From IMG/VR virus record IMGVR_UViG_3300025225_000065, positions 1 to 43,752 of that record: a stretch of 43,752 nucleotides of DNA. One strand, 5' to 3'. The position numbers and the translations under genes are program-made. Positions 1 to 43,752 of this stretch are shown piece after piece (the first letter of the stretch is position 1; every line of letters starts with the position of its first letter). Under the pieces are notes generated by a model. That model saw nothing but the letters and a program-made list of their open reading frames with translations, ran no database searches and was not told the DNA's origin. This DNA is from a virus.

Positions 1-372
1 TTATTTTTTCGCCTTGTAAAACTCGTGATAAAGCTTCATGAGCGCCCGCTTTTCTATTCGCGACACGTAGCTGCGGCTAATTCCCAGCTCCTTGGCGATC
101 TCGCGCTGCGTCCGTTCGTCCGAGTTTTTGCCGTCCAGGCCGAAGCGGCCCCGGATCACTTCTTGCTCCCGTTCGTCCAGGATGTCGAGATTTTGATAGA
201 TTTTGCTTTTCTCGATTTTCAGCTGGACCTTTTCGACGACGTCGTCTGGCTCGCTGCCGAGAATATCTTGCAATGTAATCTCGTTACCTTCTTTATCCGT
301 ACCGATCGGGTCGTGCAAGGAAACGTCCTTGCGGGTTTTTTTCAGCGATCTCAGGTGCATCAAGATTTCCAT
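1..372 (-). pseudogene. sigK: C-terminal half of sporulation sigma factor K (SpoIIIC-like), split by the element
   Basis: This 123-residue open frame is the C-terminal part of mother-cell sigma-K. It begins in region 2/3 ([18 protein letters not shown], then [15 protein letters not shown]) and runs through the region 4 helix-turn-helix ([20 protein letters not shown]), which binds the -35 element. All sigK regions upstream of this point are missing. No Shine-Dalgarno precedes the ATG; the upstream sequence on this strand is element DNA. So this is the distal exon of an interrupted gene, as with spoIIIC in B. subtilis, and not a free-standing gene. It should be expressed only after excision joins it to the N-terminal half, which would lie just beyond 43752 on the same strand. 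The open frame itself is intact. Confidence in the identity is very high; that it is interrupted by this element is inferred from the recombinase at the other end. Confidence 0.95.
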
Positions 373-375
373 TCT
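370..375. other. Left attachment core candidate (CATTCT; AGAATG on the sigK strand)
   Basis: The point where sigma-K homology stops (position 372) lies inside CATTCT. The same six bases recur at 43745-43750 beside the recombinase stop, in similar surroundings (GATTTCCATTCTAA versus TATTTCATTCTGA). Recombination within this core would leave a 43,375-bp circle and join the right flank to the sigK C-terminal half. B. subtilis skin uses the short core AATGA at the equivalent codons, which this resembles. The exact crossover dinucleotide cannot be assigned without the right flank. Confidence 0.6.
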
Positions 376-515
376 AATGTCAACAGAGTTGCTTTGGAGG
401 TATTAAGTTCCTTTTGAAGCTGCCGATTAGCAGTTAAGTAAATCATTTCTTGATGTAATCCGGGTTCGACAGCCTTATTATTATCCTGACCCCCCGTATA
501 CAGTCAGGAGAAGAT

Positions 516-860
516 ATGAAATTAAAGATGATGAGGATAATTGAGGACAATAGAAATGGTAAGGGCCTTCGAGCTGAAGATATGGAAATGGATGATGTTA
601 ATTATATAACCGTAGAACGCTTAAGCAAGTTGAACCACCCTATCCCCGTTTTTCACACTTCCTATGCAAAATTCATTGCACCTACAACTCTCCAAGAAGC
701 AGCCGAAGCTTATGTAGACGATGGAATAAAATATGCCGATAATTCGACGTTAATTAGCGAACAAAGGGTAAAAAAGAGAGAGAAAACCAGAACGGGCCTC
801 CTGATAACCTTCGTGGATGATACGACTGTTGAAGTTGCCAAAAGATCCCGGAAACGCTAA
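516..860 (+). CDS. Small LytTR-like DNA-binding protein (putative)
   Basis: A 114-residue protein with AGGAG five bases before the ATG. The pattern 'DVNYITVE...IPVFHT', a middle helix, 'STLISEQRVKK' and a final beta strand plus 'VAKRSRKR' resembles the compact LytTR domain found alone in many Paenibacillus proteins. LytTR domains bind direct repeats in promoters through beta strands. No receiver domain is present. It is the first gene inside the left end, isolated by a hairpin at 871-893. A role in controlling the element is possible but not shown. The family call is from pattern only. Confidence 0.5.
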   Translation: MKLKMMRIIEDNRNGKGLRAEDMEMDDVNYITVERLSKLNHPIPVFHTSYAKFIAPTTLQEAAEAYVDDGIKYADNSTLISEQRVKKREKTRTGLLITFVDDTTVEVAKRSRKR

Positions 861-870
861 TCCGTCAAGT

Positions 871-897
871 GCAAGTTAGGCATACTAACTTGCTCTT
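871..897 (+). terminator. Hairpin terminator candidate after the LytTR-like gene
   Basis: A perfect 9-bp stem (GCAAGTTAG / CTAACTTGC) with a 5-base loop lies just after the gene. The following CTCTTTCC is only weakly T-rich, so termination strength is uncertain. Confidence 0.5.
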
Positions 898-1020
898 TCC
901 AAATGACACCATTCGACAAAACCATTAGTATTTTCTATGTATAATTGGGTTACTCGACAGATGATGCGCTTACCTACTTCAAGATTTCTTGAAGTTTCTG
1001 CCGGATCGGGGAGAGTTTAA

Positions 1021-1248
1021 TTACCTCTCCTTGCCTGTCGCTCGCTTCCAGGTATACAATTCCTCGGCGTGAACCCCGAGGGCATTGGCTATTGTGACCG
1101 CTGTAGGATATCCCATAACCGTGCGATTGTTAACGTAATCAGATATCTGCGACTCAGGATATCCTGTTACTTCCGATAACCACTTTTGGGATAGTTTGCG
1201 ACCATACAGAATCGAGCGAAGCAGGCACCGATCGGGCGTAACCCGCAT
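1021..1248 (-). CDS. Xre-family helix-turn-helix regulator
   Basis: A 75-residue single-domain Cro/CI-type protein. The helix-turn-helix is in 'KLSQKWLSEVTGYPESQISDYVNNRT'. It has a good Shine-Dalgarno (AAAGGAG, 7 bases before the ATG). It is transcribed leftward, away from the gene at 1348, and the region between them carries a promoter and a LexA-like box. It has no dimerisation or protease domain, so it is probably a small accessory repressor of the lysogeny region. The stretch 861-1020 before its stop codon contains no gene I can support. Confidence 0.8.
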   Translation of the reverse strand: MRVTPDRCLLRSILYGRKLSQKWLSEVTGYPESQISDYVNNRTVMGYPTAVTIANALGVHAEELYTWKRATGKER

Positions 1249-1287
1249 CGATCTGCTCCTTTTTTTCCAACGTTGCCTATTCAGCTA

Positions 1288-1315
1288 TTGAAATGCAAAC
1301 ATGCGTTCGTATAAA
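1288..1315 (+). promoter_or_regulatory. Sigma-A-type promoter upstream of the 1348 gene
   Basis: TTGAAA (1288-1293), 16 bases, TATAAA (1310-1315). The spacer contains a near-LexA site (AAAC-ATGC-GTTC, 1297-1308). An inverted repeat CGTTCG (1304-1309) / CGAACG (1330-1335) brackets the -10 region and could be a second operator. Confidence 0.5.
1297..1308. promoter_or_regulatory. LexA-like box (one mismatch)
   Basis: AAAC-ATGC-GTTC differs by one base from the Gram-positive LexA core GAAC-N4-GTTC. It has the same central ATGC as the perfect box at 41844-41855. It overlaps the promoter spacer, where binding would block transcription. Confidence 0.35.
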
Positions 1316-1347
1316 ATGTACATAATAGCCGAACGGTGGTGTTTCAT

Positions 1348-1524
1348 TTGTCGAACAAGATCAGCTTTTCCATAACCCGTGAAACTCTAACCATGATTGG
1401 CGTGGACCCTGAGGATGCCATTAGTTATCTCGAGAACAAGAAAGCTATTGATATGAATCCAAATCATGTAATGGCCCTGCACAAATTAAAAAACAAGACA
1501 CTTACGGCTTTTTCGAAGAATTGA
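1348..1524 (+). CDS. Small hypothetical protein
   Basis: An open frame of about 58 residues. I favour TTG at 1348, which has GGTGG eight bases upstream, over GTG at 1336, which overlaps that motif. The product is polar with no domain I recognise. Its end overlaps the convergent repressor gene by about 23 bases. It sits behind the promoter at 1288-1315. Low confidence that it is real. Confidence 0.4.
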   Translation: MSNKISFSITRETLTMIGVDPEDAISYLENKKAIDMNPNHVMALHKLKNKTLTAFSKN

Positions 1525-1912
1525 TTAACCTCTTTGCCCGAACAAACGCAATAAATTCATGCACTTCTTCTTCAGACAATAAAATGTTGTCTACTTTAAA
1601 GTTCATTTTTTCCATGATTTCTTCATCTGTTAATTCTGCATCCAGATATTCTGTAAGTAAGTCCGCTGCTTCCCTATCTCCACTATCATCCTTATCTATA
1701 TATCCCGATACCCTCATGAGTTCTTCATATTCAACACCTAGAGGCCTGGATAGTTTTTTAAGTATGTCCGGAGAGGGAATGCCGCGTTCTCCTCGTTCGA
1801 TCTGTGAGATATAAGCATTAGAAACTTCGGAGTATAATTCCAATTGCCTGATCGTCATCTTTTTGTTCTTCCTAAGTTGTTTGAGATATTCCCCAAACTC
1901 GCGTGCTTCCAA
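1502..1912 (-). CDS. Phage repressor, Xre/CI-like
   Basis: 136 residues. An N-terminal Xre helix-turn-helix ('MTIRQLELYSEVSNAYISQIERGERG', about residues 19-45) is followed by an acidic C-terminal region that probably mediates oligomerisation. There is no LexA-type Ser-Lys peptidase, so induction would need an antirepressor or another route rather than RecA-driven self-cleavage. It starts with TTG at 1912 after AGGAGGCG. AATTGTTATC at 1911-1920, half of the operator seen at 2025-2040, overlaps its start, which suggests autoregulation. It is transcribed divergently from the Cro-like gene at 2058, the usual lysogeny-switch arrangement. Confidence 0.85.
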   Translation of the reverse strand: MEAREFGEYLKQLRKNKKMTIRQLELYSEVSNAYISQIERGERGIPSPDILKKLSRPLGVEYEELMRVSGYIDKDDSGDREAADLLTEYLDAELTDEEIMEKMNFKVDNILLSEEEVHEFIAFVRAKRLINSSKKP

Positions 1913-1981
1913 TTGTTATCGCCTCCTGAAGCAATTATATACATTTGCAAACAAAGTGAGTCATATGTATTAAAATACTGC

Positions 1982-2010
1982 TTGCAATTGCAGATTTATT
2001 GGTTTATATT
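1982..2010 (+). promoter_or_regulatory. Rightward early promoter (PR-like)
   Basis: TTGCAA (1982-1987), a 17-base spacer, TATATT (2005-2010). It points at the Cro-like gene. The palindromic operator at 2025-2040 lies just after the expected start of transcription, so a bound repressor would block initiation or early elongation. Confidence 0.6.
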
Positions 2011-2024
2011 GATTGCATAAGCAA

Positions 2025-2040
2025 GATAACAATTGTTATC
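2025..2040. promoter_or_regulatory. Palindromic operator O1 (GATAAC-AATT-GTTATC)
   Basis: A perfect 16-bp palindrome between the early promoter and the Cro-like start codon. Its half AATTGTTATC recurs at 1911-1920. Arms of the same sequence recur at 2268-2283. The likely ligands are the two Xre proteins flanking it. Confidence 0.7.
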
Positions 2041-2057
2041 AGAAAGGAGGACTTCAC

Positions 2058-2303
2058 ATGGTTATAAAGCTTAAAGACAAGTCCAATCTCGAAAAAATGT
2101 TGCTTGTCAAAGGTTTCTCTAAGCGCAGTTTTTCAAAAAAAGTTGGCATTTCAAATCCCTTTTTCGTTCAAATCTCCAATGGAGATCGTAATCCTGGCCC
2201 CAAGATTGCAAAGAAGATTTGCGAAGGATTAGAAGTTGAATTCGATGAAATTTTTTTTGTTCATCAAGATAACAAAAGTTATCAAAACAAAAATTCTGCT
2301 TAA
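2058..2303 (+). CDS. Cro-like Xre helix-turn-helix protein
   Basis: 81 residues from the ATG at 2058, which follows AAAGGAGG by 7 bases. Upstream in-frame codons lie within the operator, so the longer form is unlikely. The helix-turn-helix is 'FSKRSFSKKVGISNPFFVQISNGDRNPGPKIAKKI'. The protein is essentially one DNA-binding domain, as expected of a Cro analogue opposing the 1502-1912 repressor. A second operator (2268-2283) lies inside its 3' end, so downstream genes could be controlled separately. Confidence 0.8.
   Translation: MVIKLKDKSNLEKMLLVKGFSKRSFSKKVGISNPFFVQISNGDRNPGPKIAKKICEGLEVEFDEIFFVHQDNKSYQNKNSA
2268..2283. promoter_or_regulatory. Operator O2 (GATAAC-AAAA-GTTATC) inside the Cro-like gene
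   Basis: It has the same two 6-base arms and the same 4-base gap as O1, 243 bp downstream. It lies inside the 3' end of the Cro-like coding sequence, 62 bp before the antirepressor start. It may allow looping or roadblock control. Confidence 0.6.
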
Positions 2304-2344
2304 GACAACCAAATTATACCTTCAAACCGAAAGGAGCGAAACAA

Positions 2345-3091
2345 ATGAATCAATTGTTCAACTTCAATGGAAATGAAGTACGAGTCGTTCTGAAAGATGG
2401 CGATCCATGGTTCGTTGCAAAAGACGTATGTACTGTGCTTGAACTCAGTAACCCAACCATGGCTATCCAACGACTTGATGAAGACGAGGTGACTAAGTTC
2501 AACTTAGGCGGCTTGCAAGGTGAAGCGAACGCAGTTAATGAATCGGGTCTTTACTCCTTGGTACTCGGGAGCAGAAAACCAGAAGCCAGAGCCTTCAAGA
2601 AATGGATCACAAGCGAAGTCATCCCCACGATCCGTAAACATGGCGCATACATGACACCAGAGACCATTGAACGAACCCTGATGAATCCGGACTTCATTAT
2701 CGGACTCGCTGGGCAGCTCAAAGCCGAGCAAACAGCACGTCAACAGGCCGAGAAGATGCTGGAGGAACAGAAGCACTTCGTACACTTTGCAAAGTCACTC
2801 CAAATTTCGGAAGACTCCATCCTCGTAGCTGATTTAGCAAAGCTGCTGAAACAGAACGGAATCGATATCGGTGAGCGTAGACTTTTCGCGCAACTTCGTG
2901 AAGAAGGCTATCTGATCAAGAGTGGATCGGAATACAACATGCCAACGCAACGTTCGATGGATCTCAAGATCATGGAAATCAGAATCGGACACAGAGGTGG
3001 TTCAGACGGAACCATTCGGATCACCAGGACGCCGAAGATCACAGGCAAGGGTCAGATTTACTTCATCAATAAGTACAAGAAATCTGCTTAA
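2345..3091 (+). CDS. Phage antirepressor, BRO-N plus KilAC (ANT) domains
   Basis: 248 residues. The N-terminal BRO-N domain (about 1-105) has the hallmark 'DPWFVAKDVCTVLEL' and 'NESGLYSLVLGSRKPEARAF' segments. A short coiled linker rich in Q/E/A follows (about 120-145). The C-terminal KilAC/ANT domain (about 145-245) includes 'LAKLLKQNGIDIGERRLF' and 'GQIYFINKY'. Such proteins counter or bypass the prophage repressor during induction. It has a good Shine-Dalgarno (AAAGGAG) and follows the Cro-like gene directly. Because the repressor lacks a peptidase domain, this protein is the best candidate for the induction trigger. Confidence 0.9.
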   Translation: MNQLFNFNGNEVRVVLKDGDPWFVAKDVCTVLELSNPTMAIQRLDEDEVTKFNLGGLQGEANAVNESGLYSLVLGSRKPEARAFKKWITSEVIPTIRKHGAYMTPETIERTLMNPDFIIGLAGQLKAEQTARQQAEKMLEEQKHFVHFAKSLQISEDSILVADLAKLLKQNGIDIGERRLFAQLREEGYLIKSGSEYNMPTQRSMDLKIMEIRIGHRGGSDGTIRITRTPKITGKGQIYFINKYKKSA

Positions 3092-3103
3092 GGAGTCCCG
3101 ACC

Positions 3104-3244
3104 ATGAGAACATTCAACTTTATCAAAGGCGAAAACTTCGAATACGCCCTTCAACAAGCGCAAAAGTCTCTGGTCAAAACAATCCTTAGCAAACCGGAGG
3201 TAATCCATGAAAACAAATCCGATTCCCGGACCACAGTTGCATAA
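3104..3244 (+). CDS. Small hypothetical protein (46 aa)
   Basis: The ATG is preceded by AAGGAG. The product begins MRTFNFIKGENFEYALQ and has no known domain. The next gene starts inside it in another frame with its own ribosome site. It sits in the early operon just after the antirepressor. Confidence 0.5.
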   Translation: MRTFNFIKGENFEYALQQAQKSLVKTILSKPEVIHENKSDSRTTVA

Positions 3245-3320
3245 GAAAACGTCTGAACAGCTTCGCAAACTGGCCGAGAAGAACAAACAAACCAAGGTAC
3301 GCAAGGCAGCCAATAAGTAA
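3207..3320 (+). CDS. Small basic hypothetical protein (37 aa)
   Basis: The ATG follows GGAGG by 6 bases. The product is lysine-rich (KKTSEQLRKLAEKNKQTKVR). It overlaps the previous gene in a different frame, and its TAA overlaps the ATG of the next gene (TAATG), so translation is coupled. Confidence 0.5.
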   Translation: MKTNPIPGPQLHKKTSEQLRKLAEKNKQTKVRKAANK

Positions 3321-3574
3321 TGTGTTGCACGGAGGAAGAAGAAGCCGCAATAGACAGCATGATAAAAGCCTTTCGTGAACGCAATCGAATGACGCTTAAA
3401 CAACTTATGGAGGTGGACAGCATGAACCTTGATAGATTCGCTTACGGACGAAAAGACCCGCAGGACGTGCTTGTGCCGGTAGCAGAAGAAAGGCCTTACC
3501 TTTATCGGTCGCAGAAGCAAGAGGAGCTTATGAAGAAAATTGATCCCGAATGGAGGCCCCAAGACGATGAATGA
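3320..3574 (+). CDS. Hypothetical early protein (84 aa)
   Basis: It starts at an ATG overlapping the previous stop codon. It is charged, with a helix-rich N-terminus ('EEEEAAIDSMIKAFRERNRMTLKQL'). No domain is recognised. It is part of a tightly packed early operon. Confidence 0.55.
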   Translation: MCCTEEEEAAIDSMIKAFRERNRMTLKQLMEVDSMNLDRFAYGRKDPQDVLVPVAEERPYLYRSQKQEELMKKIDPEWRPQDDE

Positions 3575-3785
3575 GTTCGATAAGAAGGCTGAGATTTACG
3601 ATCGGTTGTTCAAACTTTGTTACGCGGTAGTTCAGGCGCATAAGACTGATTCTTTCGAGGACTTCCTTGCTCTGAGGGACATCGTGAAAGTGGATGGACT
3701 GGAGGCGTTCCGTGACCTGGAGAGCTTGGTTAACGACCTTATCTCCGCCGAGAATCCGCACGAACAAGCGAGGGAAGCAGCATGA
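3567..3785 (+). CDS. Hypothetical helical protein (72 aa)
   Basis: The ATG at 3567 follows GGAGG by 11 bases and overlaps the end of the previous gene. It is acidic and alpha-helical throughout, with no recognised family. Its stop overlaps the next start (ATGA). Confidence 0.55.
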   Translation: MNEFDKKAEIYDRLFKLCYAVVQAHKTDSFEDFLALRDIVKVDGLEAFRDLESLVNDLISAENPHEQAREAA

Positions 3786-3937
3786 CGAACATCGTCCTTC
3801 TCGCCAAGCATTCAACTAGCCGTCGCATGTTTATCTGGCTGGCCCGTAAACGTCGGGATCAATGGCGGAAGGAGTGGGAGAAATGGTCCTTCAAGTCGTC
3901 GAGTCCGTCGCAAGCGAACACAAAATTAGCCAGTTGA
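3782..3937 (+). CDS. Small basic hypothetical protein (51 aa)
   Basis: It starts at the ATGA overlap with the preceding gene. It is Arg/Lys/Trp-rich (RKRRDQWRKEWEKW) and may bind nucleic acid (inference). The next gene lies partly inside it in another frame. Confidence 0.4.
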   Translation: MTNIVLLAKHSTSRRMFIWLARKRRDQWRKEWEKWSFKSSSPSQANTKLAS

Positions 3938-4020
3938 GAGCAGCCGTCCTTATCTTTGACCTTCTTACAGACATAAAAAAAGCCGCCCAAGATAGAGCGG
4001 ATAAGAAAAGAGATTACTGA
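3883..4020 (+). CDS. Small hypothetical protein (45 aa)
   Basis: The ATG has AGGAG upstream. The 45-residue product looks helical (VVESVASEHKISQLRAAV). It overlaps the 3782-3937 frame by 55 bases; one of the two may be spurious, but both have plausible initiation signals. Confidence 0.4.
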   Translation: MVLQVVESVASEHKISQLRAAVLIFDLLTDIKKAAQDRADKKRDY

Positions 4021-4049
4021 TATCTTACCACGAATCGGAGGATTTAAAT

Positions 4050-4922
4050 ATGGAAACATCCATCGACACATACATGCAGCCGCCACAGGTGGCTAAGAGC
4101 GTCACCACGGAGGCCATGATCAGCCGTCAGGCGCAAGAAGTTCAGGCGGCTATGATTATCGCCAAACGGTTTCCTCGGGACGAATACGCGGCTTATAACC
4201 GCATCATGACGGCCTGCACTCGCAAGAACCTCGCAGAAAGCTCCATGTACCAATTTCCACGCGGTGCGGAGAAAGTATCCGGCCCCTCAATCCGCCTTGC
4301 CGAAGTACTCGCGCAGTGCTGGGGAAACATCGACTTCGGCGTCATGGAGTTAGAGCAGCGGCCCGGCGAATCTACGGCGATGTCGTACGCATGGGATCTC
4401 GAAACGAACGTACGGCAGACGAAGATTTTCACGGTCAAGCATGAGCGCAAGGCCAAAGGTTCCATCGTTAAGCTTACCGATCCCCGCGATATATACGAAC
4501 TGGTCGCCAATAATGGCGCTCGCCGCGTTCGTGCCTGCATCCTCGGCATCATCCCCGGAGACATCGTAGACAAGGCTGTAGAGAAGTGCCAGCAGACGTT
4601 GCTAGGTGATACCTCGGAGCCTCTTGCAGACCGTCTGAAGGTCGTCGTAGCGGCCTTTGACAAGGAATACAAGGTCAGTATCGAGCAGATCGAAGAACAC
4701 TTCGGATATAAGATCACGGCATTCACCGAACATGACCTTGTGAAGCTGAAAAAGATCGGAATGTCGCTTCGTGACGGCATGGCTAAGCGAGAGGATTACT
4801 TCAAATTTGCTTCTCCTGTGAAGGAGACAAAGTCCGATGTCCTCGAAGGCTTCGAAGAATTCCTGAATGGAAAGAAAGACGGTGAAGAGAGTGATCCTAA
4901 CCAAGGAGAATTACCATTCTAA
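4050..4922 (+). CDS. Phage recombination protein, putative single-strand annealing protein
   Basis: 290 residues, starting at an ATG after GGAGG. I recognise this phage family by 'IRLAEVLAQCWGNIDFGV', 'STAMSYAWDLETN' and 'NNGARRVRACILGIIPGD'. Members regularly sit beside a DUF3799 nuclease, as here, which suggests an annealase/exonuclease pair like RecT/RecE or Bet/Exo. The C-terminus ends in acidic residues then GELPF, closely resembling the SSB C-terminal peptide (DDDLPF type) that docks recombination proteins. The next gene starts inside its 3' end. The annealing function is inferred from context and fold resemblance. Confidence 0.65.
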   Translation: METSIDTYMQPPQVAKSVTTEAMISRQAQEVQAAMIIAKRFPRDEYAAYNRIMTACTRKNLAESSMYQFPRGAEKVSGPSIRLAEVLAQCWGNIDFGVMELEQRPGESTAMSYAWDLETNVRQTKIFTVKHERKAKGSIVKLTDPRDIYELVANNGARRVRACILGIIPGDIVDKAVEKCQQTLLGDTSEPLADRLKVVVAAFDKEYKVSIEQIEEHFGYKITAFTEHDLVKLKKIGMSLRDGMAKREDYFKFASPVKETKSDVLEGFEEFLNGKKDGEESDPNQGELPF

Positions 4923-5673
4923 CGAGGCGAACAGGGTGTACATGAGCAACAGCCAGTACAAGGACTTCCTTTCCTGCGAGGCTGCGGCCATGGCGAAGAT
5001 CCGAGGGGAGTTCATCACCCCTCAAAACGACGCCTGCCTGATCGGATCGTATGTGCACGCTTGGCTTGAGGGCGCGATTGACGAGTTCAAGGAGCAGACG
5101 CCGGAGCTTTTCAAGAACAACGGCCAGTTATACGCCAAGTATGAAGTAGCTGACCGGATGATTGAGACACTTCGTTCGGACAAGCTCGTTCAGTACATCT
5201 TCCAGGGACAGAAGGAAGTCATCATGACCGCTGAAATGTTTGGCGCTCCCTGGAAAGTGCGGTTCGACGTCTATCAACCCGGTAAGAAGATCGTTGACCT
5301 CAAGACGGTACAGGACATACGCAAGAAAATCTACACGCCATTATACGGCTATACAAGCTTCGTAGAGGCGTACGAATACATCCGGCAGTTTGCTATCTAT
5401 CTTGAGGTTGAGCGCCGTGTAACAGGTGCAGAGGCATGGCTAGAGCGGTTCCTTGTGGCAGTCTCCAAGGAAGAGGAGCCAGACAAGGAAATCATCACGA
5501 TTGATAACGAGCGCCTGCAGATTGAACTTGATCTGGTCGAGAACAACATGCCTCGTATCATCGCGGTTAAATCGGGTTTCGAGCAACCGAAGCGATGCGA
5601 AGTCTGCAAGTACTGCCGGCGCACGAAGAAGCTAACCGGCGTCGTACATTTCTCAGAACTGGTTGTATCTTAG
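4891..5673 (+). CDS. DUF3799 PD-(D/E)XK nuclease, RecE-like exonuclease partner
   Basis: 260 residues from GTG at 4891; an ATG at 4867 would add eight residues. I chose 4891 because the family typically begins 'LTKENYHS...EANRVYMSNSQYKDF'. The catalytic core is visible as 'RFDVYQPGKKIVDLKT' (D...D-x-K of the PD-(D/E)XK fold). A C-terminal cysteine cluster (CEVCKYC) may bind an Fe-S or zinc centre. It overlaps the preceding annealing-protein candidate by about 30 bases, so the two are translated together and probably process double-strand ends for phage recombination. Confidence 0.75.
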   Translation: MILTKENYHSNEANRVYMSNSQYKDFLSCEAAAMAKIRGEFITPQNDACLIGSYVHAWLEGAIDEFKEQTPELFKNNGQLYAKYEVADRMIETLRSDKLVQYIFQGQKEVIMTAEMFGAPWKVRFDVYQPGKKIVDLKTVQDIRKKIYTPLYGYTSFVEAYEYIRQFAIYLEVERRVTGAEAWLERFLVAVSKEEEPDKEIITIDNERLQIELDLVENNMPRIIAVKSGFEQPKRCEVCKYCRRTKKLTGVVHFSELVVS

Positions 5674-5718
5674 CCCCCCAATAAAGGCGCTAATAGCGCA
5701 TAAGGAGATAGACAGGAT

Positions 5719-6378
5719 ATGAGTTACTACGACGGCGACTTTTACTACGAGCCGAGCGAATTCGATAGGCAGGTCGATGAGTTCAAAGCCTCGCTGCTCA
5801 AATCGGTCAAAGAGGAATATGTTGCCGAGATGGAACAGCTTCGTGCTGAGAACGCCGATCTCCAAAAGGTTAAACGGGATTGGGAAAGCATCCAAGCGGA
5901 ATATGCTTCAAGGCATCGTCAGCTTGAGTACGAGAAGTCCCAACTTGAAAGCAAGGTAAGGAGTGCTCGCCTTGTCGACTTGCTGAAAGATCGTGAAGTC
6001 ACGATGTTTGACGTGACATGGAAATATGAAAAAGGTCCGAAATGCGATAAGTGCAATGAACGCCGGCACATCGAATTCACCAGTCCATCAGGGAAACTTA
6101 TGAGCGAAGAGTGCGAATGTGCCAAATCGATAAGCGTTTCAATCCCTCGGAAGAATGTGCTTTCTGAGATGAGCAACAGATATGGCGATGTGACGGCTTG
6201 GTACAAGCCTTACGAACGTGACGATGGCATGACACTTCACACGAGCAACGTTTTGAAACAAGTGTGCGACGCCACCACGCCATTCGAAAGCATCGAGAAG
6301 TACGGGGCGTTTTTCCGAACACTTGAAGATTGCCAAGCATATTGCGACTGGCTGAACGCAAAGGCAGCCGAATCCTGA
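5719..6378 (+). CDS. Coiled-coil protein with a cysteine motif
   Basis: 219 residues, ATG with AAGGAG upstream. Residues about 20-90 form a long coiled coil (VAEMEQLRAENADLQKVK). A likely zinc site follows (CDKCNERRHIEF, then EECEC). The last third has no recognised family. It lies in the recombination operon between the nuclease and another cysteine-rich protein. Role unknown. Confidence 0.65.
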   Translation: MSYYDGDFYYEPSEFDRQVDEFKASLLKSVKEEYVAEMEQLRAENADLQKVKRDWESIQAEYASRHRQLEYEKSQLESKVRSARLVDLLKDREVTMFDVTWKYEKGPKCDKCNERRHIEFTSPSGKLMSEECECAKSISVSIPRKNVLSEMSNRYGDVTAWYKPYERDDGMTLHTSNVLKQVCDATTPFESIEKYGAFFRTLEDCQAYCDWLNAKAAES

Positions 6379-6416
6379 TTTAACCCCCCAACACATCCAT
6401 AAAGGGAGATAGAGAT

Positions 6417-6701
6417 ATGCTCGAAGTTTGTGAGAAGCAATGCGACCAATGCCTATTCAGCAAGAACAAAATCGTTTCCGACTCCCGGCGCAAATCTTTG
6501 CTGTCTGAAATCAAGCGAGAGCAGAGCATGTTCGAATGCCACAAAGCGACCATCGCCGGTAAGAACACGTGCTGCAAAGGTTTCTACGATACGATGGGGC
6601 ATCATTCACAGATGATCAGGATTGCTCAACGGCTAGGCGCGGTCAAGTTCGTGGAGATTCCTACGGCCCCGACACCGCCAAGTCATCCAGCACCTCTTTA
6701 A
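6417..6701 (+). CDS. Small cysteine-rich phage protein
   Basis: 94 residues, ATG after GGGAG. It has a CxxxCDQC motif at the N-terminus, then FECH and TCCKGFYDT, and IRIAQRLGAVKFVE near the end. Similar small cysteine-rich proteins occur in replication and recombination regions of unrelated phages. Five or more conserved Cys/His residues suggest a metal centre. The Pro-rich tail overlaps the end of a minus-strand frame. Confidence 0.65.
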   Translation: MLEVCEKQCDQCLFSKNKIVSDSRRKSLLSEIKREQSMFECHKATIAGKNTCCKGFYDTMGHHSQMIRIAQRLGAVKFVEIPTAPTPPSHPAPL

Positions 6702-6828
6702 ACGCCAATACCTCCACCCTCATCACATCAGCAGGGATATGACGGGCGATCAAAAAGCGCTCAAAGCGTCGGACAAGGTCGCCCGATCCATCATATTGAC
6801 TGCAAAAGAGATAGGCTAATTCGCTCAT
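6661..6828 (-). CDS. Possible small minus-strand gene (55 aa)
   Basis: From the ATG at 6828, with GAGGTG eight bases upstream on the minus strand, a 55-codon frame runs against its neighbours. It fills most of the otherwise empty 6702-6867 gap and overlaps the end of the plus-strand gene by 41 bases. The product looks protein-like (FERFLIARHIPADVMRVEVL) but has no known family. Confidence 0.4.
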   Translation of the reverse strand: MSELAYLFCSQYDGSGDLVRRFERFLIARHIPADVMRVEVLAFKEVLDDLAVSGP

Positions 6829-6867
6829 ATGTATGCACCTCAAATATTCCACGAATGGAGAATGAAC

Positions 6868-7149
6868 ATGAAAAACAAATTGACGATGTGGTTCGATTCG
6901 AGCAAGGCGCAAGAGGTACAGGATGCCATCAAGAAGGAACTACACCAGCAATACGGACTGACCGAAGCGGACTTCACTGCGACTGATTATGGATACTCGT
7001 TCATGTACGACGACGATACGAACGGCGAGATTGAAATCTGTTTCTACAAGGAACTCGGCGCATTTAGAGTCGAGGTAAACGGGACTTGGGCGATTGAGGT
7101 CATCACGATATACAACGATATTCTTCCTGATTACAACCAATCCGCCTAA
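6868..7149 (+). CDS. Hypothetical acidic protein (93 aa)
   Basis: I chose the ATG at 6868, with GGAG seven bases upstream; ATG 6862 is too close to it. A helical N-terminus is followed by a beta-rich acidic part (SFMYDDDTNGEIEICFY). No family recognised. It is the last gene of the early block; 7150-7293 holds only a LexA-like site and no gene. Confidence 0.6.
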   Translation: MKNKLTMWFDSSKAQEVQDAIKKELHQQYGLTEADFTATDYGYSFMYDDDTNGEIEICFYKELGAFRVEVNGTWAIEVITIYNDILPDYNQSA

Positions 7150-7173
7150 CACAGACAGTACAAAGTATAAAGC

Positions 7174-7185
7174 AAACGCATGTTC
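7174..7185. promoter_or_regulatory. LexA-like box (one mismatch) in the 7150-7293 gap
   Basis: AAAC-GCAT-GTTC differs by one base from GAAC-N4-GTTC. It lies a few bases after a TATAAA (7166-7171), although I see no matching -35. It could control the operon starting at 7294. Weak evidence alone; three such sites in the element make it worth noting. Confidence 0.3.
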
Positions 7186-7293
7186 GCTGAATAGGGTTTT
7201 GCGCGCAGCGCCATCGATTCGACCGCAATACTTAGCGAAGCGGAGGCCGCCCAAGGTCCTCTAACCCATTAGCCCAAGGAGGCATATACGGAA

Positions 7294-7623
7294 ATGGCAT
7301 TTGATAAATGGAAAGAGTTGCGAGAGTTCGTAGCACATCAGCCGGGAGGCGGCTTGATCTTGCACCGCATGAACGAACTGGATGCCGAGGAAGCCCGTCT
7401 GAAGCCTCCAGCACCGACGCTGAAGCCCGGAGATAAGGTGCGGCATAGGAAGAACAAGCACATCGGCACAGGCGTTGTGAAGGAAATTGCGAAGAGTGGC
7501 ACCCGGGCATATGTAGACTTCGGCGCCGTGAAGGACTGGAACCAAAAGCGTCTTCACTGGTCGCCAACCCCGTCATATTACTTGAACGATCTCCTTGAAC
7601 TGGTAGAGGAGGCACCCCAATGA
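7294..7623 (+). CDS. Hypothetical protein with KOW/SH3-like segment
   Basis: 109 residues. The centre, 'LKPGDKVRHRKNKHIGTGVVKEI...AYVDFG', looks like a small SH3-like barrel of the KOW/CarD type, often nucleic-acid or protein binding. AAGGAGG lies upstream at a slightly long spacing (about 11). It begins a long, tightly overlapping operon of small genes. Function unknown. Confidence 0.6.
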   Translation: MAFDKWKELREFVAHQPGGGLILHRMNELDAEEARLKPPAPTLKPGDKVRHRKNKHIGTGVVKEIAKSGTRAYVDFGAVKDWNQKRLHWSPTPSYYLNDLLELVEEAPQ

Positions 7624-8384
7624 CGGATACGGTAAACAAGCAGAAGCTGCTGGATGCTATGCACGGAACCTTTATCACGTATATCAGACTCGGCCAACAG
7701 GAGCGCGCATTTGAAGTAAAGGAATGGATGGACGCGCTCCGTAAAGGTACGTACGACGGTACTCCATCCACCCCGGTACAGGGATACCGGGAGGCGCTGG
7801 AATGGTATGCCGACGAGTCGGTATATAACCAAAACGAGGATGCCTTTAATCCAGAAGTGATATACGACGGTGGAGAACGAGCCCGCCACGCCCTCTCCCA
7901 GCCGGACATACAGCCTACAGAGCAGATCGACTATCGCGATCGTTATGAAGAGGCGGTCCAACTGCTCAAGGAAGTATCTGAACTGATCTCCTGGAGAGAT
8001 AACGGATCGGGGAAGGAAGAGGCTCTCCGCTTGATCTATCAATGGGCGAGCAGGCCTCCTGGCATCAATAGCACAGAGGACGACCAGCCTGGGCCAAGCG
8101 AGCGGTTAATTCAAACGATGCGCCAAGCGTTCGATCAAGCGGATCCGCCGCACGCGAACCGTAAGCAGCCAGGCGAATACCGCCAAAAGCAGTGGGAGCG
8201 ATTTGCATACGGTCGGGATCCGACTCTGCCAGATATGAAGGGCAAGTGGACGGATGAAAAATGTACGCGCTGCGGATCGAAGATTTTCGTCAGCGATCTT
8301 GGTCAAAGACGGTGCAAGTGCAGCACAGAGGACGACCAGCCCGGACCAAGTATCAGCACGACCCAATCCAAGGAGGACGAATAA
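7620..8384 (+). CDS. Hypothetical modular protein with zinc ribbon
   Basis: 254 residues, ATG overlapping the previous stop (ATGA). The N-terminal half is helical. Near the C-terminus is a treble-clef/zinc-ribbon-like CTRCGSKIF...RRCKC. A linker reading STEDDQPGPS occurs twice, at about residues 152 and 236, encoded by a 29-bp direct repeat (8070-8098 and 8322-8350). The zinc ribbon thus sits between two copies of the repeat, suggesting it was gained or shuffled by recombination. Function unknown. Confidence 0.6.
   Translation: MTDTVNKQKLLDAMHGTFITYIRLGQQERAFEVKEWMDALRKGTYDGTPSTPVQGYREALEWYADESVYNQNEDAFNPEVIYDGGERARHALSQPDIQPTEQIDYRDRYEEAVQLLKEVSELISWRDNGSGKEEALRLIYQWASRPPGINSTEDDQPGPSERLIQTMRQAFDQADPPHANRKQPGEYRQKQWERFAYGRDPTLPDMKGKWTDEKCTRCGSKIFVSDLGQRRCKCSTEDDQPGPSISTTQSKEDE
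8070..8350 (+). repeat. 29-bp direct repeat pair (8070-8098, 8322-8350)
   Basis: Both copies begin AGCACAGAGGACGACCAGCC and end CCAAG, with two mismatches in 29. The first 11 bases recur a third time at 8588-8598, near the end of the next gene. The repeats encode acidic/Pro linkers. Recombination between the two copies would delete the zinc-ribbon segment in frame (252 bp). Confidence 0.75.
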
Positions 8385-8386
8385 TC

Positions 8387-8617
8387 GTGAAAACAAAAAC
8401 CTATCAAGTTATCGAGGACGGAAAGCGCGTAGGCAGCATCAAGACGGATGATATCGTTGGCTTCGCCGCCCGCGCTTACAAGGGTTTCAAATACGAGATC
8501 AAAGACAACAAACTGATTTTTGCGAGCATGACGCTCGGTGAAGCGATGAAATTCGCCATGGATAAGATGCGCGAACGCGATAAGGCCAGCACAGAGGAGG
8601 AAGAGACGGATGCCTAA
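8387..8617 (+). CDS. Hypothetical protein (76 aa)
   Basis: GTG start at 8387 with AAGGAGG nine to ten bases upstream. A small alpha/beta protein ending in an acidic tail that contains the same AGCACAGAGGA-encoded STEEEE. It overlaps the next start. No family recognised. Confidence 0.6.
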   Translation: MKTKTYQVIEDGKRVGSIKTDDIVGFAARAYKGFKYEIKDNKLIFASMTLGEAMKFAMDKMRERDKASTEEEETDA

Positions 8618-8819
8618 TATCCCATACAAATTCCAGCGCCTCGACGACGCCGAAGTATACGTATCCGACCATGAGATCGTCATAACCGGCATCCCGGACG
8701 ATGACGACGAGGACCACAACTGCGATCACATGGGCTGCTCGTCCATCAATCACGTACTATGGCGATCTCCGCTAAATAAGCCTATCAGGGTTTGGAGGCA
8801 GACTCCAAATGAGCGATAA
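8610..8819 (+). CDS. Hypothetical protein (69 aa)
   Basis: The ATG overlaps the preceding gene. It contains an acidic run (IPDDDDEDHNCDHMGC) with Cys/His residues that might bind metal. The upstream gene provides a GAGGAAGAG-type ribosome site. No family recognised. Confidence 0.55.
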   Translation: MPNIPYKFQRLDDAEVYVSDHEIVITGIPDDDDEDHNCDHMGCSSINHVLWRSPLNKPIRVWRQTPNER

Positions 8820-9240
8820 CACCCCTATGACAGCAGAACAGATATTGGCGATGGTGCCCGGCAGAGAGATGGATAAGATGGCGGTGACTGAGGTTCTGGG
8901 ATGGGAATGGGTAGACGAGAGTGCGAGTTATTCCGAAGGCATTGTGACACTTGAACAATGCTATGCGGTGGATTCGATTGGTGAGCCGCACTTTGAATTT
9001 TCTCCATCGACGGACATAGCGGCGGCTTGGGTAATCGTCGAGAAGATGCAGGGAATTCGAGAGTTCAACGGCAAGAAAGTCCGATTGCAAGTCACGGTTT
9101 CCGCGATCCGTGGAACTTACACGGCCTTAATCAGCGATTATCTCAACGACAGGGTCATAGCCGAGCAGATGGGATCAACGGCGCCAGAGGCGATTTGCAG
9201 AGCCGCACTATTGGCGCGATTGGAGGGGCTCAATCCATGA
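8809..9240 (+). CDS. Phage ABA-sandwich domain protein, copy 1
   Basis: 143 residues, ATG with GGAGG upstream. The pattern 'GREMDKMAVTEVLGWEW', then 'FSPSTDIAAAWVIVEKM', then 'APEAICRAALLARLEG' matches the Phage ABA sandwich family: small alpha-beta-alpha proteins found in replication and accessory regions of many phages. The biochemical role is not established. Two more copies occur at 10310 and 14521. The ATGA overlap couples it to the next gene. Confidence 0.75.
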   Translation: MSDNTPMTAEQILAMVPGREMDKMAVTEVLGWEWVDESASYSEGIVTLEQCYAVDSIGEPHFEFSPSTDIAAAWVIVEKMQGIREFNGKKVRLQVTVSAIRGTYTALISDYLNDRVIAEQMGSTAPEAICRAALLARLEGLNP

Positions 9241-9869
9241 ACAAAACCCCTGATATACAGACGATACGGCAGGCGCTGGCAGACGTAACGAAGATCCGAA
9301 GCGTCGACGAATATCGCGACATGCTCCGCTGGGCGGTGGACGAGATCGAGACGCTGAAGGGCTTGCACCAACACACGGGTGATCAGCTAGGCGTAGAAAT
9401 CAAGACGTCTGCGTATCTGCGTAATGAGTGCCACGCGCTCCTAGCCAAGCTAGACGCCAAGACACAGGAACTCGACCTCATGCGTCAAGTAGCCGATACG
9501 AATGCGGACGAAGCGCTCAAGGCCCGCGCCGAACGCGATGCCATTCGAGGGCAGCTAGCCGCCAAGGATACGGAGATAGCCAAGGCAATGTCGTACTACG
9601 AAATGGATCGCGACACCATCGATAGGCTCACAGCCCAGATAGCCGAGAGAGACGCCACAATCGCCAAGAATGACGCATTTTTCCGAGAGTGGGCGTCGGG
9701 TGAGGACAAGTTCCAACAGTTCGGCGGCTGGGATCGTATTGAACATTTGCAGGAGGATCACAAGGCAATGTGGACGGCCCTGACCGAAATCCTGGGGAAT
9801 TCCGAAGATGAGGGCGCACGTGACTGTGCGATGGACTGCCTCCAATCCCTAAAGGAGCCAAACCCATGA
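9237..9869 (+). CDS. Coiled-coil protein (210 aa)
   Basis: It starts at the ATGA overlap. Residues about 60-150 are heptad-rich coiled coil (KTQELDLMRQVADTNADEAL, ALKARAERDAIRGQLAAKDT). The N- and C-terminal ends are helical without a known domain. Role unknown, possibly structural scaffolding within a complex. Confidence 0.6.
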   Translation: MNKTPDIQTIRQALADVTKIRSVDEYRDMLRWAVDEIETLKGLHQHTGDQLGVEIKTSAYLRNECHALLAKLDAKTQELDLMRQVADTNADEALKARAERDAIRGQLAAKDTEIAKAMSYYEMDRDTIDRLTAQIAERDATIAKNDAFFREWASGEDKFQQFGGWDRIEHLQEDHKAMWTALTEILGNSEDEGARDCAMDCLQSLKEPNP

Positions 9870-10075
9870 GCTGTGCATGCGTCTGTCACACGAATCAATG
9901 GTGCTTCTACTGCGAAATGTACCTTCCCCTGGAGGAAGAGCGCAACAAGCTCGCAGGAGCCCTCCAGAGGGTCATGAGGACGTGCGAGAAGGCAGAGGCT
10001 TATACAACCGCCGCAACGGTTTACCACATAGCGTACAAGGCGCTGAGGAAGGAAGAGATAGATGAGCCCAAATGA
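9866..10075 (+). CDS. Small Cys-rich hypothetical protein (69 aa)
   Basis: The ATG overlaps the previous stop. The N-terminus MSCACVCHTNQWCFYCEM contains CxCxCH and CxxC, which looks like a metal-binding cluster, followed by a helical tail. No family recognised. Confidence 0.6.
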   Translation: MSCACVCHTNQWCFYCEMYLPLEEERNKLAGALQRVMRTCEKAEAYTTAATVYHIAYKALRKEEIDEPK

Positions 10076-10313
10076 TATCCAAGTCGGCAAGACGTACCAT
10101 AACGGCAAGACGGGGAAATCGCGTTCTGTACGGCAAGTAACGGAACAAAATGTGAGCGTCTGGTGGGACCCACGTCCGATGCTTCGTTATGAGCAGCTTG
10201 CCGGACCCTACAAGGGCAGACCGGGCTTCTTATGCCGCGAAAGCTCCGCCAAGTGGGCTAAAGGAGAAGTATCTCCCCATCTACTACAGGAACAGGGGGA
10301 GAAGGAACTATGA
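10062..10313 (+). CDS. Hypothetical protein (83 aa)
   Basis: The ATG overlaps the end of the previous gene. The first half, 'IQVGKTYHNGKTGKSRSVRQVTEQNVSVWW', has the look of a small beta-barrel common in phage accessory genes. Coupled by ATGA to the next gene. Function unknown. Confidence 0.6.
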   Translation: MSPNDIQVGKTYHNGKTGKSRSVRQVTEQNVSVWWDPRPMLRYEQLAGPYKGRPGFLCRESSAKWAKGEVSPHLLQEQGEKEL

Positions 10314-10705
10314 CCAGTACCGAGCCTATGACCTATAAGCCGGGGCCGGAGTTGGATGCGCAGCTTTGTCGATTGTTTGGATGGCCGTACTACATTTCCG
10401 CAATCGGTAAGGAGTGCGTATACGAAAGCCCCGGTGAAGAAGAGTGCAGTGAGTGCGACCAATCGTTATCTCAGTCGTGGCGCGGAATGCGCTTAGTCAT
10501 AGAGGAGATGCAGCGCCGCGATTGGTGGATGATGATCGATCAGACTGGGGCATCTTGGTACGCTGCGAACTTCTGGAACTGGAAGACAGCGGAGAATTCT
10601 AGGCGCGTACACGCTGAATCCGCACCCCACGCCGTATGTCTCGCCGCTCTCTCTGCTCTACAACATGTAAGTCATACTGATGGGTTGGGTGATAGGGATG
10701 ATTAA
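10310..10705 (+). CDS. Phage ABA-sandwich domain protein, copy 2 (divergent)
   Basis: 131 residues. 'PGPELDAQLCRLFGWPYY' and 'HAVCLAALSAL' align with the start and end motifs of copies 1 and 3, but the middle differs, with a Trp-rich segment (RDWWMMIDQTGASWY). It starts at the ATGA overlap. Function unknown. Confidence 0.6.
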   Translation: MTSTEPMTYKPGPELDAQLCRLFGWPYYISAIGKECVYESPGEEECSECDQSLSQSWRGMRLVIEEMQRRDWWMMIDQTGASWYAANFWNWKTAENSRRVHAESAPHAVCLAALSALQHVSHTDGLGDRDD

Positions 10706-10817
10706 AGCGATTAAACGTAGGTATCACAGCTATAAGGCGTCTAGATTCGTTGCTAAAGCTGGTCCAGTTGCTTATACACGATACCTTTACCATCTTTCAA
10801 AAGCTGAAAAGCTCTGA
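10698..10817 (+). CDS. Small basic peptide (39 aa)
   Basis: The ATG at 10698 overlaps the end of copy 2 by eight bases. The product is basic and Tyr-rich (MIKAIKRRYHSYKASRF). Initiation may rely on coupling (GGTGATAGGG upstream). No family recognised. Confidence 0.4.
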   Translation: MIKAIKRRYHSYKASRFVAKAGPVAYTRYLYHLSKAEKL

Positions 10818-10889
10818 TCCGGCCGCCGCTGCGCTAAGCATATTCGGTCGCTACGATGGCAGCTACGCTGCGAAGGAAGAGAGAGGGAG

Positions 10890-11033
10890 TTACTTTCCCT
10901 CTTTCTCCTTCATCAGTTGGAAGAAATACCGGTTGATTACCAAGCTCAGGTTCAACCGTTCTTCCTCCGCGAGTTTCTGAATGAACTCATAAACGTCTTT
11001 GTCCAAACTTACCGACGTTTTCACTTTTTCCAT
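10890..11033 (-). CDS. Ribbon-helix-helix (CopG/Arc-like) regulator
   Basis: A 47-residue minus-strand protein. The N-terminal beta strand 'KVKTSVSLDKDVYEFI' is followed by two helices ('QKLAEEERLNLSLVINRYF'), which is the RHH fold. GGTGAG lies upstream of the ATG. It faces away from another RHH-like protein at 11161; the 127 bp between them contain palindromes with AGTAT/ATACT half-sites, its likely operators. Antitoxin-like in shape, but no adjacent toxin gene is evident. Confidence 0.75.
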   Translation of the reverse strand: MEKVKTSVSLDKDVYEFIQKLAEEERLNLSLVINRYFFQLMKEKEGK

Positions 11034-11065
11034 GATACTCACCCGAACACAGTATAGCACGCAGG

Positions 11066-11081
11066 TAGTATTTAGATACTA
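11066..11081. promoter_or_regulatory. Palindrome TAGTAT-TTAG-ATACTA
   Basis: A perfect 6-4-6 inverted repeat between the divergent RHH genes. Related half-sites occur nearby (AGTATA at 11051, AAGTATT at 11091, GGTATTA at 11103). RHH proteins bind arrays of such short half-sites. Confidence 0.55.
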
Positions 11082-11111
11082 ACAGGTTACAAAGTATTCC
11101 AAGGTATTACG

Positions 11112-11126
11112 AAGTATGATATACTT
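11112..11126. promoter_or_regulatory. Palindrome AAGTAT-GAT-ATACTT
   Basis: A perfect 6-3-6 inverted repeat with the same core as the 11066-11081 site, 35 bp upstream of the rightward start codon. It would overlap the promoter of the replication operon. Confidence 0.55.
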
Positions 11127-11160
11127 GTTATATGAACTACACGAACAGGAGGGACAAGGC

Positions 11161-11307
11161 ATGGTAAAGATCGTTCCTTTTCAGGTCCGCTTGCTGGAGG
11201 AAGTAAATCGGGAAATCAAGTCCGATGCAGCGCAAAAGGGACTGACGAAGCATGAATGGATCGAACGGGCAATTGCTGAGAAGTTGGAACGGGATCGGGC
11301 GGTGTAG
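11161..11307 (+). CDS. Small RHH-like protein
   Basis: 48 residues from the ATG at 11161, with AGGAGGG upstream. 'KIVPFQVRLLEEVNREIKSD' then 'GLTKHEWIERAIAEKLE' fits a ribbon-helix-helix dimer subunit. It is the first gene of the replication operon and is divergent from a second RHH protein. The two may compete for or share the palindromic sites. Confidence 0.6.
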   Translation: MVKIVPFQVRLLEEVNREIKSDAAQKGLTKHEWIERAIAEKLERDRAV

Positions 11308-11309
11308 AA

Positions 11310-12086
11310 ATGGCCTGGATTGAAAGCCACGACACACTCCCTTCGCACCCAAAGACCAAACGCATATGTAGAACATTGAAAATTCGACCGGTTCTAGCTG
11401 TCGGTCATCTACAGTTCTTCTGGTGGTGGGCGATGCAACACGCACAAGACGGCTTGCTAAACAGGTATTCACCCGAAGACATTGCTGATGCTGCCGATTG
11501 GGACGGCGATGCTGATGCATTCTTTAATGCTCTAGTAGATTCGGGATTCATAGATAAGACGGATGACGGATACAAGATTCACGACTGGTGGGATTACGCC
11601 GGAAAACTGATTGCACTGAGGCAAAAGGATGCGGAAAGGAAACGGAACTCCAGAGGAAAAAAGCCTGAATCCGAAGGAAATCCAACGGACGTCCATGGGA
11701 CATCCAGTGGAAGTCTGACGGAGTCCATACGTGACCTTAACCCTAACCCTGACCTTAACCCTAAAAAAAGATCTAAAAAAACATATGTCGCCGAATTCAA
11801 TGAATTCTGGTCCTTCTACCCTTCGGGAAAAGGAAAAGCGGCAGCTCAGAAAGCTTTCGATAAAGCGGCCAACTCCGGTGATGAACCAGAACTCATGATT
11901 GCTGGAGCGAAGAAGTACGCACTTGAATGCCAGAAGAAGGGGACTCCAGAAGATTACATCGCCCATGCGTCCACCTTCATCAACCAGAAACGGTACAAGG
12001 ACGAGGAAAAAAAGATACTCCCGTTCCAGCAACAGGACAAGCTAGTAGAAAAGGAGGTTGAACCGTATTTTAGACCAAGTGGCTGA
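11310..12086 (+). CDS. Phage replication initiator / helicase-loader protein
   Basis: 258 residues. The N-terminal half ('MAWIESHDTLPSHPKTKRIC...FFNALVDSGFIDKTDDGYKIHDWWDY') is a DnaD/replisome-organiser type winged helix. The C-terminal half ('FNEFWSFYPSGKGKAAAQKAF...TPEDYIAHASTFINQKRYKDE') is a module typical of phage helicase loaders. In between is a low-complexity linker encoded by repeats (see 11733-11784). It probably recruits the adjacent DnaB-type helicase to the phage origin. The ATG follows the RHH stop by two bases. Confidence 0.75.
   Translation: MAWIESHDTLPSHPKTKRICRTLKIRPVLAVGHLQFFWWWAMQHAQDGLLNRYSPEDIADAADWDGDADAFFNALVDSGFIDKTDDGYKIHDWWDYAGKLIALRQKDAERKRNSRGKKPESEGNPTDVHGTSSGSLTESIRDLNPNPDLNPKKRSKKTYVAEFNEFWSFYPSGKGKAAAQKAFDKAANSGDEPELMIAGAKKYALECQKKGTPEDYIAHASTFINQKRYKDEEKKILPFQQQDKLVEKEVEPYFRPSG
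11733..11784 (+). repeat. Iteron-like repeats plus A-rich stretch, candidate replication origin
   Basis: GACCTTAACCCTAA occurs at 11733-11746 and 11751-11764 (18-bp period, with CCCTAA units), followed by an A-rich segment to 11784. Lambda-type phages carry their iterons and AT-rich unwinding region inside the initiator gene, as here. The encoded linker is an Asp/Leu/Asn/Pro repeat. Confidence 0.4.
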
Positions 12087-13329
12087 AATGACAATCATCA
12101 AAGCGATGATGACCGGGATGATGGAGGAAGTGACGGACGAGGTTCCTTTCTTCCTCTTCCAGTCCCAGGACGCAATTGACACGGTGAAAACGATGTACAG
12201 CATGGAAGGCAAAGTCACCTTTAACACCATGCTCCAGGCTAGGCGGTTCAACAGCGACTATATCTATGAGTGCTACAGCATGCCATTTGAGCCGGATGAC
12301 CTCGCTTATTACGTCGATCGGATTAAGGTGGCCCACGCCAAAAAACTGGCGAACCAGTACATCCGGGAGATAAACAAGATGATGTCTGGACCGGTTGAGC
12401 TACAGGATATCGTAAAGAAATTGCGCAACGGCGTAGACGTCGATTTTCTCGAGAAGGAATCGAAGCTCATTATCATGCCCGAGGAATACGCGGTAGAGCA
12501 TTTCAACGGGATTATGGAACGCGCTAATAACCCGGAGATCCGCAAGGGAATCCACTTTAAGAACTTCCCGGAATTGAACAGCACATTCTTCGGACTCCAG
12601 GGCGGCGACTTCCTGCTAATGTGCGCTCAGTCTGGTCACGGCAAGACGGCGCTGGCGCTGAATATCTCGGATGACTTTTCCATCGATCAGGATTATGTCG
12701 GCTATTACGCAAATGCAGAAATGCGCGACGAAGAACTCAGCATGCGGATCGCATCCAAACGGGCGATTATTCCAACAAAGGAAGTCATGTCCTCGGTTTT
12801 CGTTGAGACGAACAAAGCGGAATCACTGGCGAAACTGTCCGAGCAATACGACCTGATCGCCAAGAAGAACCTTATCCTTTCTCGCATCCCGGTCATGTCC
12901 ATCAGCAGCATCAGACGCGGATACAAAAAGCTGATGAACGCCGGAAAGAAGCCTGACTATATCCTGATCGACTACATCGGGCGCATGGAACTGGAACGCC
13001 GGGAGTCGGGTCTGTCAGAGTGGCAGAAGCTATACCTGATGTCGGAGGACATCAAGACGCTGGCTGTTGAACTTGACGTACCAATCATTGCACTCGCACA
13101 GCTCAACGAAGACGGGCAAATCGAGGGCGCGAAGAAGATGAAAAACGCATGCGACGGCGTTTTATTCTTCGAACCAGTCACCGAAGAGGACCAGAAATTC
13201 ATGAATCAGACGCAAAAGAATTACGCGAACTACAAGATCGTGAAGTATAAAGTCCGCCGCAACGACAACAGCAAGCCGATCTATATCAACTTCACGAAAA
13301 AATACCAACGGATAGCAGAGGTGTTCTAG
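12058..13329 (+). CDS. DnaB-type replicative helicase
   Basis: About 420 residues. Walker A is 'SGHGKTALAL' (about residue 190) and Walker B is 'PDYILIDYIGRM'; 'ALAQLNEDGQIEGAKKMKNACDGVLFF' is the RecA-fold DnaB/RadA core. The N-terminus is shorter and more divergent than bacterial DnaB. The start is unclear: AAGGAGG (12051-12057) abuts TTG 12058, too close to serve it, while ATT at 12067 has a 9-base spacing and the first ATG (12088) is 30 bases away. ATT initiation is the best fit. The boundary given is the longest conventional frame. It overlaps the loader gene by 29 bases. Confidence 0.9.
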   Translation: MNRILDQVAEMTIIKAMMTGMMEEVTDEVPFFLFQSQDAIDTVKTMYSMEGKVTFNTMLQARRFNSDYIYECYSMPFEPDDLAYYVDRIKVAHAKKLANQYIREINKMMSGPVELQDIVKKLRNGVDVDFLEKESKLIIMPEEYAVEHFNGIMERANNPEIRKGIHFKNFPELNSTFFGLQGGDFLLMCAQSGHGKTALALNISDDFSIDQDYVGYYANAEMRDEELSMRIASKRAIIPTKEVMSSVFVETNKAESLAKLSEQYDLIAKKNLILSRIPVMSISSIRRGYKKLMNAGKKPDYILIDYIGRMELERRESGLSEWQKLYLMSEDIKTLAVELDVPIIALAQLNEDGQIEGAKKMKNACDGVLFFEPVTEEDQKFMNQTQKNYANYKIVKYKVRRNDNSKPIYINFTKKYQRIAEVF

Positions 13330-13339
13330 GAGGTGCAGC

Positions 13340-13651
13340 GTGATACATGCGATTAAAGCATACCGGTCCATCGTTGAGAAAGCGCACAAGGCGAAGGCTA
13401 TCAGCGAAACGTGCTACGAGAGTCTGAAGGGCAGAGAGTTCATGGATTGGGACGAGCTGGAGCAGAGCGCCCACGAACTCGTTCACTCGATTCAGAACTG
13501 CGAATACTACATCACCTTGGAACGGATCGCGAAGGGCGAGGCGCTGCTCGAGAAGGAAACGGACGAAGCAAAGAAAACAAATTACCGCAAGTTGCTAAAC
13601 GATCTGCTTCTGAAACTCGAGAGGCTGACGCCTAAGAGGATCGGGGCATAA
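13340..13651 (+). CDS. Hypothetical helical protein (103 aa)
   Basis: GTG start after AGGAGGTG, ten bases past the helicase stop. It is almost entirely alpha-helical and charged. No family recognised. Its place right after the helicase suggests a replication-associated role, but nothing in the sequence proves this. Confidence 0.6.
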   Translation: MIHAIKAYRSIVEKAHKAKAISETCYESLKGREFMDWDELEQSAHELVHSIQNCEYYITLERIAKGEALLEKETDEAKKTNYRKLLNDLLLKLERLTPKRIGA

Positions 13652-13669
13652 CCAAAGGAGCGATAACAC

Positions 13670-13858
13670 ATTAGCCAGCCACTATGGACAGTCGCAATAG
13701 GCAATTACGTCTACAAAGAAAAATTGATGATGAACGAAGCCTCAAAGATCGCAGATAAATTAGCCGGAGAGGTAAGAGGCATATCTGTCGAGTATGACTC
13801 CACCAAAACAAAGCGAAGGGGTAAACGCCATGCGGAGTACCTTGAGAGCGCAAATTGA
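13670..13858 (+). CDS. Small protein with probable ATT start (62 aa)
   Basis: The frame from 13670 encodes (M)SQPLWTVAIGNYVYKEKLMM and continues to a TGA at 13858. AAAGGAG (13654-13660) lies 9 bases before ATT, with an in-frame stop just upstream and no ATG/GTG/TTG until mid-gene. The same Shine-Dalgarno-N9-ATT pattern occurs at the helicase. The product looks like a folded alpha/beta protein with a basic C-terminus. It overlaps the next gene. Confidence 0.5.
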   Translation: MSQPLWTVAIGNYVYKEKLMMNEASKIADKLAGEVRGISVEYDSTKTKRRGKRHAEYLESAN

Positions 13859-13964
13859 GATTGACGGAAAACGGTACGGGCACGTGAAGCGCTATTCGAA
13901 CCGGGTCATGGTGGCAATGAGCCTGCGGCGTGAGGGATTCGATGCGAAGGCGGTGGTGCTGTGA
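13830..13964 (+). CDS. Small basic hypothetical protein (44 aa)
   Basis: The ATG follows GAAGGGGT by about 8 bases. It begins MRSTLRAQIEIDGKRYGHVK. Its stop overlaps the GTG of the next gene (GTGA). No family recognised. Confidence 0.5.
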   Translation: MRSTLRAQIEIDGKRYGHVKRYSNRVMVAMSLRREGFDAKAVVL

Positions 13965-14308
13965 GCAAATACAAATCGCGCAAAACGGTGATCGACGGCT
14001 ATACGTTCGATTCTGCGGCAGAAGGTCGTTACTACTTCCAGTTAAAGCTATTAAAAAAGGCTGGAAAGATTCGAGACTTCATCCTCCATCCGCGATACCA
14101 ATTGCTAGACGGCTATAAACACCCGTTGACGGGCAAGAGTGTCCAAGGGGTGACTTATATCGCCGACTTTCTTGTAACCCTTCCAGACGGCTCACAGGAG
14201 GTCATAGACGTCAAAGGCGTACGCACAGAGGCGTTCAAGATAAAGAAAAAGATGTTCGAGAGCAGATACGGAATCGAACTGAAGGAAATCGACTCGAAGA
14301 CGGTTTAA
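13961..14308 (+). CDS. DUF1064 PD-(D/E)XK nuclease-like protein
   Basis: 115 residues. The hallmarks are 'KYKSRKTVIDGYTFDSAAEG', 'GVTYIADFLVTLPDG' and 'VIDVKGVRT', supplying the E...D...D-x-K residues of a PD-(D/E)XK site. DUF1064 proteins are phage replication-region nucleases, suspected Holliday-junction or structure-specific endonucleases. GTG start at the GTGA overlap. The family assignment is strong; the exact substrate is not known. Confidence 0.85.
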   Translation: MSKYKSRKTVIDGYTFDSAAEGRYYFQLKLLKKAGKIRDFILHPRYQLLDGYKHPLTGKSVQGVTYIADFLVTLPDGSQEVIDVKGVRTEAFKIKKKMFESRYGIELKEIDSKTV

Positions 14309-14325
14309 ACCAAGGAGGGTTCCCC

Positions 14326-14487
14326 ATGACAGACGCAGAGAGAATCGCACATTACGAGGAACAGCTCAGAGAGGTAGACAAGAAGATAAATTTCATCAAT
14401 GTCCGGTGTCCTGCGCTAGACCGCCTAGAAGGGGTCAAGGAAGCGTTAAAGATGGAGTTAGCCGGATTATATCAAAAGGTATCTTAG
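14326..14487 (+). CDS. Small coiled-coil protein (53 aa)
   Basis: The ATG follows AAGGAGG. The product is one helical hairpin-like segment (ERIAHYEEQLREVDKKINF). No family recognised. Confidence 0.55.
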   Translation: MTDAERIAHYEEQLREVDKKINFINVRCPALDRLEGVKEALKMELAGLYQKVS

Positions 14488-14520
14488 AGCGCGCATACGA
14501 GGCGTATAGGAGGCGATAGA

Positions 14521-14853
14521 GTGAATAGAGGAGCAATTCTTGATATGCAGCCCGGCAGAGAGTTGGATGCGCTCGTATCTAAGACGGTGTTCGGCATGGA
14601 AAATGTCGGATTCATTCCGTACTCAACAACGATTGCCGCAGCATGGTCAGTCCTTGAAAAGATGGAGCAAGAGACGAAAGTGTCGGTATGGTCTGATAAC
14701 AACCGTAAATGGGCCTGCGAGATCGAGTACATGATCCACGATGATTGCGATACGGCGGCGGAAGCGATCTGCAAGGCTGCACTTCTGTACAAGCACAACG
14801 TATGGGGCCGGGGAACAACAGACGCGCTGATCCCCATTCAGTCCAATGCCTAA
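14521..14853 (+). CDS. Phage ABA-sandwich domain protein, copy 3
   Basis: 110 residues, GTG start with AGGAGGCG upstream. 'MQPGRELDALVSKTVFGM', 'PYSTTIAAAWSVLEKM' and 'TAAEAICKAALLYKH' match the family best of the three copies in this element. The second copy is more divergent. Family role unknown. Confidence 0.75.
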   Translation: MNRGAILDMQPGRELDALVSKTVFGMENVGFIPYSTTIAAAWSVLEKMEQETKVSVWSDNNRKWACEIEYMIHDDCDTAAEAICKAALLYKHNVWGRGTTDALIPIQSNA

Positions 14854-15115
14854 ATTCCACTTCACCATGAAAGACGGATCATACCGCCGCGAAGCAGACT
14901 ATGAGATACCTGAAAGTAAGCTTGTACCACCGCACTATATGATCTTAGAGAAGCGCTTTGAAGATCCAAGAGAGCTGCTGAAGTACCGGCATAGTGTTAT
15001 CAATCAGCACCTACAAAAATGGGCTTTACGCTACACCAATCCTACTTGGAGGGAGAAACCCGATGAGAGTCAACAAGGTAACGCCAATCGTATCGATCAA
15101 CCGCCTCCGAAATGA
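14846..15115 (+). CDS. Hypothetical protein (89 aa)
   Basis: The ATG overlaps the end of copy 3 by eight bases. It starts MPKFHFTMKDGSYRREADYE, beta-rich at first and Pro/Gln-rich at the end. The next gene begins inside it in another frame. No family recognised. Confidence 0.5.
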   Translation: MPKFHFTMKDGSYRREADYEIPESKLVPPHYMILEKRFEDPRELLKYRHSVINQHLQKWALRYTNPTWREKPDESQQGNANRIDQPPPK

Positions 15116-15197
15116 GAAGCAGAAGCGTGAGCAGGAAGCGAAGAAGCGCAAAGGCAAGCGTACGCCATTCGATCCGGGTCCGGGAGGGATAGCGTGA
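15063..15197 (+). CDS. Small Lys/Arg-rich protein (44 aa)
   Basis: The ATG follows GGAGGGAGAAACCCG. The product is highly basic (RNEKQKREQEAKKRKGKRTP), possibly nucleic-acid binding. It overlaps both neighbours (GTGA at its end). Confidence 0.5.
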   Translation: MRVNKVTPIVSINRLRNEKQKREQEAKKRKGKRTPFDPGPGGIA

Positions 15198-15403
15198 TTA
15201 TCACCTACGACGAGCAACACGCTGCAGCTTATAGCGGCATGGGGATATTGCCGACGCGAGATGAATTAAGGCAGATACTCACAGAGTCCGGATTCAAACG
15301 CATGTGGAATGATCCGTTCAGCGGAAAGCAGTACTACGAGGTCGAGCGTATGCCTGAGCACAAGCATTTCACCGGCGTCCGATGGATTGAGGTAAAGCCA
15401 TGA
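15194..15403 (+). CDS. Hypothetical protein (69 aa)
   Basis: GTG start at the overlap with the previous gene, with GGGAGGGATA upstream. A small alpha/beta protein (TRDELRQILTESGFKRMW). Coupled to the next frame by ATGA. No family recognised. Confidence 0.5.
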   Translation: MIITYDEQHAAAYSGMGILPTRDELRQILTESGFKRMWNDPFSGKQYYEVERMPEHKHFTGVRWIEVKP

Positions 15404-15558
15404 ACTGCCCCGTCACCACCACCAAAATGACACCCGAAGACGCCGCCAAATGCGTTAAAAGAATGTACCGAGATGCAGATGGGATAGAGGTAAAAAAGCC
15501 TGTAATACCGGGCGTAAGAAGGCGTAATGGTATGGCGAAAAGTGGTCAAATGTGGTAG
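15400..15558 (+). CDS. Small hypothetical protein (52 aa)
   Basis: It starts at the ATGA overlap. The product begins MNCPVTTTKMTPEDAAKCVK and is basic towards the end. It closes the small-gene operon. No family recognised. Confidence 0.45.
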   Translation: MNCPVTTTKMTPEDAAKCVKRMYRDADGIEVKKPVIPGVRRRNGMAKSGQMW

Positions 15559-15645
15559 AATGAGAGAGAATGTTGAAGGAATTGTGGTGCTGAATTAATT
15601 ATTTGGAGTTATTCGATCACATATCAGTCGAAAAGGAGAATTTCG

Positions 15646-16764
15646 ATGAAAAGTATTGATGAATTGAAAGCGAAATTGAACGATCTTAGCCTTCAGATTC
15701 AAGCAGGACTCCAGGCAAACGATATTGCCACGGTCGCACGTCTGCAACAGGAGTATGGAGACGTACAGGCGGAGATCAATCAGCTTGAGGTCGAGGGCAT
15801 TACGCAGACCGTCGCGGCCAGTATCGAGACGTTTACGGTCGGGGACACCTCTTTCACGCTGGAAGAGCTTGCGATAGACGAAGACGCGGCGAAGATCATT
15901 CGTAATGGGCTGCAGAAGCTTGAATTGAGACTTGCAGAGAAAGCCAGCGCATGGGTGAACGACCTGCAAGCTCAAAAGGTAGAGTACGAACAAAAGATTG
16001 CCGAAAGAGACGCTCAACTGCAATCGAAGGACTCGCAGATCGATCAACTTCAAACGGACAATGGCCGGCTTACTCTGGAGCGCGACGACGCACTCGAAAA
16101 GCGCGATGCTGCAGTAAGGCAGGCAGAAGAGCTGAAGTCCGAAGTATCGCAGCTTAAGAGCTGGAATGATGACCTTCAAAAACAGATCGCAGTCGGCGCA
16201 CAAAATGCAATGAACGTCATTGAACTCAATTCCGAAGAGGAACTGAGAGCCGCAACAGAGCGCTTGAAGGCGCGGAAAGCCGCAGCAGAACAAGCCGCTA
16301 AGGAAGCAGCAGAGGCCGCGAAGATCCGCATTTACGACGTTCAATCGGGCGACAACGGCACGACGTACTACAAGGCCAAACGTGCCGACAATGACGAACC
16401 AATCGAGATCCGTCCATACTTCGCCATTAACCAATACGTCGTAATCACCGATCCAGAGGAGCTTGCGCGATTTCGGGCGCAGCATAACGCCCAAGCAACC
16501 GACGCCGTGGTACAACCCACTGATGAGGCCGATCCGGTTTCTGAGACACCTAGCGAGCCTGTAGTGCCGGAGGTCCCTTTTCGCAATGACGAGACAACGA
16601 ATGCACAGTCTTCCGACGGACTGGCTACGGGGAACGTGGGAGAGCAGACGCAAGGAGCAAGCGATTCGCCAGTTACGCGAGAAGAGTTCGAAGCTCTGAA
16701 GGCCGAGGTATACGAGATCAAGGCCAAGGTCGCGAATCCGCAACCGGCAGTATGGGCGTCTTGA
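15646..16764 (+). CDS. Long coiled-coil protein (372 aa)
   Basis: The ATG follows AAAAGGAG. Residues about 1-50 and 105-235 are coiled coil (heptads such as QLQSKDSQIDQLQTDNG). A small beta-rich segment follows (about 225-280, 'IRIYDVQSGDNGTTYYKAKR'), then an acidic Pro/Thr-rich linker and a short C-terminal helix. I do not recognise the family. It precedes two regulators and the late region. It is probably expressed separately, since 15559-15645 has no overlap with the upstream operon. Confidence 0.65.
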   Translation: MKSIDELKAKLNDLSLQIQAGLQANDIATVARLQQEYGDVQAEINQLEVEGITQTVAASIETFTVGDTSFTLEELAIDEDAAKIIRNGLQKLELRLAEKASAWVNDLQAQKVEYEQKIAERDAQLQSKDSQIDQLQTDNGRLTLERDDALEKRDAAVRQAEELKSEVSQLKSWNDDLQKQIAVGAQNAMNVIELNSEEELRAATERLKARKAAAEQAAKEAAEAAKIRIYDVQSGDNGTTYYKAKRADNDEPIEIRPYFAINQYVVITDPEELARFRAQHNAQATDAVVQPTDEADPVSETPSEPVVPEVPFRNDETTNAQSSDGLATGNVGEQTQGASDSPVTREEFEALKAEVYEIKAKVANPQPAVWAS

Positions 16765-17057
16765 TGAAGGTGGTAGGCGGAAAACTCCCGCGCTGGACAG
16801 CGGACGAGGATCAGGCGCTAGTCGAAATTGTGGACGATTGCGTAATGAATCAAGATATGACATTGCTTGAAGCATTCGAGGTCGCCGGTGAATTGCTAAA
16901 CCGACCAAAGTTGGGAATTCAATTTAGGTGGCAGACTAAGATCAGGCAACATTTGCCCGACGATTTAGAACTGGTCCAGAAAATCCGTATGCGTGACCCA
17001 TCAAATCCCGAATTTGCTCATATGCGAAAAGAAATGAACCAACATCCGTATCATTAA
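16752..17057 (+). CDS. RsfA-like Myb/SANT transcription factor
   Basis: 101 residues (97 if ATG 16764 is used). 'PRWTADEDQALVEIVDDCV', 'TLLEAFEVAGELLNR' and 'GIQFRWQTKIR' match the Myb-like domain of RsfA-type proteins. RsfA is a prespore regulator of sigma-F genes in B. subtilis, and related proteins occur in phages. Here it lacks the C-terminal coiled part of RsfA. A sporulation-type regulator on an element excised from sigK is notable. It overlaps the previous gene and ends at the terminator 17073-17096. Confidence 0.65.
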   Translation: MGVLMKVVGGKLPRWTADEDQALVEIVDDCVMNQDMTLLEAFEVAGELLNRPKLGIQFRWQTKIRQHLPDDLELVQKIRMRDPSNPEFAHMRKEMNQHPYH

Positions 17058-17072
17058 TCCATCACCAGTAAG

Positions 17073-17096
17073 GCGGCTCTAACACAGCCGCTTTTA
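17073..17096 (+). terminator. Rho-independent terminator
   Basis: Stem GCGGCT / AGCCGC with a 7-base loop, followed by TTTTA. It separates the RsfA-like gene from the late regulator gene. Confidence 0.75.
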
Positions 17097-17120
17097 CTGT
17101 CACCAGGGAGGAGGAACAAT

Positions 17121-17585
17121 ATGAACCGTGAAGAGGTATCAGAAGCCCTCAGAGGCTATCTAAGCTATAAGTACGCGGTATCGGCATATGAGAGGCATAA
17201 CCCGTACCCAAGCGCAGGGATCGCCAATTACAGCGCCATGCCGAGCGGATCGGGAGCGCCGGAACGATTCTTCGCCATCGTAGGCAAGCCGGCTGACATG
17301 GGGATGACCTCTCATGATGACTGGATGGACTACCAAGCGTACAAGAGCATCGTAACGGAGCTCGAGGGAGCGTTCGGCGTACTGACTGACGAGGAAATGT
17401 CCATCATCAAGCTCAAGTGGATGCAGGACGTGAGCCTCAAGCAGATCGCGGACCGAAAGTCGTGCAGCGAGATAACGATCAAGCGGAATCACAAGAGAGC
17501 GATCGGCAAGCTATACAATGCGCTGAGATTTGCTCAGATGCCGCAGATTGAGGTACATGTCCTGGACAAAGCAAGTTCGTATTGA
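17121..17585 (+). CDS. Late transcription regulator, ArpU-like / sigma region-4 type
   Basis: 154 residues, ATG after GGGAGGAGG. The C-terminal part, 'LTDEEMSIIKLKWMQDVSLKQIADRKSCSEITIKRNHKRAIGKLYNAL', is a sigma-70 region-4-like helix-turn-helix as in ArpU/RinA-type phage regulators, which switch on late genes. Immediately downstream lies a promoter with an extended -10, no consensus -35 and two 10-bp repeats one helical turn apart, the expected target of such an activator. Confidence 0.8.
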   Translation: MNREEVSEALRGYLSYKYAVSAYERHNPYPSAGIANYSAMPSGSGAPERFFAIVGKPADMGMTSHDDWMDYQAYKSIVTELEGAFGVLTDEEMSIIKLKWMQDVSLKQIADRKSCSEITIKRNHKRAIGKLYNALRFAQMPQIEVHVLDKASSY

Positions 17586-17627
17586 TACTTTTTAGATACT
17601 TTTTTGCTACCTAACCCGTGCTATTAT
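17584..17627 (+). promoter_or_regulatory. Late promoter with tandem activator-site repeats
   Basis: TGCTATTAT (TG at 17619, -10 at 17622-17627) is a perfect extended -10. In place of a -35 there are two copies of GATACTTTTT, at 17584-17593 and 17595-17604, exactly 11 bp apart. This arrangement suits an activator bound on one DNA face next to RNA polymerase. It sits directly after the ArpU-like gene and before the packaging genes. Confidence 0.65.
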
Positions 17628-17647
17628 ATTTTCATGGAGGATCGACG

Positions 17648-17690
17648 CTGAGCCGTTTAGCTGTGTGAGGACCACACTAGCGGCTCACTC
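17648..17690 (+). other. Leader hairpin after the late promoter
   Basis: TGAGCCG / CGGCTCA stem with an inner GTGTG / CACAC stem, followed by CTCGGTTTTCC. It lies in the 5' leader of the late transcript. It could be an attenuator or a weak terminator; the T-run is short. Confidence 0.5.
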
Positions 17691-17715
17691 GGTTTTCCGA
17701 TAACGGAGGTAAACA

Positions 17716-17919
17716 ATGATCGAGTGGAAACGAGTGGATAAGGACAGCCCGCCAGAAGGGAAATACTTGTTCATTTTCGACGGAATGGTATTCGAAGGGT
17801 GGACGTTTGAAAGAACGGACGAAGACGGATATCCCATGTGGCAGGCCAACGAAGGCCGAGAGTGCTACGAAGTACGTTGGTATGCTGAGGTCAATCTGCC
17901 GGAACCGTTAGAACCATAA
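17716..17919 (+). CDS. Small hypothetical protein (67 aa)
   Basis: The ATG follows GGAGGT. A short beta-rich, Trp-rich protein (GKYLFIFDGMVFEGWTFERT) of a kind common in phages (DUF551-like appearance, tentative). It is the first gene of the late transcript. Confidence 0.6.
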   Translation: MIEWKRVDKDSPPEGKYLFIFDGMVFEGWTFERTDEDGYPMWQANEGRECYEVRWYAEVNLPEPLEP

Positions 17920-18159
17920 CATCGGTGACAAGCGCTGCAATAGGGTTCGGGGATATCCCGGACGCTGGCGCATCAAATATTACGTTGGGTGGCGGAAGAT
18001 AGACGCTAGGGACAGCCGCTGAAAGTTCGCTGAACCATCGTAGACCAGATCATTAAGGCGGTATCTAGGGTGGAGTGCTCAAAAGGCACCGTTCGAAATC
18101 CATGGGTGAAAGTCCCATGGCCCACGTAACTTAATTAACAAATCCATATCCAATACAGG
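17920..18159 (+). ncRNA. Structured non-coding region, candidate RNA
   Basis: About 240 bases with no supportable reading frame, bounded by a gene and a strong terminator. Visible pairings include CGGG-GATAT-CCCG near 17948, GTGC-N7-GCAC near 18075-18089, a perfect 7-bp hairpin CCATGGG/CCCATGG (18100-18120), and a possible closing stem GTGG/CCAC that would make a three-way junction. It is not a tRNA or a class I can name. Its position just before the packaging genes could also mean it houses cos/pac elements. Confidence 0.35.
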
Positions 18160-18188
18160 AATCGGGTGATCGTACCCGGTTCTTTTTT
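18160..18188 (+). terminator. Rho-independent terminator
   Basis: ATCGGGT / ACCCGGT stem (one G-U pair), 6-base loop, then CTTTTTT. It ends the 17920-18159 region. Confidence 0.8.
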
Positions 18189-18262
18189 ATCCGCTCAAAA
18201 CAAGACATACATTGGCTACAAATGGAACATAATGTATGATTGTCCTTGGGAGGGATTAATCA

Positions 18263-18589
18263 ATGGAAAACTGGAAAGAAGAACTTGTAAGCTTTTTCAA
18301 CGGCCAGGATAACAGAAGAGTTGAAGTGCATACGGCTCTAAACCGGATGTTGCAAGAATTAAAGAATGAAAATGGGATTAGGTCAGCTACGATGGATATT
18401 GCTAGCGAAGATCCACTTGCGTGGAAAATCGAGATCAATAGGGTTTTTAGAACAATCACGGAGAAAGAAATTTCCGAAGCTCAAGCCATAAGAGCTCAAA
18501 ATGATTACGGCGCTTTCGAAGATACAGGAGAAACAAGAAGCGTAGAAGAAGCGCTGCAGACTCTTTTAAAAAATAAATTTAGCAAATAG
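18263..18589 (+). CDS. Hypothetical protein (108 aa)
   Basis: The ATG follows GGGAGGG. Alpha-helical and acidic, with no recognised family. It is enclosed by terminators at 18160-18188 and 18588-18609, so it may be a monocistronic unit. AT-rich sequence upstream (TACATT...TAATGTATGATT) may hold its promoter, but no clear consensus is visible. Confidence 0.6.
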   Translation: MENWKEELVSFFNGQDNRRVEVHTALNRMLQELKNENGIRSATMDIASEDPLAWKIEINRVFRTITEKEISEAQAIRAQNDYGAFEDTGETRSVEEALQTLLKNKFSK

Positions 18590-18609
18590 CACCTTCGGGT
18601 GCTTTTTTC
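18588..18609 (+). terminator. Strong Rho-independent terminator
   Basis: AGCACC-TTCG-GGTGCT with an UUCG loop, followed by TTTTT. It overlaps the stop codon of the preceding gene. Confidence 0.9.
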
Positions 18610-18662
18610 TTTACACCGAAACGACCGAAATAGCTTAGTCCCAAAGGGACGGAGGCCGAATC

Positions 18663-18851
18663 ATGAAATGGTACGAAGCATACTACCTAGCCTTATCTGC
18701 TGTCTTATCAGGAACAGGAGTAACCATGGCGATATGTTGGCACAAGACATACCCACTCAGCGCATGGATCGGTGGAGGCATGAGCATAGCGTTATCCATT
18801 TGCACGCTGCTTGACTTGAGAGCATTCAAACGGCGTTACAACTTGCCATGA
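18663..18851 (+). CDS. Small two-helix membrane protein (62 aa)
   Basis: The ATG follows GGGACGGAGG. Two membrane segments, about residues 5-25 (YYLALSAVLSGTGVTMAICW) and 33-51 (AWIGGGMSIALSICTLLDL), followed by a basic tail. No family recognised. Coupled by ATGA to the next small gene. Confidence 0.6.
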   Translation: MKWYEAYYLALSAVLSGTGVTMAICWHKTYPLSAWIGGGMSIALSICTLLDLRAFKRRYNLP

Positions 18852-18970
18852 GGACATGCCTCAGATGCGGAGTGCCTATCAAGCGTAGCCGCAAACGCTG
18901 CGATAAATGCCGCAGGCCCATAACCAGACGGGATATTGTCGAGCAGATCAGGACAGAGGGATTGCGATAG
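18848..18970 (+). CDS. Small zinc-finger-like protein (40 aa)
   Basis: The start overlaps the previous stop. CLRCG and CDKCRR provide two CxxC pairs in a basic context, a minimal zinc ribbon. Such tiny zinc proteins are common next to phage terminase genes. Confidence 0.6.
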   Translation: MRTCLRCGVPIKRSRKRCDKCRRPITRRDIVEQIRTEGLR

Positions 18971-18983
18971 GAGGCATACGACC

Positions 18984-19190
18984 ATGAGGAAAGCGAAGGT
19001 GCAGCTAACACAGGATAACATGACAACCTTCTTCGCCAAGGTCACGTGTTGCAATACGCCTCAATACCTGTTGAAGCATCAGCTTATGGAATATGACGAG
19101 TATGCCTGTATCGAATGCAATAAGCCGTTAGCCTACAAGTCAGAGCATGACGGGCTATGGTATATGGTCGGGAATCGTATATTTGGATAG
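18984..19190 (+). CDS. Small protein with CxxC motif (68 aa)
   Basis: The ATG at 18984 follows AGGAGG by 8 bases. It contains TCC and CIECN motifs. No family recognised. A tiny membrane-peptide frame starts inside its end. Confidence 0.55.
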   Translation: MRKAKVQLTQDNMTTFFAKVTCCNTPQYLLKHQLMEYDEYACIECNKPLAYKSEHDGLWYMVGNRIFG

Positions 19191-19275
19191 GCTGACTAAA
19201 CTTTTGCTGATCTACCTAGCAATACTATCTGTAATCATCATCTATTTTGCAGCAAGGACGATATCCGGGAGGTGA
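19183..19275 (+). CDS. Possible 30-residue membrane peptide
   Basis: From TTG at 19183, a single hydrophobic helix (LLLIYLAILSVIIIYFAA) flanked by basic residues, ending just before the terminase start. The ribosome site is weak (GGGA). The hydrophobicity is striking, but expression is uncertain. Confidence 0.35.
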   Translation: MDRLTKLLLIYLAILSVIIIYFAARTISGR

Positions 19276-19279
19276 GAGT

Positions 19280-19819
19280 ATGGCATTGACGGCCAAAATG
19301 ATCAGATTTGCGGAAGAATACATCGTTGACCTCAATGCCGGAGCAGCTGCAATTCGGGCAGGATACAGCGAAAACACGGCATATTCAATCGGTCATGAAA
19401 ACCTTAGAAAACCTGAAATAGCGGAATACATCCAAAAACTGATGGAAGAACGGTCAAAACGAACGGAAATTACCGCCGACATGGTGTTAAGGGAATACGC
19501 CAAGCTCGGATTCAGCAACATCTCCGACTACCTCAAAGTTGAGGAGAGAGAAGGGACGAACGATTTAGGCGCTACGGTAAAGTACAAAGCCGTCGATATC
19601 TTTGAGACTGACAAGATTGAGCGCAGCAAATTGGATGCGGTCGCGGAGATCAAGCAGACCAAAGACGGAATAGCCTTGAAACTTCATGACAAGAAGGGCG
19701 CGCTTGATTCCATTGCGCGTCATTTAGGCATGTTCCAAGACAAAGTAGAACACACCGGGGAACTTAGTTTCGTAATCAATCGCAAGAAGGTGATGGGTAA
19801 TGCCGACAGCGACGATTGA
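19280..19819 (+). CDS. terS: Terminase small subunit
   Basis: 179 residues from ATG 19280, with GGGAGGTG upstream. 'LTAKMIRFAEEYIVDLNAGAAAIRAGYSENTAYSIGHENLRKPEIAEYI' is the helix-turn-helix and oligomerisation start of Terminase_2-type small subunits. These bind the packaging site and recruit the large subunit. It overlaps the large-subunit gene. Confidence 0.9.
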   Translation: MALTAKMIRFAEEYIVDLNAGAAAIRAGYSENTAYSIGHENLRKPEIAEYIQKLMEERSKRTEITADMVLREYAKLGFSNISDYLKVEEREGTNDLGATVKYKAVDIFETDKIERSKLDAVAEIKQTKDGIALKLHDKKGALDSIARHLGMFQDKVEHTGELSFVINRKKVMGNADSDD

Positions 19820-21293
19820 CATCGATATCGACGACATCATGAATCCCTGGGCGCATCACATTATCGACGATCAGAAGCGTTATCTTGTGCTGTATGGCGG
19901 CGCTGGATCGGGTAAGAGCGTGGCCGCAGCTCAGAAGATGATCATTCGGATTCTTGAAGAGAAAGGACACAAGTTCCTAGTTGTACGGAAGGTAGCGAAT
20001 ACGCTCCGCAATTCGGTATTTTCCCTACTCCGGGGAACGATAGCAGACTGGGGCTTATCGCAACTCTTCAAGATTAACAAGTCGGACATGGACATTACCT
20101 GCATGAACGGCAATCAGATCATATTCGCCGGTCTTGATGACGTTGAAAAGCTGAAGTCGATTCACGGCATTACAGGGATGTGGCTTGAAGAAGCCTCCGA
20201 GATCCTGCAAGAGGACTTCCAGCAGCTCGACTTGCGTCTACGGGGGCAGACGAAGAACTATAAGCAGATCATGATTAGCTTCAACCCGATCAGCATCACC
20301 CATTGGCTTAAAGCGGTGTTCTTCGACAACAAGAAGGCTAATAGCACCGTTGTTCATACGACATACCGGAACAACAAATTCATAGACGACGAGTACAAAG
20401 CAACGCTCGAGGCGCTGAGAGAACAAGACCCGTATTATTACACGGTCTACGCGCTCGGAGAATGGGGTGTACTCGGTCAGACGGTGTTCAACGCCCAAAT
20501 AGTCACGGAGCGCCTTGTGTGGCTTAAACAGGCCAAGAGAGAGCTTAAACGCGGTTGTTTCGTTTACGACTATGTGAATGAGCAGATCATTGTCGACAGC
20601 ATCAAGTTTATGCCGGACGACAATGGCCCGCTGACGATTTACGAGGAGCCAAAGGAAGGCTATCCGTACGTGATCGGTGGCGATATTGCAGAAGGCGGTC
20701 ACGACTACAGTATCGGGCAGGTCAGGAACAACATCACCTGGAACCAAGCGGCGGTGTGGCGTGATCGGGTAGATACAGACCTGTATGCGAAGCAGATGTT
20801 CTGCCTAGGGCACTACTACAACAAGGCATTAATCGGGATCGAGACCAATTTTGATACGCACCCGCATAAAGAGTTGGAGCGTCTGCATTATCCGAAGCAG
20901 TACATGCGCGAGACGATCGACAAGTTCACGTTCAGCACTCAGCAGAAATTCGGATTCGTGACGACGAAGATCACGAGGCCGATTATCATCGCATCGTACG
21001 TCCAGCTTGTGAGAGAGCATATCGAGACATTCAACGACATCCCCACCCAGAGGAGATGGTTGGTATTTGTGCGTGACGAGAAGGGAAAGCCACAAGCACA
21101 GGATGGACAGCACGATGACTTGATCATGGCAGACGCGATCTGTCAGGAGATCAGAGGACAGCAGACGACGCTTATACCGAAGTCGCAGCCAAGCATTAAG
21201 GACTTGCCTCCAGACCTTCAGCAGGACTACTGGAAGGCGACGCCTGACATGCGGAAGTATTTAGAACAAAAGTGGGGCTTAAAGGCGGGGTGA
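19800..21293 (+). CDS. terL: Terminase large subunit (PBSX-type)
   Basis: 497 residues. ATPase Walker A 'GGAGSGKS' at residues 33-40; Walker B-like 'GMWLEEASEI' at about 126-135. The C-terminal RNase H-like nuclease includes 'VIGGDIAEGGHDYS' and 'DGQHDDLIMADAI', which carry the acidic metal ligands. It resembles PBSX/Terminase_3 proteins. With the small subunit it cuts and pumps DNA into the procapsid. It looks intact. Confidence 0.95.
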   Translation: MPTATIDIDIDDIMNPWAHHIIDDQKRYLVLYGGAGSGKSVAAAQKMIIRILEEKGHKFLVVRKVANTLRNSVFSLLRGTIADWGLSQLFKINKSDMDITCMNGNQIIFAGLDDVEKLKSIHGITGMWLEEASEILQEDFQQLDLRLRGQTKNYKQIMISFNPISITHWLKAVFFDNKKANSTVVHTTYRNNKFIDDEYKATLEALREQDPYYYTVYALGEWGVLGQTVFNAQIVTERLVWLKQAKRELKRGCFVYDYVNEQIIVDSIKFMPDDNGPLTIYEEPKEGYPYVIGGDIAEGGHDYSIGQVRNNITWNQAAVWRDRVDTDLYAKQMFCLGHYYNKALIGIETNFDTHPHKELERLHYPKQYMRETIDKFTFSTQQKFGFVTTKITRPIIIASYVQLVREHIETFNDIPTQRRWLVFVRDEKGKPQAQDGQHDDLIMADAICQEIRGQQTTLIPKSQPSIKDLPPDLQQDYWKATPDMRKYLEQKWGLKAG

Positions 21294-21296
21294 CAA

Positions 21297-23318
21297 ATGG
21301 GCCTAATCAAGGATGTGATCGGGAAGATGAAGAAAACCGTTCAACAGGCCCAGCGGCCAAGAGAGTTGATCAAATGGCAGGAGCGCTTAGAGGCAGCTAA
21401 GAGCGGTCAGAACCTCGGCTTAATGGATCAGCGCGAATATATGTACCTCGGGGATCGGCGAGTCGAGAGGAACGTCAACGCGACAACGAACCCGAGCAAG
21501 AAGTCCAACAACATATGGAACATCATATTCGAGTTCACAGAGTCGCAGGTCAACAAGCAGATCCCGATGCCTACCGTGAAGAGTAAGCGCGAAGGGTTTG
21601 AAAAACAGGCGCAAATGATCGCTGATAGCATCGCTAACGACCTAAAGGAATCAGAGATAGAGAAGATCGACGACAAGAACGAACGTATAACGCCGATACA
21701 AGGCTTCTCGCTGGTCGAAGTGGCTTGGAACCCTAACTATAAGCATCACCTCTACAGGGGCGAGATCAAGCTTATAGGGCGTCATCCGAAGCAACTGGTC
21801 ACGCAGCCTAAGGTGTACAACCTGCAGGATATGGATTACTTCTTCATCCTCTCGGACGTCACGCCTGATTACGTGCGTAGGCGATACAAGAAGGACCTTT
21901 CAGGAGAGGAGGAGCAGTACCCGGAGAACACTCGCTTGTTCGCGGAATCAGACAACTCGGTAGGCACGGTACAGAGCGGTAAAGGTGCGGAGGATAACGA
22001 GCCACTAACCGAAATCGTCGTTTGGTACAAGGACGATGACGGCGACATCTGCAAGTACGTGTTTATCAACGATACCGTGCTCGAGGAACTGCCGAAGTTC
22101 TTTTACCGCAGGTTGAGGGGGCAGATACTGAAGACCGAAACGCTTGATCGAGATATCGTGAACGAAAAAGGGGAACTGATCGCCAGCGCTGGCGAAGAGG
22201 TTCCTTATTTTGTGCCTACTCGCTACCCTGTGTCGGTGCGAATCAATGTCCCTCGCAACTTCGCATTCGGCGGACAGAGCGATTTGGACGTCATTCGGGA
22301 CCAACAGGACAGCATTAAGCGCGTCGTTCACAAGATGGAGGAAAAGTTGGTTAAGGGCGGCACGATCATCAAGGCCCAAGATGACCACCAGACCTTCAAC
22401 ATCACGGATGAGATATACCAGATCGTGCGAGGCACGCCGCAGCAGCTCGCAGCAATCGGAACTATGGACCTGACGGCAGACATCAGCCGGGACATTCAAT
22501 TCGTTCAGGAGCAGTATAGAGTCGCTCAGAGCATGTTGGGCATCACCAACAGCTTTCAAGGCAAGGAAGACCCTACAGCGCAGTCAGGACGGGCCAAGCA
22601 GATCCAAGTACAGCAGGCGAGCGGACGTCTTCAGTCCAAGCAATTTAACAAGGCTGTTCACTACAAGGAAATCTTCGAGATCATGTTCGAATACAAGCTT
22701 GCGTTCTACGACGAAATCCGGCCATATCTGGCGCAGGATGACGCAGGCGGCGACCTGTTCGGGGAGTTCGATAAGTACAAGCTGCTGATGAGGGACAAGA
22801 AGGGCAACCTGTACTGGAATACGGACTTCCTATTTGGCACGGACGGCGCGTTTGGTCTTCCGAAAGATCCGATGTTCATGTACGAGCAGACTTTGGCGCT
22901 TTTCCAAGCACAAGCGATCGATGTTCAGCAGCTCTGGACGATCCTCGAGAGCCTTCAATTCCCGAAGGCGTCGCAGATCAAGAAGCAGTGGCAAGAGCGG
23001 CAAGCTGAGCAAATGAAACAACAAGACCTGAAGGGCCAAGTCGAGCAGATGGGGCAAGCCATTCAGCAATCACAGCAGGAGAAAGAAGCACTCACGCAGC
23101 AACTGCAAGATGCCATGAACGCGTTACAGGCTGAGAAGGACAATAACGCCAAGGATCAGGCCGAGGTCATCCGTCAGCGAAATGAGGCGGACAAGCAGGA
23201 GTTCGAGCGACAGAAAGCGGTAGCTGAGTTCCATGACAAAGCTGAGCATAATGCCGCTAAATTGGCGTTAGAACAGCAGAAGATCGAGGCGGCAAGGGAA
23301 AAGGCAGCAATCAAATAA
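21297..23318 (+). CDS. Portal protein, long P22-like type
   Basis: 673 residues, longer than the roughly 450 usual for siphovirus portals and similar to the 725-residue P22 portal. 'NIWNIIFEFTESQVNKQIPMP', the central 'SVRINVPRNFAFGGQSDLDVIRDQQDSIKR' and a C-terminal Gln/Glu-rich coiled coil (about 560-670) support the call. It would form the 12-subunit ring at the capsid vertex; the C-terminal helices may form an internal barrel as in P22. It starts three bases after terL. Confidence 0.85.
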   Translation: MGLIKDVIGKMKKTVQQAQRPRELIKWQERLEAAKSGQNLGLMDQREYMYLGDRRVERNVNATTNPSKKSNNIWNIIFEFTESQVNKQIPMPTVKSKREGFEKQAQMIADSIANDLKESEIEKIDDKNERITPIQGFSLVEVAWNPNYKHHLYRGEIKLIGRHPKQLVTQPKVYNLQDMDYFFILSDVTPDYVRRRYKKDLSGEEEQYPENTRLFAESDNSVGTVQSGKGAEDNEPLTEIVVWYKDDDGDICKYVFINDTVLEELPKFFYRRLRGQILKTETLDRDIVNEKGELIASAGEEVPYFVPTRYPVSVRINVPRNFAFGGQSDLDVIRDQQDSIKRVVHKMEEKLVKGGTIIKAQDDHQTFNITDEIYQIVRGTPQQLAAIGTMDLTADISRDIQFVQEQYRVAQSMLGITNSFQGKEDPTAQSGRAKQIQVQQASGRLQSKQFNKAVHYKEIFEIMFEYKLAFYDEIRPYLAQDDAGGDLFGEFDKYKLLMRDKKGNLYWNTDFLFGTDGAFGLPKDPMFMYEQTLALFQAQAIDVQQLWTILESLQFPKASQIKKQWQERQAEQMKQQDLKGQVEQMGQAIQQSQQEKEALTQQLQDAMNALQAEKDNNAKDQAEVIRQRNEADKQEFERQKAVAEFHDKAEHNAAKLALEQQKIEAAREKAAIK

Positions 23319-23323
23319 AACGC

Positions 23324-23355
23324 AGGGCGTACGCAGAGCAGCGGCGCCCTTTTTC
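23324..23355 (+). terminator. Rho-independent terminator after the portal gene
   Basis: AGGGCG / CGCCCT stem with a 15-base loop, then TTTTTCT. It lies between the portal gene and a small gene, so it may modulate the amount of message reaching the capsid genes. Confidence 0.65.
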
Positions 23356-23398
23356 TATGCCATTCGGGCAGATTCCAACGTGAAAGGTGGTGAGCACC

Positions 23399-23521
23399 AT
23401 GGCAAAAGACGGATACAAGATTCCGAATTCGTCGAGCGGCGTAGTTAAGGCCCCGAATCAAATCATCAAGAACCAATCGACGCCTAAGAAAACCACCGGC
23501 GGTGATCTTCGCGCCAAATAA
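23399..23521 (+). CDS. Small basic protein (40 aa)
   Basis: The ATG follows AAAGGTGGTGAG. The product begins MAKDGYKIPNSSSGVVKAPN and ends with basic residues. No family recognised; position suggests a minor morphogenesis role. Confidence 0.5.
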   Translation: MAKDGYKIPNSSSGVVKAPNQIIKNQSTPKKTTGGDLRAK

Positions 23522-23564
23522 TCGCGGTGTGGACCGTAGCAACAACCACAAAAGGAGCATGATT

Positions 23565-24509
23565 ATGAACGAAATAAGCAGCAAAATGACGGAAGTCGCT
23601 GAACCGTCGAGATTGAAAATGAATCTGCAGATCTTTGCAGAAGAGGCGTATCCCGAGCTAGAAGATTCTAGTGATTTCGAGGCGGACGCCAGAGAATTCA
23701 ATTCGAAAATGGAAAAGTACGTCGAGGAACGCACTCCTAAACAGGAAGCGCCTGAATCGGCTGAGGTAGAGGCAGTAAAACCGGAGGTCGCCGACCCGGA
23801 ACCAACAAAGCCGAAACAAGACCCCGAGACGAATAAAGCCTTCCAGGAGATGCGCAAGCAATTGGAGGCTGAAAAAGCCCGTGCCGCCGAGATCGAAGCG
23901 AAGGCAAAGAAAGCTGACGAGCTGATTGCCCAGCAATACGGCGAGAGTCACGGGATTTACACGGTCGAACAGTACGAACAGCGCCTTGCGGCTGAGAGAT
24001 TGAGAGAAGAAAACGAACGATACGAACAAGCCGGCCTGACTCCAGAAGAGATCCAGAAGCTTCGGGAGTATGACCAACTCAAGAACGAAACCGTTCAGCA
24101 ACGGGAAGAGCGTCAGGCTCAAGAGAATCAAGCGCGTTGGAGTGCGCTCTATTCGACCTATCCCGATCTTGCGGATTCTTCGAAGTTGTTCGCCGAAGGC
24201 AAGGAACCTGAGTGGTTCAACGATGAGATGAAGGCAGAACTGGCGCGTGGTGCATCGCCAATCGCGGCATACCGTCATGCTCACTTCGACACCATCCTTG
24301 CTCAGCGTCTACAAGGGGCACAGGAGGCTGCGAAGCAAGACGCCTTAGACAAGATCAACAGCAAGGCGCATCTCGCTCCAAACGCCGTCACAGGCGGCGA
24401 GGTAGATCACGTCGAGATCGACGAAGACACGATGCGCATGTATCGCTCCCTGAACAAAGGAAAGACGGATGCACAAATCCGAGCTTGGCACAAAAAAAAT
24501 GCAATGTAG
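23565..24509 (+). CDS. Capsid scaffolding-like protein
   Basis: 314 residues from ATG 23565, seven bases after AAAGGAG; ATG 23559 is too close. Near the start is 'RLKMNLQIFAE', a motif common at the head of phage scaffold and capsid proteins. Residues about 90-210 form a long charged coiled coil (EMRKQLEAEKARAAEIEAK), with a compact helical C-terminus. Its position before the decoration-like and capsid genes fits a scaffold. No protease motif seen. Confidence 0.7.
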   Translation: MNEISSKMTEVAEPSRLKMNLQIFAEEAYPELEDSSDFEADAREFNSKMEKYVEERTPKQEAPESAEVEAVKPEVADPEPTKPKQDPETNKAFQEMRKQLEAEKARAAEIEAKAKKADELIAQQYGESHGIYTVEQYEQRLAAERLREENERYEQAGLTPEEIQKLREYDQLKNETVQQREERQAQENQARWSALYSTYPDLADSSKLFAEGKEPEWFNDEMKAELARGASPIAAYRHAHFDTILAQRLQGAQEAAKQDALDKINSKAHLAPNAVTGGEVDHVEIDEDTMRMYRSLNKGKTDAQIRAWHKKNAM

Positions 24510-24521
24510 GAGGATTAATCA

Positions 24522-24917
24522 ATGCCATTTATTCCGATTCGTCGCCCCGGTATGGGCGAACCGCCGTTTGAGTACTACCAAATGACCGATGCTGAATCCG
24601 CTGTACTGGGCGAAGTTCTCGTCCAAACATCCGGCAAGCTTACGAAATCCGGTGCAACGACGAAACCTCAGTTCGTGGCGATGGCTAACGCTATTGCAGC
24701 GACTCCTGGCGCACGTATTCCAGTCGTCCGCGTCGGTGCTGTAGAAGAGTGGGAAACCACATCGATTGCGACGGTAGCATCTACGCTCGTCGGCAGCAAG
24801 GTCACCGTACATACGGATGGCCTGCAGGTAACTGCAACGACGACAAGCGGTGTGTTCGAAATTTCCAATACTGACGGCGCTACGACGACTTCTCGCGTAC
24901 GTGGCCGCTTTAACTAA
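24522..24917 (+). CDS. Head decoration-like protein
   Basis: 131 residues, ATG after GGAGG. Thr/Ala/Val-rich and beta-rich ('TTSIATVASTLVGSKVTVHT'), directly upstream of the capsid gene, where decoration or stabilising proteins are often encoded. The role is inferred from position and composition. Confidence 0.5.
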   Translation: MPFIPIRRPGMGEPPFEYYQMTDAESAVLGEVLVQTSGKLTKSGATTKPQFVAMANAIAATPGARIPVVRVGAVEEWETTSIATVASTLVGSKVTVHTDGLQVTATTTSGVFEISNTDGATTTSRVRGRFN

Positions 24918-24929
24918 GGGGTGACGTAG

Positions 24930-25940
24930 ATGATTTTCAGCAAAGCTTCCGGCCTTAACGATTCCGTCTTCGGCAAGTCGCAAGAGCCAATTAAGATGAT
25001 GCTCACGGATCAGAAAGAGGCTTTTGAAGCCGAATCCGTCATCGACAAGATCTTCAACATGGACGAGACGTCCAATTTCGCTGAGAAGTACACCTATGAG
25101 ACCTCTCTTGGTGACTTCGAGGCCGTAGGAGAGCAAGGCGCATACCCGGAATCGTCCTTCCAAGAAGGATACTCGGCGGTCGTCGAGCCTGATGAGTGGA
25201 AGCTCCAGTTCTCCGTCACACAAACGATGATCGAGGACGCCAAGATGGGCAAGGTCAAGCAAAAGGCCTTCGGCTTCATGAAGTCGTATCATCGCGGTCG
25301 TGAGAAGTTCGGTCTTGGCATCCTGAACAACGGTACGAGCACAACGATGACGTTCGGCCCGAACAGCAAGGTGTTCGACATCAAGGCGGCTGACGGTAAG
25401 GCGCTGTTCGCTACGGACCATCCGTCCAAGACGGGCAAGACCAGCACGCAATCAAACTACATCTCCAACCCGTTCAGCTATGATGCCCTGTGCCTCGCTG
25501 AAGAGGCGATGCAGTACTTCAGAGACGACGACGGCAACATCCTGGACATCAGCCCGGATACTATCATCATTCCGTCTAAGGCACGTATCAAGAAGCTCGT
25601 ATTCGATGCGATCGGAGCAGACGAAGGGATGCCGAACACGGCGAACAACTCGTTCAACTTCCAATACGGTCGTTGGAACGTCATCATGTCGCCTTATCTC
25701 AACAACACGCCGGGCATCACGGCCGGAACGGATACGTGGTATCTTGCGGATTCTCGTTGGAACGACATGTACGAAGGACTTGTGTTCCTGGATCGCCTGC
25801 CGCTCTCCGTACGGTCGTACATCGACGAGAAGACGGATGCGAACATCTGGAAGGGCCGCGCTCGCTGGATCGCGAAGCCGAACCGCTGGAACGGTATCCT
25901 GAAGGCTGACCCTGGACTTGGCGGCACGCTGCTGAGCTAA
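24930..25940 (+). CDS. Major capsid protein (HK97-fold, Mu gpT-like)
   Basis: 336 residues. 'YTYETSLGDFEAVGEQGAYP' (N-arm/E-loop region), 'MKSYHRGREKFGLGILNNG', 'LFATDHPSKTG' and 'DIWKGRARWIAKP'-like C-terminal strands resemble the Mu-type major head subunit family within the HK97 fold. The start has AAGGGGTGA upstream. It appears full-length. Confidence 0.85.
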   Translation: MIFSKASGLNDSVFGKSQEPIKMMLTDQKEAFEAESVIDKIFNMDETSNFAEKYTYETSLGDFEAVGEQGAYPESSFQEGYSAVVEPDEWKLQFSVTQTMIEDAKMGKVKQKAFGFMKSYHRGREKFGLGILNNGTSTTMTFGPNSKVFDIKAADGKALFATDHPSKTGKTSTQSNYISNPFSYDALCLAEEAMQYFRDDDGNILDISPDTIIIPSKARIKKLVFDAIGADEGMPNTANNSFNFQYGRWNVIMSPYLNNTPGITAGTDTWYLADSRWNDMYEGLVFLDRLPLSVRSYIDEKTDANIWKGRARWIAKPNRWNGILKADPGLGGTLLS

Positions 25941-25955
25941 GAGAGGAGGCACGAC

Positions 25956-26324
25956 ATGCCAGTTCAACCCTTGCCGGGTTTTTCCGTACCCGGTTACACG
26001 AATATGAATGTCATCGGATCGCAAAGCTTGATGGCGGAGATCCTGCCGGTCACGCTCGCTTCCGGTGACGTTACACTGACGAAGGAGCAGGCAGCTTCGA
26101 TCGGCATCATTGAGGTGTCCGTGGGACATGCAACTAATGCGATTGTGGTGGCTGTAGCCAATGCGGTACCGGGATCGATGTTCATTGTATCCAATGCCGA
26201 TGCTTCGCTTGCGGCTAACATCAAGGTCGCAGGCGGAACGGCGGTCACGGTGGCAGCTACAAAGTCGGCTCTTGTGTATGTTACAAGCGCCGGACAGTTC
26301 AAACGATTGACGGCAGACGCCTAA
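25956..26324 (+). CDS. Small structural protein, possibly head fibre or decoration
   Basis: 122 residues, ATG after GAGAGGAGG. Ala/Val-rich beta protein (IEVSVGHATNAIVVAVANAV). Strong terminator right after it, so it is highly expressed with the capsid gene. Role inferred from location. Confidence 0.5.
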   Translation: MPVQPLPGFSVPGYTNMNVIGSQSLMAEILPVTLASGDVTLTKEQAASIGIIEVSVGHATNAIVVAVANAVPGSMFIVSNADASLAANIKVAGGTAVTVAATKSALVYVTSAGQFKRLTADA

Positions 26325-26328
26325 TTAT

Positions 26329-26354
26329 AGGGGGCTTCGGCCCCCTTTCTTTTG
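26329..26354 (+). terminator. Strong Rho-independent terminator after the capsid cluster
   Basis: GGGGGC-TTCG-GCCCCC with an UUCG loop, then TTTCTTTT. It would end most capsid message while some reads through into the neck genes. Confidence 0.9.
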
Positions 26355-26364
26355 GAGGTGTACA

Positions 26365-26625
26365 ATGATTTATCCATTGGATCAAATAACCCCACAAATA
26401 AACAAGACGGATCAGCAATTGATCTATCATCTGATTCTCGAGCAGCAAGAGACGAACAGACTTTTGCGTAAGCTGGTCGAAGGCCAGAGCGAGGAAGGCG
26501 ATAGCGAAGATTCACTTAAGCGGCCCGAACTAATGAAGCGAATGGCGAAGCTACCCAACAAGCCGCAGGGATGGAATAAGTGGAGCAATGAGGAAATCAT
26601 GCAGTATCTAAAGGAGGCAGGATGA
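26365..26625 (+). CDS. Small acidic hypothetical protein (86 aa)
   Basis: The ATG follows GGAGGTG. Helical N-terminus (DQQLIYHLILEQQETNRLLRK) and C-terminal 'PQGWNKWSNEEIMQYLKEAG', resembling an SAP-like or small hinge motif. No confident family. Confidence 0.5.
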   Translation: MIYPLDQITPQINKTDQQLIYHLILEQQETNRLLRKLVEGQSEEGDSEDSLKRPELMKRMAKLPNKPQGWNKWSNEEIMQYLKEAG

Positions 26626-26870
26626 TGAGCGGACGGTCAGTAATTGAGGCTTATCGTGGCGGAGTAGCCGTCACACCGAGTGATAGTGTTCTTATTGCCC
26701 CGACTAGAGGGCTGTTCATCGGTGGAGCTGGCAACGTAACCGTAGATTTTGTGGACGGCACGAGCAATGTTTTGCTTACCGGCCCAGAAGTGGGAACGGT
26801 TCTTCCGCTTTCGGTAGTTAGGGTAAGAGCAACAGGTACAACGGCGACTGCAATTGTCGCTCTTTACTAG
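26622..26870 (+). CDS. Small beta-rich structural protein (82 aa)
   Basis: ATG at 26622 or 26625 after AAAGGAGG. 'YRGGVAVTPSDSVLIAPTRGLFIGGAGNVTVDFVDGTSNVLL' is a short beta-sandwich protein type often found beside phage neck genes. Exact function unknown. Confidence 0.6.
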   Translation: MMSGRSVIEAYRGGVAVTPSDSVLIAPTRGLFIGGAGNVTVDFVDGTSNVLLTGPEVGTVLPLSVVRVRATGTTATAIVALY

Positions 26871-26878
26871 GTGATATT

Positions 26879-27460
26879 ATGGCGACTACCTTGTCAGATA
26901 TCCGATATAGCGCCGAGACAGATATCGATGATAACCTGTCCGATGCTAATGTGATTAACTGGTGCAACCAAGCACAGATGGAATTCATGCTGCGGGTATT
27001 TGTACCGGCGAATACGACCATTGCAATTAACACAACAGACGTTAAGTACGCATTACCTGTAAATTTAAAAAGCATTCGCCAACTCAGACTGCAAAGCGTT
27101 CTGGACCGAGGCTTCAATATCCCGTACAACCCGGTTTACACGATTTACGACGGATACCTGCAAGTCCCATACCCGTTTGACAATGATGACACCTTACTGA
27201 TTGACTATTACGCCAATCTGAAGGTGTTTTCTTCGGTTTCAGACGAGATTGACCTCGAAGATAGGTTCCAGAACCTTTATATATCGTACTGCAAAGCCAT
27301 GTATTATCTGCTTCCGGCCACAAGACAACGTATGGGCGATCAACTGGCGATGAATTTTTACACCTTGCAGTTCAACGACTACCAGATGATGAAAAAGCAG
27401 GTCACAGACGCTTATATAAACTCGATTGGCATCCAAAAGCCCGGCGAAAGTGGGTGGTGA
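26879..27460 (+). CDS. Head-tail adaptor / neck protein (putative)
   Basis: 193 residues. The helical layout 'SDIRYSAETDIDDNLSDANVINWCNQAQMEFM...DRFQNLYISYCKAMYYLLPATRQRMGDQLAMNFYTLQF' resembles adaptor proteins (gp4/gp15 types) that bind the portal in short-tailed phages. Position between capsid and nozzle genes supports this. No ATPase or enzyme motif. Confidence 0.55.
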   Translation: MATTLSDIRYSAETDIDDNLSDANVINWCNQAQMEFMLRVFVPANTTIAINTTDVKYALPVNLKSIRQLRLQSVLDRGFNIPYNPVYTIYDGYLQVPYPFDNDDTLLIDYYANLKVFSSVSDEIDLEDRFQNLYISYCKAMYYLLPATRQRMGDQLAMNFYTLQFNDYQMMKKQVTDAYINSIGIQKPGESGW

Positions 27461-27461
27461 C

Positions 27462-27647
27462 GTGCTTTACACCCTTACTTTCACGAAGCGCGTAGACGGA
27501 CGCCGTGAGCTGTTGATGGACGAGACTCTAGGCATCGCCAAAACTATCCAGGTAGAGGCCGAGAGCCGGTCAGGGGCCATATACCATGCGGACACAGCTC
27601 AATTTTGTACGGACAATGATTGCAGCGTAAGGAGGGTAGCACCTTGA
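27462..27647 (+). CDS. Small hypothetical protein (61 aa)
   Basis: GTG 27462 follows GGTGGTGA right after the adaptor stop. Beta-rich then helical, ends with CTDNDC. Coupled by TTGA to the next gene. No family recognised. Confidence 0.5.
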   Translation: MLYTLTFTKRVDGRRELLMDETLGIAKTIQVEAESRSGAIYHADTAQFCTDNDCSVRRVAP

Positions 27648-28273
27648 TTCTCACAGCCGATCAGCTTGGCACGACCATTAAGACGCTCTGTAAGCGTGAT
27701 ATGGAGGACATAGGCGAAGACGACGTCCAGAACTCTACGATATACGACTTGATGAACCTTTTTCTGCATCAGAAGGCGAGAACAGCGTTTATCGATGCTT
27801 GGAGCGATGAACTTACAGTATCCGGCAATGGCTTCGTATCCTTCAAGCGTTCCGGTCAGGACATTGACGACTTGTATGAGCCGCAAATGGTCTATAAATA
27901 CACTGCTGCATCCGATCGATACGATCAGGTTCGTATGCTTAAGTCATTTGACGGGGGCGACGGGTGGTTTCGTGGGGGGCCAACGACTCAAATTTACCTG
28001 AGAGGGCAAACAGGGACGTTCAAGCTCTACTATCTGCGATATCCGGCCAAGATCACACTTGGTACGCAGGTTCCCGAGTATCCGCCATCAGGCTATCAGG
28101 AAATGGTCACTTGGATCGTATCGCAACTCAAATTGCCTAAGAACTACTATGCCGAGATGCAGGCGGTCAAAGAACTGTCCGATCAGAGCAAAACGGCAGC
28201 GACCAAGGCAGCAATCAACGCACGGGGAAGCAATCAAGCACCGCCTAGCGACACAGACGCGCAGGTAGGCTAA
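27644..28273 (+). CDS. Neck / tail-connector protein (putative)
   Basis: 209 residues, TTG start at 27644 after AAGGAGGG, overlapping the previous stop. It has a helical N-terminus and an aromatic beta middle ('GDGWFRGGPTTQIYLRGQTGTFKLYYLRYPAKI'), a pattern seen in phage neck proteins. No homologue I can name. Order in the gene cluster supports a connector between adaptor and nozzle. Confidence 0.5.
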   Translation: MILTADQLGTTIKTLCKRDMEDIGEDDVQNSTIYDLMNLFLHQKARTAFIDAWSDELTVSGNGFVSFKRSGQDIDDLYEPQMVYKYTAASDRYDQVRMLKSFDGGDGWFRGGPTTQIYLRGQTGTFKLYYLRYPAKITLGTQVPEYPPSGYQEMVTWIVSQLKLPKNYYAEMQAVKELSDQSKTAATKAAINARGSNQAPPSDTDAQVG

Positions 28274-28286
28274 GGAGGCGTTAAAA

Positions 28287-29864
28287 TTGCCGGGTGGGTA
28301 CCAACAACCAATACGAATTGAAACGCCTCCCACGGGCTTCCTGGGGCTTGATACGGCGTCTGAGCCGACGAGCATCGACGTTGCACGATCTAGACGCCTG
28401 CTGAACGCCTATCAACCAAAATTGAAGGCGCTGGGCAAGCGTCCGGGCAGCATCCCTGTCGTAGATACGGCCTTGCCTGCACCGATCAAGCACATATCAG
28501 TTTATCCATTCTCTTCGAGCATCGTCGCAGCCAGCGGCGCAACACTGTACAAACTCGTAGGAGCTACGCTGACGGCTCAGACAATGACGAATGTACTTAA
28601 TACCTCCGACATATACGACGTCGATTTTACGAACTCACAGCTTGCCAACCGCAAGATAATCGCGGACGGTACAAGCCTGAAAGAGTACAACGGGACGACG
28701 GTTAAAAACGTAACGCCTGCGGCAGACGATCCCGATCCAGCACCTGACAACGTGCTTGCGGACGTCAACGCCAAGGGGTGCAAATACATTTGGATTCACA
28801 ACGATCATATTTTTATCAGTCCAGGAACAAGCGAACTCTTCTACACGAAGAGATACGAATACGACTACATCCCGGAGACGCAGTATTTCTTGCTCGTCCG
28901 AAACGGCGATTATATCAACGGCTGCGGCATCCCGTTCGATAACGTATGTTTCGTCCCGATGCGTCACGGCTGGGGCATGATCTCGGGAACGAACTTCGAC
29001 GACTTCGATGCGAGTTTCTATTTGAACACGATCAACGGCGTCATAGCTCCGAGGAGCATCCAGAAGATCACCTATGCGACGGGTGCGCAGACGGTTGCTT
29101 ATCTGTCCGATGACGGCGTTAACGAGATATTCACGGCAACGACAGACGCTCAAGGACGCCAGTACGCGACGCGTAACCTGATGAAGGACAAGCTAGACTT
29201 CGGTGCATTCGGCTTTACGCAGAGCGAACTGGCCGCAGCTAAGAGCAAATACATCGTCAAATACAGCATGTACCTGCTGCAGATCAAGCGAGACACGACG
29301 AATTACGTGCTCGGGTACGATACGCGCAATGCAGAGTGGTATGTCTGGACGAATCTGCAAATCAATTCGTTCGTGGAGTTTGAGGGCGATGTCTACTTCG
29401 GGAGCGATGACGGGCTTCTCAAGCAGTTTGACGAAGGTTTGTACAGCGATTGGGCGAACAAAGCGAAGACGACAGGTACACCGGTGGACTTTGACCGCAT
29501 AACGGGGATGATCTCGTTCGAGGACACCGGGTATGACTCGACTCTCGATTATTACATCTTGCGGCTGAAGACATACACGATCAAAGCGAGCCTAGACGTA
29601 TCGCTAGTCCATCTGAGAGGCGCTGTAGAGGCGCAGCAGGCAATACAGAACTACTTTATGGTGTGGGATGTCTCGGAGTGGGACGAATCGAACTGGGCGA
29701 ACCTCGAGTACACGGATCTGGTCGCATCACCACAGCGATTGTCCCACCGCCTAAAGCTGCCGAAGAAGGGCTTCTACTATCAGATCAGATGGCGAAATAA
29801 CCGGGACGAACCGGTAGAAATATACGGAGAGGCGCTTATTGGTCGGGCGTCAGGGGAGGTTTAA
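28287..29864 (+). CDS. Tail nozzle-like beta-propeller protein
   Basis: 525 residues, TTG start after AAGGAGGCG. It begins 'GFLGLDTASEPTSIDVARSRRLLNAY' and 'KRPGSIPVV', and continues with repeated blades such as 'KHISVYPFSSSIVAASGATLYKL', 'YIWIHNDHIFI' and 'VGYDTRNAEWYVW'-type strands (residues about 60-410). This resembles propeller proteins of P22-like tails (gp10 nozzle) that bridge adaptor and spike. A C-terminal beta domain (about 420-525) may bind the spike. Call made by architecture. Confidence 0.6.
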   Translation: MPGGYQQPIRIETPPTGFLGLDTASEPTSIDVARSRRLLNAYQPKLKALGKRPGSIPVVDTALPAPIKHISVYPFSSSIVAASGATLYKLVGATLTAQTMTNVLNTSDIYDVDFTNSQLANRKIIADGTSLKEYNGTTVKNVTPAADDPDPAPDNVLADVNAKGCKYIWIHNDHIFISPGTSELFYTKRYEYDYIPETQYFLLVRNGDYINGCGIPFDNVCFVPMRHGWGMISGTNFDDFDASFYLNTINGVIAPRSIQKITYATGAQTVAYLSDDGVNEIFTATTDAQGRQYATRNLMKDKLDFGAFGFTQSELAAAKSKYIVKYSMYLLQIKRDTTNYVLGYDTRNAEWYVWTNLQINSFVEFEGDVYFGSDDGLLKQFDEGLYSDWANKAKTTGTPVDFDRITGMISFEDTGYDSTLDYYILRLKTYTIKASLDVSLVHLRGAVEAQQAIQNYFMVWDVSEWDESNWANLEYTDLVASPQRLSHRLKLPKKGFYYQIRWRNNRDEPVEIYGEALIGRASGEV

Positions 29865-29866
29865 AC

Positions 29867-31633
29867 ATGTCTTTGCCAATTGATCGCACAAAACTAGCAA
29901 TTGCACAGGCAAATCAAACACCGGGGCTTGTGGCATCAGCGACAGCTAACATTAACGCGTTAACAAATGCGTACGACACGATTGACGAACTTAATGGCAA
30001 GGTCGATACGCACGCCCAGGCGTCTGTATTGCCTCATCCTGACGGCAGCGTAACGACGGCTAAGATTGCAAATGGTGCAGTAACTAACATAAAGCTGGCG
30101 ACTGGCGCGGTAACCACAGACAAAATAGCGGATCTAGCAGTAACCACGCCTAAGATTGCATCAAAGGCGGTCACTGAGAGCAAGATGGATGATGCTTCCG
30201 TATCACGAAGGACAATCGTTACTGGAGCAGTAGGCGCGATGGAGCTTGACCCGTCGCTATTACAGCAGTACGGGACAGCGGCAACAAACGCGAAGTTTCA
30301 GTTGATTGATACGCAGTTTGTGCAACGTGGAGTAAACGTAAAATCCATGCCTGCGCCGTTTGTGTCTGCAAAAGGTGACGATTCAGTAGACGATTCCTCT
30401 GCACTCAATGCTGCGTTTGCGAATTTTTCACATGTAATTATACCGGAAGGGACATACCGAATTGATTCTACTCTCACTATCAGTAACACAGTCACCATTG
30501 AAGGCGTGTATGGCAAAACATTAATAAAAAACTACGGGCCAAGCAGCGCCTTCCAGTTAAAAACGAAGTGCGAAATTTATGGGATACTTCAAACCGCAGT
30601 CGTAAACGGGAGCAGCCAGCACGGGATATTGATATCCGCAAGCCATTGCATAATCAAGGATTGTGAGTTTCAGGGTAATGGCGGGTATGGAATTAAATTT
30701 GACCCGACCGTGCATGTGGTGAATGCCAGCGTTTCCAATACCACCATTTTTGCAAATCAGCTTGGCGGCGTGTATTGTGTGACCAATGTAACCTACCAGA
30801 AAACCGCTATCCATTTTGACGCTTGTTATGTCGTCAGCAATGGCAGTCAAACCGATCCCACCATTGCACAAACAACTGGAGGTCATGGCTTCGAGCTGGG
30901 GGCGTGTTTGGGTGTAAGTGTAACGAATACTGTATGTGAGTATAACAAGGGATGCGGAATTTACATTGCTGAAGAAGGCATATATGGTGTATTTAACGTA
31001 GTTGTGACGGGTTGCTATTTTGAAGGGAATAGACGCGCAAATATCCATCTTAATAATATGAATGCTACGCTTGCATACAAAGGGATACTGATAAAGGCTA
31101 ACTACTATTCGGTTTATCCGGCAGTCGGCCCAACTTACTACACAAATTCCCTTTTGCCGACGAGCATGAGAACGATTGTGCAAAATGAAAGCTATGTCAC
31201 AGAAAGCATGATCGACGAAAAAGCATTCGGTTTTCAAAGTTACAATAACGTGTCAATCGACACCGCTGGCGTATTCAACGGTCCGCAAGTAAGGTCAACC
31301 ACATATGCGGGAAGGTCGGGAGATACACAAGGCAAATTCGTCATTGGCACGGGTATAACAATAGATCGAGATATAAGCGACGCCGTTCCAACAGTTAAAA
31401 TAAGAAATATAAACGCATCCAATACAGGGAACATATTGGAATTGTATACGGGAACAGCTGACCAAGTATTTACATTCCCCAAAAGCGGTGATTTTTTCAA
31501 TGTGAAGTATATTAAAACTCCTGCAAGTGCAACCGCCACTGGTACTAGAGGAGATATTTGTTATGATGCAAATTATATTTATGTTTGCGTTGCTACAAAC
31601 ACATGGAAAAGGGCTGCTTTAAGTACGTGGTAA
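29867..31633 (+). CDS. Tail spike with pectate-lyase-like beta-helix
   Basis: 588 residues. About residues 55-112 are tandem repeats of roughly ten residues (TTAKIANGAV, TDKIADLAV, TPKIASKAV), a fibrous linker. From 'FVSAKGDDSVDDSSALNAAF...IIPEGTYRIDSTLTISNTVTIEG' the protein adopts the pectate-lyase-3 type right-handed beta-helix, with rungs such as 'HCIIKDCEFQGNGGYGIKF' and 'GVSVTNTVCEYNKGCGIYI'. Such spikes bind and often cut surface polysaccharide. A short C-terminal domain may trimerise it. The adjacent polysaccharide polymerase fits this receptor type. Confidence 0.85.
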   Translation: MSLPIDRTKLAIAQANQTPGLVASATANINALTNAYDTIDELNGKVDTHAQASVLPHPDGSVTTAKIANGAVTNIKLATGAVTTDKIADLAVTTPKIASKAVTESKMDDASVSRRTIVTGAVGAMELDPSLLQQYGTAATNAKFQLIDTQFVQRGVNVKSMPAPFVSAKGDDSVDDSSALNAAFANFSHVIIPEGTYRIDSTLTISNTVTIEGVYGKTLIKNYGPSSAFQLKTKCEIYGILQTAVVNGSSQHGILISASHCIIKDCEFQGNGGYGIKFDPTVHVVNASVSNTTIFANQLGGVYCVTNVTYQKTAIHFDACYVVSNGSQTDPTIAQTTGGHGFELGACLGVSVTNTVCEYNKGCGIYIAEEGIYGVFNVVVTGCYFEGNRRANIHLNNMNATLAYKGILIKANYYSVYPAVGPTYYTNSLLPTSMRTIVQNESYVTESMIDEKAFGFQSYNNVSIDTAGVFNGPQVRSTTYAGRSGDTQGKFVIGTGITIDRDISDAVPTVKIRNINASNTGNILELYTGTADQVFTFPKSGDFFNVKYIKTPASATATGTRGDICYDANYIYVCVATNTWKRAALSTW

Positions 31634-31647
31634 ATTGCTGAAACGAA

Positions 31648-31674
31648 AAACCCTGTCTAAAGACAGGGTTTTGA
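31648..31674. terminator. Bidirectional terminator between spike and polymerase genes
   Basis: AAAACCCTGTC / GACAGGGTTTT stem with a 4-base loop, with A-run on one side and T-run on the other. It serves the spike gene (plus) and the convergent polymerase gene (minus). Confidence 0.9.
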
Positions 31675-32796
31675 CTACCAAAAAAACTTATAAGGTGTGC
31701 CATTAAGTAAGTGTACGCCAATCAAGAAGTAGTAAGCCAAGGTTAGGCTGATTACCACAAACGTGACTAATAGTCGTATAGAAGCACCTTTAAATGAGGG
31801 GATAATTACATTAGGAATGAAGACGATCATGAAAATATAATAATAATTCGCTGCCCTCAATCCGATGTTGCTCACTGTATTAAAGATCATTAGCAGTACT
31901 GCGGTAGCAATTAGATTGTAGAGCAGCTTATTATTTGAATGTTTGTTGACGCTCCCTTTGTAGGTAAACATCCCTGCTATAAAGGTTAAAAACACGATAA
32001 GGAGTAAGGTATAGGCTCCTGTATTTGCAATCTCTAAACCCGGATGAAGGATTCTAGCAACAAAGCTTAAAATTTGGGTACGCAAAAAATACACAATTAC
32101 TAAAGCGCATGAATAAATGGCAAACACAAGTGGAGTAAACGTAATATTCACTAAGAAGTATGCCGGTACAAAGAATATGGCTGATTTGTGAAATAGCATT
32201 GCAAACGCAATTAAACCGAAAAACTTCCACTTCTTCCGCTCAACAATAAAGTCATATGAGAGTAACACCAACGAAAAAGCTATAGCTTGTCTCATTCCAC
32301 TGAAATAAAAGTTAAGGAAGCCTAAACTTATGAACAGGATCAGGGAAAGGAAAGGGATGGTTGAATGTCTTTTTACAAATTTGTATAAAGGGACAATCAT
32401 GATGAGATAAATAATGGCTGAATATGTAGTGAAATCGGTAGTAAATACCGTGATAATTTTGGTCAGAAAAATAAAACCACGTTCAAAGTTAAATACTAGA
32501 TGGTCAATGGACGTATTAAAAATATCTGCCCACCTAATATTAAACGCTGTAATATCAAATCCATTTTTGTATGCTGGTGTATCTGTCCCGACACTAACAT
32601 CTTTTAAGCTAAGTAAAAGGTAGATTTGAACAAACGGAAGAATGAGAAAAATTTTTGACCATTGTTTTTTATTAGCGTCAACGTTGTTCGTTTGTGATAT
32701 TAGATTCAATCTGCTTTTTGAGCGCATGTTGTTTACTGCCCAGTATATAAACCACCAATAAAATAAGAGTGCGATATTGAGGACGTATATCGACAT
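31675..32796 (-). CDS. EpsG/Wzy-like polysaccharide polymerase (lysogenic-conversion candidate)
   Basis: 373 residues from ATG 32796; AAGGAGG lies 13 bases upstream, slightly far. It is an integral membrane protein with about ten hydrophobic segments. 'LKDVSVGTDTPAYKNGF', 'ERGFIFLTKIITVF' and 'FYFSGMRQAIAFSLVLLSYDFI' are signatures of the EpsG family, which polymerises exopolysaccharide or O-unit chains at the membrane. It is on the opposite strand, strongly AT-rich, and boxed between terminators, all signs of an acquired moron. A TTGACA (minus strand, 32848-32853) could be its -35. It probably changes the host surface glycan and so phage adsorption. Confidence 0.85.
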   Translation of the reverse strand: MSIYVLNIALLFYWWFIYWAVNNMRSKSRLNLISQTNNVDANKKQWSKIFLILPFVQIYLLLSLKDVSVGTDTPAYKNGFDITAFNIRWADIFNTSIDHLVFNFERGFIFLTKIITVFTTDFTTYSAIIYLIMIVPLYKFVKRHSTIPFLSLILFISLGFLNFYFSGMRQAIAFSLVLLSYDFIVERKKWKFFGLIAFAMLFHKSAIFFVPAYFLVNITFTPLVFAIYSCALVIVYFLRTQILSFVARILHPGLEIANTGAYTLLLIVFLTFIAGMFTYKGSVNKHSNNKLLYNLIATAVLLMIFNTVSNIGLRAANYYYIFMIVFIPNVIIPSFKGASIRLLVTFVVISLTLAYYFLIGVHLLNGTPYKFFW

Positions 32797-32902
32797 AAAA
32801 CTTGTTATTCCTCCTTGAAGTTTCATGAAGATACATTGTACCTTACTTGTCAAATAAAGACTATATGTGTTTCACAGTTGGACCATACTACGCAGCAGTA
32901 GA

Positions 32903-32924
32903 CCTCGCCTCGGCGGGGTTTTTA
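32903..32924 (+). terminator. Terminator between polymerase and ejection-protein genes
   Basis: CCTCGC-CTCG-GCGGGG (one G-U pair) followed by TTTTTATT. With 31648-31674 it brackets the polymerase gene, as if that gene were inserted between late genes. Confidence 0.75.
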
Positions 32925-32945
32925 TTATTACAAAGAGGTGATCCC

Positions 32946-34532
32946 ATGGCAACGCCACTCAGCGCCGCGCAAGCGGCAGAGGTTAAACGCAAGGCATCGC
33001 AAGGCATTCCGCTAACCGACCAATCAAACGCGGCTGCAATGAGCCTGTACAACGCGTCAAAGCCTATGTCTGCGACGCAGGCAACAGGTGCTACAACTCA
33101 GGCAAAGCCTGCAACAACGAGTGCGGTTACGCCGATGTCAGCCACACAAGCAATCCCCACGACGCCAATCCTTAATGCGGCAACCAACACGACCGGCGTA
33201 GCGCCTGCCACTGGGTACGGTGGAGCTACATACGGCACATCAGGGGCGGTTAACGCGGGAATCTCAGCTAATGCCGCAAGACTTGCCTCCGATCCAACGT
33301 TTAAACAATCCGAGATTGACCGAACCAAAAGCGTTATCGCGGCATTGCAGGCAGAAGGGAAGGACACGTCCGCACAGACGAAATATCTTTATCAGAACCT
33401 TGGATACACCGATCCGCAGGTTCAGACGCCAAGTGTCGGACAGACTGACAACGGCGGATATTACCCGTCGATGACGCCTCAACAGATCCAGACAGAGGCA
33501 CAATATCAGACGGACAAGCAACGCGCAGACCTGCTCAACTCGGTTACGACGCAGCTTAACGCACTGAAGAACAATGCTGCATACTCGAAGCAACTAACCA
33601 ACGATAGCCGAGTCCTGGAGGATCAGCAGCTAAACCGTACGCTCAACCCATTCAGTGGCAAAACGAGCTATGACAAGGCACTCGTAGGCCGTCAGCGGTC
33701 CATTGATGATGCAACGATGCAGGCGAATCTGAACAACCAACTCGATGCCGTGCAGCAGGATCTTTATAACTTCGACAAGTTGGCTCCGGAGAAGCAACAG
33801 GCGACGATCAACGAGCTTACCCGGATTGAACGGCAATACGGCCTGGATGTAGGCGCACTGACAGGCTCCTTCGGCGGTCAACGTACACTGGCCGGCCAAC
33901 AATTCGACTGGGGCAAGACGGTTGATGAGGCGAATCTGACAGGCAACTTCAAGGGTCAGCAGACGCTTGCGGCACAAAATCAGAAGTTTAATCAGGATCT
34001 TGCGACCAAAAATTATGATCTCAATAACACGCAGGTCATGGCTGCACTCACGGGACGGCTACCAGACGGGACGAAGACGACGGCACAGCAACAACAAGAC
34101 CTCGCAAACCTCTGGACAGTGGCAGAACAGACCGGCACGATACCGGAAACATTGGCAACCATGTACGGTATCCCGAAGGGAACGCAGACGCAGGCGGCGA
34201 AACAGTTTGCGATTAATGCGAGCATGAACCAGCAGCAAATGAACAATCAAAACAGCCAGTTTTGGGCGAATTACAACCAAAACGATAGCCAATTCCAGCA
34301 AAGCCTTGCGAATAAAAACCAACCGGAGATTCCTACAGCCGAAAGTACGTCCAAATATACCGATTCAATGGTTCAGCGCGATCCTGACACAGGGGCAATC
34401 ACGAACGTCGACGCATTAAGAGCCGTCATCAACAATTACGGACTCGATGACTACAACAAATACCTGTTGTATCAGCGTTATGGAATGTGGCCGAAAGATG
34501 TTGCGCCGCCTGTGAAACCATCGGGAAACTGA
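32946..34532 (+). CDS. Internal virion / ejection protein, Gln/Asn-rich
   Basis: 528 residues from ATG 32946, preceded by AGAGGTGAT. Low-complexity Ala/Thr N-terminus with repeats of 'MSATQA', then a helical Gln/Asn-rich body (LNNQLDAVQQDLYNFDKLAP, repeated 'FGGQRTLAGQQFDWGKTVDEANLTG' / 'FKGQQTLAAQNQKFNQ'). This composition is typical of podovirus proteins ejected into the host. It ends at TCG GGA AAC TGA, where a -1 frameshift would add a transglycosylase domain of about 128 residues (see 34523-34558). Function inferred from composition and neighbours. Confidence 0.65.
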   Translation: MATPLSAAQAAEVKRKASQGIPLTDQSNAAAMSLYNASKPMSATQATGATTQAKPATTSAVTPMSATQAIPTTPILNAATNTTGVAPATGYGGATYGTSGAVNAGISANAARLASDPTFKQSEIDRTKSVIAALQAEGKDTSAQTKYLYQNLGYTDPQVQTPSVGQTDNGGYYPSMTPQQIQTEAQYQTDKQRADLLNSVTTQLNALKNNAAYSKQLTNDSRVLEDQQLNRTLNPFSGKTSYDKALVGRQRSIDDATMQANLNNQLDAVQQDLYNFDKLAPEKQQATINELTRIERQYGLDVGALTGSFGGQRTLAGQQFDWGKTVDEANLTGNFKGQQTLAAQNQKFNQDLATKNYDLNNTQVMAALTGRLPDGTKTTAQQQQDLANLWTVAEQTGTIPETLATMYGIPKGTQTQAAKQFAINASMNQQQMNNQNSQFWANYNQNDSQFQQSLANKNQPEIPTAESTSKYTDSMVQRDPDTGAITNVDALRAVINNYGLDDYNKYLLYQRYGMWPKDVAPPVKPSGN

Positions 34533-34915
34533 GTAGCCCCTCTAGCGGCGGAGGGGCTTATACCAATTACTACAAGGCTGCGAAAGATGCAAAAGCGAAC
34601 CCGAAGAATTACGCCGTAGCTTCGGGAGCTATTAAAGCAGCTGTTGCAGACGGTGGGTATGATGAGTCGTGGATTAGAGACGCAGAGGAACTGGTCGCTC
34701 GAGAGTCGAGTTTTAACCCAGAAGCAGCAAACCCCAAGTCATCGGCTAAGGGGTTATTTCAGTTTTTGGACTCGACTCGTAAGAACTACGGCGGATCAAA
34801 AGTCGATTGGTCTGATCCATACCAACAGGCGGTCGCTGGACTTAAGTACATCAAAGATCGATATGGCTCGCCAGCAAAAGCCCTCGCCTTCTGGGATAAG
34901 AACGGCTACTACTAA
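34487..34915 (+). CDS. Lytic transglycosylase domain (SLT), probably made by -1 frameshift
   Basis: The frame is open from 34487, but no ribosome site precedes any start codon; entry is probably at 34529 by frameshift from the upstream gene, giving a 656-residue fusion. The SLT core is 'WIRDAEELVARESSFNPEAANPKSSAKGLFQFLDSTRKNYGG', with the catalytic Glu in ARESSFN. 'SDPYQQAVAGLKYIKDRYGSPAKALAFWDKNGYY' completes the fold. Virion transglycosylases open the peptidoglycan for DNA entry, as in T7 gp16. Confidence 0.85.
   Translation: MAERCCAACETIGKLSSPSSGGGAYTNYYKAAKDAKANPKNYAVASGAIKAAVADGGYDESWIRDAEELVARESSFNPEAANPKSSAKGLFQFLDSTRKNYGGSKVDWSDPYQQAVAGLKYIKDRYGSPAKALAFWDKNGYY
34523..34558 (+). promoter_or_regulatory. 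Programmed -1 ribosomal frameshift signal
   Basis: The heptamer G GGA AAC (34523-34529) is in the correct zero-frame phase, immediately followed by the TGA stop. Five bases on is a perfect 8-bp stem AGCCCCTC / GAGGGGCT (34535-34542 / 34551-34558) with an 8-base loop. Slippage to -1 reads GGG AAA CTG AGT and enters the transglycosylase frame. It meets all textbook criteria: X XXY YYZ, spacer, stimulatory stem. Confidence 0.8.
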
Positions 34916-34929
34916 AAGGATGGTGCGAT

Positions 34930-37900
34930 ATGAGGACTGCGGAAGATTTTTTCAAACAAGAGCAGGAACTTATCGGGGGGACGAAGGCTTCCGCAGTCCA
35001 ATCTTCGTCATCTTCTACGAAGAAACGATCGGCTGAAGACTTTTTCAAAGAAGAACGGATCAAGGCAGGCTTAGAGAAGCCGGAGACGACCACTGTTAAT
35101 TCAGAGGTTGCTCCTGTATCTACTAACAGCGTCGTACGCAAACCGGTCGAACTGCCGACAATGGGCCTTACGAAGATCCAGCAGGACCAGAAAGCAGCGC
35201 AAGAAGGCAACGACATTGTGACTCTTCCCCATGAAGTTCAGAAACTTGTGACGCCAAATACGAGTCCTCGTCAGCCCTATCAGAATCCCGAATCCGACAA
35301 GATGAAGCAGACGCTGACGGACGTTAAGGCGATTGTGCCGGGCGTCAACGTTAATCGCGATCTTCTGGATCAGATCGGTAATCGGAGCAGCAACAAGGCC
35401 GTTGCGTTCCTCCAAGACGTTAAGAAGGCACACGACAGCGCAATCAAGGGCATCGGGAACTTCATCGACAAGGGATATCAGGTGGCAGGTCAGATTGCAG
35501 GCGGTGTGACGGGCCTGTCACCTGCCAAGGCTAAGGAAATCGGCGAAGGGATGGGGTTACAGGCTCCATCCTTTGTCACGTCTAGTCCTGTATTCCAAGA
35601 ACCGCAGGACAAAGCGACGAAAGTAGCCGGTAAGATCGGCGAGTTCTACGGCATGGCTCTTCCTGGTGAACTGGCGGAACGTCTTGTAGCTAAATCGATC
35701 GGCAAGAACATCACGAATAAGGCGTTGCAGACAGCCGTCCGAGGCGCTGCGGCAGGCGCAGCAAGCACGGCACCACAGGACGCAGTAAAGGTCGCTACGG
35801 GGCAGGAAAGCACGTCAGACGCATTGCTGAACACTGGCCTAAACGCAGGCATTGGTGCTGTTGCCGGTCCTGCATTGATGGGTATCGGTTCTCTCGTTCG
35901 CAAGGTAGGCGAGAATGCGTCCAAACGCATCGTGGAGAAAACGATTAAAGCAACACAATCGCTTGATGAGGTTGGCAAGGAAGCGAACCTTGTTAACGGA
36001 GCGAAGCAAAGCATCGTGGACATTGACGAGCAAATTGGCAACCTGAGCCGTAGTAATCCGAACTATGCGCAGGAACTAGAGGCACTGACCAATGACCGGA
36101 ACGCGACGATCAGCTATGTGCGAGGATTCGAACCGGACTTTGATGCTTCGCCGGTGACTGCTTCTAGGGTTTCCGGAGTCTCGTCTCCATCTGTCACGAC
36201 GGAAGAACCTGTTCAGATTGCTACAACGGCAAAGGTTGCCACACAGAAAGCGCAGCCACTAGCAAATGCCAATCCAAGCACAGCGGAACGCGGATTCATC
36301 CGTTCGCTCGAGGAATCGAATCAACTGGATGTGCCCACTGCCGTCGGACTTTCAAACTCAAAGAAGCGCAATTTTGACAGGATTACAAATGAAGAATCTG
36401 TAGCGATGGCGAATAATCGCATTACAAACGACATCGACAAAGCCGAGTCTTTCGTACTGGGAACCGGCAGGCCAACGGCAGAGAAGACAGCGACGGGTAT
36501 TCGCCTTATTCAAGAACTACAGAAGCGCGGACAGACGGAACGGGCCGTCACGGTCGCTGAAAAGATGGCTAAGCAGCTTACCGAGGCCGGCCAAGCCGTT
36601 CAAGCCGCCTCCATCCTTGATCGCCTCTCTCCAGAGGGTGTGCTGATACGTGCTCAGCGCAAAATACAGGCGATTAACGAGACGCTTCCAAAGAATGCAG
36701 AAGACTTGAAGCTCAGCACCAAGGATGCCGACAAGCTCCAAGAAGCCGCGAAAATAATCGTAAAGTCAGCGGACGACAAAGACCGTGCCGCCGCAGTAGC
36801 GCGCCTTATGGACCGCGTGAAGGATGGTCAAAAGCTGATGCCAGAGGAACGGCAAACGTTGAAGGAGTTCCTTGACGACCTGAAGACGCTGCAGAAGAAC
36901 AACAGGCCAGAGAAGCCTCCGAAACCATCTCGCGAAGAACTATCGGCAGCTCGCAAGCGTGATAAGTTGGTCAGTCACCTTGAGGAAGAGGCCGCTAAAG
37001 CCCGTGCTATTTGGCAGGCAAAGCGTAACCTCGGATTCGCAGCAAAACTGGATGAGCCTGATCTCGTTCTACTGGCTCGTATGACGGCTCCTTATATCGT
37101 TAAAGGCGCGGTCAAAATTGCCGATTTCACGGAAAAGTTGGTCAGCGAGTTTGGCGAATCTGTGCGCGGATCTGCTCAGGATATCTACGACAGGGCTGTA
37201 CAGATCAACGGCAAGGGGATCACGCGCCGAGAGCTGGCAAACGTCGAGCGAATCGCCGAAAACTTCATCAAGGGCAAGAACCTTGAAGCGAACGACGCCA
37301 ATTTCATCCGCAGTATGGCAAACAAAGTAGCCAATCTGAGCGGTGACGCTCGCCGTCAGGCATCGCAGGACCTGCAAGAGGTACTAAACGGCTATGAGCG
37401 TATAGGGATCGGCAGAAAGCTTTCTACGGCCCAATACATTGCGATGCTGCTTAACCCTTTGACACAGGTTCGCAATATCGTCGGTAACGAACTGCTGTAC
37501 CGTCTCGAACGCCTAAACCGTATTATCGCAACGCCGGTCGATATCGTCGCATCGAAGGTTACAGGAGGCCCGAGGACAGTCACCTTCCGTAACGGATGGG
37601 GCAGCTATTTTAGCCAAGCTCAGGACTATTGGGGAAGCCTTGGAGAAGGTCTTAAAGCTGGATGGCGCGGCGTCGATCCTGAGGGTGTTCAATCCAAGTA
37701 TGATATCGGCAGTCTGGCATTCTCTCCGAATAACCCGTTAACCTACTTAGAGAAGACACTAGGCGCGGCTCTCAAAGGCTTCGATTATGCTTCCTACCAA
37801 CGCGCCGTCAAGCGTAGACTTAGCGAAATGGCGTACTTGGATGCGATCAACAAGGGTGTAAAGGGCAAAGATAACGTCCGGGCGCACATGGAAACGTTCA

Positions 37901-39249
37901 TGACGAACATGGACGACATGACGGAGAAGCTTGCGAAGGACTACGGCGAATACGTCACGCTGCAGAATGACAGCATCTTGTCGCAGAAACTGAGCGGATT
38001 CAAGCGCGGCGCGAACAAAATTAGCACGTTCGGCCTGACCTCGGACTTCGGTGCAGGCAACCTGATCTTGCCGTTCGCTAAAACGCCTGCTAATCTGCTG
38101 CTTCGCGCTATGGACTACTCGCCTATCGGTATCGGTAAGGCGCTGTATCAGCTCAATGACGTGCTGAGAGCGAGGGAAACTGACCTCACTAGGGCCGACG
38201 TCATCCAATCAGTGACACGGGCGCTTATGGGTACCGGGTTCGGGGCTGTTGCTTACTGGCTTGCGGACAAGGGTGCGCTGACCGGTTCGCTCGACAAGGA
38301 CATTGACGTCCGCAACCTTCAACGGCTGTCGGGACAAACTGACTTCCAGATAAACGGCTCAGCAATCGTCCGTATGCTTGAGGCAGTAGCCAGCGGCGGT
38401 GACATTGACGCAGCAGCCAAGATGAAGCCAGGAGATACTTTATGGGCCTATTCGTGGGCGCAACCGACGTCGGCACCTATGGCGATCGGTTCGAATATCG
38501 CTCAGTCTGTGAAGGACGACAAAGGCGCTCTCAGCGTCGCTGGAGACGCAGCATGGGGCGGACTGAACACACTGCTTGATAGTTCGGTCCTGTCGGGTAT
38601 TCAGGAGGCATTTAAGACCAGTCCGGGCGAAGACAATACATGGAAATCGGTCATTACGAACCTCGTCAAACAGGTTCCGGGCATGTACAATCCATCGATT
38701 GTGCGCCAAATCAATTTGATGTTCGACGACAAGGTGCGCGAGACATACGATCCTGATGCATTGACGAAGACAATTAACCCGACGCGAGCGAATATCCCTT
38801 ACTTCGCTCAGCAGCTACCGCAGCGTGTAAGCACGCTAGGACAGCCGCAAACGAAGCTTAATTCGTTCGTTGACGTGTTCCTAAGTCCGTCTCAGCGTAG
38901 CGTCTACAAGCCCACGGCAGAGGCACAGTTTGTTATTGACCTGCTTAAGGAAACTGGGGATAGTTCGCTTGCGCCGCGTACTGTAGCTAAGTACCTGAAA
39001 GGGACAGACAAACTCACGGGCGTGGAAAAGAAGGTCAATCTAACGCCGGAGCAATACGTCAAATATCAAACGCTTGTCGGACAGGATCTGGTCAAACGGA
39101 TTCAAAAGATCAATCCGGCGCTGTCCACTGAAAAGAAGGCAGAAAAGCTGATGAAGGCCCTTAACGATTCCGGGGAATATGGCCGAAATATCATGAAGAA
39201 AGAAGTCGGTTTGAAGACGCCGGCCAAGAAGTTCAGCACAGGATTTTAA
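34930..39249 (+). CDS. Giant internal virion / ejection protein (1439 aa)
   Basis: ATG after AAAGGATGG. Two N-terminal copies of R(T/S)AEDFFK-x-E (residues 2-11 and 33-42) look like docking repeats. Gly/Ala-rich hydrophobic segments occur at about 270-325 and near 1095-1120 ('ALMGTGFGAVAYWLADKGAL'), and an amphipathic helical stretch near 835-880. The rest is helical and charged. No tape-measure repeat pattern and no tail chaperones nearby, so I favour an ejected protein that forms or lines the DNA-delivery channel. It is the largest gene in the element. No enzyme motif is recognised. Confidence 0.65.
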   Translation: MRTAEDFFKQEQELIGGTKASAVQSSSSSTKKRSAEDFFKEERIKAGLEKPETTTVNSEVAPVSTNSVVRKPVELPTMGLTKIQQDQKAAQEGNDIVTLPHEVQKLVTPNTSPRQPYQNPESDKMKQTLTDVKAIVPGVNVNRDLLDQIGNRSSNKAVAFLQDVKKAHDSAIKGIGNFIDKGYQVAGQIAGGVTGLSPAKAKEIGEGMGLQAPSFVTSSPVFQEPQDKATKVAGKIGEFYGMALPGELAERLVAKSIGKNITNKALQTAVRGAAAGAASTAPQDAVKVATGQESTSDALLNTGLNAGIGAVAGPALMGIGSLVRKVGENASKRIVEKTIKATQSLDEVGKEANLVNGAKQSIVDIDEQIGNLSRSNPNYAQELEALTNDRNATISYVRGFEPDFDASPVTASRVSGVSSPSVTTEEPVQIATTAKVATQKAQPLANANPSTAERGFIRSLEESNQLDVPTAVGLSNSKKRNFDRITNEESVAMANNRITNDIDKAESFVLGTGRPTAEKTATGIRLIQELQKRGQTERAVTVAEKMAKQLTEAGQAVQAASILDRLSPEGVLIRAQRKIQAINETLPKNAEDLKLSTKDADKLQEAAKIIVKSADDKDRAAAVARLMDRVKDGQKLMPEERQTLKEFLDDLKTLQKNNRPEKPPKPSREELSAARKRDKLVSHLEEEAAKARAIWQAKRNLGFAAKLDEPDLVLLARMTAPYIVKGAVKIADFTEKLVSEFGESVRGSAQDIYDRAVQINGKGITRRELANVERIAENFIKGKNLEANDANFIRSMANKVANLSGDARRQASQDLQEVLNGYERIGIGRKLSTAQYIAMLLNPLTQVRNIVGNELLYRLERLNRIIATPVDIVASKVTGGPRTVTFRNGWGSYFSQAQDYWGSLGEGLKAGWRGVDPEGVQSKYDIGSLAFSPNNPLTYLEKTLGAALKGFDYASYQRAVKRRLSEMAYLDAINKGVKGKDNVRAHMETFMTNMDDMTEKLAKDYGEYVTLQNDSILSQKLSGFKRGANKISTFGLTSDFGAGNLILPFAKTPANLLLRAMDYSPIGIGKALYQLNDVLRARETDLTRADVIQSVTRALMGTGFGAVAYWLADKGALTGSLDKDIDVRNLQRLSGQTDFQINGSAIVRMLEAVASGGDIDAAAKMKPGDTLWAYSWAQPTSAPMAIGSNIAQSVKDDKGALSVAGDAAWGGLNTLLDSSVLSGIQEAFKTSPGEDNTWKSVITNLVKQVPGMYNPSIVRQINLMFDDKVRETYDPDALTKTINPTRANIPYFAQQLPQRVSTLGQPQTKLNSFVDVFLSPSQRSVYKPTAEAQFVIDLLKETGDSSLAPRTVAKYLKGTDKLTGVEKKVNLTPEQYVKYQTLVGQDLVKRIQKINPALSTEKKAEKLMKALNDSGEYGRNIMKKEVGLKTPAKKFSTGF

Positions 39250-39279
39250 GGAGGTGGTCCACTTCTGAATACCGATCAC

Positions 39280-39504
39280 ATGACAAACAAGGAATATCGC
39301 GCCTGGAAAGCAGAGAAGCAAAGCCGGATCAGGGAAATGAGTCTTGATGAACTGACGGAGTTCTCGCAAGAAGTGGAGCGAGTCAAGCGAGTAGAGGCTG
39401 CGAAGCCAAGCGCAAAAGTCCGGCACAAAGTCAAAACGATATTCGTTTATATCGCCGCCGCCATTATCATCTTAGGTGGAGCAGCTTATAAAATCTTCGA
39501 GTAA
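39280..39504 (+). CDS. Small membrane-anchored protein of the lysis region
   Basis: 74 residues from ATG 39280; the strong AAGGAGGTGG (39248-39257) is too far upstream for it and would better fit CTG 39265, adding five residues. Charged coiled N-terminus (REMSLDELTEFSQEVERVKR) and one C-terminal membrane segment (TIFVYIAAAIIILGGAAYKIF). It resembles small tail-anchored proteins near phage lysis genes; an XhlA-like role is possible. Confidence 0.55.
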   Translation: MTNKEYRAWKAEKQSRIREMSLDELTEFSQEVERVKRVEAAKPSAKVRHKVKTIFVYIAAAIIILGGAAYKIFE

Positions 39505-39507
39505 TTA

Positions 39508-39536
39508 TTTACACTTACCAAATCCTGTGCTATGAT
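39508..39536 (+). promoter_or_regulatory. Strong promoter driving a short RNA
   Basis: TTTACA (39508-39513), 17-base spacer, TG-C-TATGAT extended -10 (39528-39536). Transcription would start near 39543 and stop at the 39570-39604 terminator, giving an RNA of about 60 bases with no reading frame. Confidence 0.7.
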
Positions 39537-39542
39537 CAAATC

Positions 39543-39603
39543 AACCAAATCGCGAAGCACGCGTCTAAAAGAGCTGAGGGAAAGCATCCCCGGCTCTTTT
39601 TGC
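39543..39603 (+). ncRNA. Candidate antisense RNA of a type I toxin-antitoxin pair
   Basis: A short promoter-to-terminator transcript with no coding capacity. It is antisense to the expected 3' end of the minus-strand toxin message, which would end at the same bidirectional terminator. TxpA/RatA on the B. subtilis skin element and BsrG/SR4 are built in this way. Boundaries are inferred. Confidence 0.45.
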
Positions 39604-39604
39604 A
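39570..39604. terminator. Bidirectional terminator shared by antisense RNA and toxin mRNA
   Basis: Outer stem AAGAGC / GCTCTT (one base offset) and inner GGG / CCC; TTTTT follows on the plus strand and TTTT on the minus strand. Both converging transcripts can end here and would overlap across it. Confidence 0.7.
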
Positions 39605-39694
39605 TTCTTGTGCAACACTTGCCTAAGCATCATTTTGGAGTACCTGCATAAGATGGGTAGTGGGACGCTCGGAACGCCCCACCGCCCGTTAGCT

Positions 39695-39802
39695 TCACTT
39701 GCTTTTATTAATCATTGCAACGGTAAGCGTGAGGATGCTTGACACCGTTGTGATGAACAGACTACAACCAGCAATGATCAACATCGCGGTATCGTGGTCC
39801 AC
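39695..39802 (-). CDS. Putative holin-like type I toxin peptide (35 aa)
   Basis: GTG 39802 with AAAGGAG eight bases upstream. The peptide (M)DHDTAMLIIAGCSLFITTV continues as one hydrophobic helix and ends in a basic tail (INKSK). Size, single membrane helix, acidic start and Lys tail match the 'putative holin-like toxin' / TxpA group. A long 5' leader is likely, with a possible extended -10 (TGTTATACT, minus strand, about 39882-39890). It is opposed by a short RNA at its 3' side. Assigned by size and architecture only. Confidence 0.6.
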   Translation of the reverse strand: MDHDTAMLIIAGCSLFITTVSSILTLTVAMINKSK

Positions 39803-39908
39803 TTGTCCAACTCCTTTCTCGAAGGGGTTATTTTCCTTTCCGTAGATATAATATGCGCGTCGTCCAGCAAAACTGTACAAAAGTATAACAATTTTATAAA
39901 AATATTTT

Positions 39909-39931
39909 GCCACCTTAATGGTGGCTTTTCT
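39909..39931 (+). terminator. Rho-independent terminator
   Basis: GCCACC / GGTGGC with a TTAAT loop, then TTTTCTTA. It separates the toxin region from the lysis genes on the plus strand. Confidence 0.75.
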
Positions 39932-39956
39932 TATGCCCTTAAAGGAGGCGATGCCA

Positions 39957-40109
39957 TTGAATAGCGTTAAAAAACAGAATACTAAAAAAGAAGACCGCAC
40001 TGAGGTATGGATACGCCTCGAATGCGGTCTTTCTGTTACCTGGGAGGGTCTATGGATTGGCTCAACTGGATCAGCACAGCCATTAGCAGCCTTGCCAGAG
40101 AAGGCCTAA
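39957..40109 (+). CDS. Doubtful small frame (50 aa)
   Basis: TTG 39957 follows AAAGGAGGCG at good spacing, so initiation is plausible. However, most of its N-terminal part is encoded by a large hairpin (39991-40036). It overlaps the next gene by 58 bases. It may be a real leader peptide or just a ribosome-bound leader sequence. Confidence 0.3.
   Translation: MNSVKKQNTKKEDRTEVWIRLECGLSVTWEGLWIGSTGSAQPLAALPEKA
39991..40036 (-). terminator. Large hairpin, terminator on the minus strand
   Basis: AAGACCGCA (39991-39999) pairs with TGCGGTCTT (40023-40031), with inner GAGG / CCTC. On the minus strand it is followed by CTTTTTT. On the plus strand TTTCTGTT follows, so weaker termination there is possible. 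Confidence 0.6.
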
Positions 40110-40633
40110 GAGTCACAAGCGTAATCGTCATTTTGGCCGCGCTGCTTAAAGTACCGTGGGTGCAACGGTTGATCCTGCGGTATATGCCCCGACGCTTTAG
40201 GCAGCGTGAACATACGCGCAATACGGCGATCCTCTACGAGATCCGGGAGCTTCGCGCACGAATGGAGGAAATGGCATGGGATGCAGGCTCGAGAAGTGGC
40301 GGAGAGAATGGCCGGAACAGCATATTGCAGCTCTCAAATGGTGCGCCTGCCGTTACCACAACGTTTATCACACCCCGAACGGGGATATTCCGATTCCAAA
40401 GGAGAAGGACAATGACACCATCAAAAATTAACTGGGTTACGCTTGTGCCTGCTGTCATGGGTGGCGTGAAACTCATCCTTCAAAGCTTCGGAATTGACGT
40501 CATCACAGACGAACTTATCGACCAAGTAGCAAACGTAGCTGCGTCAGTAGCCGTTATAGTAGGCATCATTGCCACGCACAAGAAGCAGCCAGCCATCGAT
40601 AAACTAAACGTGCCTATCGAATCGGGGGAATGA
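40052..40633 (+). CDS. Membrane protein fused in frame to a holin-like domain
   Basis: 194 residues from ATG 40052 (GGGAGGG upstream). N-terminal membrane helix (VTSVIVILAALLKVPWV), basic segment, coiled coil (RNTAILYEIRELRARMEEM), a variable linker, then 'WVTLVPAVMGGVKLILQSFGID' and 'ANVAASVAVIVGIIA', a two-helix holin. A second ribosome site and ATG at 40412 would make the holin alone. A further frame (40276-40431) overlaps the linker. Expected to act in the cell membrane, timing lysis with the amidase downstream. Confidence 0.65.
   Translation: MDWLNWISTAISSLAREGLRVTSVIVILAALLKVPWVQRLILRYMPRRFRQREHTRNTAILYEIRELRARMEEMAWDAGSRSGGENGRNSILQLSNGAPAVTTTFITPRTGIFRFQRRRTMTPSKINWVTLVPAVMGGVKLILQSFGIDVITDELIDQVANVAASVAVIVGIIATHKKQPAIDKLNVPIESGE
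40276..40431 (+). CDS. Overlapping small Cys/Trp-rich protein (51 aa)
   Basis: In the +2 frame relative to the 40052 gene, ATG 40276 follows TGGAGGAAA by about 8 bases. It encodes MGCRLEKWRREWPEQHIAAL and a Cys/His-containing tail, a more protein-like sequence than the overlapping linker. It ends past the internal holin start (40412). One of the two frames here may be non-functional. Confidence 0.4.
   Translation: MGCRLEKWRREWPEQHIAALKWCACRYHNVYHTPNGDIPIPKEKDNDTIKN
40412..40633 (+). CDS. Phage holin from internal start (73 aa)
   Basis: ATG 40412 follows AAAGGAGAAGG. The product has two predicted membrane helices, a short loop and a charged C-terminus (THKKQPAIDKL), as in small phage holins. 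It is in frame with the longer 40052 gene, so two products could coexist. This internal start has the better ribosome site. Confidence 0.55.
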   Translation: MTPSKINWVTLVPAVMGGVKLILQSFGIDVITDELIDQVANVAASVAVIVGIIATHKKQPAIDKLNVPIESGE

Positions 40634-40635
40634 TC

Positions 40636-41397
40636 ATGGTACCGGACAAACTGACTTACCCGGCAGGCGTTCCAGAATCGATCAAGTCCGTGCTGATTGT
40701 GGATCTGAGGAAGAGCCTGCCGGTCAATCCTAAATATACTTGGGAAGTGCTGAAGGGGCCGCGTGACGTCGCGCAGCTGACGACGATCGTTATGCATCAC
40801 GACGCGATGGCGAAGCTTAAAACCTCCGCTTTTAATGATCGTGAGCTGGCTTCAAGAATCGCGACGTCTCACATCGATTCGAAAAAGAACATCCCAGGAG
40901 GCGACGCCGGATTCCCTTATCACCTATGGGTGCGCAATGGCATCGTGTACCTATGCAACAACTTCGAGGCGTTCACCTATGGTGTGAAGGAAAACAACAG
41001 CTATACGGTCCATATCTGCGTTTCAGGCGACTATGCCAACTCCGACTCGCTGACTGAGCAGGATCGCACGGCGCTGTACGCTGCGTATTTCTTCGCCAAG
41101 CAGTTTATGCCTCAGTATCAGAAGAGCGTGGGACACAAAGAGCTAATGCCGACAGACTGCCCAGGCTACAACATGGACAAGGTACGCAAGGACATCGCGA
41201 CGTTCGAACTAGACATGACATTAAACAGCTCGCCCAACACCGTCCTGTCGCGCATCTTCGCCTTCCATACGCGGTACCTGGACCTCTACAACAAGGCCAT
41301 TAAGGAGACCGACCCGAACAAGGACGCGGCACGGTACAAGCTTAACCAACTGATTGACGAGGCTGTAGCTGCCGGGATTTACACGCCCCAACAATAA
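40636..41397 (+). CDS. Endolysin, N-acetylmuramoyl-L-alanine amidase (Amidase_2)
   Basis: 253 residues from ATG 40636 (GGGGGA upstream; ATG 40630 is too close). 'LTTIVMHHDAMA' gives the first zinc His (about 54-55), 'YTVHICVSGDY' follows, and 'GHKELMPTDCPGYN' gives the second His and the Cys ligand of the Amidase_2/PGRP site. A C-terminal helical region (about 190-253), not a known wall-binding repeat, may target it. It cleaves the amide bond between muramic acid and the stem peptide. It overlaps the holin stop by no bases and is directly coupled. Confidence 0.9.
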   Translation: MVPDKLTYPAGVPESIKSVLIVDLRKSLPVNPKYTWEVLKGPRDVAQLTTIVMHHDAMAKLKTSAFNDRELASRIATSHIDSKKNIPGGDAGFPYHLWVRNGIVYLCNNFEAFTYGVKENNSYTVHICVSGDYANSDSLTEQDRTALYAAYFFAKQFMPQYQKSVGHKELMPTDCPGYNMDKVRKDIATFELDMTLNSSPNTVLSRIFAFHTRYLDLYNKAIKETDPNKDAARYKLNQLIDEAVAAGIYTPQQ

Positions 41398-41401
41398 GGA
41401 A

Positions 41402-41423
41402 AGGGCCTCCGTAGTGGGGCCCT
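41402..41423. terminator. Hairpin between converging genes
   Basis: AGGGCC / GGCCCT stem after the amidase gene, overlapping the stop codon of the minus-strand gene. There is no T-run, so termination is uncertain. Confidence 0.45.
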
Positions 41424-41814
41424 AATCCTCCATATAAGTCTTCTTGTTCAGGATCCGGATCCCCGATATTTCCTTGGCAATCGAGTCGAGCTTATCTTTC
41501 AAGTCTTCCTGCAGAATTTTCCTCTTATAAGGGAACGACTGCTTAACCCGTTTAATCGAAGTATGTACATATATAAGTGGGTCTTTTTCATCATCATCAA
41601 TCTTCACTACGAACATACCATGATCGCGCATCTCGTCCTTCGTCAGCTTCAGCCGGTCATTGAACATGCTGCCCATCATCTTCGTCATCTTCATCCTAAA
41701 TCCGCGATTCGGCATCCGAGGATCATCCAGGTACGCTATCTCATCCTGTGCCATTTTAATTAGATATGTAAGGTGTACGTAGTCGCGTAAAAGTTCAATC
41801 TCGATCTGTTCCAT
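41422..41814 (-). CDS. Hypothetical protein, divergent from the excision module
   Basis: 130 residues from ATG 41814, with GGAGGTG six bases upstream; an upstream GTG lies within that site. Helical and charged (EIELLRDYVHLTYLIKMAQDEI), no recognised domain. Its promoter (ATGACA-N17-TATAAT) contains a perfect LexA-type box, so it is probably DNA-damage induced. It shares that box with the divergent LexA-like gene. Confidence 0.65.
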   Translation of the reverse strand: MEQIEIELLRDYVHLTYLIKMAQDEIAYLDDPRMPNRGFRMKMTKMMGSMFNDRLKLTKDEMRDHGMFVVKIDDDEKDPLIYVHTSIKRVKQSFPYKRKILQEDLKDKLDSIAKEISGIRILNKKTYMED

Positions 41815-41833
41815 TATAGGCACCTCCGGTTAT

Positions 41834-41862
41834 ATTATAATGGGAACATGCGTTCTTGTCAT
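41834..41862 (-). promoter_or_regulatory. Promoter of the minus-strand gene, with LexA box in spacer
   Basis: On the minus strand: ATGACA (41857-41862), 17-base spacer, TATAAT (41834-41839). The spacer holds GAAC-ATGC-GTTC. Good consensus match and spacing. Confidence 0.7.
41844..41855. promoter_or_regulatory. Perfect LexA-type box GAAC-ATGC-GTTC
   Basis: It matches the Gram-positive LexA/DinR core GAAC-N4-GTTC exactly. It lies between two divergent genes and inside the -35/-10 spacer of the leftward promoter. The rightward genes are a LexA-like winged-helix protein and the recombinase. Confidence 0.7.
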
Positions 41863-41883
41863 TATATACACGAGGTGATCGGA

Positions 41884-42117
41884 TTGATACCAGATAAAGA
41901 AAGGAAACTCATCAATATCCTTTCCAATTTCTCGACTACACATAAACGAATGCCCACCTTTGACGAACTGTACAAAAAAACAGGGCTGCGTGAGGGGATT
42001 CATCGCAATACCCTGAATCGATTAGCCGAGCGGTATGTACTGACTTGGGACGGGAAGGACATTCAGACGGTTAAGCTCGATCCTCAATGGAGGTACTTTA
42101 TCGATAAAGTTCAGTAA
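41884..42117 (+). CDS. LexA N-terminal-like winged-helix protein
   Basis: 77 residues from TTG 41884, with GAGGTGAT four to five bases upstream. 'DKERKLINILSNFSTTHKRMPTFDELYKKTGLREGIHRNTLNRLAERYVL' has the layout of the LexA DNA-binding domain. There is no Ser-Lys autopeptidase, so it cannot self-cleave like LexA. It lies directly upstream of the recombinase and could act as an excision regulator or directionality factor (inference). Confidence 0.65.
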   Translation: MIPDKERKLINILSNFSTTHKRMPTFDELYKKTGLREGIHRNTLNRLAERYVLTWDGKDIQTVKLDPQWRYFIDKVQ

Positions 42118-42192
42118 AGATGGACAAATCTTGCCGCATAACCTCTTCCGAGGTGAGCGCGGTGCATTTCAACTTTATACCCGGAGAACTCA

Positions 42193-42221
42193 ATGACAAG
42201 ATCCGTTCCCACTGCTACAAT
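42193..42221 (+). promoter_or_regulatory. Promoter of the recombinase gene
   Basis: ATGACA (42193-42198), 17-base spacer, TG-C-TACAAT extended -10 (42216-42221). It is a sigma-A-type sequence. I see no convincing sigma-E match, although spoIVCA in B. subtilis is sigma-E/SpoIIID dependent. Confidence 0.55.
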
Positions 42222-42255
42222 TATTTATTACAGCGGTATAGGAGGGAACGGCAGC

Positions 42256-43752
42256 ATGATCGGGATCTATCTGCGGGTATCGACCGAGGACCAATCGAAG
42301 CACGGATACAGCTTGAAAGACCAGGAGAGACAGTGCAGAGAGAAAGCCCGGACGAGTGATGTAAAGGTCTATACGGACGATGGATATTCCGGTGAGTACT
42401 TAGACCGCCCGGCCCTTGCGCAGCTCCGTAGAGACGTCAAAGAGCGGCTCATAGAAAAGGTAGTATGCTATGACCCGGACCGTCTGAGCCGTAACCTTAT
42501 GAATCAGCTCATCATTACAGAAGAATTCCGCAAGCGCGGCGTTGATATGGTTTTTGTAACAGGTGAATATGACGATACGCCTCTTGGGAAGCTGTCGTTC
42601 AATATAAAAGGCGTTATCGCTGAGTACGAAAAAGCCGTCATCAACGATCGCATGAGTCGTGGACGCAGAGAAAAAGCGCGTCAGGGTAAAGTAGTAAAAA
42701 ATTCATACTTATACGGGTACACTTTTAATAAAGAAAAGGATCAATACGAGATCAACGAATACGAAGCAAATATTGTCCAGACGATATTCGACTTATTCAC
42801 AAAGCCCAGTGCAGTTAAGGGGATAAATGGGATAGCCAAGTACTTAACAGCTCAAGAAGTACCAACCAAGCGCGGTGCGCCGGTTTGGCACCGGCAGGTG
42901 GTACGTCAAATTCTACTTAATGAAGCGTATACCGGCGTGTATTATCAAAATAGATACGACACTGAAGGGATGCTCGGAAATAAGCACAAACCTGATGACG
43001 AGAAGGTTAAAGTGTCTGAGCGGCCTGAAGAAGAATGGATTGAAACAGAGATTCCGGCCATCATTACGGAAGTCCAATTTAATCAAGCCATGATGCTACT
43101 AGGAGAATCTCGGAGAAGATATTCAAAAGATTCACTTCGTAAATACCTACTTTCTGGACTGGTTCGCTGCGGGGAATGCGGGAATACGATGACTGGTCGG
43201 CAGTCCAAGAACTGGGGAACGTACGTATTGGAATACAGTGATATTAAAAATTATGCCGGCGCGCTTTTTAAGGGCTGTGGAATGCATGTCCAATGCGAGG
43301 AAATCGATAAAGGCGTTTGGGAGACGGTCGTCGCATGGCTGGATAACCCGGATCAAATAGCTGCAGCTGCGGAAGATCGGGACGCTATGTCCTACGAGCA
43401 AACAGAACTCGAGCGTGTAGAAAGAGAAATTGAGAAAACGAAGGCAGCACGTAAACGCCTCATTAAACTGTTCTCGCTTGGTGAGGATATCGGGGAAGAA
43501 GACATCCGTAGCGAATTGAAGGAGCTTGCGGACAAAGAAGAGAAACTAAATCGGCAAGCAGAGGAACTTACGAAGGCGTTAACTGCGCAATCTAATCAGC
43601 AATCAAGCAAGGCGATGATCCAAGATGCTGCGGATTACTTTCTGCACAAGAACCGGGACGCCTTAACGTTTGAGGATCGCCAAGAACTCATACGTGCTAT
43701 CGTAAAAGAGGTACGTATCTATAAGGATCGAGTGGATATTATTTCATTCTGA
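42256..43752 (+). CDS. spoIVCA: Large serine recombinase, SpoIVCA-like skin excisionase
   Basis: 498 residues from ATG 42256 (ATAGGAGGG upstream), matching the 500 of SpoIVCA. Resolvase domain (1-140) with catalytic Ser9 in 'YLRVSTEDQS' and 'DPDRLSRN'; recombinase domain (about 160-270, 'GIAKYLTAQEVPTKRGAPVWH'); zinc ribbon with CGECG and a second pair near 'GCGMHVQC'; long coiled coil (about 385-460) that controls synapsis. It points at the missing N-terminal half of sigK, as in B. subtilis. It should excise the element precisely in the mother cell and rebuild sigK. The stop codon is two bases from the core repeat. Confidence 0.92.
   Translation: MIGIYLRVSTEDQSKHGYSLKDQERQCREKARTSDVKVYTDDGYSGEYLDRPALAQLRRDVKERLIEKVVCYDPDRLSRNLMNQLIITEEFRKRGVDMVFVTGEYDDTPLGKLSFNIKGVIAEYEKAVINDRMSRGRREKARQGKVVKNSYLYGYTFNKEKDQYEINEYEANIVQTIFDLFTKPSAVKGINGIAKYLTAQEVPTKRGAPVWHRQVVRQILLNEAYTGVYYQNRYDTEGMLGNKHKPDDEKVKVSERPEEEWIETEIPAIITEVQFNQAMMLLGESRRRYSKDSLRKYLLSGLVRCGECGNTMTGRQSKNWGTYVLEYSDIKNYAGALFKGCGMHVQCEEIDKGVWETVVAWLDNPDQIAAAAEDRDAMSYEQTELERVEREIEKTKAARKRLIKLFSLGEDIGEEDIRSELKELADKEEKLNRQAEELTKALTAQSNQQSSKAMIQDAADYFLHKNRDALTFEDRQELIRAIVKEVRIYKDRVDIISF
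43745..43750. other. Right attachment core candidate (CATTCT)
   Basis: The second copy of the 6-base core at 370-375, lying at the last codons of the recombinase gene. On the minus strand it reads AGAATG-AAAT, containing the AATGA core known from B. subtilis skin. The N-terminal sigK half is expected to the right. Confidence 0.55.

Follow-up and report, generated by a model that had tools for sequence, protein, structure and literature searches.

Low-level −1 slippage is known from the tail-assembly chaperones of the lambda G/GT kind, in which it often occurs on GGGAAA-type heptamers and makes a minor, C-terminally extended protein (PMC5009743). Frameshift-extended structural proteins of phages have also been described (PMC5009743, PMC7881722). 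A minor extended virion protein is made beside the plain one in T7 (10B), T3, Lactobacillus phage A2, the Listeria phages A118, A500 and PSA, and Privateer, by a −1 or a +1 shift depending on the phage. Podovirus virion proteins with a wall-cutting domain are exemplified by T7 gp16 and phi29 gp13, in which the enzyme lies within a single ORF, and hence in every copy. In the podovirus vB_AspP-H4/4 of Alteromonas (genes 39/40; PMC5658483; MF278336), a putative −1 frameshift joins a wall-cutting enzyme and an internal virion protein.

The locus described here lies in a 43,752-nt stretch of virus DNA (IMG/VR record IMGVR_UViG_3300025225_000065, positions 1–43,752), hereafter the window. Its sequence points, with high confidence, to programmed −1 frameshifting at G_GGA_AAC, stimulated by a hairpin, which would yield a major 528-residue protein and a minor 656-residue form ending in an SLT domain. 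The lambda-type chaperones are not virion proteins and their extension binds a tail protein, whereas the extension in the window is an enzyme and the phages concerned appear short-tailed. The capsid and tail extensions differ in that Ig-like or short decoration domains are added, and not peptidoglycan hydrolases. In H4/4 the order is reversed: the zero frame encodes the endolysin, and the frameshift extends it by the virion protein; it is one phage, whose frameshift was not reported as conserved or tested. It is a looser precedent, and was the only frameshifted virion hydrolase found in a literature search that had most subscription papers outside its scope; the same search gave no report of a conserved frameshift adding a hydrolase tail to a virion-type protein. 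A preliminary description of the locus had held that phage frameshifting is best known for tail chaperones and that its use in an ejection protein would be unusual; besides the chaperones, the capsid and tail-protein extensions make up most of what is known of it in phages.

The overlap in the window and its surroundings

The 528-codon ORF closes with CCA TCG GGA AAC TGA (ending Ser-Gly-Asn-stop). The preliminary description had placed G_GGA_AAC in the correct phase directly before this stop codon, and a perfect 8-bp stem after a further five bases (TGAGT, 34530–34534), and both were confirmed (Table 1). RNAfold extended the stem of the local hairpin to 9 bp at −16.9 kcal/mol (z −2.7), which none of 200 shuffles equalled; the whole 118-nt stretch folded no better than its shuffles, so that only the local hairpin is special. 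As 128 codons are added by the −1 frame, the fusion would be 656 residues long, as had been proposed.

The added codons encode a complete SLT domain. It was matched by Pfam SLT (PF01464, 6e-10) and by NCBIfam AggPromo_Cterm (3.8e-19) over nearly the whole model (6–80 of 80), and the Glu of its RES motif was invariant in 24 SLT sequences, which is the pattern of an SLT lytic transglycosylase. The sole ATG, GTG or TTG ahead of the domain in the −1 frame is a GTG at 34487, upstream of the heptamer and without an SD, in agreement with the earlier statement that the domain has no ribosome site of its own. The −1 ORF had been given as 34487–34915; this end is correct, and 34487 is only the mechanical start of the open frame, the functional start of the tail being 34529.

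The 528-residue protein was matched by nothing in PHROGs, Pfam or NCBIfam, nor by tblastn against the INPHARED phages, and the sole match of its Cohnella homologue was a PHROG of unknown function. An AlphaFold model was mostly helical at low confidence (pLDDT 65), with which Foldseek returned nothing significant. With the default cut-off, no PDB match was obtained by profile search, the weak ones below it looking like chance, and comparisons by hhalign and hmmsearch with T7, P22 and phi29 proteins, including T7 gp16 and phi29 gp13, were negative, as was the positive control, Page gp18. The name of ejection protein used in the preliminary description may be kept as a reasonable guess, drawn from gene order and the low-confidence helical model and not from homology.

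The ORF sits 3′ of tail spike/fibre genes and 5′ of a giant protein and lysis genes, an arrangement resembled by the gene order of Page. The window phage is probably a short-tailed bacterial virus. No tape-measure match was obtained among the window proteins searched. A tail-assembly chaperone lies ahead of the tape-measure gene in a long-tailed phage; here a 1439-aa protein and lysis genes come next, and the tail is an enzyme. This 1439-aa protein, which adjoins the cassette in many relatives, had no PHROGs, Pfam or NCBIfam match and is 89% identical to its counterpart in a Cohnella prophage. Its relative in L195 (the record of locus L019) has one in-frame TGA inside the matched region. The EpsG-family gene is oriented against the structural genes, and is perhaps cargo that alters surface sugars. 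The window phage is probably temperate, as judged from its serine-recombinase-like integrase.

Table 1. Coordinates of the features discussed (positions in the window, except for gp19)
Feature	Position	Strand	Remarks
EpsG-family protein	31675–32853	−	Pfam 3e-37; between tail-fibre-like gene and 528-aa gene
Zero-frame ORF, 528 aa	32946–34532	+	ATG 32946 behind SD AAAGAGGTGA; Q/N-rich, mostly helical, structural region
Slippery heptamer G_GGA_AAC	34523–34529	+	In phase; G_GGA_AAC or G_GGA_AAG in 31 of 42 overlaps
−1 frame tail, SLT lytic transglycosylase domain	34529–34915	+	128 codons from CTG 34529, then TAA 34913–34915; Pfam SLT, NCBIfam AggPromo_Cterm
Zero-frame stop TGA	34530–34532	+	Abuts heptamer; same position in most relatives
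Hairpin, 5 nt past heptamer	34535–34558	+	Arms AGCCCCTC (34535–34542) and GAGGGGCT (34551–34558)
1439-aa protein	34930–39249	+	Own SD; context only; no family
Serine-recombinase-like integrase	42193–43752	+	PHROG integrase 1e-104, also DNA invertase families; extends past window end
gp19 "lytic tail fiber protein"	6858–7781 of L201		Also in L202–L206 (Pagevirus genomes)

Conservation of the slippery site and the hairpin

Scanning IMG/VR, together with GTDB at one genome per species, gave 42 distinct phage and prophage loci, the window included, in which the SLT family overlaps the end of the upstream ORF in the −1 frame. Their hosts, where named, are Paenibacillaceae (Paenibacillus, Cohnella, Gorillibacterium) and Bacillaceae, and homologues of the 528-residue protein precede the same cassette in Paenibacillus-type loci. 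A canonical slippery heptamer was located inside the overlap in 35 loci (G_GGA_AAC 22, G_GGA_AAG 9, A_AAT_TTT 2, A_AAG_GGG 1, G_GGT_TTT 1); the remaining seven have a tetramer near the stop only (T_TTT 6, G_GGG 1). When the motif frequency in the remainder of the same upstream ORFs is taken as the chance level, 0.19 GGGAAA and 1.9 heptamers of any kind are expected across all 42 overlaps, and 31 and 35 were seen, which is far beyond chance. The shortest overlaps (10 nt in L191, 13 nt in L080, 16 nt in L067) leave almost no room for a shift outside the heptamer, and that of L067 holds the heptamer only. In L153 the heptamer lies one codon off the stop, indicating that the stop is not what keeps it in phase.

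The nearest relative of the window is a prophage of Cohnella ginsengisoli. The 39-nt block of heptamer, stop and hairpin is identical between the two, with a tail dS of 1.33, and the comparison places the tail under purifying selection (dN/dS 0.05). Most of the closest portal relatives show no SLT tail (some of them are fragments), so that inheritance of the cassette may depart somewhat from the phage phylogeny. A first SLT search of INPHARED listed mainly tape-measure SLTs.

Covariation of the stem was evaluated with 24 distinct sequences having a GCCCC/GGGGC stem, by a shuffle test that ignores the relatedness of the sequences. The first pair inwards is standard in 23 of the 24 (A-T 11, G-C 9, T-A 2, G-T 1), which none of 20,000 shuffles equalled, and the second in 21 (C-G 12, G-C 9), equalled by five of 20,000. 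Since the first inner pair links the third base of a Pro codon with the third base of another codon, protein coding alone is insufficient to account for it. At least eight changes of pair type were counted on the SLT tree, so the covariation is not a single inherited change. Furthermore, the arms of L068, L171 and L173 are very unlike these (AGCCAGCGG and similar) and still pair perfectly.

An in-phase heptamer, a candidate stimulator downstream, and conservation of both the signal and the −1 frame protein are thus found together, as in programmed −1 frameshifting. Pointing the other way are the seven loci with a tetramer only, the Bacillus-type relatives, in which no hairpin is evident, two loci with apparently separate genes, and the low efficiency of the heptamer in E. 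coli (see below). The preliminary description had named loss of the heptamer and stem in related phages that keep the frame offset as grounds for giving up the frameshift; both are kept in most relatives, and the exceptions retain another shift-prone site.

Fused, +1 and Pagevirus layouts

The cassette is joined to the upstream protein in other ways as well. L158 (702 aa) and L167 (786 aa) are single-frame fusions that retain TCGGGAAAC (GGGAAAC) and are placed among frameshifting relatives on the SLT tree, and five Bacillus-type relatives are likewise single ORFs. The cassette of L214, L216 and L219 (at about 3890–3990 in each) lies in the +1 frame, and the upstream ORF ends in CCC TAG or CCC TAA, a known kind of +1 shift site; these loci are a probable +1 frameshift version. 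In L216 and L219 the protein encoded ahead of the cassette shares homology with its counterparts in the −1 and fused relatives. Such coexistence of −1, fused and +1 layouts indicates that what is conserved is the production of an extended protein, whichever way it is achieved. The hydrolase domains also differ among relatives (SLT, M23+SLT, or NlpC/P60+SLT), indicating an exchangeable cassette.

A similar arrangement was recognized in six cultured phages, the Bacillus megaterium podophages Page, Pony, Palmer, Pavlov, Pookie and Pascal. Their gp18 is matched by the upstream protein of the Cohnella prophage, and through this prophage it belongs with the upstream family of the window. Relative to gp18, their gp19 is in the −1 frame; the two overlap by 19–46 nt, a stretch that contains G_GGT_TTT, and gp19 is probably, on this sequence evidence, a −1 frameshift extension of gp18 made at that heptamer. 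The likeness to the window covers the homologous upstream family, −1 overlap, heptamer, hydrolase tail and gene order, whereas the heptamer itself is G_GGT_TTT, the tail consists of NlpC/P60 and another SLT type (both domains are present in the gp19 frame of Page), and two genes are annotated. The genome announcements of Page, described there as a podophage, and of Pascal report a lytic tail protein and mention no frameshift.

Mechanism, alternatives and meaning

In the proposed mechanism, the P-site tRNA-Gly would re-pair with GGG in place of GGA and the A-site tRNA-Asn with AAA in place of AAC, after which the ribosome would resume at CTG. The hairpin would stimulate this shift, and the adjacent stop codon probably would too. 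Tandem slippage would most likely give a 656-residue product that reads Pro-Ser-Gly-Asn-Leu-Ser-Ser at the junction. The preliminary description had expected Ser-Gly-Lys-Leu-Ser, which should be replaced by Ser-Gly-Asn-Leu-Ser, because AAC is decoded before tandem slippage; a Gly-Lys-Leu junction would arise only if slippage preceded its decoding. The word "textbook" was also too strong: in E. coli, G_GG.A_AA.C belongs to the low-efficiency motifs and G_GG.A_AA.G to the best ones (PMC4066793). The fusion is therefore probably minor, and the simplest reading suggests an enzyme-bearing form that is a minor species, made at what would still be a useful slippage rate. Both forms most likely enter the virion, where, as the domain suggests, a few enzyme-bearing copies would open the thick Gram-positive wall at genome delivery.

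The strongest alternative makes the SLT cassette a gene of its own, for which ribosomes start internally or else terminate and reinitiate at the overlapping stop; the hairpin would then be a terminator or a chance structure. End-overlapping genes are often translationally coupled, L183 and L184 apparently have a cassette gene with its own SD, and databases annotate Pagevirus gp19 separately. But in nine tails the whole reachable stretch, counted from where the frame opens to about 160 nt inside the domain, is free of ATG, GTG and TTG, and the overlap of L067 offers nothing besides the heptamer. Genomes that are nearly identical disagree on the annotated gp19 start (Page and Pony have TTG, the other four GTG), and these starts truncate the NlpC/P60 domain. 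Moreover, the hairpin is without a T-run and lies inside the coding tail, and natural in-frame fusions exist. A separate gene is hence improbable.

Slippage of the polymerase instead of the ribosome could also join the two frames, and some relatives have runs of 5–6 T or of 5 G at the site. Transcriptional slippage requires longer homopolymers, however, than the runs of three (GGGAAAC) of the window and most relatives, and the codon phase and the RNA hairpin suit ribosomal slippage, so that this route is very improbable. A single ORF split by an indel, through sequencing error or gene decay, would explain why the two ORFs jointly resemble a single fusion of the kind seen in L158 and L167, but it is the least credible of the three and is already refuted by the comparison, given that 42 independent loci, many of them in isolate genomes, share the −1 offset, that the second assembly L003 is identical, and that the tail is under selection. 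Stop-codon read-through is ruled out because the tail is in a different frame.

The core claim of the preliminary description, a programmed −1 frameshift that fuses a transglycosylase tail to the 528-residue protein, is accordingly strongly supported by the conserved heptamer, stem covariation, missing alternative starts and natural in-frame fusions. On a broader scale, the locus probably represents a widespread recoding module of short-tailed phages of Gram-positive bacteria, in which a plain virion protein and a rarer enzyme-bearing one are made with exchangeable cassettes, usually by −1 slippage and in a few cases by +1 slippage or fusion, and which sets the enzyme number per particle.

If this is true, the amount of wall-cutting enzyme in each virion would be determined by frameshifting, a point of interest for how phages get through thick cell walls without premature destruction of the cell. 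It would imply that Pagevirus gp18 and gp19 are mis-annotated as separate genes, and these cultured phages are at hand for direct testing by mass spectrometry. It would also add a family whose −1-shifted, +1-shifted and plainly fused forms replace one another, a good subject for work on the gain and loss of recoding.
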